A stretch of DNA of 38,320 bases from Phycisphaerae bacterium. Its GTDB lineage: Bacteria > Planctomycetota > Phycisphaerae > Phycisphaerales > Phycisphaeraceae. Location: positions 1 through 38,320 of the forward strand of contig JAUIGU010000038.1 in the NCBI GenBank assembly GCA_030432595.1. Direction: 5' to 3'. A program made the position numbers and the translations under genes. Within the stretch, counting starts at the first letter, position 1. Each line of letters opens with the position of its first letter. Below are positions 1-38,320 of this stretch, piece by piece. The notes under the pieces are model-generated. The model saw nothing but the letters and a program-made list of their open reading frames with translations, was not told where the DNA came from and did no database searches.

Positions 1-309
1 CGTGCCCTTGCGGGCGCACGGGGCCTTGGCGACGTGGACGCGCGACCCGTCGGGCAGGCGGGCGTCGACCAACGCCTGATCGTCGGCCAGGCTCTTGCCG
101 GTGTATTGCAGGATGTTGTTGATCGCCGCCTCGTAGAGCTCGGCGTCGGCAAAGGTGGCGTGGGTCTTGACCACCTCGCCGTCGCGCTCGACGTAGATCT
201 CGTCGGGCGCGTTGACCATCACTTCGGAGACCGATTCGTCCTCGAGGAACGAGCGGATCGGCGCGAGGTAGTGCTCGATCGTGCGGGTGAACAGGGCGGC
301 GTCGGGCAT
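1..309 (-). CDS. CpaF/TadA-like secretion ATPase, N-terminal part (cut by window edge)
   Basis: This is the first 103 codons of a gene that continues past position 1. The translation contains SVSEVMVNAPDEIYVERDG followed by LVDARLPDGSRVHV, the conserved N-terminal region of CpaF-type ATPases of the type II/IV secretion superfamily. These hexameric cytoplasmic ATPases drive Tad/Flp pilus assembly or related secretion. The Walker motifs lie outside the window, so the exact subfamily (CpaF, TadA or VirB11-like) is open. The ATG at 309 is preceded by TAGAAT six bases upstream and by no Shine-Dalgarno sequence. The gene lies downstream of pgsA on the same strand, but a 260-bp inverted repeat separates them, so it probably has its own promoter. 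Confidence 0.85.
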   Translation of the reverse strand, partial: MPDAALFTRTIEHYLAPIRSFLEDESVSEVMVNAPDEIYVERDGEVVKTHATFADAELYEAAINNILQYTGKSLADDQALVDARLPDGSRVHVAKAPCARKGT

Positions 310-315
310 GGTCAG

Positions 316-321
316 ATTCTA
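316..321 (-). promoter_or_regulatory. -10-like hexamer TAGAAT, leaderless start of the CpaF-like gene
   Basis: TAGAAT is followed by six bases (ctgacc) and the ATG at 309. This spacing would place the transcription start at or next to the start codon. No convincing -35 box is visible; the upstream DNA is the arm of the 328-586 repeat. Confidence 0.5.
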
Positions 322-327
322 AGGCTT

Positions 328-586
328 GCAACCACCGATGAACACAGATGGACACGGATCCGGAGAAAGCACGTGTCCGCTGATTTCGCAGATACACGCA
401 GATTCAGAGTAATAATCAGGATGGGCAGGAGGGAAACAGGGTGAAAGACCTAAACGAGCGAGTTTCAATCCTAATCAATCCGGTCCATCATGGAACTGCT
501 TGAAATCTGCGTCCATCTGCGAAATCTGCGGCCAACTGCTTGGTTTCGTCTCCATCGACGTTCACCCGGGTTCATCGGTGGTTCCA
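328..586. repeat. Imperfect ~260-bp palindrome made of dispersed repeat units
   Basis: Two arms read toward each other. The left arm (about 329-405) and the reverse complement of the right arm (about 503-585) share the outer block AACCACCGATGAAC (330-343 against 571-584). They also share an inner block GATTTCGCAGAT plus ACGCAGATT (382-403 against 505-528). A third, weaker match lies nearer the centre: the left AATAATCAGGAT resembles ATTGATTAGGAT read on the other strand near 466-479. The outer unit recurs at about 30056-30088. The right arm overlaps the last seven codons and the stop of pgsA. No open reading frame of interest lies in it. Confidence 0.85.
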
Positions 587-1227
587 GCCGCTGCGGGTTT
601 CATCACCTTCATCGCCCCGGCGACATACGGCAGCCCGCTCAGCACCGTCACGACCACCGTCGCGTACACCAGCACGTCGCGGACCCAGCCCAGCCACGCC
701 CAGCCGTCGCGTGTCGGGTCGATGGCGACGATGATCAGCACGACCGGGACCACCAGTGACTGCAGGATCATCTTCCACTTGCCCAGCTTCTTGGCTGAAA
801 AGTCGATGCCCTGTCGCTCGGCCACGCCGCGAATGCTCGTCACCAACAGCTCGCGCGCCAGCACCACGACCACCATCCACGGATACACCCCGCTGACCAT
901 CGTGCGCACCGCGCCCGCTTCGACGGCGGCGTGGTCCAGAAAACGCGGGCTGGCCAGATAGATCACCGCACCCAGCACGAGGATCTTGTCCGCGAAGGGG
1001 TCCACGATCCGGCCGAACACCGACTCGACGTGCCACTTGCGGGCCAGGTGCCCGTCCAGCGCGTCGGTGATCGCCGCGAGCGCGAACAGCGCCGTCGCCG
1101 CCGCCAGGACCCAGGGCGCCGACGGGGCCTGGTCGGCGAACCGGAAGAAGTTGAGCACCACGAAGAACGCCGCCGCGAGCACCAGCCGGGCGAGCGTGAG
1201 CGCGTTGGGGATGTCTTTGCGCTGCAT
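562..1227 (-). CDS. pgsA: CDP-diacylglycerol--glycerol-3-phosphate 3-phosphatidyltransferase
   Basis: PgsA makes phosphatidylglycerol phosphate, the committed step to phosphatidylglycerol and cardiolipin, in the inner membrane. The 221-residue protein is hydrophobic. It carries the full CDP-alcohol phosphotransferase motif: D55, D58-G59, A62-R63, G72, D76 and D80 in the order DxxDGxxARx8GxxxDxxxD. The start MQRKDIPNALTLARL is typical of the family. The gene begins 34 nt after the S1-domain gene and may be cotranscribed with it. The last residues (GTTDEPG) and the stop codon lie inside the right arm of the 328-586 repeat, so the C-terminal tail has probably been replaced or extended by repeat DNA. 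The related CDP-alcohol phosphatidyltransferases are less likely because of overall length and N-terminus. Confidence 0.9.
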   Translation of the reverse strand: MQRKDIPNALTLARLVLAAAFFVVLNFFRFADQAPSAPWVLAAATALFALAAITDALDGHLARKWHVESVFGRIVDPFADKILVLGAVIYLASPRFLDHAAVEAGAVRTMVSGVYPWMVVVVLARELLVTSIRGVAERQGIDFSAKKLGKWKMILQSLVVPVVLIIVAIDPTRDGWAWLGWVRDVLVYATVVVTVLSGLPYVAGAMKVMKPAAAGTTDEPG

Positions 1228-1261
1228 GCCGGTGTTGTAACACGCCCACGGCGTCGGGCGT

Positions 1262-2935
1262 TCAGGTGAAGTCTTCGAGCTTCAGCCCGCCCAGGCCCGT
1301 GCCGAGCGCGCCGGACTTGCCCAGGCCGGACTTGAGCTTGTCCTTGGGCAGTTTGGGCTTGGCTTTGGCGACCTGTTGCGGCGACTCATCCCGGCCGCGC
1401 GACTCGGACTTTTGCTTGAGCGACAGCGAGATCTTGTGCTTGCCCGGCTCGATACCTTTGACGCGGAAGGTCTTGGTGTCGCCGACCTTGACGATCTCCT
1501 CGACGCTGCCAACGCGGCGGTCGGCCAGCTCCGAGATGTGGACCATGCCCTCGACGCCGGGCTCGAGTTCGACGAACGCGCCGAAGTCGGTGGTGCTGGT
1601 CACCTTGCCCTCAACCATGGCATCGACGGCGTACTTGCCGCCGGCCCCGGACCACGGGTCTTCGCTGCCGGCCTTGAGGCTGACGCTCAGCCGGTGCTTG
1701 TCGGGCTCGACCTTGAGGACGCTGACCTTGATCGTGTCGCCGACCTTGACGACGTCTTCGGCGCGGTGGATGCGCTTCCAACTCATTTCGGACATCGGCA
1801 GCAGGCCCTCGACGCCGGGCTCAAGCTCGACGAAAGCGCCGAAGTTCGTCGTCTTGGTGACGCGGACCGTGACCTCTTCGCCGGGGCGGAACTTGGTCTC
1901 CGCCTGCTCCCACGGGTCGGGCGTGGTCTGCTTCATGCCCAGCGAGATGCGTTCCTTGTCCGGCTCGATCTTGAGCACCTTGACGCGGACCTTTTCGCCG
2001 ACCTTGACGACGTCGGCGGGCTTGTCAACGTGGCCGTGCGTGAGGTCCGTGACGTGGACCAGGCCATCGACGCCGCCCAGGTCCACGAACGCGCCGAACG
2101 CGGTGAGGTTGCTGACCGTGCCCTCGCGTTCCTGGCCGACCTCGATCTCGGCCATGAGCTTGCGCTTCTCGCGGGCGCGTTTGACCTCGAGGTACTTGCG
2201 CCGCGAAAGCAGCACCTTTTTGTGCTTGCGGTCGATCTCCTGCACCGCGGCGTCGAGCTTCTGGCCGACGAAGTCTTCGAGGTTGTCGACGTGGTGGATG
2301 TCGATCTGTGAGGCGGGCATGAAGGCCTTGATGCCGCCGACCATTTCGAGTTCGAGCCCGCCTTTGTTGTGCCCGGTGACGCGGGCTTCGATGATCGCGC
2401 CGGTGACGAGCTGGTCCCAGGTCGAGCGCGAGATCGCGCCCTCGCGGGAGAGGAAGACGAGGCCTTTGGATTCGTCGACCTGATCGACCACGAAGTCCAT
2501 GACGGACTTGAGCCGCGGCGGCCGGTCAAACTGCGCGACGGGCACGACGCCTTGGAGCTTCTTGCCGTCGAAGTCGCCGACCAAGTCCACGAAGACGTCT
2601 TCGCCACGGATCGCCGCGATGCGGCCGCGGCGCAGCTCGTGGTGGAACTCGGGCGTCTCACCGTCGGCACCGGCACTGTCCGCCGGGGTGTCGGCACCGC
2701 CCGCGTCCTCGCCCGACGAATCCGCATGGGCTCCAGGCTGCACCGACGCCTCCATCAACGCGTCCGCGTCCGCCGCCGCGAGTTCGGCTTCGAGTTGTTG
2801 CTGGACGTCGTCGCTCGCCGGCGTGTCGGGCGAGGTGGGGGCGGGGGCGTCTTGGCCGGGCGCGGATTGCTCCGGCGACGGTCCGTCGGTCTCGGGTCCG
2901 ACGGGCGGGGTCACGTTCGATTCTTCGGGAGTCAT
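1262..2935 (-). CDS. rpsA: Ribosomal protein S1-like protein with five S1 RNA-binding domains
   Basis: From the ATG at 2935 the protein is 557 residues. An acidic, Ser/Pro/Ala-rich N-terminus of about 110 residues precedes five S1 (OB-fold) repeats. The last three carry the classic FGAFV(D/E)L core and VKVG(D/E) segment. A short basic Lys-rich tail follows. S1 proteins bind mRNA on the 30S subunit and help initiation, which matters for messages with weak or no Shine-Dalgarno sites, as many here have. The first two domains are more diverged, as in other S1 proteins. An in-frame ATG at 2986 would add 17 residues ([17 protein letters not shown]). I prefer 2935 because the added stretch is basic and proline-rich and its ATG overlaps a TAGAAT hexamer. 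The gene follows the glycosylase gene by 61 nt and precedes pgsA. Confidence 0.88.
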
Positions 2936-2996
2936 CACCAAGGGTCCGGGTGGCAGGCGGTGGGCCGGTCGGGTCGCTCTCGGCATTCTACTGTCG

Positions 2997-3608
2997 TCAG
3001 GCGCGGCTGACGTGGCGGTTGCCCCGCAAATAGAAGCGTAGCGGTTTGCGTGCCCACGCCCCGGCGTACTCCACGCCGATGCGGGGGCCCGTGACGATCT
3101 TCGCGGCCGGCACGCACCGGCTCCGCAGGCGCTCGAAGAAAAGCGTTGGGCTGGTCACCAGGTCCGTGCCGTCGTGCGCGAGTTCGATGCCCATCGCCGC
3201 GCCGAGTTTCCCCGGGCCGGAACAGAGGTCTTCATCCCGGCGGGCTTGGGGTCGGCGGGCCTTCATCGCGTCCAGCCCCTCGTCCGGTTCCAACGCCCGC
3301 AGCAGCACCGCCTGCGGCTCGCCGGCCTCCGCCACCACCACGTTCAGCAAGCGGTGGATGCCGTAGTTCAGAAAGACGTACGCGGTCCCGCCGTCGGCAA
3401 ACATGGTTTCGGTGCGTGGCGTGCGGCGAGCGTTGAACGAGTGCGCCGCCTTGTCCTCGGCCCCGAGATACGCCTCGGTTTCCACGACGATGCCGGCACA
3501 ACGGATACCGCCGACCACGTGAACCAGCCGCTGCCCCAGCAGCCGCCGCGCGACCGTCACCGGGTCTCGCCGGAAAAACGCGCGGTCCAGGCGTGGCGAA
3601 GCCGGCAT
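2997..3608 (-). CDS. 3-methyladenine DNA glycosylase (Mpg/AAG family)
   Basis: This base-excision repair enzyme removes alkylated and deaminated purines. The 203-residue protein has the family core ETEAYLG at residues 43-49, where E45 is the expected general base and Y47 the base-stacking residue. [13 protein letters not shown] (54-66) follows, then TAYVFLNYG (75-83) and LLRALEP. The length matches bacterial Mpg proteins. The ATG at 3608 lies 4 nt after the ResB-CcsA stop codon, so the two genes are almost certainly cotranscribed. The link to cytochrome c maturation looks positional, not functional. Confidence 0.93.
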
Positions 3609-3612
3609 CGCG

Positions 3613-6600
3613 TCACGCGTTCTTGGCGAAACTCACCCAGCGCCGCTGCGGGATCAGCGCGACGCTCGCCACGGCACACAGCACCGCCACGGCGAGAAGC
3701 ATCCAGAACACCGCCGAGTCCATGAACCCGTAGCTGTGCAGCCCGACGCCGAGCATGTTGACGCCGAACCACGACCAGAGCGTTATGACCGCGCCCAATA
3801 CCGCCAGCGCCGCCACGCCCGGGCCCTTGACCATGCCGCCCAGCCGCGCGTGGATCAGCAGCGCCGCCCACAGCACGATCATCAATGCCCCGTTCTCCTT
3901 GGGGTCCCACCCCCAGAACCGGCCCCAGCTCTGGTCCGCCCACACCCCGCCCAGGATCGTGCCCACGAAACTCAGCAGCAGCGCGAAACACGTCACCCCG
4001 AAGATCACGCCCTCCAGCGCCCGCCGGTCACGCGCCTGTCGGAGCACCCCGGTGTACGCGCCCATCAGCAGGTAGGCCGCGCCGATCAGCGCCGCCACGA
4101 ACATCGCCGAGTAGCCCAGCGTGATCATGATGACGTGTGTCGCCAGCCAGAAGTTGGTGTCCAGCACGGCCTGCAACACCGCCATTGTGTCGCCGTCGTC
4201 CAGCCCGCGCGCGACCAGCAGCGTGCAGAACCCCGTCAGCGACGCGGTCAGATACCCCAGACCGAGCTTGGTCACGCGTTCCAGGAGCAGCCCGAGGATC
4301 ACCACGCCCCAGCCGACGAACACGGCCGAGCCGTACAGGTTCGTCACCGGCGGGCGCCCCGAGAGGTAGACCCGCACGCCCAGCCCCGTCGTGTGGACGA
4401 AGAGCGCCACCAACAACAGCGTCAGCGCGGCACCACGGAACGCACGGGGCGCGACCAGCCACGACCCGAACACGCACAGGCCGGCCGCAACGTAAAGCAT
4501 GATCGACCGCATGAACGGCCCGTAGGCGTTGAACTCGGCTTCGATTTGAGATTTTCGAAACACCGCGGGGAAGCGTTCCTTCTGCGCTTGCCGCAACGCC
4601 GCGGTGGTCTGGTTGAACTTTGCGGCGTCGCCTTGCCCGTACGCCATGATCGCCTGCCCCACGAGCGCGGCGTCGCCAGGCAGCGAGCCGGAAGAGACGG
4701 CGTCGGGCAGCGGCACCCAGCCCGCGCCGGTCTGCCCGTCTGCGCCGTCCAACGCGACCGCGTGGGGAGACGTCAGCGATACCACGCCTTCGTAAATTGC
4801 CAGACGGTTGCCCAGTTCCAGCACGGCCCGCTCGAACGCGCTGCGCGTCCGCTCGTCGACCTGCTCGGCGGTCTCGATCAGCCGAACCAACTCGGCGCGG
4901 TGCGGGGCGATCTCGTTGTACGAGAAGCGCTTGCGGTCGAGGTCGCGCACGCCGAGCTCGTGCTTGAGGTTGGCCAGGTCGATCCGAAACACGCGGTCGT
5001 CCCGGCCGGCCGGCTGGGTCACGGCGTCGAGCAGCCACGCGACGGGGTGGACCGACTCGTCGCCCCGCTCGACGCGCTCCCGCCCGCCGATCGCCGCCAA
5101 CGTGTCGCGCGCCACTGAGTCCCAAGGCTTGAAGCGCCCGGCGTAGGACACCGCGACGGCACCGAAGTCCGCGACGTTCATGCCGGTCGGCGTCCGTGGC
5201 GCGACGCGTTGGACGGGCCAGAGCAGGGCCGCCGCGACCAGCACCGCGGCCAGTGTTCCGATCAGGACCGGCCGAGGACTCGTTGCCGAAGACTCCGAAC
5301 CCTTTTCCGCTTTTCCCGCCCGGCTGCTTTTTGCGCCCTCCCGCTCGACCCACGCGATCAGCGACATCACGAAGTGCGCGAGCAGCCCCAGCCCGCCGAC
5401 GATCACCGCGATGTACGGCACGGTCCAACCCGGGTTGTCCACGACCTGCAGGATGGTGCCGCGGTCGGCGCCCGGCATCGGTTGGCCGTTCGCCATGATC
5501 GGGCCGGCGATCCAACTGCTCTGGAAGAAGGTCTTGCCCTCGTAGCGCAGCGGCTCGTTCATGCGGATCAGCGCGGAGCGCTGCGCTGATCCTTCGGTGC
5601 CGACGAGCGTGACGTCCGACGAATAGTTCTTCGGCACGCTCGAGCCGGGGTACAGGTCGTGTCGGAACTCGGCTAGCTCCACAGTGTAGGGCAGGTACGT
5701 CCGCTTGAAGCGCATCGCCAGCTCGACCGGGCCGGCCGGGGTTTCGACGGTCTGCACGATCGGGCGGTACGGCGCGTCGGGTTGTTCTAGGCCCGTGGCG
5801 ACCAGGACGCGCTCGACGAGTTGGCCGTTGGGGTTCAGCAGCGACACAACCGCTGCGGCCTGGTCGACGCGCTGCTCGCCGACGCCGGACACCGGCGCGG
5901 TCGGCTGCGCGTACACACGGTCGAGGCCCCAGCCGGCGGTTGCCTGCGGCGGCACTTCCGTGTTGTCACTGCGCCTGAACAGCAACGCGTTGGGCATGTA
6001 TTGATCGACCCGCAGCATCAACTCCAGTCCCGGCAACTCGATCAACCCGTCGCCGCGGAACGCCCGCCGCAGCGCCGACTCGGAGACCGCCCAGACGTCA
6101 CGCTCGGCGTCATTCGCTTCGCCGGTCGGAAGCATCACGGCCAACTCGTTCTCGCGGATGTCCTGCACCCAGTTCAGGCCCTGCCCGGTGTAGATCGGCA
6201 TCTGGCCTTCTTCGGCGACGAAGGCCGTGACGAACTCGCCAGCCAGCAGCAGGATCAGCGCCGCGTGGATCAGCACGATGCCGAAGCGTCGCCCGAACAG
6301 CAGCCGCGCGCCCCACAGCAGCGGGAGGAAGAAAAGCGAGCCCAATGCAAACAACAGCACGACGCCGTGGTTGGCGAGCGCGTTCGCGACCGGCGGGACC
6401 AGGAACGCCACGGCGATCGCGCCGACGCCGAAAAGGGTGACAAGAGAACCAAGCGCCAAACGCCGGCCCTGGGCGACGACCTTGTAGCGCACCGCGTGCG
6501 CCGCGCAGAGATTCACCAGCAGGAGCACGCCCAGCGTCGCGCCGCCGGGCCAAGGCAGCACGCCGGGCACGCCGCCGTCGGCCCCAAAACCGCGCGGCAC

Positions 6601-6903
6601 GAGCAGGTCCAGCGGCACCGCGACGTAGAAGCTGCGGAAGTACTCGGCCATTACCTGCCAGATTCCCGACCGGGTCTGCGCGAGCGTGCCGAAGAAGATC
6701 AAGCCCAACGTGAAAAACAGCAGAGTGACCGTGAGGCGCAGCGACGCGAACAGCGCGAGCGACCGCAGTAACGGTGAACTTTTCCGCTCGATGCGCGCCG
6801 CCGGTTCTGTGGGCGTCGCAGGACGCGGTCGGCCATTCGCGTGACCCGTGTTGCGGGGCAACGCCGAATCCGTCGGGGTGGGAACGGCGGTGGCGTCAGT
6901 CAT
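3613..6903 (-). CDS. ResB-CcsA fusion, cytochrome c biogenesis (System II)
   Basis: The 1096-residue membrane protein joins the two System II cytochrome c synthase components. The N-terminal half (about residues 45-600) is ResB/Ccs1-like, starting at SLRLTVTLLFFTLGLIFFG, with an early pair of hydrophobic segments, a large non-cytoplasmic domain and a closing helix. The C-terminal part (about 840-1096) is CcsA-like and holds the tryptophan-rich haem-handling motif WGRFWGWDPKENGA near residues 990-1003. Together they export haem and attach it to CxxCH apocytochromes outside the inner membrane. ResB-CcsA fusions are known in several phyla. The ATG at 6903 overlaps the TGA of the upstream lipoprotein gene by 8 nt, supporting this start over a much longer frame that has no homology. 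A linker of about 200 residues lies between the two domains. Confidence 0.9.
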   Translation of the reverse strand: MTDATAVPTPTDSALPRNTGHANGRPRPATPTEPAARIERKSSPLLRSLALFASLRLTVTLLFFTLGLIFFGTLAQTRSGIWQVMAEYFRSFYVAVPLDLLVPRGFGADGGVPGVLPWPGGATLGVLLLVNLCAAHAVRYKVVAQGRRLALGSLVTLFGVGAIAVAFLVPPVANALANHGVVLLFALGSLFFLPLLWGARLLFGRRFGIVLIHAALILLLAGEFVTAFVAEEGQMPIYTGQGLNWVQDIRENELAVMLPTGEANDAERDVWAVSESALRRAFRGDGLIELPGLELMLRVDQYMPNALLFRRSDNTEVPPQATAGWGLDRVYAQPTAPVSGVGEQRVDQAAAVVSLLNPNGQLVERVLVATGLEQPDAPYRPIVQTVETPAGPVELAMRFKRTYLPYTVELAEFRHDLYPGSSVPKNYSSDVTLVGTEGSAQRSALIRMNEPLRYEGKTFFQSSWIAGPIMANGQPMPGADRGTILQVVDNPGWTVPYIAVIVGGLGLLAHFVMSLIAWVEREGAKSSRAGKAEKGSESSATSPRPVLIGTLAAVLVAAALLWPVQRVAPRTPTGMNVADFGAVAVSYAGRFKPWDSVARDTLAAIGGRERVERGDESVHPVAWLLDAVTQPAGRDDRVFRIDLANLKHELGVRDLDRKRFSYNEIAPHRAELVRLIETAEQVDERTRSAFERAVLELGNRLAIYEGVVSLTSPHAVALDGADGQTGAGWVPLPDAVSSGSLPGDAALVGQAIMAYGQGDAAKFNQTTAALRQAQKERFPAVFRKSQIEAEFNAYGPFMRSIMLYVAAGLCVFGSWLVAPRAFRGAALTLLLVALFVHTTGLGVRVYLSGRPPVTNLYGSAVFVGWGVVILGLLLERVTKLGLGYLTASLTGFCTLLVARGLDDGDTMAVLQAVLDTNFWLATHVIMITLGYSAMFVAALIGAAYLLMGAYTGVLRQARDRRALEGVIFGVTCFALLLSFVGTILGGVWADQSWGRFWGWDPKENGALMIVLWAALLIHARLGGMVKGPGVAALAVLGAVITLWSWFGVNMLGVGLHSYGFMDSAVFWMLLAVAVLCAVASVALIPQRRWVSFAKNA

Positions 6904-7597
6904 GGTCCGTGTCGGGCGAGGTGGTGGCGGGGGCGGGAGCGCGCGAAGGATCGGCCGGGTGGTCGTGGTCTTCGTCGAGGTTCCGCCGGACCGATGCGAC
7001 GAGTTGGTCGAACCCGGCGCGGTGCGTGTCGATCGCGGTCGGCGTGCCCGTGGCCTTGAAGAACCAGCTCTCGTGGTCGAGTTGGAACCACGCGATGAGC
7101 GCGCGTTGGTCCGCGTTGCGCATGTCGGTGATGAAGCCGGACAGATGGTCGTTGGGGGCGTAATCCACGAGCGGCACGACTTCGGGCTTCTCCAGCGGCG
7201 GCAGGGACAATTGACCACGCCAGCGGTTGACGTTGTCGGTGATCGATCCGGCCGGCCCGGGCACGCGTGAGACCGCGACCTCGACGCCGGCATCATCGCC
7301 GGTGGTCCGGAGCGTGGTGACTCGGAACTGATTGGACACGCCGGTGTCTTCCCAGCCGTTGGGCGTGTCCCACATCACGGCCAGGGTGTGACGATCGACG
7401 GGAACGCCGGTACCGGTGGCCGACGCTGCGGACGGCATCACCAGCGGCGGCGGGGCCGGGTCCAGCACGGCCGTGTAGCGGCGAACGTCCGGTTCGCGCT
7501 CGCAGCCAAGGACGGCGACGAGCGCGACGGCGATCCCGAGCAAGCGGATGGCCCGCGAGATGGGTCTGGATGAGCGTTGATGCGGCCTGATGCGCAT
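6896..7597 (-). CDS. Lipoprotein of unknown function, coupled to ResB-CcsA
   Basis: The 233-residue protein has a lipoprotein signal: basic residues, then GIAVALVAVLGC with the lipidated cysteine at position 32. The mature part contains MWDTPNGWE near residue 70 and a NVNRWRGQLSLPP segment near residue 125. From memory these resemble a conserved planctomycete/verrucomicrobial family of TPxGW proteins found beside ccsA/resB; I cannot name a domain. The C-terminus is acidic and rich in Asp, His and Pro. The 8-nt overlap with the downstream ResB-CcsA start suggests translational coupling and a role in cytochrome maturation or redox control at the membrane, which is inference. The open frame continues far upstream, but that part is antisense to the LacI-type gene and is rejected. 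Confidence 0.75.
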   Translation of the reverse strand: MRIRPHQRSSRPISRAIRLLGIAVALVAVLGCEREPDVRRYTAVLDPAPPPLVMPSAASATGTGVPVDRHTLAVMWDTPNGWEDTGVSNQFRVTTLRTTGDDAGVEVAVSRVPGPAGSITDNVNRWRGQLSLPPLEKPEVVPLVDYAPNDHLSGFITDMRNADQRALIAWFQLDHESWFFKATGTPTAIDTHRAGFDQLVASVRRNLDEDHDHPADPSRAPAPATTSPDTDHD

Positions 7598-7607
7598 GGG
7601 GTCGGGC

Positions 7608-7613
7608 AGTGTA
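7608..7613 (-). promoter_or_regulatory. -10-like hexamer TACACT before the lipoprotein gene
   Basis: TACACT lies 10 nt before the ATG at 7597, predicting a leader of only a few bases for the lipoprotein/ResB-CcsA transcript. No clear -35 box is seen. Confidence 0.4.
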
Positions 7614-7688
7614 AGCCCCCGGAAGCGGGCCCGCCGGGCACCAAGCCGGCCATTATTGCCGTCGGGATGCCAGATGGGGTGAAAAGTC

Positions 7689-7717
7689 TTGACACAGATT
7701 CGGATGCCCGATATCGT
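7689..7717 (+). promoter_or_regulatory. Sigma70-like promoter of the LacI-type gene
   Basis: A perfect TTGACA (7689-7694) is followed by a 17-nt spacer and TATCGT (7712-7717). It would give a leader of about 70 nt before the ATG at 7793. This is the best consensus promoter in the window. Confidence 0.65.
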
Positions 7718-7792
7718 AGCGACCGCAACAGTACCGCAACACTTCGGTTCGGTGTTTTTGTTCTCTGTCGCGGTGGTTTCAAGGCTCTCTCG

Positions 7793-8830
7793 ATGTCCAG
7801 CATCCGCAAGATCGCCAAGCAGGCCGGGGTTTCGCCGGCCACCGCGTCGCGGGCGCTGAAACTGCACCCCGACGTCAGCCCCGAAACACGTCGGCGGGTG
7901 GTTCAGGCCGCGAACAGCGTGGGTTACACGACCCACACGCCGGGCCCCAGCGACTCCGCGGTGGGGGTGTGGGTCGATAGCCATCGTCACTTGGCGCTCT
8001 ACGACTGCCTCTGGCTCAACGGCGTCCGCCGGGCGCTGCACGAGGCGAAGCTGGACGTGCGTTTTGTCGATGCCACGCGCGACAAGGCCGCCGACGAGAG
8101 CTACACCGCGTTTTTCCGTCGCCGCGGCGTCAAAGCCGTGGTGATGCCGCCGGGCTCGAACGAGCGTCGGGTGTGTGAGAGCGTGGTGGAAGAAGGCTTC
8201 CCGTCCATCGTCATCGGCGAGCACTTCGGCGAGTCGCCGCTGCACTACGCGTGCTGCGACTCGTCCGACGCCAGCCGCCGGGCGGTGCAGCACCTGATCG
8301 AGCTCGGTCATCGCCGCATCGCGATTGCGCTGCCGCCGTTCTCCGACCACGACCACGAGGCGCGTTACCGCGGCTACGCCGCCGGTCTCGAAGCCAACGG
8401 GCTGCCGATGGACGAGTCGCTGGTGGTCCGGGTGTCGCCTGCGCTGGAGGGCGGGTATGCGGCGCTCAACGATTTGCTCAGCCGGCGCGAACCGCCCACG
8501 GCGATCTTCTTCGCGGACCCGTATCCCGCGATCGGCGCGCTCGCGCGGGCGGGGCAGATCGGGCTGTCGGTGCCGGGCCAGTTGTCGATTGTGGGGGTCG
8601 ACGACGGCCGGATGCGCCGCCAGGTCTTCCCGATGCTGACCGCGGTGGTCCAGCCGACGGACGAACTCGGCTATGTCGCCGGCCGCGCTCTGATCGAGCT
8701 GTTGAACGGCGGCGCCGACGGCTACTTCCGCGAGGTGTTGCCGGCCACGCTGGAGATCAACCAGACCTCCGGGACGCCGCACGGCACGGCGGTCCGTGTA
8801 CAGCCCAACGGGGCGTTGCTGGCGGGGTGA
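7793..8830 (+). CDS. LacI-family transcriptional regulator
   Basis: The 345-residue protein starts MSSIRKIAKQAGVSPATASRAL, the LacI helix-turn-helix with hinge helix (residues 1-60). A periplasmic-binding-protein-like sensor domain follows, with DGYVG-type features such as IGEHFGESPLHYACCDSS and a VGVDDGRMRR segment near the C-terminus. LacI regulators usually sense sugars and repress nearby carbohydrate genes. The start at 7793 aligns with the conserved helix-turn-helix; a longer frame begins 216 nt upstream but crosses the promoter. It diverges from the lipoprotein gene and is followed 71 nt later by two secreted PEP-CTERM proteins on the same strand, its most likely local targets. The C-terminus is somewhat extended. 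Confidence 0.92.
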   Translation: MSSIRKIAKQAGVSPATASRALKLHPDVSPETRRRVVQAANSVGYTTHTPGPSDSAVGVWVDSHRHLALYDCLWLNGVRRALHEAKLDVRFVDATRDKAADESYTAFFRRRGVKAVVMPPGSNERRVCESVVEEGFPSIVIGEHFGESPLHYACCDSSDASRRAVQHLIELGHRRIAIALPPFSDHDHEARYRGYAAGLEANGLPMDESLVVRVSPALEGGYAALNDLLSRREPPTAIFFADPYPAIGALARAGQIGLSVPGQLSIVGVDDGRMRRQVFPMLTAVVQPTDELGYVAGRALIELLNGGADGYFREVLPATLEINQTSGTPHGTAVRVQPNGALLAG

Positions 8831-8888
8831 GAACTTGTTTTCTGATTGCGGCCCGTGCGCCGCGTTGGTTTGTTTTCACATCTTTCGT

Positions 8889-8895
8889 AAGGAGG
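8889..8895 (+). promoter_or_regulatory. Strong Shine-Dalgarno sequence (AAGGAGG)
   Basis: AAGGAGG lies 6 nt before the ATG at 8902 and fixes that start. It contrasts with the many genes here that have no Shine-Dalgarno site and suggests high expression of this secreted protein. Confidence 0.8.
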
Positions 8896-8901
8896 ACTCT
8901 C

Positions 8902-9624
8902 ATGGCTTTCTCGACTTCACGTTTGCTGGTGGCCGGCTCGACCCTCGCGCTGGGGGCTTCCGCCTCCGGACAGACCATGCTGTTCGACTTCGGCAACACC
9001 GGGCAGCAGACGCTCAGCCCCGGCTGGAACAACGTCACCTACCCCAACCCCGACCCCGCGCCGACCTTGTTCGTCGTTTTCGATGACACCGGCGCGATCG
9101 TGCCCGGCGTCACGCTCGAGATCCCCGACCAGTTCTTCATCAACGGCCCGCCGTCGCAGCTCGGCACCGAGAGCCCCTCGGGCGACGCCGCCGCCTACCC
9201 CGTCAGCGCGACCGACGACTACTTCTTCGGACACACCGGCGACTTCGCCGGCGGTCCCGACAACCCCACCGGCGGGATCAAGATCACCGGCCTGGACCAG
9301 AGCCTCACCTACGACTTCACCTTCATGTCCTCACGCACCGGTGTCAACGACAGCCGCGAAACCGCCTACAGCGTCACCGGCGCCAACAGCGCCGACGGCC
9401 TGCTAGAAGCTTCCAACAACGACACTGAAGTTCTGAGCATCACCGGCATCTTCCCCGACGCCAACGACGAGATCTACATCGAAGTCTCCGCCGGCCCCAA
9501 CAACACCAACGGCAACTCGTTTTATTACATCAACCTCATGCAGGTGGACGCCGTCCCCGAGCCCGCGTCGCTGGGCCTGCTCGGGGCGTCCGGGCTGATG
9601 CTCCTCCGTCGCCGCCGCGCCTGA
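8902..9624 (+). CDS. Secreted PEP-CTERM protein, possibly carbohydrate-binding
   Basis: The 240-residue protein has a signal peptide (about residues 1-22, ending near ASASG). A beta-rich middle starts with TMLFDFGNT and contains GLDQSLTYDFTFMSSRTG and YYINLMQVDAV. The PEP-CTERM tail is VPEPASLGLLG, a hydrophobic stretch and RRRRA. PEP-CTERM tails direct proteins to the cell surface or exopolysaccharide through an exosortase. The middle recalls domains found next to SGNH hydrolases and glycan-active enzymes in Bacteroidota and planctomycetes, so a lectin-like role is plausible but unproven. It follows the LacI-type gene and precedes an SGNH-type PEP-CTERM protein. The start at 8902 is fixed by the Shine-Dalgarno sequence; a longer frame through the LacI-type gene is a shadow. 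Confidence 0.85.
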   Translation: MAFSTSRLLVAGSTLALGASASGQTMLFDFGNTGQQTLSPGWNNVTYPNPDPAPTLFVVFDDTGAIVPGVTLEIPDQFFINGPPSQLGTESPSGDAAAYPVSATDDYFFGHTGDFAGGPDNPTGGIKITGLDQSLTYDFTFMSSRTGVNDSRETAYSVTGANSADGLLEASNNDTEVLSITGIFPDANDEIYIEVSAGPNNTNGNSFYYINLMQVDAVPEPASLGLLGASGLMLLRRRRA

Positions 9625-9628
9625 GTGT

Positions 9629-9655
9629 GGGTGGCATCAGTGTGACCCGTTTTTT
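9629..9655 (+). terminator. Weak terminator-like stem with T-run
   Basis: A short imperfect stem (GGGT at 9629-9632 with ACCC at 9645-9648) is followed by g and six T. It may weaken read-through between the two PEP-CTERM genes. The stem is poor, so this is tentative. Confidence 0.25.
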
Positions 9656-9675
9656 CTACGACGGAGAAGTGATCC

Positions 9676-10584
9676 ATGTTGAAATACACACCACGATTGA
9701 CCGCGTTGGCCTTGGCGCTCGGTGCGCTGGCTGCCGCGCCTGCGGCGCTTTCGCAGCCCCTGAACGTGATCTTCTACGGCAACAGCTTCACCTTCGGTGC
9801 CGGCAGCACCGACTCGGTGAACGGCTTGTTCGAGGACATCGCCGTCGCCGCCGGGCATGACGCCCCGTTTGTTGTCAGCGCCGCGGTTAGCGGTCAGGAC
9901 CTCGAGTTTCACGTCAACAACAACGCCAATTCCATCTTCACGACCATCCCGCCCGACCGGGACTGGGACTACATCGTGATGCAGGAGCACTCGACCAAGC
10001 TCACGCGGGCGTACGACGGTTCGCCGTCCTTCCCCGCCAGCGTGGAAGAGTCCAAGACCACCGCGGTCGCGCTGCACAACGTCGCAGAGACACGCAGCGC
10101 GGGCGTCGTCCCGGTCCTCTACGAAACCTGGGCCCGGGGCCCGGGGCACGCCTTCTACACCGGTGGCACGCCGCAGTTCCCCGGCGGGCCTTCGGAGATG
10201 CAGGCCGAGATCCGCGACGGCTACAACCAGCTCAAAGGCGCGCTCGACGCCGACGCGGGCGGTGACGTCACGCTGATCGCCCCGGTCGGCGACGCGTGGG
10301 AGGCGCTCAACTACGACACGCTCCACGCCGACGACCTCTGGCACGCCCAGAACCGCGGCACGCTCTTGGCCGGGCTGGTGATCTACGGCACGATCTACGA
10401 CGACCCGACCACCAGCGACATCGACCTGACCGACATCCTCAGTTCGCTGAGTCTGACCGCCCAGGACGGCGCGGAGCTCACCGCGGCGGCCGACGCGATC
10501 CTGCCCGAGCCCGCATCACTGGGGCTGCTGGGGATGGCCGGCCTGACGGTGCTGCGCCGCCGCAGTCGGCGGTCGGCCGCGTAA
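9676..10584 (+). CDS. Secreted SGNH-type hydrolase-like PEP-CTERM protein
   Basis: The 302-residue protein has a signal peptide (about residues 1-26, ALAAAPAALSQ). An SGNH-like block I, VIFYGNSFTFG, puts the candidate nucleophile at S37. DYIVMQEHS lies at 98-106, and DLWH near the C-terminus (D220, H223) fits the catalytic DxxH block V. The tail is LPEPASLGLLGMAGL plus Arg-rich residues, a PEP-CTERM signal. SGNH hydrolases are esterases, often removing acetyl groups from polysaccharides; the substrate here is unknown. A GGAGAAG Shine-Dalgarno lies 6 nt before the ATG. A strong terminator follows, closing a unit that includes the preceding PEP-CTERM gene and perhaps the LacI-type gene. Confidence 0.82.
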   Translation: MLKYTPRLTALALALGALAAAPAALSQPLNVIFYGNSFTFGAGSTDSVNGLFEDIAVAAGHDAPFVVSAAVSGQDLEFHVNNNANSIFTTIPPDRDWDYIVMQEHSTKLTRAYDGSPSFPASVEESKTTAVALHNVAETRSAGVVPVLYETWARGPGHAFYTGGTPQFPGGPSEMQAEIRDGYNQLKGALDADAGGDVTLIAPVGDAWEALNYDTLHADDLWHAQNRGTLLAGLVIYGTIYDDPTTSDIDLTDILSSLSLTAQDGAELTAAADAILPEPASLGLLGMAGLTVLRRRSRRSAA

Positions 10585-10636
10585 AGACTTCACGCGAGAC
10601 GAAACCAGAGATCACGGCTCGCGTGTACTCCTCCAT

Positions 10637-10679
10637 GCCGCCCGCCCGTGCCCCAACGGCACGGGCGGGCGGCTTTTTT
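10637..10679 (+). terminator. Strong Rho-independent terminator
   Basis: A perfect 16-bp GC-rich stem (10637-10652 with 10658-10673), a 5-nt loop (ccaac) and six T (10674-10679) end the SGNH-type gene. The -10 hexamer of crcB starts 9 nt later, so the two transcription units are packed back to back. Confidence 0.93.
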
Positions 10680-10687
10680 GCGTCCGG

Positions 10688-10693
10688 TATGCT
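10688..10693 (+). promoter_or_regulatory. -10-like hexamer TATGCT, leaderless start of crcB
   Basis: TATGCT is followed by six bases (gccgat) and the ATG at 10700. There is no room for a leader, so crcB should be leaderless and cannot carry a fluoride riboswitch if this promoter is used. Confidence 0.5.
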
Positions 10694-10699
10694 GCCGAT

Positions 10700-11143
10700 A
10701 TGCCCACGCCGGACGTCGATGTCCCGACCTCGCGAATGGTGCTCTTGCTGGCGTTGGCGGGGGCCGGCGCGTTGGGGACGCTGGCGCGTTACGGCGTGTC
10801 GGTGTTCGTGGGAAGCCGGGTCCACGCGGAGTCGGCCGTGATCGCCCCGGCCGGGACGCTCGTCGTTAACGCGGTGGGCTGTTTTCTGTTCGGCCTGATT
10901 TGGGCGTGGAGCGCCTCGCGGGTCGGCACGTCTGTCGAGCTTCGGCTGGTGGTGTTGACCGGGTTCATGGGGGCGTTCACGACCTTCTCGACCTTCGGGT
11001 TCGAGTCGATGCACCTGCTGCGATCCGGGGCGTGGGGTCCGGCGTTGGGGTACATCGCGCTGCAGAACGTGCTGGGCATCGCGCTGGCGTTCGCGGGGTT
11101 TATGCTCGGCGGCGACGGGGCCGTCGAGCCTGCGGGGCCTTGA
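10700..11143 (+). CDS. crcB: Fluoride ion channel CrcB/FluC
   Basis: CrcB is a small dual-topology dimeric channel in the inner membrane that expels fluoride. The 147-residue protein has four hydrophobic segments, the family element GTLVVNAVGCFLFG and the signature GFMGAFTTFSTFGFE. The start at 10700 gives a slightly long N-terminus (MPTPDVDVPTSRMVLLL); the ATG of residue 13 is an alternative, but the TATGCT spacing favours 10700. The gene stands alone between a terminator and the rpsR promoter. No second crcB copy is adjacent. Confidence 0.92.
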   Translation: MPTPDVDVPTSRMVLLLALAGAGALGTLARYGVSVFVGSRVHAESAVIAPAGTLVVNAVGCFLFGLIWAWSASRVGTSVELRLVVLTGFMGAFTTFSTFGFESMHLLRSGAWGPALGYIALQNVLGIALAFAGFMLGGDGAVEPAGP

Positions 11144-11165
11144 ACGGGCGGGCGTGGGCACGCGG

Positions 11166-11194
11166 TTGGCGTGGGGCCGGGGTTCTGCTAGATT
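11166..11194 (+). promoter_or_regulatory. Promoter of rpsR (TTGGCG, 17 nt, TGC-TAGATT)
   Basis: TTGGCG (11166-11171), a 17-nt spacer and TAGATT (11189-11194) with an extended -10 TG precede rpsR by about 77 nt. The position, just after crcB, supports separate transcription of the ribosomal gene. Confidence 0.5.
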
Positions 11195-11271
11195 GCTCGG
11201 CTCGCACCGTCGCCCGGCCGTCCGCGGAAGTTCCGCCGAGGCCGGGCTGAAACCCACGACGGAGACCCCCG

Positions 11272-11514
11272 ATGAGCGCTTTCTCCAGCTTCGCCACCAA
11301 CCCGCCGGCCAAGGTCGTGTTCAAGTCGTCGAACGGCACCATGTTCTGCGACTACAAGAACTCCGAAGACCTCCGCCGGTACCTCACGCCCAACGGCAAG
11401 ATCCAGAGCCGCAAGAAGACCGGGCTCACCGCCCGCGAGCAGCGTCTGCTCGCCCAGGCGATCAAGCGGGCCCGCTACATGGGGCTTCTGCCCTACACCA
11501 GCGCAACGCTCTGA
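11272..11514 (+). CDS. rpsR: 30S ribosomal protein S18
   Basis: The 80-residue protein contains DYKNSEDLRRYLTPNGKI, RKKTGLTAREQRLLAQAIK and RARYMGLLPYT, the whole S18 core. S18 sits on the 30S platform beside S6 and S11. The N-terminus lacks the Cys residues of zinc-binding S18 variants. Normally rpsR lies with rpsF, ssb or rplI; here it is alone between crcB and queF. A GGAG lies just before the ATG, and a clear terminator follows the gene. Confidence 0.95.
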   Translation: MSAFSSFATNPPAKVVFKSSNGTMFCDYKNSEDLRRYLTPNGKIQSRKKTGLTAREQRLLAQAIKRARYMGLLPYTSATL

Positions 11515-11548
11515 ACGGGCCGGTTGGGTACAACATTGTTTGAATACG

Positions 11549-11579
11549 GCCCACGTTCGGTGAACGTGGGCTTCTTTTT
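11549..11579 (+). terminator. Rho-independent terminator of rpsR
   Basis: A perfect 10-bp stem GCCCACGTTC (11549-11558) with GAACGTGGGC (11562-11571) and a 3-nt loop is followed by ttcTTTTT. Read on the other strand, AGAAGCCCACG...CGTGGG matches the hairpin at 26775-26799, so it may also belong to a repeat family. Confidence 0.9.
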
Positions 11580-11624
11580 GGTTAATTCTGTCTGCACTGG
11601 GACGAGACATCGGAGTGTGCCGCC

Positions 11625-11993
11625 ATGCCCGACGCCAAGCTGCTGGAGTGTTTCGACAACCCCGCGCCGCAGGACGGCGACGCGGCGCGCGATTTCGTGA
11701 TCGAGCACGTCAGCGAAGAGTTCACCAGCGTCTGCCCCAAAACTGGCCACCCCGATTTCGGCCATGTGACCCTGCGCTACGTCCCCGACCAGTTCTGCGT
11801 CGAACTCAAGAGTTTGAAGCTCTACTACCAGAGCTTCCGAAACGAAGGCATCTTCTACGAAGCCGTGACCAACCGCATCGCCGACGATTTGAACACGGCC
11901 ATGGCGCCGCGCTGGATGCAGGTCGTCACCGACTGGAAAGGGCGCGGCGGCATCCGCTCGACCATCACGGTCGAGATCGGAAAACACGGTTGA
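11625..11993 (+). CDS. queF: NADPH-dependent preQ0 reductase QueF (short, YkvM type)
   Basis: QueF reduces 7-cyano-7-deazaguanine (preQ0) to preQ1 in queuosine synthesis for tRNA. At 122 residues it is the short unimodular type. EEFTSVCPKTGHPDFG holds the nucleophilic cysteine C37 and the acidic partner D44. ELKSLKLYYQSFRNEG (from E60) is the QueF family motif. No other queuosine gene is nearby, and no preQ1 riboswitch is apparent in the short upstream region. It converges on the TPR-YggX gene with a 9-nt gap and no obvious terminator between them. Confidence 0.93.
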   Translation: MPDAKLLECFDNPAPQDGDAARDFVIEHVSEEFTSVCPKTGHPDFGHVTLRYVPDQFCVELKSLKLYYQSFRNEGIFYEAVTNRIADDLNTAMAPRWMQVVTDWKGRGGIRSTITVEIGKHG

Positions 11994-12002
11994 AATGAAT
12001 CG

Positions 12003-12653
12003 TCAGGCTTCCGCGGTCTGAGATTTGAACGCTTCGAGGTCTTCGTTCGTGATCCCGAGCCACTCGAGCATGTGCTGTTCGTAGATGTCCTGGTGGTCGG
12101 GGTTGGAGAAGTCCAGACGCAGCTCGTTGATGACCTTGGTGCCCTGGCCGATCCACTGGTTCCAGGTGACCTGGCCGAAGTGGGCAAAGATGTAGTCGCC
12201 GACCTGCCCGCGCATCGGCGGGCCATCCAACTTCGGTTGCGGGACGCCGGCGCGTTTGTCGAGCACCATGCGCCCGCCGGACTCGGCTTCGAGCTTGGCG
12301 CGGGCTTCTTCGGCGGAGGCGACTTCCGGCAGCGGCACCCCGAGCTTGCCCAGCATCGCCTCGATGGATCGCATCGGCATGACGTCGCCACGTTCGGCGG
12401 CGACGGTGTAGCCCTTGGTGAGCGTTTCGCCGGCGGCGTCGGTTTGACCCAGTTTCATCTGTGCTTCGCCGAGGTACTGGTACGCCCGGGACATGCCTTC
12501 ATTGTAGTCCAGGGCCTGGACAAAGGCGGCGGCCGCGTCGTCGTAACGCTCGGCTTCACGGTAGGCGGTGCCCAGCGAGAAGAACGCCATGTCGTCAGGC
12601 GCTTCTTCGGTCATTTTCTGCCACTGGGCAATGCGTTCGTCGAGGGTGGACAT
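12003..12653 (-). CDS. TPR protein fused to a YggX-like (Fe(II)-trafficking) domain
   Basis: The 216-residue protein has about two TPR units in the first 95 residues (FFSLGTAYREAERYDDAAAAF, then AYQYLGEAQMKLGQTD). The C-terminal part (about 127-205) matches YggX: GQVGDYIFAHFGQVTWNQW followed by GTKVINELRL and EQHMLEWLG. YggX is linked to iron-sulphur repair and oxidative stress in enterobacteria. The conserved N-terminal Cys of YggX (RTxFC in typical members) is replaced here by the RMVLD stretch. The YggX fold may therefore serve as a binding module instead of in thiol or iron chemistry. The gene diverges from addB with the two -10 elements 22 nt apart. Confidence 0.8.
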   Translation of the reverse strand: MSTLDERIAQWQKMTEEAPDDMAFFSLGTAYREAERYDDAAAAFVQALDYNEGMSRAYQYLGEAQMKLGQTDAAGETLTKGYTVAAERGDVMPMRSIEAMLGKLGVPLPEVASAEEARAKLEAESGGRMVLDKRAGVPQPKLDGPPMRGQVGDYIFAHFGQVTWNQWIGQGTKVINELRLDFSNPDHQDIYEQHMLEWLGITNEDLEAFKSQTAEA

Positions 12654-12659
12654 GCCCCG

Positions 12660-12665
12660 AGTATA
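12660..12665 (-). promoter_or_regulatory. -10-like hexamer TATACT, leaderless start of the TPR-YggX gene
   Basis: TATACT matches the -10 consensus at five of six positions and lies six bases before the ATG at 12653. No Shine-Dalgarno site is present. Confidence 0.55.
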
Positions 12666-12687
12666 GAAGCCGCGTGCGGCGGCCGTT

Positions 12688-12693
12688 TAGAAT
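12688..12693 (+). promoter_or_regulatory. -10-like hexamer TAGAAT, leaderless start of the addB-like gene
   Basis: TAGAAT is followed by six bases (ccggcg) and the ATG at 12700. It faces the divergent TATACT of the TPR-YggX gene within a 46-nt intergenic space, so the two promoters must overlap upstream. Confidence 0.5.
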
Positions 12694-12699
12694 CCGGCG

Positions 12700-15531
12700 A
12701 TGGCGACCCGACGCGTGTTTTTGGGATGGGATCGGCCGGTGCTGCCCGCGGCGGCGGACTGGCTGATCGACGCGTACGGCCGGGAGATGGCGCACGTCAC
12801 GGTGGTGGTGCCTGTGCGTCGCGCGATCCGGAACCTGGAACAACATCTTCTTGAGCGCGAATCGGTGCTGGCGCGGCCGCGGATCATCACGCCCGCCGGT
12901 CTGGCCGACCTGCCGATCGACTTGTCGCCGGCGGATGGGGCCGGCCTCACGGTCGCGAGCGAACTCGACGCGGGGCTTGCGTGGGTGTCGGTGTTGCAGG
13001 ACTTCGCGCGAGGCGACGGAGAGCGCCTCGCGGCGCTCGTCCCGGACCCGCCGGCACCGAGCGACTTCGCCGGCTGGTGGTCGCTGGCGAACCGCTTGGC
13101 GGGTCTGCGGCAGCAACTCGCGGCGGGCCGAAAGACGCTGGCCGACGCGGCGTCGGCCGCGGGCGGCAGCGGCGTGCGGTGGGCGGTGTTGGGCAGCCTC
13201 GAGCAGGCCTACCTCGCGACGTTGGCCCAGCGCGACAAAGTGGACCGCGACGTCGCACGGGAGCAGAGGCTGGCGACCGTGGAGATCGACACGCCGTTGA
13301 TCCTGCTGGCGACCGCCGACCTGACGCCGCTCCAACAGGCGGTGGTCGCGCGGGGCGACGATGTCACCGCGCTCGTGTTCGCCGGCGCGGATGTTGCAGA
13401 CGGGTTCGATCACGACGGGGCGCTGGTATCGAGTTTCTGGGAAGAGCGTGTCTTTGATGACAGCGCGACGCGCCTGCGCATGGTGGACCGCCGCGGCGAC
13501 CAGCCCGCCGCCGCCACCAGCGCGATCGCGTCCAGCGCGGCCAGCCGCGCCGAGTCCGACGTCACCGTCGCGCTGGGCGACGAGGCGCTGGGCCCGGCGG
13601 TCGTCCGCGCCATCGAGACCGCCGGCGGCACGGCCCGCACCGCGGTGGGCCGGCCGCTCAACGAGTCCGGCCCGTGCGCCCTGTGGGCCGCGCTGGCCGA
13701 CTTTGTCGAGAACGTCCGGTTCGACGCTCTGGCCGCGCTGCTTCGGCACCCGGATGTAGAGGTTTACCTCGACCGCGAGCGTGCGTCCGCGGACGCTGAA
13801 GTCGAAGAACACCTTTCCGATGCCGTCGGTGCGTGGCAGACGCTGCTCGATGATTATCTGTCCAAGACCCTGCAGGCCGAACTGGTGGACGGTTGGCTCG
13901 GAGGCGGCAATCAGGTCGATGCGCTCAAGTGGGTCCACGACCGGGTGCGTGCCATCCTTCCGGTTAAGCCGGATGATGTGCGTGCTTTGTCGCAGTGGAC
14001 CGGCCCGCTCAAGGCCGCGCTGAGCACGGTCTACGCCCAACGGACATTCGATCCCGACGACCGTGCCGACGCCGAAGCGATCCAGGCGTTGTCCATGCTG
14101 ACCGGGCTGCTCGACGAGCAAGGGCTTCTCGCCGCCTCGCGGGAAGATGTGCCGGACATGACGGCCGCGCAGGCGATGCGCTGGACGCTGGCCCGGCTCG
14201 GGTCGCCGCCGGCGACCGACCCGCCGACGGCCGGCGGCATCGAGGTGATGGGGATGCTCGACGCGGTGCTCGACGACGCGCCCGTGATGGTCGTGACCTC
14301 CTTCAACGACGGCCACCTGCCCGGCAGGGTTCCGGACGTTGCGGGCGGGCTCTTGCCCGGTTCGATGCGGCGACGGCTCGGACTTCCTGATGACCGCCGG
14401 CGGTTGGTGCGCGACGCGTACCTGCTTCACGCGCTCAACCACAGCCGGGAAGACCTCACCCTGGTTTCCGCCCGGCGTGGCGACGAAGGCGAACCGCTCA
14501 AACCCAGCCGGCTCTGGCTGCTGGGCGGCGACGCACAACTCACGGCCCGACGCCTTCAACGCTTTTACGGAGCCGACGACGCACCGGGCACACCGGGGTG
14601 GCTTCAACCCGGTGCCACCAACCACTTCATCATCCCCCGCCCGGTCGGCGTACCCCGTGTGGCGCGGCTGTCCGTCACCGCGCTGCGCGATTATCTCGCC
14701 TGCCCGTACCGGTTCTATCTCAAGCACGTCTTGCAACTCAAGCAGATCGACGACCGCGCGGTGGAGATGGATGCGCTCGCGTTCGGCAATCTGGTACACG
14801 ACGTGCTCGCCGGTTACGGCCTGGACGACGACGCGCCGAGAGAGTCCGGGGATCGGTCGGAAGTTGCGGCGTTTCTTTCGAGCAAACTCGACGCCGTGCT
14901 GACCGAAAAGTTCGGGCCGACGCCGCGGGTTGCGGTCCGCGTGCAGGCCGAGTTCGCGCGCGAACGGCTCGAAGCGTTTTCCGACATCCAAGCGACGTGG
15001 AACCAGCAAGGCTGGCGGGTCGCCCACGCCGAACACCCGCTCCAACACACCTACGAACGCCCGGGCGGGTCGTTGACGCTGCGCGGCCGGATCGACCGCA
15101 TCGACGCGCATCCGGATTTGGGGTGGCGCGTGCTTGACTTCAAGACCGGCGACACCGCGAAGTCGCCGGACGACACGCACTTGGGCAAGGACGCCGACGG
15201 CAACCCGGCGTGGACGGACCTGCAACTGCCCGTGTACCGCGACCTGATTAGCGCGGCGGAGATCGCCTCCGACGGCCGACCGACGGAATACGGGTACGTC
15301 GTGTTGCCGCGGAAGCTCGACGAGGTTGCGCCGTCGCCTGCGGATTGGGACGACGCCGTCTGGGCGTCGGCGGCGAAGGAGCGCGACCGGGTGCTCGACG
15401 GCATCCTGGCCCATGATTTCAAGCCGTCGCCCGACGTGCCGCGGTTCGACGACGGGTTGGCCGGCGTGTGTGCCGACGCATGGACCGAACGCGCCAATGA
15501 CCTCGCGCGCTGGGAGCACGCCGATGCGTGA
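12700..15531 (+). CDS. addB: AddB-like subunit of a helicase-nuclease (PD-(D/E)XK nuclease)
   Basis: AddB with AddA forms the AddAB helicase-nuclease that resects double-strand breaks for RecA. The 943-residue protein ends in a RecB-family nuclease domain. SVTALRDYLACPYRFYLKH is near residue 657, FGNLVHDVL supplies the His near 695, and the D...DFKTGD core is near 800-813. The N-terminal half is helicase-like but has no readable Walker A: RRVFLGWDRPVLPAAADW replaces the usual GxxxxGK(T/S). The four-cysteine iron-sulphur cluster of Bacillus AddB is not evident either; only one Cys (ACPYRF) sits in the expected region. It overlaps addA by 8 nt (ATGCGTGA). AddB family membership rests on layout and the nuclease domain, so a more distant PD-(D/E)XK protein is possible. 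Confidence 0.82.
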   Translation: MATRRVFLGWDRPVLPAAADWLIDAYGREMAHVTVVVPVRRAIRNLEQHLLERESVLARPRIITPAGLADLPIDLSPADGAGLTVASELDAGLAWVSVLQDFARGDGERLAALVPDPPAPSDFAGWWSLANRLAGLRQQLAAGRKTLADAASAAGGSGVRWAVLGSLEQAYLATLAQRDKVDRDVAREQRLATVEIDTPLILLATADLTPLQQAVVARGDDVTALVFAGADVADGFDHDGALVSSFWEERVFDDSATRLRMVDRRGDQPAAATSAIASSAASRAESDVTVALGDEALGPAVVRAIETAGGTARTAVGRPLNESGPCALWAALADFVENVRFDALAALLRHPDVEVYLDRERASADAEVEEHLSDAVGAWQTLLDDYLSKTLQAELVDGWLGGGNQVDALKWVHDRVRAILPVKPDDVRALSQWTGPLKAALSTVYAQRTFDPDDRADAEAIQALSMLTGLLDEQGLLAASREDVPDMTAAQAMRWTLARLGSPPATDPPTAGGIEVMGMLDAVLDDAPVMVVTSFNDGHLPGRVPDVAGGLLPGSMRRRLGLPDDRRRLVRDAYLLHALNHSREDLTLVSARRGDEGEPLKPSRLWLLGGDAQLTARRLQRFYGADDAPGTPGWLQPGATNHFIIPRPVGVPRVARLSVTALRDYLACPYRFYLKHVLQLKQIDDRAVEMDALAFGNLVHDVLAGYGLDDDAPRESGDRSEVAAFLSSKLDAVLTEKFGPTPRVAVRVQAEFARERLEAFSDIQATWNQQGWRVAHAEHPLQHTYERPGGSLTLRGRIDRIDAHPDLGWRVLDFKTGDTAKSPDDTHLGKDADGNPAWTDLQLPVYRDLISAAEIASDGRPTEYGYVVLPRKLDEVAPSPADWDDAVWASAAKERDRVLDGILAHDFKPSPDVPRFDDGLAGVCADAWTERANDLARWEHADA

Positions 15532-18500
15532 CCGGGAGCATCACGCGGTGGATGCGGCCGGTCGGCTGCGGCTCGTGCGGGCGTCGGCGGGCACGGGCAA
15601 GACCTACGCGCTGACGACGCGGTACCTGGCGTTGCTGCGGGCCGGTGTTGAGCCCGACGTGGTCCTGGCGACCACATTTACGCGTAAGGCGGCGGGCGAG
15701 GTGTTTGGGCGCGTGCTCGGCCGCGCGGCCGGCGCGGTGACGGACACGCCGCAGCGTGAACAGCTCGACAAAGACCTTCGCGCCGAAGGATTGCTTGCGG
15801 ACGGTGTCCCTCGGCTTGACTCAGAACTCTGCGCGGAGATGCTGCGCGGCCTAGTCCGCCAGATGGACCGCGTGGCGATCTCGACCATCGACAGCTTCTT
15901 CGGACGTATCTGCGGCGCCTTCGCCCTCGAGTTGGGCTTGCCGGTCGACCCGATCCTGACCGATGACGCCAGTGCGTTGGCCGGCGAACTGCGCGGGGCC
16001 GCGATCGAGGCCATGCTGGGCAGCGCGGCCGACGACAACTTTGCCACGCTTCTGTCCCTGCTCCGTCAACTTCATCACGACACGACCCGGCGGTCTGTCA
16101 CCGAATCGCTGGACGCGATCTTCTCCGGCGGCCCCGGCGGCATGTACGGCACATTCCGTCAGGCCCGCGAACCTGAAAAGTGGTCCACGTTGGCGTTGGG
16201 CCCTACGCTTTCGGCCGACGAGGCCGAGCGGCAACGCCTGCGAGCCATTGAGCAGATGCCGGGATTGGCCGAGTCGCTTCCGGTCACCAAGTCCGGTGAG
16301 AACAAAGGCCAACCAAAAAAGAACTGGGTCAACGCCTGCCGAGTGATCGGGGCGGCGTTGCACCGCGGCGACTGGGAAGCGCTCGCGTCCGAAACGCTGA
16401 TGACCAAGCTCGCGGCAGGCGATCCCACCTACGACCGGGTCGCGATCCCGGATATCTGGCGTGACCTGCTCGAAGGCCTCGCCCGGCACGCGCAAAAAGT
16501 GGTCCTGATCCAACACAACCAGCGGACACGCAGCACCTGGGAACTGCTCAGGCGGTTTGACGAACACTTCACGGCGAGTTGCCGGGCCCAGCGTGTGATG
16601 CTGTTCGCCGACCTCACGGATGCGCTGTCTCGCCGGATGCGGGGCGCGGACGCGGCGTGGCGAGACGAGCTGGCGTTCCGGCTCGACGGGCGGGTCGAGC
16701 ACCTGCTCATCGACGAGTTCCAGGACACGTCCGTCGATCAGTTCGCGGTGCTCTGGCCGTTGATCGACGAGGCGTCGGCGGACGCGTCGAGTTCACGCAC
16801 CGTGTTCTGCGTCGGCGACGCCAAGCAATCGATCTACGGCTGGCGCGGTGGACGGGTCGAACTGTTCGAAACCCTCGAAGACCGCCTCGGCCCGCGCGGA
16901 CTCGAAACCGTTCCCCTGGTGAAGAGCTACCGGTCGAGCGGGGCGGTGCTCGACACGGTGAACGAAGTGTTCGGCAACGTGACGGACGCGTCGAGTTGGA
17001 AGAAAGACCGCGATGCGCTCGACCGGTTCGCCGCGCGATTCGAGACGCACGAGCCGGCTTGGCATACCCCGGGGTACGCGACTCTGCGGACCACCGCCGG
17101 TTCTATCGATGCATCCGACGAGTCAGCGGAAGGCCCGGAAGATGCATCGGCCGCCGCTGATGGCCACGAGTACCACGTCGCTCAGCGCGTTGCCGAGCTT
17201 CACTGCCGTTACCCCGCGGCGAGCATCGGCGTGCTCACCCGCACCAACCGGCAAGCCGCGGCTTTCCTGCATGCGCTCCGACTCGAAGGCCTCGACGTCA
17301 GCGGCGAGGGCGGCGCAGCGCTGACCGACCACCCGGCTGTGAATGCGGTCCTGGCGGCGCTGCGCCTGGCCGACCACCCCGGCAACGAGGTGGCTGCGTT
17401 TCATGTCGCGCGGTCGCCAATGAGCGCGGTGGTCGGTCTGGATCGCCATGATGCACGCGGCGCTCGGCGGGATGCGTCGCTGCGCATCCGGCGGGCCCTG
17501 GTCGATCGAGGCTACGCGGACGTCCTGGCTGGCTGGGTCCGCGCACTTGCGCCGGCGTGTGACGAGACCGGCCTGCGGCGCCTGCAACAGCTTGCGCGGG
17601 TCGCCGAGTCCTACGTGCCGATCACGCCGCTGCGGCCCGGCGCGTTCGTGCGGCACGTTGAACACACCTTCGTCGAAGACCCGGCAAGCACAGCGATCCG
17701 CGTGATGACCGTCCACCGCGCGAAGGGTCTGGAGTTCGACCTGGTCGTTCTCCCTGCGTTGCACGGCACACTCCGGATGGGCGCGACGCTGCTCGAGAGA
17801 AGGCACGACCCGGCCGGGCCGATCGACCAGGTCTTCCTCGCCGGCAATCCACTGGTGCGCTCGATGTCTGAGGAGCTCACGTCCCTGTACGACGAGGCGC
17901 GGCAACGCCAGGCGTACGAGCAGTTGTGCACGCTCTATGTGGCGATGACCCGGGCACGGTTCGGACTGGAGATGTTGATCCCGTGCCGGGCGAAAAAGGG
18001 CAGCGGGCAGACGTTTGCGTCGTTGCTCGTCGAGACGCTCGCTCCGCAGAGTGACTTGTCCACGCCGAACGAGGTGTTGTTCGAGCGTTCGGTCAAGGGT
18101 GGGTTGGACGCGGTCGAGTCTTGGGAACATGTCCCGACGGGCTCGACGCCCGACCCGGTCACATCATCGCCGACGTGGTCGTTGTCCGCTCCTAAAAGGA
18201 CGCGTCCGAAATGGGTCGCCGCGTCAAAGCAGGGCCACAGCACGGTGCGAATCGACGCGATCCTTAATCCGTCCGACCGGTTGGCCACCACGCTGGGATC
18301 GGCCGTTCATGGGTTCTTCGAAAGCGTCGGTTTCCTGGCTGAGGAGGGCGGTGTGTCGTCTCTCGAATCGGATCAGGCGGGAATCGATGTGGAGTTGAAT
18401 GCACTCCACAACGAACACGCAAAGGCGGCTGATCATGTGCGGCGTTCGTTGGCTTCGGACGAAGTGCGCGACGTGCTTTCACGCCGCGGCGCGGCGGGCC

Positions 18501-18793
18501 TGAAGCGTGAGTATCCGTTGTCGTTCAAAGACGGCGCTCGCCTAGTGCGGGGGACGGTCGACCGCCTGGTCTGGTGGCAGGACGACGCGGGCGGCGTCAC
18601 CCGAGCCGAGGTGATCGACTTCAAGACGGACGGCGTGCCCAACCCGCCCGCTTTGGAACGGGCCGCCGCGGCGCATCGGCCGCAACTGGACCTCTATCGT
18701 CGCGCCGCCGCGAGGATGTTGGGGGTTTCAGAGGCGGACGTCGAGGGCGTCCTGGTGTTTACGGACGCCGGGCGGGTCGTGCGTTGGGCTTGA
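15524..18793 (+). CDS. addA: AddA-like UvrD/RecB-type helicase-nuclease
   Basis: The 1089-residue protein has all superfamily 1A helicase motifs. They are Walker A SAGTGKT (21-27), ATTFTRKAA (Ia), LLIDEFQDT (Walker B, about 395), VGDAKQSIYGWRGG (III), SYRSSGAVLDTVN (IV), VMTVHRAKGLEFD (V, about 727) and LYVAMTRAR (VI). A C-terminal nuclease region follows, with RGTVDRLVWW, EVIDFKTDG (about 1029) and the QLDLYRRAA element. It is the ATP-driven strand-separating partner of AddB. The ATG at 15524 overlaps the addB stop by 8 nt, showing translational coupling. A longer upstream frame lies inside addB and is rejected. Length is a little below Bacillus AddA (about 1230). Confidence 0.9.
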   Translation: MRDREHHAVDAAGRLRLVRASAGTGKTYALTTRYLALLRAGVEPDVVLATTFTRKAAGEVFGRVLGRAAGAVTDTPQREQLDKDLRAEGLLADGVPRLDSELCAEMLRGLVRQMDRVAISTIDSFFGRICGAFALELGLPVDPILTDDASALAGELRGAAIEAMLGSAADDNFATLLSLLRQLHHDTTRRSVTESLDAIFSGGPGGMYGTFRQAREPEKWSTLALGPTLSADEAERQRLRAIEQMPGLAESLPVTKSGENKGQPKKNWVNACRVIGAALHRGDWEALASETLMTKLAAGDPTYDRVAIPDIWRDLLEGLARHAQKVVLIQHNQRTRSTWELLRRFDEHFTASCRAQRVMLFADLTDALSRRMRGADAAWRDELAFRLDGRVEHLLIDEFQDTSVDQFAVLWPLIDEASADASSSRTVFCVGDAKQSIYGWRGGRVELFETLEDRLGPRGLETVPLVKSYRSSGAVLDTVNEVFGNVTDASSWKKDRDALDRFAARFETHEPAWHTPGYATLRTTAGSIDASDESAEGPEDASAAADGHEYHVAQRVAELHCRYPAASIGVLTRTNRQAAAFLHALRLEGLDVSGEGGAALTDHPAVNAVLAALRLADHPGNEVAAFHVARSPMSAVVGLDRHDARGARRDASLRIRRALVDRGYADVLAGWVRALAPACDETGLRRLQQLARVAESYVPITPLRPGAFVRHVEHTFVEDPASTAIRVMTVHRAKGLEFDLVVLPALHGTLRMGATLLERRHDPAGPIDQVFLAGNPLVRSMSEELTSLYDEARQRQAYEQLCTLYVAMTRARFGLEMLIPCRAKKGSGQTFASLLVETLAPQSDLSTPNEVLFERSVKGGLDAVESWEHVPTGSTPDPVTSSPTWSLSAPKRTRPKWVAASKQGHSTVRIDAILNPSDRLATTLGSAVHGFFESVGFLAEEGGVSSLESDQAGIDVELNALHNEHAKAADHVRRSLASDEVRDVLSRRGAAGLKREYPLSFKDGARLVRGTVDRLVWWQDDAGGVTRAEVIDFKTDGVPNPPALERAAAAHRPQLDLYRRAAARMLGVSEADVEGVLVFTDAGRVVRWA

Positions 18794-18894
18794 CCGTGCC
18801 CGCGACCGGTCATGCGCGAAGCGTCGCGGATGCGTTAGCTTGTGGCCGACGTGTCGCAGACCGAACACGGACCAACGCTCCGAGGAACTGATTT

Positions 18895-20448
18895 ATGGCC
18901 ACCGAAACCATCGAAAAAGCCGCCGCCGAGAAGCAGGGCCACGAATCCCACAGCCGTGCCGCCGAGAGCCAGCGCGGCTTGGCCGGCACGATGCAGCGCG
19001 CGTTGCACCTGACTTTTCTGGGGGCAGGTTCCGGGTTCTGTCCGCGGTTGTGCTGCGACGTGCTCATGATCCCCGGCAGCCCCGGCGGGTCATTCCGACT
19101 CGTCGATGTCGACCCCGACCGCCTGGGCACGATGCACAAGGTCATCCAGCGTCTGATCGACGACACGGGCAACAGCGACAAGTGGTCCGTCCGGTCTTCG
19201 ACCGATCGCCGCGAGGTGTTGCCCGGGTCGAACTACGCCGTGTGCTGCGTCGAAGTCTCGGGCATCGACTGCGTGAAGTGGGACAACGACATCCCGCTGA
19301 AGTACGGCATCGACCAGTGCATCGGCGACACGATCGGCCCGGGCGGGTTGTTCAAGGCGCTGCGGACCGTGCCGGTGTTCCTCGACATCCTGCGCGACAT
19401 GGCCGAGCTTTGCCCCGGGGCGCTGATGCTGAACTACACGAACCCGATGAGCATGATGGTGCTCGCGGCGGGCCGCGCTGTGCCGGAGGTGCCGGTCGTC
19501 GGGCTGTGTCACAGCGTGCAGGGGACGAGCCACCAACTCGCGGGGTATGCCGGCGTGCCGTACGAGCAGATGCGCTGGGAGTGTGCCGGCATCAACCACC
19601 TCGCGTGGTTCACGAAGCTGGAGCACAAGGGCGAAAACCTCTACGAAACCGTGCTATACGAGAAGTTCCGCAGCGAGGTCGCCGCGGGCCTTAAGGAAGC
19701 CGAAGCGGGCAAAACGGTGCATGACGCGGCCGACCAGAAGTGGGGCGAGCAGGCAGAGCAGCCTTACGAACACGAAGACCTGATCCGCAAGGACATGTGC
19801 GTGCGGTTCGGGGCGTTCATCACCGAAAGCTCCGGGCACCTGTCGGAGTATCTGCCGTACTACCGCAAGTCGGACGAAGGCCGGAAGCTGCTGCGGCGCG
19901 GGTACCACGGCGGCAGCCGGTTCTACGCGACGAACTGGCCCAACTGGCGGAAGAGCGCAGACGAGCGTCGCATGAAGCTCGTGTCCGGGGAGGAACAAGA
20001 GAAGCTGGAGCGCTCCTGGGAATACGCATCGTGGATCATCGAGGCCATCGAGAAGGACTCGCCGTACCGCATCCACGGCAACGTGATCAACCACGCCGGG
20101 GCCGGCCGCGGCAACAGCGCTATGGGCACGGCGCACGGCGAGGCGGGCAAGCTCATCACGAACCTGCCCGGTGATGGCTGCGTCGAGGTCGCGTGTCTGG
20201 TGGACGCCAACGGCATCAACCCGACGCGGTACGGTGCGCTGCCGGCGCAGATGGCCCACGTCTGTGCGAGCAACATGGCGTGCTTTGATCTGGGCGCGAC
20301 CGCCGCGATCGAGCGGTCGAAGCAGGCCGCGGCCTGGGCGCTAATGCATGACCCGTTGACGCAGGCGATGTTGACGCCGGGGCAGGTCGAGGACATGACC
20401 CGCGAGATGTTCGACGCGGAGAAAGACTTTTTGCCCGGATACCGCTGA
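18895..20448 (+). CDS. GH4 family glycosidase (alpha-galactosidase-like)
   Basis: GH4 enzymes hydrolyse glycosides by an NAD- and Mn-dependent redox mechanism. The 517-residue protein has the NAD-binding start HLTFLGAGSGFCPRL (38-52), then NYTNPMSMM (180-188). The metal-site motif is GLCHSVQGT (203-211), and GINHLAWFT lies at 232-240. Within the family a CHSV motif is associated with alpha-galactosidases, so that specificity is the first guess; phospho-glucosidases have other residues here. A charged, Ala/Glu-rich leader of about 36 residues precedes the usual start and is uncommon in the family. GAGGAA lies 7 nt before the ATG. No sugar transporter or regulator is adjacent. Confidence 0.88.
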   Translation: MATETIEKAAAEKQGHESHSRAAESQRGLAGTMQRALHLTFLGAGSGFCPRLCCDVLMIPGSPGGSFRLVDVDPDRLGTMHKVIQRLIDDTGNSDKWSVRSSTDRREVLPGSNYAVCCVEVSGIDCVKWDNDIPLKYGIDQCIGDTIGPGGLFKALRTVPVFLDILRDMAELCPGALMLNYTNPMSMMVLAAGRAVPEVPVVGLCHSVQGTSHQLAGYAGVPYEQMRWECAGINHLAWFTKLEHKGENLYETVLYEKFRSEVAAGLKEAEAGKTVHDAADQKWGEQAEQPYEHEDLIRKDMCVRFGAFITESSGHLSEYLPYYRKSDEGRKLLRRGYHGGSRFYATNWPNWRKSADERRMKLVSGEEQEKLERSWEYASWIIEAIEKDSPYRIHGNVINHAGAGRGNSAMGTAHGEAGKLITNLPGDGCVEVACLVDANGINPTRYGALPAQMAHVCASNMACFDLGATAAIERSKQAAAWALMHDPLTQAMLTPGQVEDMTREMFDAEKDFLPGYR

Positions 20449-20507
20449 GTCCGTTCTCGATCTTTGAGGATTCGACAGCGCGTGCGATTTCCCGCGAGAC
20501 TTTGCCG

Positions 20508-21671
20508 ATGACGTGGATTGTGCTGGGCATGGTGGCGGCGGGGTTCATGCTGGCCTGGCCGGGCTGCGCGCTGGTGCTTTGGGCGGGCCGACGGATGGGG
20601 CTGCTGGACGCGGCCGGGCTCGAGGCGCACAAGGAGGACAAGCCGGCGGTGCCCAACGTCGGCGGCATCGCGGTGTTCTGGGCGGTGGCGCTGCCGATGG
20701 CGGCGGTGATGGCGGCCGTGTGGTTCGTGCCCAACACGTGGTGGCTGCGCTTCGGCGAACTGGGGCAGGTGTTGTCCTACCACCTGCCGGGGCTGAAGAA
20801 CACGACCGCGGTGGGGGGGACGCTGCTGGCCGCGTTGGCGGTCGTGCACGTGATGGGCCTGTTCGACGACCGCCGCGCCCTGGGGCCGTGGCTCAAGCTC
20901 GTGGTGCAGGTCGGCGTCGCCGTCGGACTGGCGACCTCGGGCGGCAGTCGCGTGCTGGAACTGGACGCGCTGGAAGGGACGGCGCTCGGCTCCGTGCTGC
21001 CGGTGGTGGTGACCGTGCTCTGGATCGTCGCGATCACCAACGCGTTCAACTTCCTGGACAACATGGACGGCCTGAGCGCCGGCGTCGCGTCGGTCGTCGC
21101 CGGCGTCTACCTCGCCGCGACGCTGCTCAACCATCAGTGGTTCGTGGCCGCGCTGTCGGCGACGCTGCTGGGGGCGCTGCTCGCGTTCCTGTGTTTCAAC
21201 AAGCCACCGGCCAGGCTTTATCTGGGCGACGGCGGGTCGCTGGTGGTGGGTTTATTGCTGGCCGTGATCTCGATCCGCACGACGTACGTCGCGTTGCCCG
21301 GCTCCGACGCGACGCCGGTCGACGCGCCCAGCGGCGGGTGGCACGGCGTCCTCACCCCGCTGGTCATCATGGCGATCCCGCTCTACGACATGGTGTCGGT
21401 CTCGGTGATCCGCTTGCGCGAAGGCCGCAGCCCGCTCAGCGGCGACCGCAACCACTTCTCGCACCGGCTCGTTCGGCTCGGACTGTCGCGCCCGTCGGCG
21501 GTGGCGGTCATCGTGCTTGCCACCGTGGCGACCGGGATCGGCGGGGTGATGATGGCCCGCTTGCCCGGCTGGCAGGCGGCGCTGGTCGCGTCTCAGGCCG
21601 CCGCCATCCTCGCGACGATCGCGCTGCTAGAACGCGCCGCGATCACCGGCGAAAACCGACATTCCGGCTAG
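20508..21671 (+). CDS. MraY/WecA-like undecaprenyl-phosphate glycosyl-1-phosphate transferase
   Basis: These integral membrane enzymes attach a sugar-1-phosphate from a UDP-sugar to undecaprenyl phosphate. The 387-residue protein has VPNVGGIAVF at the first cytoplasmic loop, GLFDDRRALGPWLKL (the DDxx site), ITNAFNFLDNMDGLSAG, RLYLGDGGSL and GDRNHFSHRLVRLGLS. The last pattern and the FLDNMDGL motif fit the WecA/TagO/Rfe branch better than MraY itself. The product probably starts teichoic-acid-like, O-antigen or exopolysaccharide chains. A TTG two codons upstream (20502) is a possible start; ATG at 20508 is preferred. It follows the GH4 gene by 59 nt and converges on the GH25 array. Confidence 0.87.
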   Translation: MTWIVLGMVAAGFMLAWPGCALVLWAGRRMGLLDAAGLEAHKEDKPAVPNVGGIAVFWAVALPMAAVMAAVWFVPNTWWLRFGELGQVLSYHLPGLKNTTAVGGTLLAALAVVHVMGLFDDRRALGPWLKLVVQVGVAVGLATSGGSRVLELDALEGTALGSVLPVVVTVLWIVAITNAFNFLDNMDGLSAGVASVVAGVYLAATLLNHQWFVAALSATLLGALLAFLCFNKPPARLYLGDGGSLVVGLLLAVISIRTTYVALPGSDATPVDAPSGGWHGVLTPLVIMAIPLYDMVSVSVIRLREGRSPLSGDRNHFSHRLVRLGLSRPSAVAVIVLATVATGIGGVMMARLPGWQAALVASQAAAILATIALLERAAITGENRHSG

Positions 21672-21705
21672 ACCCGATTTACAGAGTGATGGCCCGCGGG
21701 CGGGT

Positions 21706-22479
21706 TCAGCGATGAACGCGCCGACCGGCCAACGCGAACAGCGACGACGCACACACCAACAGCGCGCCGGCCGGCTCGGGGATCACCACCGGGTTGGTCA
21801 ACGCGAACAACTCGCCGAGCGAGCCGGGGAAGCGGTTGCCATCGACGCCGCCGGAGACCCCGGCCACACTCTCCGAGTCGGTGTACTGGTGGAACAGGTA
21901 CGTTCGCCACGTCCCGGTGTTGGGGTTGCTCGTGCCCCAGTGCGCGATCCACAGGTCCGTGTCAACGATCGAGCCGACGACGTAATTGCTGGCGTAGTTC
22001 GCGGAGGTGTAGAGGATCGGGCGTGTCCCGGTCAGGGTCTCGACACGGTCGACGAAGGTGCGGGCCCAGTTGCTCAGAGTCGTCTGGCCCAGCGATGCCT
22101 GCGTCTCCAGGTCCAGCACGGGCGGCAGGTAGCCGTCGCCGATGTAGCTGCCCGCCTGCTGCACGAACCAATTCGCCTCGGACACCGCGTCGTTGACGCC
22201 GCCCGTGTACGGCGTGGCGAAGTGATACGCCCCGCTCAGCACGCCCGCGTTGGTCGCCCCGCTGATGTTGCCGTAAAAACGCGGGTCGGTGTAGCCGACG
22301 CCTTCGGTCGCTTTGATGAAGGCAAACTCGCGGCCGGCGTTCTTCACGCTGTTCCAGTTGATGGTGCCCTGCCAGTGCGATACATCGATGCCCAAGACGA
22401 CCGCGTTGCCGAGACGCGGACAGGCCAGCAACAACACCGCCAGCACCCCAAGGATCGCGAAGCGGAGTCGATGAATCAT
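21706..22479 (-). CDS. GH25 lysozyme with PEP-CTERM tail (array member 3)
   Basis: GH25 muramidases cleave the MurNAc-GlcNAc bond of peptidoglycan. The 257-residue protein has a signal peptide (about 1-26), VLGIDVSHWQG with catalytic-site D32, FIKATEGVGYTDPRF, GAYHFATP, PPVLDLET with D123 and E125, and GGVDGNRF with D213. It ends in IPEPAGALLV, a hydrophobic segment and RRVHR. It keeps the standard KATEG motif, unlike its two paralogues. It is translationally coupled to the upstream paralogue: its ATG and that gene's TGA overlap as ATGA. It is the most diverged of the three and lacks the longer mid-domain loop of the others. Confidence 0.93.
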   Translation of the reverse strand: MIHRLRFAILGVLAVLLLACPRLGNAVVLGIDVSHWQGTINWNSVKNAGREFAFIKATEGVGYTDPRFYGNISGATNAGVLSGAYHFATPYTGGVNDAVSEANWFVQQAGSYIGDGYLPPVLDLETQASLGQTTLSNWARTFVDRVETLTGTRPILYTSANYASNYVVGSIVDTDLWIAHWGTSNPNTGTWRTYLFHQYTDSESVAGVSGGVDGNRFPGSLGELFALTNPVVIPEPAGALLVCASSLFALAGRRVHR

Positions 22480-23330
22480 GATGTTTCGGGCCGGAGGCGT
22501 CGTCGTCTGATCGCGAGCGCTATTAACGACACGGCCACGGCCCCCAGACCGGGTTCCGGGATCACCACCGGGTTAGCCAGTCGCTGCAACTGCGACAGCG
22601 TCCCGTTGAACACATTGCCGTCCACCGTGTTCCCGGTCACGCCCGGCATGACGTTGGAATCGGTGTACTGGTGGAACAGGTAGTCGCTCCAACTGCCTAG
22701 GTTGCTGGGGCCGACGTTGGGGTCGTGGGTCCACCGCGCGATCCACAGTTCGGTGTTGAGCTGGCTGGCGGTCAGGTAGTTGGTCGCCCAGTTCTGATTG
22801 GCGTAGATGATCGGCCGCACCCCGGTCAGGCCCTGCACGGTGTCGAGGAACTCGTCGGCCCAGTTCGTCAAGCGCGTCCGGCCGGCGGCCTGGCCCCACT
22901 CGATGTCCAGCACCGGCGGCAGGTGACCCGAACCCATAAAGCTGCCCGCCCGCTGCACGAACCACGCCGCCTCCTCCGCGGCGTCGTTGTCGCTGAAGTC
23001 CTGCGCGTGGTTGCGGGTTTCCGCGAACGGGGTTGCGAAGTGGTACACGCCGAACGGAACGCCTTCGGCCGCCGCGCCGCGGACGTTCTGACGCGCTTTG
23101 GGGTCTTGCAGACTGCTGCTGTCCGTGTACTTGATGAACGCGAAGTCGATTTGGTTCTGCGACACGAATGTCGGCCAGTCGATGTCGTACTGCCACTGAG
23201 ACACGTCCACGCCGTGCACCAGCGCTGAGCCGGACGCGGCACGAAACAGACACGCCACCGCACAGACCACCGCGCGAACAAAACGGCCGTCTCGACCCAT
23301 CGGAGCGTGTTGGTACTTCTTCATGTTCAT
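22476..23330 (-). CDS. GH25 lysozyme with PEP-CTERM tail (array member 2)
   Basis: The 284-residue protein is a close paralogue of member 1. It has HGVDVSQWQYDIDW with D42, FAFIKYTDSSS, GVYHFATPFAETRN, PPVLDIEWG with D142 and E144, and GNTVDGNVFNG. The tail is IPEPGLGAVAVSLIALAIRR plus basic residues, a PEP-CTERM signal. The usual KATEG motif is changed to KYTDS. The start codon comes 2 nt after the member 1 stop (TAA-ag-ATG). A second ATG two codons in (23324) is also possible. The stop overlaps the start of member 3. Cell-wall remodelling at the surface is the expected role; cargo-like or antibacterial use is also possible. Confidence 0.92.
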   Translation of the reverse strand: MNMKKYQHAPMGRDGRFVRAVVCAVACLFRAASGSALVHGVDVSQWQYDIDWPTFVSQNQIDFAFIKYTDSSSLQDPKARQNVRGAAAEGVPFGVYHFATPFAETRNHAQDFSDNDAAEEAAWFVQRAGSFMGSGHLPPVLDIEWGQAAGRTRLTNWADEFLDTVQGLTGVRPIIYANQNWATNYLTASQLNTELWIARWTHDPNVGPSNLGSWSDYLFHQYTDSNVMPGVTGNTVDGNVFNGTLSQLQRLANPVVIPEPGLGAVAVSLIALAIRRRRLRPETS

Positions 23331-23332
23331 CT

Positions 23333-24151
23333 TTACGCGGCGCAGCGCCGCTTCCAAAACCCAAGGAGCAAGAGCGGTGCCGCCGTCGCGGGCTCGGGGA
23401 TCAGCCGCGGGTACACCAGCCGGTGCAACTCCTCCGCCGTGCCGTTGAAAACGTCCCCGTCCACCGTGTTGCCCGTTACGCCCGGCAGGACCAGCGTCGA
23501 GGTGTACTGGTGGAACAGGTAGTCGTCCCAACTCCCAAGGTTCGACGGGCCTTCGTTCGGGTCGTTGGTCCAACGGGCGATCCAGAGCTGCGCGTCCAAC
23601 TCCGCGGCGTCGAGGTAGTTGATCGCCCAGTTCTGGTTCGCGTAGACGATCGGGCGCACACCGGTCAGCGACTCGACCGTGTCCAGGAACGTTCGCGTCC
23701 AGTCGGTCAGGCGTTCGCGTCCAGCCATATGACCGAACTCCATGTCCACCACCGGGGGCAGGTAGCCGTAGCCCATGTAGTCGCCCGCGACCTCGGCGAA
23801 CCAAGCGCCTTCGAGCGCCGCGTCGTCGTAGTCGAAGTGCTGCCGGTTCCGCGCCTGGGCGAACGGGGTGGCGAAGTGGTAGACGCCGAACGGCACGCCG
23901 TGAGCCGCCGCCGACGCCACGTTGATCGCCGCCCGGGGGTCGATCTCGTTGTGCGTCTCGCTGTATTTGATGAAGGCGAAGTCGATGTGGTTCTCGCTCA
24001 CGAAGGTCGGCCAATCGATGTCGTACTGCCACTGCGACACGTCCACGCCGTGGACCAACCCCCGCGCCTCCGGCCCCGACCAGGCGCCCGCCAGCCCCAG
24101 CAGCAGGGCAAACAGCCCCACCGCCCCCGATCTGCGGCCGGATAATTTCAT
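23333..24151 (-). CDS. GH25 lysozyme with PEP-CTERM tail (array member 1)
   Basis: The first gene of the array encodes 272 residues. It has a signal peptide (about 1-30), HGVDVSQWQYDIDW with D37, FAFIKYSETHN in place of KATEG, GVYHFATPFAQARN, PPVVDMEFG with D136 and E138, and GNTVDGDVFNG. Its PEP-CTERM tail is short: IPEPATAAPLLLLGF then WKRRCAA, with only about 10 hydrophobic residues. All residues expected for catalysis are present. The promoter at 24159-24187 puts a TATGAT seven bases before the ATG. Members 1 and 2 share far more sequence with each other than with member 3, so the latest duplication is between them. Confidence 0.92.
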   Translation of the reverse strand: MKLSGRRSGAVGLFALLLGLAGAWSGPEARGLVHGVDVSQWQYDIDWPTFVSENHIDFAFIKYSETHNEIDPRAAINVASAAAHGVPFGVYHFATPFAQARNRQHFDYDDAALEGAWFAEVAGDYMGYGYLPPVVDMEFGHMAGRERLTDWTRTFLDTVESLTGVRPIVYANQNWAINYLDAAELDAQLWIARWTNDPNEGPSNLGSWDDYLFHQYTSTLVLPGVTGNTVDGDVFNGTAEELHRLVYPRLIPEPATAAPLLLLGFWKRRCAA

Positions 24152-24158
24152 AATTTAC

Positions 24159-24187
24159 ATCATACCCCGAGTAAGGCCACTTCCCAA
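24159..24187 (-). promoter_or_regulatory. Promoter of the GH25 array (TTGGGA, 17 nt, TATGAT)
   Basis: Read on the minus strand, TTGGGA (24187-24182), a 17-nt spacer and TATGAT (24164-24159) precede the ATG at 24151 by seven bases. This predicts a leaderless first gene and one transcript for all three lysozymes. Confidence 0.6.
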
Positions 24188-24201
24188 ACGCCCGGAATCA
24201 G

Positions 24202-24232
24202 AAAAAACCACCTCGCGAACGCAAGCCGCGTA
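24202..24232 (-). terminator. Possible terminator after nuoB
   Basis: Downstream of the nuoB stop, a small CGCG-containing stem (about 24212-24230) is followed on the minus strand by six T (24207-24202). The stem is short, but the position between nuoB and the GH25 promoter is sensible. Confidence 0.35.
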
Positions 24233-24241
24233 CGCCCAGAA

Positions 24242-24814
24242 TCAGTTCACCCCGACATCCACCCGCACCGGCTGCGGCCGCGGCTCGTAGGTCGGCTCGA
24301 CGGTGATGCCCAGCGGCTGGCGCAATCCGTCCGGGCCGGTCGGCGGGACCTGGTCGTTGTCGATGATCCGCTGGATGGCCATCACACCCTCGATAAGCGT
24401 CTCGGGGCGCGGCGGGCAGCCGGGCACATACACGTCCACCGGGATGTACTGGTCGATCCCCTGCACCACCGCATAGGTGTCGAACACGCCGCCCGTCGAA
24501 GCGCACGCGCCCATTGAGACCACCCACTTCGGCTCGGCCATCTGCTGGTAAATGCGTTGGAGCACTGGCATCATCTTCACGCTCACCCGGCCGGCCACGA
24601 GCATCAGGTCCGCCTGCCGCGGCGAAAACCGCATGACTTCGGCCCCGAACCGCGCCAGGTCGTAGCGCGACGACGCCGTGGCCATCAGCTCGATCCCGCA
24701 GCACGCCGTCGCGAACGGCATCGGCCAGACGCTCGACCGCCGGGCCCAGTTGATGACCTTCTGCAGTCGCGTGGTGATGAAGCCCTCGGCAGGCAGGGCG
24801 GCTTCGATTCCCAT
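24242..24814 (-). CDS. nuoB: NADH-quinone oxidoreductase subunit B (lone copy)
   Basis: NuoB carries iron-sulphur cluster N2 at the quinone end of complex I. The 190-residue protein has the four ligands C38, C39, C104 and C133 in [20 protein letters not shown] and PGCPPRPE. The C-terminus is extended and Pro-rich. No nuoA, nuoC or nuoD is next to it: the neighbours are a sensor kinase and the GH25 array. It may be a relocated part of complex I or a second copy. The full cluster ligand set argues against a decayed gene. Related 4Fe-4S subunits of hydrogenases were considered; the overall sequence fits NuoB best. Confidence 0.93.
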
Positions 24815-24856
24815 GGGTCGGCTCGCTTTGGTACAGGTCAGAAGTCCGTTCGCCGC

Positions 24857-24862
24857 ATTGTA
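24857..24862 (-). promoter_or_regulatory. -10-like hexamer TACAAT before nuoB
   Basis: TACAAT (five of six consensus bases) lies 42 nt before the nuoB ATG and just after the kinase stop codon. The -35 region is not convincing. It suggests nuoB is transcribed separately from the kinase. Confidence 0.4.
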
Positions 24863-24879
24863 GCGGCGTGACCAGCGGC

Positions 24880-26736
24880 TCAGCGCGGGGGCTCGGGGAC
24901 CGAGCCGGGAGCGTGTGCGACCGGTGAGCTCGGTTCGGAGGCGTCGGACGCGGGCGGCGTGCCGTGGTCTGCCTGGTTCTCCGTGAAGTCAACGCCGTTG
25001 TCGCGCGCGTCGTCCGCGCTTCCACTCAACTCGGGGCCCTTCTCGTCCGGCCGGTAGAACACCACGGGCAGCTTCAACGCAAACGTCGCTCCCTGACCCG
25101 GTGCCGAGTCCAGCTCGATCCTGCCGCGCAGCAGGTCCGCCAACTCCGCGGAGATGGTCAGGCCCAGGCCCGTGCCGCCGTGCTGGCGCGTCTCGGTGGG
25201 CGCGAGCTGGGTGAACTTCTCGAAGATGCGGTCGTGGTCTTCGGGGGCGATGCCCGGGCCGGTGTCGCTGACCGCGAGGCGCACCATCGCCCGCCGGCGG
25301 TGCATCTCCGGCTCGATCGCCTCGGCCGAGAGCATCACCGTCCCGCCCGACGGCGTGAACTTCACCGCGTTGGACAGAAAGTTGAACAGGATCTGCTGCA
25401 GCTTGCCCGGGTCGGTCTCGATCATCGGCAGGTTGTTGGGCACGTCCAGCCGCAGCCGCACGCCGTTCTTCTGCGCCTGCGGCGTCATCAAAGAGACCAG
25501 CCCCTCGCACGTGTCACGCACGCTCACCGTGCTGACGTGCACCTCCATCCGGCCGGCCTCGATCTTCGCCAGGTCCAGCAGCTCCGTAATCAAATCCAGC
25601 AACTGACGAGAACTGTGGATGATGTTGTTGGCGTAGCGTTTGCGCTTCTCGTCAATCGGCCCGGTGCGGTCGGCGAGCGTCTCGGCCAGGACTTCCGCGA
25701 ACCCGATGATGGAGTTCAGCGGCGTGCGCAGCTCGTGCGACACGTTCGCCAAGAACTCGCCCTTGATCTTGTTCGCCTCGTAGAGTGCGACGTTGCTCTC
25801 GGCCATCTCGCCGAGCTTGAGGTCCAGCGATTTGTTGACCGCCGAAAGCTGGTCCTGCTTGCTCTTGAGGGTTTCGAGCATGGTGTTGAACACCTCGGAC
25901 AATTGCTCGAACTCGTCCCCGGTGTTGATGTCGCTGCGGATCGAAAGGTCGCCCTCGCTGACGCGCAGCGCGTAGCCGCGCAGCACGCGCACCGGCGAGA
26001 GGATCAGCCGCGTCAGGATGAACCAGAACACGAAGATCGCCAGCACTCCCGCGACCAGCCACGCCGCGATCGTGTAGATGCGGTTGAGCGTCTGCTGGGT
26101 CCACACCTCGTCGTCGCGCAGCTGGATGAGCAGCACGGCGTCGAGCGGGTCAGCGGCGGGTGCCGCAGCTTGCGTTAGGTTGTCCGAGTCGTTGGCCTCG
26201 GAAGCCCGGGCGACTTCACCTGGCGTGGATTCTTCCGGAACAGTCACACCGGAGTCGGACGGGTCGCTTAACAGGCCAGTCCCGGTGTCGGCATCGGCGG
26301 ACAATTCGCTCGTTCCCCCGCGGATCGCCCGTGCGTAGCGAAAGAAAAGCCGACCGTCCCGGTCCTCCGCCGGCTCGAACACCTCGCGCACGTCCGGCGT
26401 CGCCTCGAACCGCTCGATCGCCGTCGCCAGAAACGGGTTGGTCGTGGCGACCGACTCGAAGTCCGCCGCGTCGACGCGCGTGAGGATCACGCCCGACGAG
26501 TCCACCTCGCCCGTGCCTTGCCCCTCGGCCGACGCCTGGCCCAACGCCGCGAAGTCGATCTGCCCGGCCACGTACAGGTCCGCCAGGTCCTGCGCCCGCC
26601 GCTGCGGGCCGCGCTGCACCAGCCGCTCCATCCGCCAGCCCGCGACCGTCAACGCCGCGCCCAGGATCAGCACCACCGCCAGCCCGAAGAGCAGTTGGCA
26701 CTTGTTCGCCAGCGACACACGCAGCCCACGCAGCAT
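24880..26736 (-). CDS. Membrane sensor histidine kinase, orphan
   Basis: The 618-residue protein has a first membrane helix (about 14-36), an extracytoplasmic region of about 190 residues and a second helix ([19 protein letters not shown]). HAMP, a coiled coil ([20 protein letters not shown]), HisKA with [15 protein letters not shown] (phospho-accepting His near 333) and HATPase follow, with [24 protein letters not shown] and GGTGLGLTI. The outer region has a low-complexity, acidic Ser/Thr/Pro stretch just before helix 2. No response regulator is next to it, so its partner is elsewhere. The ATG at 26736 has TACACT six bases upstream; a longer frame beginning at 26787 lies in a hairpin and is not preferred. 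Confidence 0.9.
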
Positions 26737-26742
26737 CGAACC

Positions 26743-26748
26743 AGTGTA
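26743..26748 (-). promoter_or_regulatory. -10-like hexamer TACACT, leaderless start of the kinase gene
   Basis: TACACT is followed by six bases (ggttcg) and the ATG at 26736. This spacing supports 26736 over the upstream in-frame ATG. Confidence 0.5.
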
Positions 26749-26774
26749 ACCGCCCCCGGAAGCGACAACCCTGA

Positions 26775-29081
<2,307 letters not shown>

Positions 29082-29133
29082 ACCACCGCTAACACCCCCG
29101 GACGGGTCGTTTAAGCGAGCCGTCCAGAACCCC

Positions 29134-29916
29134 ATGTCTGCCCCCGATCCCAACCCGCCTCACGTCCCCGTGACGCTCCGCTCCGAGCGGATCGTCATGA
29201 CGATCGATCTGCTCGTCGAGCGCATCCAGTGGCGGCTGCCGGGGCGCGGCTTGCTCGAAGTCGGGCGGCAACTGCGCGAGGCCGCCGCCACCGCGATCCT
29301 CGAGACGCAGCGGCTCCGCAAGCCCAACATTCCCTTGCGCGTCGGCATCGCGCTGCTGCTGGTGTCGATGTTCGGCGTCCTCATCAAGATCGCGGTGGCG
29401 TATCTTCATTTCAAGGAGGACGCCGACGCCTTCAGCATGCTCGAGGGCATCGACGCCGCGATCAGCACCGTCGTCTACCTCGGCGTGCTCGTGCTGTTCC
29501 TCGTCACCGTCGAGGGCCGGCTCAAGCGCCGGCGGGCGCTGCGGGCCTTGCAGGAGTTGCGCGTGCTCGCCCACGTCATCGACATGCACCAGCTCAGCAA
29601 GGACCCCGAACGGCTCGTCCACCAGGAACTGATCACGCTGCACGACGGCAAACCCGCGATCGACCAGCTCACGCCGTACCAGATCGGCCGGTACCTTGAT
29701 TTCTGTTCGGAGATGCTCTCGCTGCTGGGCAAGGTCTCGGTGCTGTACGTGCAGGACATCCAGGACGAGGTCGTGCTCCGCGCAGTCGACGAGATCGAGA
29801 GCCTGACCACCGGGCTGAGCCGCAAGATCTGGCAGAAGATCATGATCCTCGATCAGATCGTCGCCAGCTCGCAGCGCGAAAGCCCCGGCGGGCCGACGGG
29901 CATTGTCACGGGGTAA
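29134..29916 (+). CDS. Two-helix membrane protein of unknown function
   Basis: I do not recognise a named family. The 260-residue protein has a soluble N-terminus (1-65), two membrane helices (about 68-91 and 108-127) joined by a short acidic loop (HFKEDADAFSMLEG), and a long cytoplasmic C-terminal part. That part contains LRVLAHVIDMHQLSKDPERL, a well-formed amphipathic segment that I have seen in similar hypothetical proteins of other bacteria. The lengths of loops and the even codon use indicate a real gene. It begins 52 nt after ligA on the same strand. A mosaic repeat starts within 40 nt of its stop codon. Confidence 0.75.
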   Translation: MSAPDPNPPHVPVTLRSERIVMTIDLLVERIQWRLPGRGLLEVGRQLREAAATAILETQRLRKPNIPLRVGIALLLVSMFGVLIKIAVAYLHFKEDADAFSMLEGIDAAISTVVYLGVLVLFLVTVEGRLKRRRALRALQELRVLAHVIDMHQLSKDPERLVHQELITLHDGKPAIDQLTPYQIGRYLDFCSEMLSLLGKVSVLYVQDIQDEVVLRAVDEIESLTTGLSRKIWQKIMILDQIVASSQRESPGGPTGIVTG

Positions 29917-29954
29917 ACCGCGTCGGGTTGTGTGAACAGAGACGAGCGCGAGTT

Positions 29955-30088
29955 GGCCACAAGAGGCACAATAGACACAAAAATGTCTTCGAGTCTGATT
30001 CGCTGCTTGAGAACTTGGCCCGGTCTGTTGACTTTTCCCATCCACTTTCGTTCATGATCCGTGTTGATCGGTGTCCATCGGTGGTTAC
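29955..30088. repeat. Mosaic dispersed repeat with two different inward-facing units
   Basis: The left unit (about 29953-29984) reads GGCCACAAGAGGCAC then AATAGACACAAAAA. The right unit, on the minus strand from 30088 to about 30056, reads ACCACCGATGGACACCGAT then caACACGGATC. That differs at few positions from the left arm of the 328-586 element. The middle (29985-30055) shows no gene. The element fills the gap between the membrane protein and the first YkgJ-type gene and ends 11 nt before that gene's -10 hexamer. Confidence 0.7.
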
Positions 30089-30099
30089 CCATTCTGCGT

Positions 30100-30105
30100 T
30101 ATGAT
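30100..30105 (+). promoter_or_regulatory. -10-like hexamer TATGAT, leaderless start of the first YkgJ-type gene
   Basis: TATGAT (five of six consensus bases) is followed by six bases (tacgtg) and the ATG at 30112. It rules against a start inside the repeat at 30061. Confidence 0.55.
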
Positions 30106-30111
30106 TACGTG

Positions 30112-30603
30112 ATGCCCGAAGCAACCAACGGAGCGGGAGCCCGAGCCGATGCCGAGCCGTGGTACGCGCCCGGGCTGCGGTTTTCGTGCACGCAGTGCGG
30201 GAACTGCTGCACGGGCCCGCCGGGCTACGTCTGGTTTGATGAGGACGAGGCCGAGGCGATGGCCCGCGAAGTCGGCGTCGAGGTTGACGCGTTCTACCGG
30301 ACCTACGCCAAGCACAAGTTCGGGCGGTGGACGCTGGAAGAGGTCAAGGTCGGACGGAAGTACGACTGCGTGTTCCTGACGCGTGACGAGAAGACGGGTC
30401 AGGCCGGCTGCAGCATCTACAAGGCGCGCCCGACGCAGTGCCGGACGTGGCCGTTCTGGGACAGCAACCTCAAGAGCCGGCGGGCGTGGGCCGGCGCGGC
30501 GAAGGGTTGCCCGGGGATGGCGTTGCCGGACGAAGAGCGCGGCACGTTTGTGCCGATCGAGGACATCCGCGTCCGGCTGAACGAGAACCCGTCGGGTTTG
30601 TAA
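30112..30603 (+). CDS. YkgJ-family cysteine-cluster protein (first of a pair)
   Basis: YkgJ-type proteins have a cluster of cysteines thought to bind zinc or an iron-sulphur centre; their biochemical role is unsettled. The 163-residue protein has FSCTQCGNCCTGPPG with C26, C29, C32 and C33, then CSIYKARPTQCRTWPFW and GCPGM. This gives the usual eight-position pattern in a protein of normal length. A GTG start 51 nt upstream would translate part of the repeat at 30056-30088 and is rejected. The second YkgJ-type gene begins 3 nt after its stop, so the two are cotranscribed. Confidence 0.88.
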   Translation: MPEATNGAGARADAEPWYAPGLRFSCTQCGNCCTGPPGYVWFDEDEAEAMAREVGVEVDAFYRTYAKHKFGRWTLEEVKVGRKYDCVFLTRDEKTGQAGCSIYKARPTQCRTWPFWDSNLKSRRAWAGAAKGCPGMALPDEERGTFVPIEDIRVRLNENPSGL

Positions 30604-30606
30604 GCA

Positions 30607-31341
30607 GTGGCTGCGTCGGACCCGCCATCGCCAAGTTCGGACGCGGTCGATCCCAAAGCCGCAGGCCAACGGTCTGCGCGCGACTCCGTAGACGCGCAGG
30701 CCGTTGGCCTGCGGCTGGGCGAAAAAGAACTTACGGACGCAGACCATGAAGCCTGGTCGCGTTGGCGTCACGCCGCGCAGCGACCCGAGATCGATCATGC
30801 GTTGCGAGAGCTTTACGCCCGCCTTGACGCAGACATCGCGCAGCGCGGCCCGACGTGTTGGCGGTCCGGGAAGTGCTGCCGGTTCGGCGAGTACGGGCAC
30901 CGGTTGTATGTGACCGCGTTGGAAGTTGCGTGGTTTACGTTCCAACTCGATCCTCTCCCACCGGGGGAGGTGGCCCGCGAAGCGGGTCGGAGGGGGCGCG
31001 TAACCACGGCCGACGATTCGTCTGGCCGGGGCACCCTCCCCCAGCCCCTCCCGGAGGGAGGAGAGTTGAGCACGCGCTTGCCGGTGCTTGCTCCGATCCC
31101 TGAACCCCGATCCCCGAAACCCGACACCTGCCCCCACCAGCACGACAACACCTGCACCACCCACGCGATCCGGCCGCTGGGGTGCCGCATCTTCTTCTGC
31201 CAGGAAGGCACGCAGGACTGGCAGCACGAACTCTACGAGCAATACCTCGCCGACCTGCGCGAGCTGCACGAGCAACACCGCATCGAATACCGTTACGCGG
31301 ACTGGCTGGCGCTGCTCGACGAAGCCGAATCGTCGTGTTGA
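30607..31341 (+). CDS. YkgJ-type cysteine-cluster protein with three in-frame repeat insertions
   Basis: The 244-residue protein keeps the cluster CWRSGKCCRF (C84, C90, C91) and the distal CPHQ...CTTHAIRPLGCRIFFC (C175, C183, C193, C198). About 60 residues that look foreign separate the two halves. Residues 16-38 are encoded by a 23-bp-arm palindrome, 115-154 by a three-hairpin GC-rich repeat, and about 163-174 by a CCCCGA-type repeat. All keep the frame. The GTG at 30607 follows the first YkgJ-type stop by 3 nt; no good ATG exists before the conserved part, so the true start may lie within or after the first repeat. The 3' end overlaps the convergent HAD gene by 49 nt. Whether the protein folds with these inserts is unknown. 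Confidence 0.8.
   Translation: MAASDPPSPSSDAVDPKAAGQRSARDSVDAQAVGLRLGEKELTDADHEAWSRWRHAAQRPEIDHALRELYARLDADIAQRGPTCWRSGKCCRFGEYGHRLYVTALEVAWFTFQLDPLPPGEVAREAGRRGRVTTADDSSGRGTLPQPLPEGGELSTRLPVLAPIPEPRSPKPDTCPHQHDNTCTTHAIRPLGCRIFFCQEGTQDWQHELYEQYLADLRELHEQHRIEYRYADWLALLDEAESSC
30652..30719. repeat. REP-like palindrome inside the second YkgJ-type gene
   Basis: Arms 30658-30680 and 30693-30715 are 23 nt long and pair throughout with a single T-G wobble; the loop is 12 nt. The left arm (AGCCGCAGGCCAACGG then tCTG) resembles the left arm of the intergenic palindrome at 37955-38033 (AGCCGCAGCCAAGCGG then gCTG). Confidence 0.85.
30948..31067. repeat. Three-hairpin GC-rich repeat inside the second YkgJ-type gene
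   Basis: Three stem-loops lie in series. Stem one is 30952-30959 with 30963-30970 (8 bp), stem two 30974-30978 with 30982-30986 (5 bp), and stem three 31047-31052 with 31056-31061 (6 bp). The sequence resembles the CTCTCCC...GGGGGAGG type repeat seen between genes in many bacterial genomes. It is translated here as a Gly/Arg/Pro-rich insert. Confidence 0.75.
31095..31128. repeat. CCCCGA-type low-complexity repeat inside the second YkgJ-type gene
   Basis: This run of GAACCCCGATCCCCGAAACC type resembles 37086-37117, upstream of the sugar-isomerase-like gene. It encodes the Pro-rich stretch PIPEPRSPKPD just before C175. Confidence 0.55.
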
Positions 31342-32531
31342 TCGATCCGACGTCGCAACTCATCGACGAGCGGACGCGTGCGATAGAGCGCCTTCCACAT
31401 CTCCCACCGCCGGTGGGCAAACGGTGCCGCCCGAACGTGATAGGGCAATACGAGCAGAAACCCCCACGCCTTTGCGTACAGGCTTTGCCGCCGCCACGCT
31501 TTGATGTTGGCTTCGAGGCATTCGAGTGCGAGTGGGTAGAGGTGCGCCATGTCGTGTTTGAGCACCACGTAGCTGAACAACGGGCCGCACGGCATTCGCA
31601 TCGAGTGTTTTACCGCGTGGCGGTACCAGTCCGCGGCAAGCTCCGGCTCGTCGAGATGCAGGTAGCTGTCGCCGGTGGTGACGTACACCAGACTACGCAC
31701 CAGGGCGACGCGTTCGGGGGCCAGGTCGCCAGCGGGTTGCCAACCGTAGAGGTCTTCCAGGATCGGCAGCGCGCGTCGCGGGCCCTTCGATGAGCCGGTG
31801 AGTTTGGCGGCGGCACAACGCGCGGCATACACAACGTACGACACGGACGAGTCGATCCGCGGCGCATTGCGGATCGATGCCGGGCCTTGGATCTGATGGA
31901 TGATGTCGGCCGCCTCGTCAACCACCACGTGCGCCCCATGCGCCTCCAATTCTTCGCGTTCCCGGAACCCCCACGTCACGCCGACGGTGAAGAAGCCGGC
32001 CGACGTTCCGGTCTGCATGTCCGCGGCGGTGTCGCCGACGTAGACGACCTTGTCCGCGGTGGTGCCGAGGGTGTCGAGCATCTCGATGGCCGAGGTCGGG
32101 TCGGGTTTGAGGGGGTAGCCCTCGCGGTGGCCGATCACCAGGTCGAAGGTGCCGGGCGGGAAGTGGTCGGCGACTTCGCGGAGCGTGTAGGCGTGGGGTT
32201 TGTTGGACAGCACGGCCAGGGTGAGGCCGCGCTGCTTCAAGCCGTCCAGCAGTTCGGGGATGCCGGGGAAGGGCTTGGTGTTCCGGCCGAGGTGTTCGGC
32301 GTTGTAGGCCGCGTGGGCTTCCCGTGCCGCGTCCATCAGATGCAGATGGTCGGGGCCCAGCGCGTGTTCGAGGAGCCAATCCCGGCCCTGGCCGGCGAGC
32401 TGCCGGTACGCCTCGCGCGGGAAGGTCGACCGGCCGACGGCTTTCATCGCGTGGTTGCCGGCGGCGGCGATGTCCGTCAGCGTGTCCAGCAGCGTGCCGT
32501 CCAGGTCGAAGATCACGGTGTCGAAACGCAT
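31293..32531 (-). CDS. HAD hydrolase (phosphoglycolate-phosphatase-like) fused to an unknown domain
   Basis: From the ATG at 32531 the protein is 412 residues. Residues 1-220 form a HAD phosphatase: FDLDGTLLDT (nucleophile and acid D9, D11), LSNKPH, the Lys in YPLKPDPTSA and YVGDTAADMQTG. These features place it near Gph/PGP phosphatases. Residues 225-400 form a separate, mostly helical region with several Trp/Tyr-rich segments (YLHLDEPELAADWYRHAV, LPYHVRAAPFAHRRW). It may be TPR-like; I know no named family. Family members normally stop at about 220 residues. An ATG three codons earlier (32540) is possible, but TAGCAT seven bases upstream supports 32531. The last 16 codons overlap the second YkgJ-type gene in antisense. 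Confidence 0.85.
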   Translation of the reverse strand: MRFDTVIFDLDGTLLDTLTDIAAAGNHAMKAVGRSTFPREAYRQLAGQGRDWLLEHALGPDHLHLMDAAREAHAAYNAEHLGRNTKPFPGIPELLDGLKQRGLTLAVLSNKPHAYTLREVADHFPPGTFDLVIGHREGYPLKPDPTSAIEMLDTLGTTADKVVYVGDTAADMQTGTSAGFFTVGVTWGFREREELEAHGAHVVVDEAADIIHQIQGPASIRNAPRIDSSVSYVVYAARCAAAKLTGSSKGPRRALPILEDLYGWQPAGDLAPERVALVRSLVYVTTGDSYLHLDEPELAADWYRHAVKHSMRMPCGPLFSYVVLKHDMAHLYPLALECLEANIKAWRRQSLYAKAWGFLLVLPYHVRAAPFAHRRWEMWKALYRTRPLVDELRRRIDQHDDSASSSSASQSA

Positions 32532-32538
32532 GGCGGCC

Positions 32539-32544
32539 ATGCTA
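32539..32544 (-). promoter_or_regulatory. -10-like hexamer TAGCAT, leaderless start of the HAD gene
   Basis: TAGCAT is followed by seven bases (ggcggcc) and the ATG at 32531. It overlaps the alternative ATG at 32540, which argues against that start. Confidence 0.45.
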
Positions 32545-32560
32545 CGCGGCGGGCGTGGTT

Positions 32561-32589
32561 TTGCACGACGCGCAGCGGTCGGGTAGCTT
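32561..32589 (+). promoter_or_regulatory. Possible promoter of the flavin reductase gene
   Basis: TTGCAC (32561-32566), a 17-nt spacer and TAGCTT (32584-32589) lie about 58 nt before the ATG at 32648. The match is moderate, but spacing is ideal and the site is divergent from the HAD promoter. Confidence 0.4.
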
Positions 32590-32647
32590 GATCGTGGGTG
32601 CCGCGGTAGGTCCGTCGCGGGTGGACAGTTCTCTCGGCGAGTGTTTC

Positions 32648-33157
32648 ATGGCCGACCGCAACGACTTCTCACTCAGCACGGAGCAGCGCGACCACGTCGG
32701 TTTGGCGCTGGCGAACCTGCCCGGCGGGGTCTGGGTGCTGACCGCCGACCAGGAGGACCGCCGGATGGGCATCCTCGTGGGCTGGGTGCAGCAGGTGTGC
32801 TTCGACCCGCCGATGGTCACCGTCGCGATCGCCAAGGGCAAGGCGATCATGCCGCTGATCAGCGAGTCGCGCCGGTTCGCGTTGTGCCAGATCGGCGACA
32901 GCGACCGCGTCGCCCACCGCAAATTCAGCCACGACCCCGAGCCCCACGAAGACCCGTTCCTGGGTTTCGAGCTCGTGCCCGCGCGGCAGACCGGGCTGCC
33001 GATCCTCAAGACGTCGGTGGGGTACGTCGAGTGCGAGCTGTCCTGCCACATGGACGTCGAGGGCGACCACGACCTGTTCGTCGGCCGGATCGTCGACGCC
33101 AAGCGCTTCGAGGGCGAGCCGATCGTCCGGCTGCGCGAGAACGGGTTCGAGTACTGA
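32648..33157 (+). CDS. Flavin reductase family protein (FMN-binding split barrel)
   Basis: The 169-residue protein resembles the FMN-binding flavin reductase family, including the reductase partners of two-component monooxygenases. It contains LANLPGGVWVLTAD near the N-terminus, GILVGWVQQVCFDPPMVTVAI (the split-barrel core that binds FMN), ESRRFALCQIG and a late HDLFVGRIVDAKR segment. The length is normal. No monooxygenase is adjacent, so the electron acceptor is unknown. MurB follows after 16 nt on the same strand and is probably cotranscribed. Confidence 0.88.
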   Translation: MADRNDFSLSTEQRDHVGLALANLPGGVWVLTADQEDRRMGILVGWVQQVCFDPPMVTVAIAKGKAIMPLISESRRFALCQIGDSDRVAHRKFSHDPEPHEDPFLGFELVPARQTGLPILKTSVGYVECELSCHMDVEGDHDLFVGRIVDAKRFEGEPIVRLRENGFEY

Positions 33158-33173
33158 GCGGGTCGCCCGACGC

Positions 33174-34091
33174 ATGCCCACCGCCACGTTCCACACCCCG
33201 CCCGACCTGCTCGACGGCCTGAACCTCACGGTCGAGCCGGACGCGCCCATCGGTGCAAAGACCTGGTACCGCTGCGGCGGGAACGCGGCGCTGCTGGCCC
33301 GGCCGGCGACCACGGCGCAGCTCGCGGCGCTGGTCGAGCGTTGCAACGACCGCGGCGTGCTCGTCTACGTCATGGGCGGCGGCGCGAACCTGCTCGTCGC
33401 GGACGAGGGCGTCGACGGCGTGGTGGTTCGGCTGGACCACGACGACTTCAAACGGGTCAGCATCGACGGCACCCGCCTCACCGCCGGGCCGGGCGTCGAC
33501 CTGTTCTCGCTCGTGACCGCGACGTGCAAGGCCGGGCTGGACGGGCTGGTGCACATCGCCGGCATCCCGGGCACGGTCGGCGGCGCGACGCGCATGAACG
33601 CCGGCGGCGCGTTCGGCGACATCGGCGAGTCCGTCGCGCGCGTCCAGCTCATGTCCTCCGAAGGCCAGGTCTACTTCCGCGACCGCGACGACCTCTCGTT
33701 CGAGTACCGCCGGACCAACATCGTCGCGCCGTTCATCCTCGACGTCGAGTTCGACATGGACGAAGACGACCCCGACGAGTTGAACAAGCGGATGAAGGAG
33801 ATCTTCTTTTTCAAAAAGAACACCCAGCCGATGGGTGACAAGAGCGCCGGCTGCTCGTTCAAGAACCCGCCCGCGGAGGTCGGCGAACCCGCCGGCAAAC
33901 TGATCGACCAGGCCGGGCTCAAGGGCAAGGCCGTCGGCAAGGCGAGCGTCAGCGACGTCCACGCCAACTTCATTGTCGCCGAGCCGGGGTGCAGCGCCAA
34001 CGACGTGATCCGGCTGATGGACGAAGTCGCGGCGGAGGTCGAAGCCAAGTTCGGCGTCACGCTCGAGCGCGAGGTCGTGGTCTGGCCGTAA
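33174..34091 (+). CDS. murB: UDP-N-acetylenolpyruvoylglucosamine reductase
   Basis: MurB uses NADPH and FAD to make UDP-MurNAc for peptidoglycan. The 305-residue protein has the FAD-binding VMGGGANLLVADEGVDGVV, GIPGTVGGATRMNAGGAFG, YRRTNI and the active-site region TQPMGDKSAGCSFKNP, where the Ser of SFKNP is the expected proton donor. The layout (short type, with KSAGC loop) fits the Gram-positive-like type II enzymes. Its presence, with the GH25 array and a MraY-like enzyme, indicates that the organism makes peptidoglycan. The stop codon is followed at once by the 34092-34199 repeat, and the next gene converges on it. Confidence 0.94.
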   Translation: MPTATFHTPPDLLDGLNLTVEPDAPIGAKTWYRCGGNAALLARPATTAQLAALVERCNDRGVLVYVMGGGANLLVADEGVDGVVVRLDHDDFKRVSIDGTRLTAGPGVDLFSLVTATCKAGLDGLVHIAGIPGTVGGATRMNAGGAFGDIGESVARVQLMSSEGQVYFRDRDDLSFEYRRTNIVAPFILDVEFDMDEDDPDELNKRMKEIFFFKKNTQPMGDKSAGCSFKNPPAEVGEPAGKLIDQAGLKGKAVGKASVSDVHANFIVAEPGCSANDVIRLMDEVAAEVEAKFGVTLEREVVVWP

Positions 34092-34199
34092 GAAAACGCT
34101 AAAAACGCAGGAAACCCGAAAAGGCAGGAAAGCAGGACATCGCTGTTTCCAACCTGCCCGATCTCTTGCGTTTCTTGCGTTTTCTGATTCCCTGCGATT
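34092..34199. repeat. Inverted repeat filling the gap between convergent murB and pseudopilin genes
   Basis: The left arm AGAAAACGCTAAAAACGCA (from 34091) matches the minus-strand right arm AGAAAACGCAAGAAACGCA (34184-34165). The interior also holds GGCAGGAAAGCAGGACATC and its partial echo. The element starts 0-1 nt after the murB stop and runs to the pseudopilin stop codon (34200-34202), so it occupies the whole 108-nt space. It could act as a bidirectional terminator, but no T-run adjoins a stable stem. Confidence 0.8.
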
Positions 34200-34910
34200 T
34201 CATTTCGGGTCGTACCAATCCCGCGTCGGCGGCGCTCCGGCGTCCTGCTCCCAGGTCTCCGTGAACGCGTGGACCCCGGCATGGCCGTCCGTGAAGACGT
34301 AGTTGGCGTTGCCTTTGTGGCGGGTGTGTTGGATCGTCTTCGGTTCGCTCGTCGCGGCGTCCCACTGCGTGTTCTGCATCATCCCGTTGCTCACGGCCGG
34401 CGGATCGCCGAAGAACATCGGCATGAAGTGGTCCATCGCCGCGTTCTCGATCAGTTCGGCCGCGATGATGGTCGTGCTCGGGTCCACGACCTGCTCGGGG
34501 GTGATGCCGAAGTAGGGCGGGTGGTTCGGCGTGAAGTAGCCGTTGATCGCGTAGCTGGTCAGCCGGGCCATCATCGGCGCGTCCCAGTTATCGCTCTCGT
34601 CGGACGGGCAGCGGTAAACCTCCGTCGCCTCCACGTACGGGGCGGTACGGTCCAGCCAGGTCGGTAGCGCCGTGTTGCTCATCGGCATGCGCGGCGGGGG
34701 GTAGAAGTGCTGCGGGTCGTCCAGCGCATACATCTCCATGACCAGCGCGAGCTGTCGCGCGTTCGAGAGGCAAGCCGTCGCCTTGGCGCTGGCCCGCGCC
34801 GCGGCGAGCGAAGGCAGCAGGATCCCGATCAAGAGCGCGATAATGGACACCACCACCAGCAATTCGATCAACGTAAAGCCGCGCGCGGCGGCGGGTTTGA
34901 AACAAGGCAT
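34200..34910 (-). CDS. Type II secretion pseudopilin-like protein (prepilin N-methylation motif, H-x-DG)
   Basis: The 236-residue protein has a short basic leader and the prepilin motif RGFTLIELLVVVSIIAL, with cleavage expected between G11 and F12 and the key Glu at 16. A soluble domain follows, ending in RHKGNANYVFTDGHAG, the H-x-DG motif of a family that is greatly expanded in planctomycetes. Such proteins are processed by PilD and assembled into pseudopili or displayed at the membrane. No secretion genes are adjacent except the distant CpaF-like ATPase at the other end of the window. A GGAG lies about 8 nt before the ATG. A longer frame starting at 34982 has no leader features and is rejected. 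Confidence 0.9.
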   Translation of the reverse strand: MPCFKPAAARGFTLIELLVVVSIIALLIGILLPSLAAARASAKATACLSNARQLALVMEMYALDDPQHFYPPPRMPMSNTALPTWLDRTAPYVEATEVYRCPSDESDNWDAPMMARLTSYAINGYFTPNHPPYFGITPEQVVDPSTTIIAAELIENAAMDHFMPMFFGDPPAVSNGMMQNTQWDAATSEPKTIQHTRHKGNANYVFTDGHAGVHAFTETWEQDAGAPPTRDWYDPK

Positions 34911-35014
34911 GCGAAAAACTCCGGGCACCACCGCGCAGCCGATACAGGCCCGCGACCGTGCCAATCCAAAAAAGAAGATCAAGCACAGAAAGCCAAGATG
35001 TCGGTTCGGGACGT

Positions 35015-35410
35015 TCAGGCGTGAAACGCCGGCGGCGCCCGCCCGGTCAGCCGCGCCGGCGGCGCGGGCCGCGGCGTCAGCGCGACCGCCACGTCAGCAG
35101 CCGGCCAATCCAGCCGCACCGGCTTGAGGTTCGGCAACGCAAACACCGGTGGGTTCAGCAGCGTGCCGTTGAAGTGACACACCGCACAGCCCGTCGCGGG
35201 ATCGGCCGGTGAAGACGGCTCGTTGGAATCGTCCCGACCCCGTCCGTCGCCACCCAACCAGACCTCGCACAGGACACACGACGCCGCCGACGCTTCCACC
35301 CGCTCACTGCCCGGCACGCCGATCACCCCGCGCTGGTGCCCCGGCGCAATCACGCCCAAGAACGGCACCAGCCAAGCCAGCAGCAGGATGGCGGGGAGTC
35401 GGGTTCTCAC
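35015..35410 (-). CDS. Small secreted protein with CxxC and CxxCH motifs
   Basis: The 131-residue protein starts with GTG and a signal peptide (TRLPAILLLAWLVPFLGVIAPG). The mature part has SCVLCEVW and GCAVCHFNG, the second fitting a CxxCH haem c site, and ends in LTGRAPPAFHA. The arrangement recalls small DUF2946-like periplasmic proteins that often have Cys pairs and an ARxPP end, but the match is weak. Metal binding or a c-type haem is plausible; a ResB-CcsA maturation system exists at 3613-6903. It lies between the pseudopilin gene and the LCAT-like gene on the same strand. Confidence 0.65.
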   Translation of the reverse strand: MRTRLPAILLLAWLVPFLGVIAPGHQRGVIGVPGSERVEASAASCVLCEVWLGGDGRGRDDSNEPSSPADPATGCAVCHFNGTLLNPPVFALPNLKPVRLDWPAADVAVALTPRPAPPARLTGRAPPAFHA

Positions 35411-35417
35411 CGCGGGG

Positions 35418-35423
35418 AGTGTA
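35418..35423 (-). promoter_or_regulatory. -10-like hexamer TACACT, leaderless GTG start of the CxxCH protein
   Basis: TACACT is followed by seven bases (ccccgcg) and the GTG at 35410. A TTTACT lying in the arm of the 35440-35549 repeat is 18 nt further upstream and could be its -35 box, so the repeat may supply half of this promoter. Confidence 0.5.
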
Positions 35424-35439
35424 TCGCGGGGGCGTCAGG

Positions 35440-35549
35440 GCAGTAAAGCAGTCGAACAGTAAAGCAGTAGAACAGTAGATCGGAGAAAAGCGCTGCAGTG
35501 ACTACTTCTTAATCAACTGTTCTACTGCTTTCCTGTTCTACTGCTCTCC
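35440..35549. repeat. Inverted repeat of (A)GTAGAACAGTAAAGC-type units
   Basis: The left arm (35440-35478) is built from GCAGTAAAGCAGTCGAAC and AGTAAAGCAGTAGAACAG. The right arm (35516-35549) read on the minus strand is GGAGAGCAGTAGAACAGG then AAAGCAGTAGAACAGT. The two arms face each other around about 37 nt. Each arm is itself a tandem of an 18-nt unit. The right arm encodes residues 494-504 of the LCAT-like protein and runs up to its stop codon. Confidence 0.85.
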
Positions 35550-37023
35550 ACCCCCGCCCCTGTTCCAACAGCAAAAACAGCACGTTGTCGCTGAACACGA
35601 CCGACTTGGTCAGCCCCAGATGGTCGTCGTGCAGGAACGTCACGCCGTGCCACGACACCGGCGACACCAGCCGCGGCGTCCACGCCCCGCCGACACGCTC
35701 GTCCATCAACGCCGACGCCCGCGTCACCGTTCCGTCGCCGGGCGCGTAGTCCGTGACCGCCAAGGTGTTCTCGGTCAGCGACGTCGTGATCCCCGCCGCC
35801 GTCGGCACCGCGTCGCCGGCGAACAGATGCACCGTCGTACCTGCCGGCGGCGTCGCCGGAACGTCCAGCGCCGCGTGGAACCGCCGCGCCCGCTCCAGGC
35901 ACTTGCTCAAATGATCCAGCGCGATGATCCGCCGCTCGTTCGCGTCCGCCACGTCGGGCAACAACCGCTGCAACACCGGATCCTGCCGCGGGTCCGCCAG
36001 CCCCCACTTCGCCCGCTGCCAGTGCCCCACGTCCAGCGGGTCCACGTTGCGCGGTCCGACCGCCCCTGACGTGTCCACCACGTGCCCGTGACGCCCGCGC
36101 GGCAGCAACTGATAGATCGACGGCATCGTCCCCAAGAGCGCCGGCGGATAGCTTGGGAAGATCGGCGCGAACTCCGCGCCCAGCACCAACTGCTCCAGCG
36201 CCGACGCCGACCCCGCGTTCGGCGTGCCCACCACGATCAGCCGCTCCACATGTGCCGTGCCGGCCCACGTCGGCACCGGCGTCTCCCCTTCCTCCGCCGG
36301 CTCGGTCCCGCCGTATCGCAGCATGTACCGCGCGATCAACCCGCCCATCGAGTGCGCGACGATGTCGAACTTCACGTCGTAGTCCCCCGGCTCCCCGCCG
36401 AAGCGTTCCGCGTGATTCGCCTGAACCTCCACGCGCTTTTCCTCGATGAACCGCAGCAGCTCTCGCGCGTTCTCGACGTTGTCGCGCCGCCAGTCGTACG
36501 CGAACTGGAAACACGAGTAGTGGTCGTCGCCGTAATCAATCGCGCCGCTCAGCGCGAGCTGCTCGTCCATGTACCCGCCTGCCCCCAGCGTCTGCAGGAT
36601 GTTCGCGTACGCGCTCAGCCGGATCGGCAGAAACAGCAGCGACACGTCCAACCGGTCCAGCGCCCCCGCGACCCGTACGCCGTCTTTCAGCTCCGCCAAC
36701 TCGGCCCCGTTGCGCATCGGCAACGCCAGCAGCCGCGCATCCTCCGCCTTCCGCGGGTCCACCGACGCCGGCGTGAACGCGCCCCACACCACCTGCGCCC
36801 CGTCCGAGTCGTCCGCCACCAGCCGTGACCCAAGAATCCCCGGCACCACGATCACCGGGTTGCGCTCCGGCCCGTGCGCCGACGCCGACCGGCTGTAGAT
36901 TTCGTCCAACGCCGGCGTCAGCGGTGTGGATTGGCAGCCCAAGAGAATCAAAGTGCCCAACAGGGCCAGAAGAACAGAGAAAAACACACAATAGAGAGAC
37001 ATGAAACGTCGCGGTCGCATCAT
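35509..37023 (-). CDS. LCAT/PDAT-like lipoprotein acylhydrolase or acyltransferase
   Basis: The 504-residue protein has a lipoprotein signal (lipobox LILLGC, Cys 30) and an alpha/beta-hydrolase fold. VIVVPGILGSRLVADD is the oxyanion region, FDIVAHSMGGLIARYML puts the nucleophile at S225, and VVGTPNAGSA follows. D430 in YAPGDGTVT and H468 in LHDDHLGLTKS complete the triad. The pattern is that of lecithin:cholesterol acyltransferase-like proteins, which act on phospholipids or other lipids outside the membrane. The last 11 residues (AVEQESSRTVD) and the stop codon derive from the 35440-35549 repeat. TACGCT lies six bases before the ATG at 37023; a second ATG follows at once. It diverges from the sugar-isomerase-like gene. 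Confidence 0.88.
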   Translation of the reverse strand: MMRPRRFMSLYCVFFSVLLALLGTLILLGCQSTPLTPALDEIYSRSASAHGPERNPVIVVPGILGSRLVADDSDGAQVVWGAFTPASVDPRKAEDARLLALPMRNGAELAELKDGVRVAGALDRLDVSLLFLPIRLSAYANILQTLGAGGYMDEQLALSGAIDYGDDHYSCFQFAYDWRRDNVENARELLRFIEEKRVEVQANHAERFGGEPGDYDVKFDIVAHSMGGLIARYMLRYGGTEPAEEGETPVPTWAGTAHVERLIVVGTPNAGSASALEQLVLGAEFAPIFPSYPPALLGTMPSIYQLLPRGRHGHVVDTSGAVGPRNVDPLDVGHWQRAKWGLADPRQDPVLQRLLPDVADANERRIIALDHLSKCLERARRFHAALDVPATPPAGTTVHLFAGDAVPTAAGITTSLTENTLAVTDYAPGDGTVTRASALMDERVGGAWTPRLVSPVSWHGVTFLHDDHLGLTKSVVFSDNVLFLLLEQGRGWRAVEQESSRTVD

Positions 37024-37029
37024 CCGTCA

Positions 37030-37035
37030 AGCGTA
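37030..37035 (-). promoter_or_regulatory. -10-like hexamer TACGCT, leaderless start of the LCAT-like gene
   Basis: TACGCT is followed by six bases (tgacgg) and the ATG at 37023. Confidence 0.45.
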
Positions 37036-37085
37036 ACACGTATCGGGATCAACCCGCTATCCTCGTCAGCTATCGCCTTCTTGCC

Positions 37086-37117
37086 GAACCCCAAACCCCG
37101 CACCCCAGACCCCAACC
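37086..37117. repeat. CCCCGA/CCCCAA-type low-complexity run
   Basis: A purine-spaced run of ACCCC units lies directly upstream of the ATG at 37119 and resembles 31095-31128. It replaces any Shine-Dalgarno sequence for the downstream gene. Confidence 0.55.
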
Positions 37118-37118
37118 T

Positions 37119-37913
37119 ATGACCCAACTCGCCGCCCAGATGTACACGCTCCGCGATCAATGCAAAGACGCTGCGGGCATCGCCGATTCGTGCAGGAAGC
37201 TCAAGGCCATGGGCTTCGACGCCATCCAGGCCTCCGCCGGGCACTTCGGGGACATCGCCGCCGCCGACCTCAAAGCCATCCTCGACGACACCGGCATGGC
37301 GTGTTGTGCCACGCACCGCTCGTGGGATCAGCTTCAAAACGTCCAGCAGGAGATCGACTTTCACCAGACCATCGGTTGCAAGTACACCGCGCTCGGCGGC
37401 TGGGGATGGAAGGGCGACGAGACCGCCGACGATTGGAAACAGTTCGCCGAGAAGTTCCAGGCCCTCGCCGACCCTTACACCGCCGCGGGCATCCGCATCG
37501 GCTACCACAATCACAGCCACGAATGGGCACCCTTCGGCCTGGCCGAACACCCCGAGCAGATCGACCCGACGCGCACCCCCATGCACCTCATGGCCGACAC
37601 GCTCACCGACCCGACGTTCTTCGAGATCGACACCTACTGGGTCGCCCACGGCGGCGGCGACCCGGCGCACTGGCTCAAGAAACTCAAAGGCCGCGTCCCC
37701 GCCGTCCACCTCAAGGACATGACCATCACCCCCAAACGCGAGCACAAGATGTGCGAGGTCGGGGCCGGCAACCTCAACTGGCCCGCCATCCTCGACGCCG
37801 CCAAGTCCTCAGGCGTCGAGTGGTACATCATCGAACGCGACGACGGCGACCTCGACCCGTTCGAGTCCCTCAAGATCTCGCTCGCAAACTGCAAGGCGTG
37901 GGGATTGAAGTAA
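37119..37913 (+). CDS. Sugar phosphate isomerase/epimerase-like TIM-barrel protein
   Basis: The 264-residue protein belongs to the xylose-isomerase-like TIM-barrel superfamily. It starts LAAQMYTLRDQ and has GYHNHSHEWAPF near the middle, FEIDTYWV with a probable metal-ligand region, VHLKDM and a late IIERDD. Members isomerise, epimerise or otherwise act on sugars and related compounds with a divalent metal; the substrate cannot be read from the sequence. Such genes are abundant in planctomycetes. It stands alone, and its ATG follows a CCCC-rich run instead of a Shine-Dalgarno site. A -10-like TATCCT lies about 55 nt upstream. Confidence 0.88.
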   Translation: MTQLAAQMYTLRDQCKDAAGIADSCRKLKAMGFDAIQASAGHFGDIAAADLKAILDDTGMACCATHRSWDQLQNVQQEIDFHQTIGCKYTALGGWGWKGDETADDWKQFAEKFQALADPYTAAGIRIGYHNHSHEWAPFGLAEHPEQIDPTRTPMHLMADTLTDPTFFEIDTYWVAHGGGDPAHWLKKLKGRVPAVHLKDMTITPKREHKMCEVGAGNLNWPAILDAAKSSGVEWYIIERDDGDLDPFESLKISLANCKAWGLK

Positions 37914-37954
37914 CCCGCCCATCAGCACACCTTTTTTCTGCGATGCGCATCGGC

Positions 37955-38033
37955 TTCAGCCGCAGCCAAGCGGGCTGTGTTCCGTGCGCAGGCTCTGGAC
38001 GCTCGGCGCGCACTGCGTTGCAGTGCGGCTGAA
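37955..38033. repeat. 79-bp palindrome with TTCAGCCGCA ends
   Basis: TTCAGCCGCA (37955-37964) and its exact complement (38024-38033) bound the element and read inward. An inner palindrome GCACTGC-gtt-GCAGTGC lies near 38010-38027. The left arm resembles the intragenic palindrome at 30658-30680. Confidence 0.8.
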
Positions 38034-38058
38034 AACATAAACGCTTTGCACCGCACGA

Positions 38059-38093
38059 CCTCCGCGTCCTCCGCGCCTCCGCGGTTCATTTTT
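38059..38093. repeat. CTCCGCG-tandem unit
   Basis: CCTCCGCG occurs nearly in tandem three times and ends in GGTTCATTTTT. Read on the minus strand it is AACCGCGGAGGCGCGGAGG, a unit that looks like a dispersed repeat. No opposing arm is clear within the window. Confidence 0.6.
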
Positions 38094-38320
38094 CTGCGCA
38101 ACAACGCGCGCCCGCGCCCCGAGATAAGCCCTCGGGAGTCAACACTTCCGGGGGGCCCGCAGGTTGTCGCGGGGTTCCAGGTCGGTGAGGCCGTGTTCTG
38201 GTGAAACGAGGGGTCCGCTGCGTGGATGGAAATGGGTGGTGCGCCCGGCGAGTGGATGCTCGCACCCAAGGCGTAAGAGTTTGAAGAATGAGCGCCACCC
38301 CACGCTTCGCAAGACCCCCG
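38094..38320. other. Gene-free tail with small hairpins
   Basis: I find no supportable gene from 37914 to the window end. This last part has CCCGAG...CTCGGG near 38117-38135 and a nested hairpin GGTGCG...CGCACC (38238-38266) around GCGAG...CTCGC (38248-38263). These may be further dispersed palindromes. Open frames here are built from repeat sequence. Confidence 0.5.

Follow-up and report, generated by a model that had tools for sequence, protein, structure and literature searches.

In-frame dispersed repeats of three families in a YkgJ-like gene, and of the same families in other candidate genes, of a planctomycete genome

Two adjoining genes of the YkgJ type lie on the forward strand of the window, the 38,320-nt stretch of planctomycete DNA analyzed here (Table 1). 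The second (the window gene) runs from a GTG to its stop as a single open frame across three different repeats, designated A, B, and C; that all three are contained in frame within this gene had been proposed in a first-pass annotation and was borne out. Its product matches the Pfam family PF03692 (YkgJ/CxxCxxCC) with 15.7 bits (curated cut-off 23; E 0.026), the match being spread over residues 85–198, and seven cysteines (84, 90, 91, 175, 183, 193, and 198) are invariant in a 40-sequence alignment. No family was assigned by NCBIfam to this protein, to the neighboring YkgJ-type protein, or to the homolog in the same-genus relative G001; Foldseek found no match in the PDB for the model of the window protein, and the four Rfam matches were to unrelated families and all under the gathering scores. 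The first YkgJ-type gene is free of repeats, as had been claimed, with no match to A at up to two mismatches, to X or Y (the two halves of B), or to C. A 397-aa open frame on the minus strand (30085–31278) is antisense to both genes and is probably a GC-rich shadow frame.

Table 1. Genes, repeats, and repeat-encoded stretches of the locus, in window coordinates or residues of the window protein
Feature	Position	Strand	Details
First YkgJ-type gene	30115–30603	+	PF03692, E 2e-11, 44.7 bits; stop 3 nt before GTG 30607
YkgJ-like (CxxxCxxCC-type) gene, repeat host	30607–31341	+	244 aa; open reading frame, alignment, and weak PF03692 match
Repeat A, head-to-head pair of REP-like hairpin units	30657–30716	.	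Units 30657–30680 (minus) and 30693–30716 (plus); 12-nt spacer
A-encoded stretch	residues 17–37		AAGQRSARDSVDAQAVGLR region
Hypervariable linker codons	30946–31128	+	Residues about 114–174, between the cysteine halves, largely B and C
Repeat B, X-Y composite	30948–31067	+	X core 30963–30995; Y core 31031–31063; fold z-score −4.0
B-encoded stretch	residues 114–154		GTLPQPLPEGGE region
Repeat C, CCCCGA-type short-period dispersed repeat	31095–31128	+	Residues 163–174
Further A unit	38007–38030	+	Outside called genes; exact pattern match; stem GCACTGC/GCAGTGC, a compensated variant

Repeat A is a palindrome with two 24-nt arms that are 96% complementary (fold z-score −9.0), and each arm is itself a hairpin unit of the form CGCGC-NNNN-CGTTG-NNNN-GCGGCT. 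Such units occur genome-wide in 60 exact copies and in 87 copies when one mismatch is allowed, where a reversed-pattern control gave 10; at up to two mismatches the 146 matches stand against 120 for the control, chance swamping the excess, and only units with zero or one mismatch were therefore used. In a profile of 86 units from fetched loci (the unit at 38007 left out), each of the four variable stem pairs is Watson-Crick in 77–80 of the units and is made up of two to four kinds of pair, which shows that the hairpin is maintained by compensatory change. At the threshold used, 24 of the 62 A elements are inverted pairs with a short spacer. Thus A has the properties of REP-like palindromic repeats, which are imperfect palindromes of 20–40 bp present in many dispersed copies, often as inverted pairs. 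The GTAG/CGTC tag of REPs was not found in A, the 86-unit profile having GG-CGCGC before the stem with neither tetranucleotide conserved. The inverted pairs with short spacers also resemble REPINs, which are REP doublets thought to be mobilized by RAYT transposases. Unlike in REPINs, no Y1 transposase gene flanked by A units was found: three Y1-type (PF01797) transposase-like matches are present (L091, L092, and L093; two of them over the cut-off), and no A, X, or Y lies within 1.5 kb of any of them. A RAYT for A may lie elsewhere in the genome, or may have been lost since. The palindrome had been likened to an element at 37955–38033, and a unit of exact pattern lies there (Table 1), while a stretch at 37086 that had been compared with C is alike by eye and gave no pattern match. 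A-type units are not limited to the window genome, since the pattern exceeded its reversed control in two relatives (23 against 1 in G003 and 20 against 0 in G035); in G001 there was no excess (5 against 14).

Repeats B and C are likewise dispersed. The annotation had taken the repeats to be multicopy rather than unique, and besides the A units the genome holds 60 copies of Y, 14 of X, and nine places matching C at up to three mismatches, where the reversed controls gave none for each of the three. Y lies within 200 bases of X at 7 of the 14 X places. On its G-rich strand, Y consists of a C-tract, a loop, a G-tract, a second loop, and a mirror G-tract, the tracts being 8 nt and the loops 3 nt long. 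Across the 60 copies, a triplex layout is respected at 470 of 480 stem pairs, at 467 of the 480 positions of the third strand, and throughout in 46 copies, an agreement that the search pattern itself favors; the window copy has one base altered in the G-tract. By its sequence, Y falls within the definition of a bacterial intrastrand triplex motif (ITxF), given by Holder et al. (2015; PMC4666352) as three consecutive tracts of 6–15 nt that form a hairpin and a mirror third strand, with loops of 1–6 nt and at most one mismatch above 7 nt. Y does not follow the consensus given there for the Escherichia coli motif TM_ECO, CCCTCNCCC-N3-6-GGGNGAGGG-N3-GGGNGAGGG, since its tracts are 8 nt long and of other sequence. 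Exact TM_ECO consensus matches were also seen in the window genome, in a scan of the fetched loci (L048, L049, L165, and L207, at C42:49377, C38:231587, C20:49787, and C17:101392), three of the four within 100 bases of an X. The Y and X consensus sequences are free of stops in all six frames, and the window's own A, B, and C in five of six frames each.

A homolog of the window protein was found in 48 of 60 relatives (49 of 61 genomes with its own included). When named genomes were queried with the single protein no relative was confirmed; a query with the alignment did find relatives, mostly Phycisphaeraceae and other Planctomycetota. In these relatives, the linker that joins the cysteine halves is either skipped, only its two flanks being matched, or spanned by different sequence; split matches mostly stop near residues 111–130 and resume near 155–174. 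Gaps in the alignment with homologs had been predicted at the repeats; they were found at about residues 114–171 and at the N-terminus, and the inserted residues are absent from the homologs. The G001 gene contains no A, B, or C, has a linker of 42 residues, and starts about a dozen residues before the conserved core; an exact empty site is undefinable, as the linker diverges between species. The repeats had also been said to separate the two halves of the cysteine cluster. Only B and C sit in the linker; A lies in an N-terminal extension and takes no part in the separation. The linker varies in length in all parsed relatives, from 16 to 64 residues in 28 parsed sequences (the window gene having the longest) and with a median of 23 among named homologs (61 parsed of 80; longest L418, with 76), so B and C lengthen an existing linker and do not create the separation.

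An AlphaFold model, for which the window protein and 39 relatives served as input, gave pLDDT values below 50 at residues 17–36, which nearly coincide with the A-encoded stretch, at 130–152, within that of B, and at 161–163, directly before that of C. A helix is predicted at residues 119–129, within B, and across C the pLDDT climbs from about 50 to 80; in the conserved core, 10-residue means are 75–98. The window gene should still yield a working protein with disordered repeat-encoded stretches. For A, which precedes the conserved core, this depends on the start codon: A would be part of the protein only with GTG 30607 as its start. In frame between 30607 and 30900, there are just two ATG, GTG, or TTG codons, this GTG and a TTG at 30802 (residue 66), which falls inside the conserved core. 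A would therefore be coding if ordinary starts are used. A CTG at 30709 or 30715 may serve as an alternative start, and the discussion of intragenic REPs by Di Nocera et al. (2013; PMC3733652) includes a caution that N-terminal REPs are possibly non-coding.

To place these repeats in the whole genome, units were grouped into 123 elements (62 with A, 54 with B, and 9 with C; two contain both B and C), and a codon-usage model trained on the window was applied to both flanks of each. This automatic census found 15 elements with the same frame open and coding on both sides, two with the same frame and a stop, two on the same strand in another frame, and two with flanks on different strands; in the remainder, one side was coding in 45 and neither in 55, and two were at edges. 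The window's own elements were not scored as intragenic (A as "neither", B and C as "one flank coding"), their flanks being short and repeat-rich. Curation removed from the 15 the element C4:2091, a one-mismatch unit in what looks like ordinary protein and was taken as chance, and C9:5617, a weak case with both strands possible. A longer-range scan contributed three elements, a Y-Y element in Lnt and one C element each in HisF and in a ParA-like ATPase; from it were dropped C27:54586 (one side with a poor coding score), C9:5617, and opposite-strand duplicates; the window gene was added by hand. By this curated count, the process that had been seen in one gene extends to 16, with 13 of 54 B, 4 of 9 C, and 2 of 62 A elements in frame. 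Those carrying B are NuoL, FabF, ketoacyl synthase III, MutM, BioF, MenG/UbiE, Lnt (twice), MutY, a methyltransferase, a Cu/Zn efflux permease, EboE, and the window gene; C is carried by QueG, HisF, the ParA-like ATPase, and the window gene, and A by a histidine kinase and the window gene.

Several of these hosts have solved homologs. Alignment to them leaves a gap at the repeat in MutM, FabF (for part of the stretch), and QueG, and breaks across it in BioF, NuoL, and, weakly, MenG; the MutY alignment ends just before the repeat, and for Lnt the match is weak at best. In synthase III, two Pfam domains lie one on each side of the repeat. Lnt (apolipoprotein N-acyltransferase; L033/L147, C47:3139–3802) has two separate in-frame B insertions. 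HisF (L211, C31:72312), which exceeds the NCBIfam equivalog cut-off, has 301 matched residues against a 254-position model, with repeat C, and possibly a further repeat, in the extra stretch. In being in frame inside conserved genes and absent from homologs, these elements fit a process of the Rickettsia palindromic element type, of which repeat-encoded peptides in expressed proteins would be a further mark. Among the host genes Y is read in all six frames, which argues for DNA that landed there and against a shared protein domain. No clear frame-breaking case was seen among the two same-strand-other-frame and the two stop-containing elements: the former, judged by eye, sit between different genes, and one of the latter lies just upstream of its gene, as the other also appears to do. 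The 45 elements with one flank coding could hide disrupted genes. Since genes fill about 76% of the window, random insertion would predict most copies to be intragenic, and the observed 3% of A and 24% of B are consistent with a strong loss of gene-hitting copies.

The distribution of Y is narrow. It was found in 5 of 61 genomes (60 copies in the window genome, 20 of a variant in G010, 8 in G001, 4 in G041, and 1 in G027) and in 5 of 294 genomes of a phylum sample, its own included; together with the lack of B in the G001 linker, this suggests a recent and local expansion of B. The G010 variant has the form GCACCCTCCCC...CCCCTCCCTCAAGGGAGGG, its 20 copies lying in loci L214–L235 and L265–L275. 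In-frame intragenic Y elements numbered none of 20 in G010 and none of 6 in G001, where one element lies between flanks that are both coding on the same strand but not in the same frame. Retention in frame would thus not be general and would be specific to the B family of the window genome, or to its population history. For A elements in G003, 1 of 20 was called intragenic and looked spurious; in a further three, both flanks were coding but differed in frame or strand.

The linker itself appears to have received repeats in other lineages. Linker DNA of the G007 homolog matches 40 other places in G007 (14 for a ATGGCAGATGG-type part and 26 for a AATCAAAAATC-type part; 40 of 71 candidates were scored), and its two repeat parts flank a TRLPVL segment, an arrangement that matches that of B and C in the window gene. 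In G015, the linker contains a hairpin repeat as well as a CCCCAG run, both found again within 140 kb of the same contig (four hits, E up to 1e-3, against none for the flanking halves of the gene); the three hairpin hits are about 3 kb from the gene, so this family may be local. No dispersed-repeat match for the linker was found in any of six further genomes (G019, G035, G006, G028, G023, and G013), for which samples of 16–260 kb gave low power. When the linkers of 26 named homologs were compared with all fetched loci, most had no match outside homologous loci; short matches to loci from other genomes were seen for linker L430 (two genomes) and for L384 (one genome). The long linkers L414, L424, L428, L402, and L430, from other Phycisphaerae homologs, resemble repeat-encoded peptides (TTDNGPLTTD, REGEAPAEP, REPRTTSHEPR, GSRESGVG, and KLETRN), a subject on which a text search returned no paper. 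By these sequence matches, the same linker bears unrelated dispersed repeats in a second genus (G007) and probably in a third (G015). It is possible, at somewhat less than even odds, that the linker has been built lineage by lineage from fresh repeat DNA (in the window genome and G007 at the same two sub-sites around LPVL, and in G015), with triplex motifs a source of in-frame protein insertions.

The recurrence of dispersed repeats in this linker in G007, and probably G015, together with the good conservation of the stems among copies, could also point to adaptive repeats, whose hairpins or encoded residues would regulate translation or give the linker a function. However, the residues that the repeats encode are not the same from genus to genus and are lacking in the other aligned homologs, the frame in which Y is read differs among its hosts, and the encoded stretches are predicted at low confidence, as disordered stretches are; an adaptive role is therefore considered improbable. 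We also think it quite improbable that the window gene is a decaying pseudogene collecting repeats harmlessly. Its PF03692 score is below the cut-off, which the insert may explain, and the same-family gene beside it is repeat-free, yet the frame is open across three inserts, all aligned cysteines are intact, and so are 45 of 47 conserved columns (the 28 sequences compared are off consensus at 0–5 of them, the window protein at two). In addition, comparison with G001 gave dN/dS values of 0.18 for one half of the gene and 0.25 for the other, which mostly reflect the time preceding the insertions, and other hosts are enzymes expected to be needed, such as NuoL, FabF, and HisF. Drift of a GC-rich linker into chance resemblance to repeats, without any insertion, would suit the wide range of linker lengths but is very improbable given the absence of matches in the reversed controls for X, Y, and C, the presence of the same DNA between genes and in unrelated genes, and the copy counts.

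The in-frame insertion of palindromes into genes is already known, as are double and same-site intragenic REPs. Rickettsia palindromic elements RPE-1, RPE-4, and RPE-6, as treated in the intragenic-REP text of Di Nocera et al. (2013), are found in frame inside genes likely encoding functional proteins, with several families per genome. The repeats described here are like them in being palindromic, dispersed, in frame in genes, and of several families in one genome; they differ in their planctomycete host, in the lack of a CGTC end tag in A and Y, and in the triplex-type architecture of Y. The same text reports intragenic GTAG/CGTC REPs in Opitutus terrae (of the PVC superphylum), Rickettsia conorii, Xanthomonas, and others, often as dimers, in hosts that include DNA repair genes, in some with two per gene, and, in Xanthomonas recB, with different REPs at roughly one position. 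A resembles these as a hairpin repeat inside genes, often a dimer, DNA repair genes again being among the hosts of the present repeats, and differs in its tags. That text on intragenic REPs contains no planctomycete example and no description of several different repeat families in one gene. The locus is less novel than first supposed, intragenic REPs, also two per gene, having been known from O. terrae, R. conorii, and others. TM_ECO, according to the relevant part of Holder et al. (2015), is always intergenic in E. coli MG1655. Y shares with such TM_ECO/PIT triplex motifs the C-rich tract, the G-rich tract, the mirror G-rich third tract, and the 3-nt loops; unlike TM_ECO there, about a quarter of the B elements here lie inside genes. 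Literature searches on palindromic repeats in genes or in planctomycetes, and on triplex motifs in genes, gave nothing comparable, judged by titles and the openings of abstracts, beyond these two papers among the matches listed. Within those matches, triplex-motif repeats inside genes, and a linker filled by independent genera with unrelated repeats, were not found described and are apparently new.

The reading that best accommodates these observations, to which we give a probability of roughly 0.8, is that three repeat families have spread as DNA and survive in frame in tolerant loops and linkers, the window gene having kept three and still working. According to this explanation by DNA spread, small dispersed repeats of three families, forming hairpins or tracts, would have multiplied in the genome, B and A mainly after the split from the nearest sequenced relative. 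Most copies would have settled outside genes, and those that broke genes would have been lost by selection. An intragenic copy would survive if it brought no stop in the frame used, kept the frame, and fell in a loop or linker able to tolerate extra residues. With a tolerant linker and a free N-terminus, the YkgJ-like gene could have retained three such insertions. The elements would on this reading be mobile at the DNA level: A was perhaps moved by a RAYT-like Y1 transposase, and B may have moved by another route, perhaps helped by triplex-induced replication errors, for which slippage at the triplex-forming tracts is a guess. We know of no enzyme for the mobility of B.

These repeats join three topics, namely REP-like repeats, triplex motifs in bacteria, and how new protein segments arise. 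The genome, that of a planctomycete related to Phycisphaera, offers 16 candidate repeat-carrying proteins, several of which have solved homologs, so that the cost of a repeat-encoded loop would be measurable. In the linker of the YkgJ-like protein, it also offers a single place where independent repeat invasions may be compared across genera.
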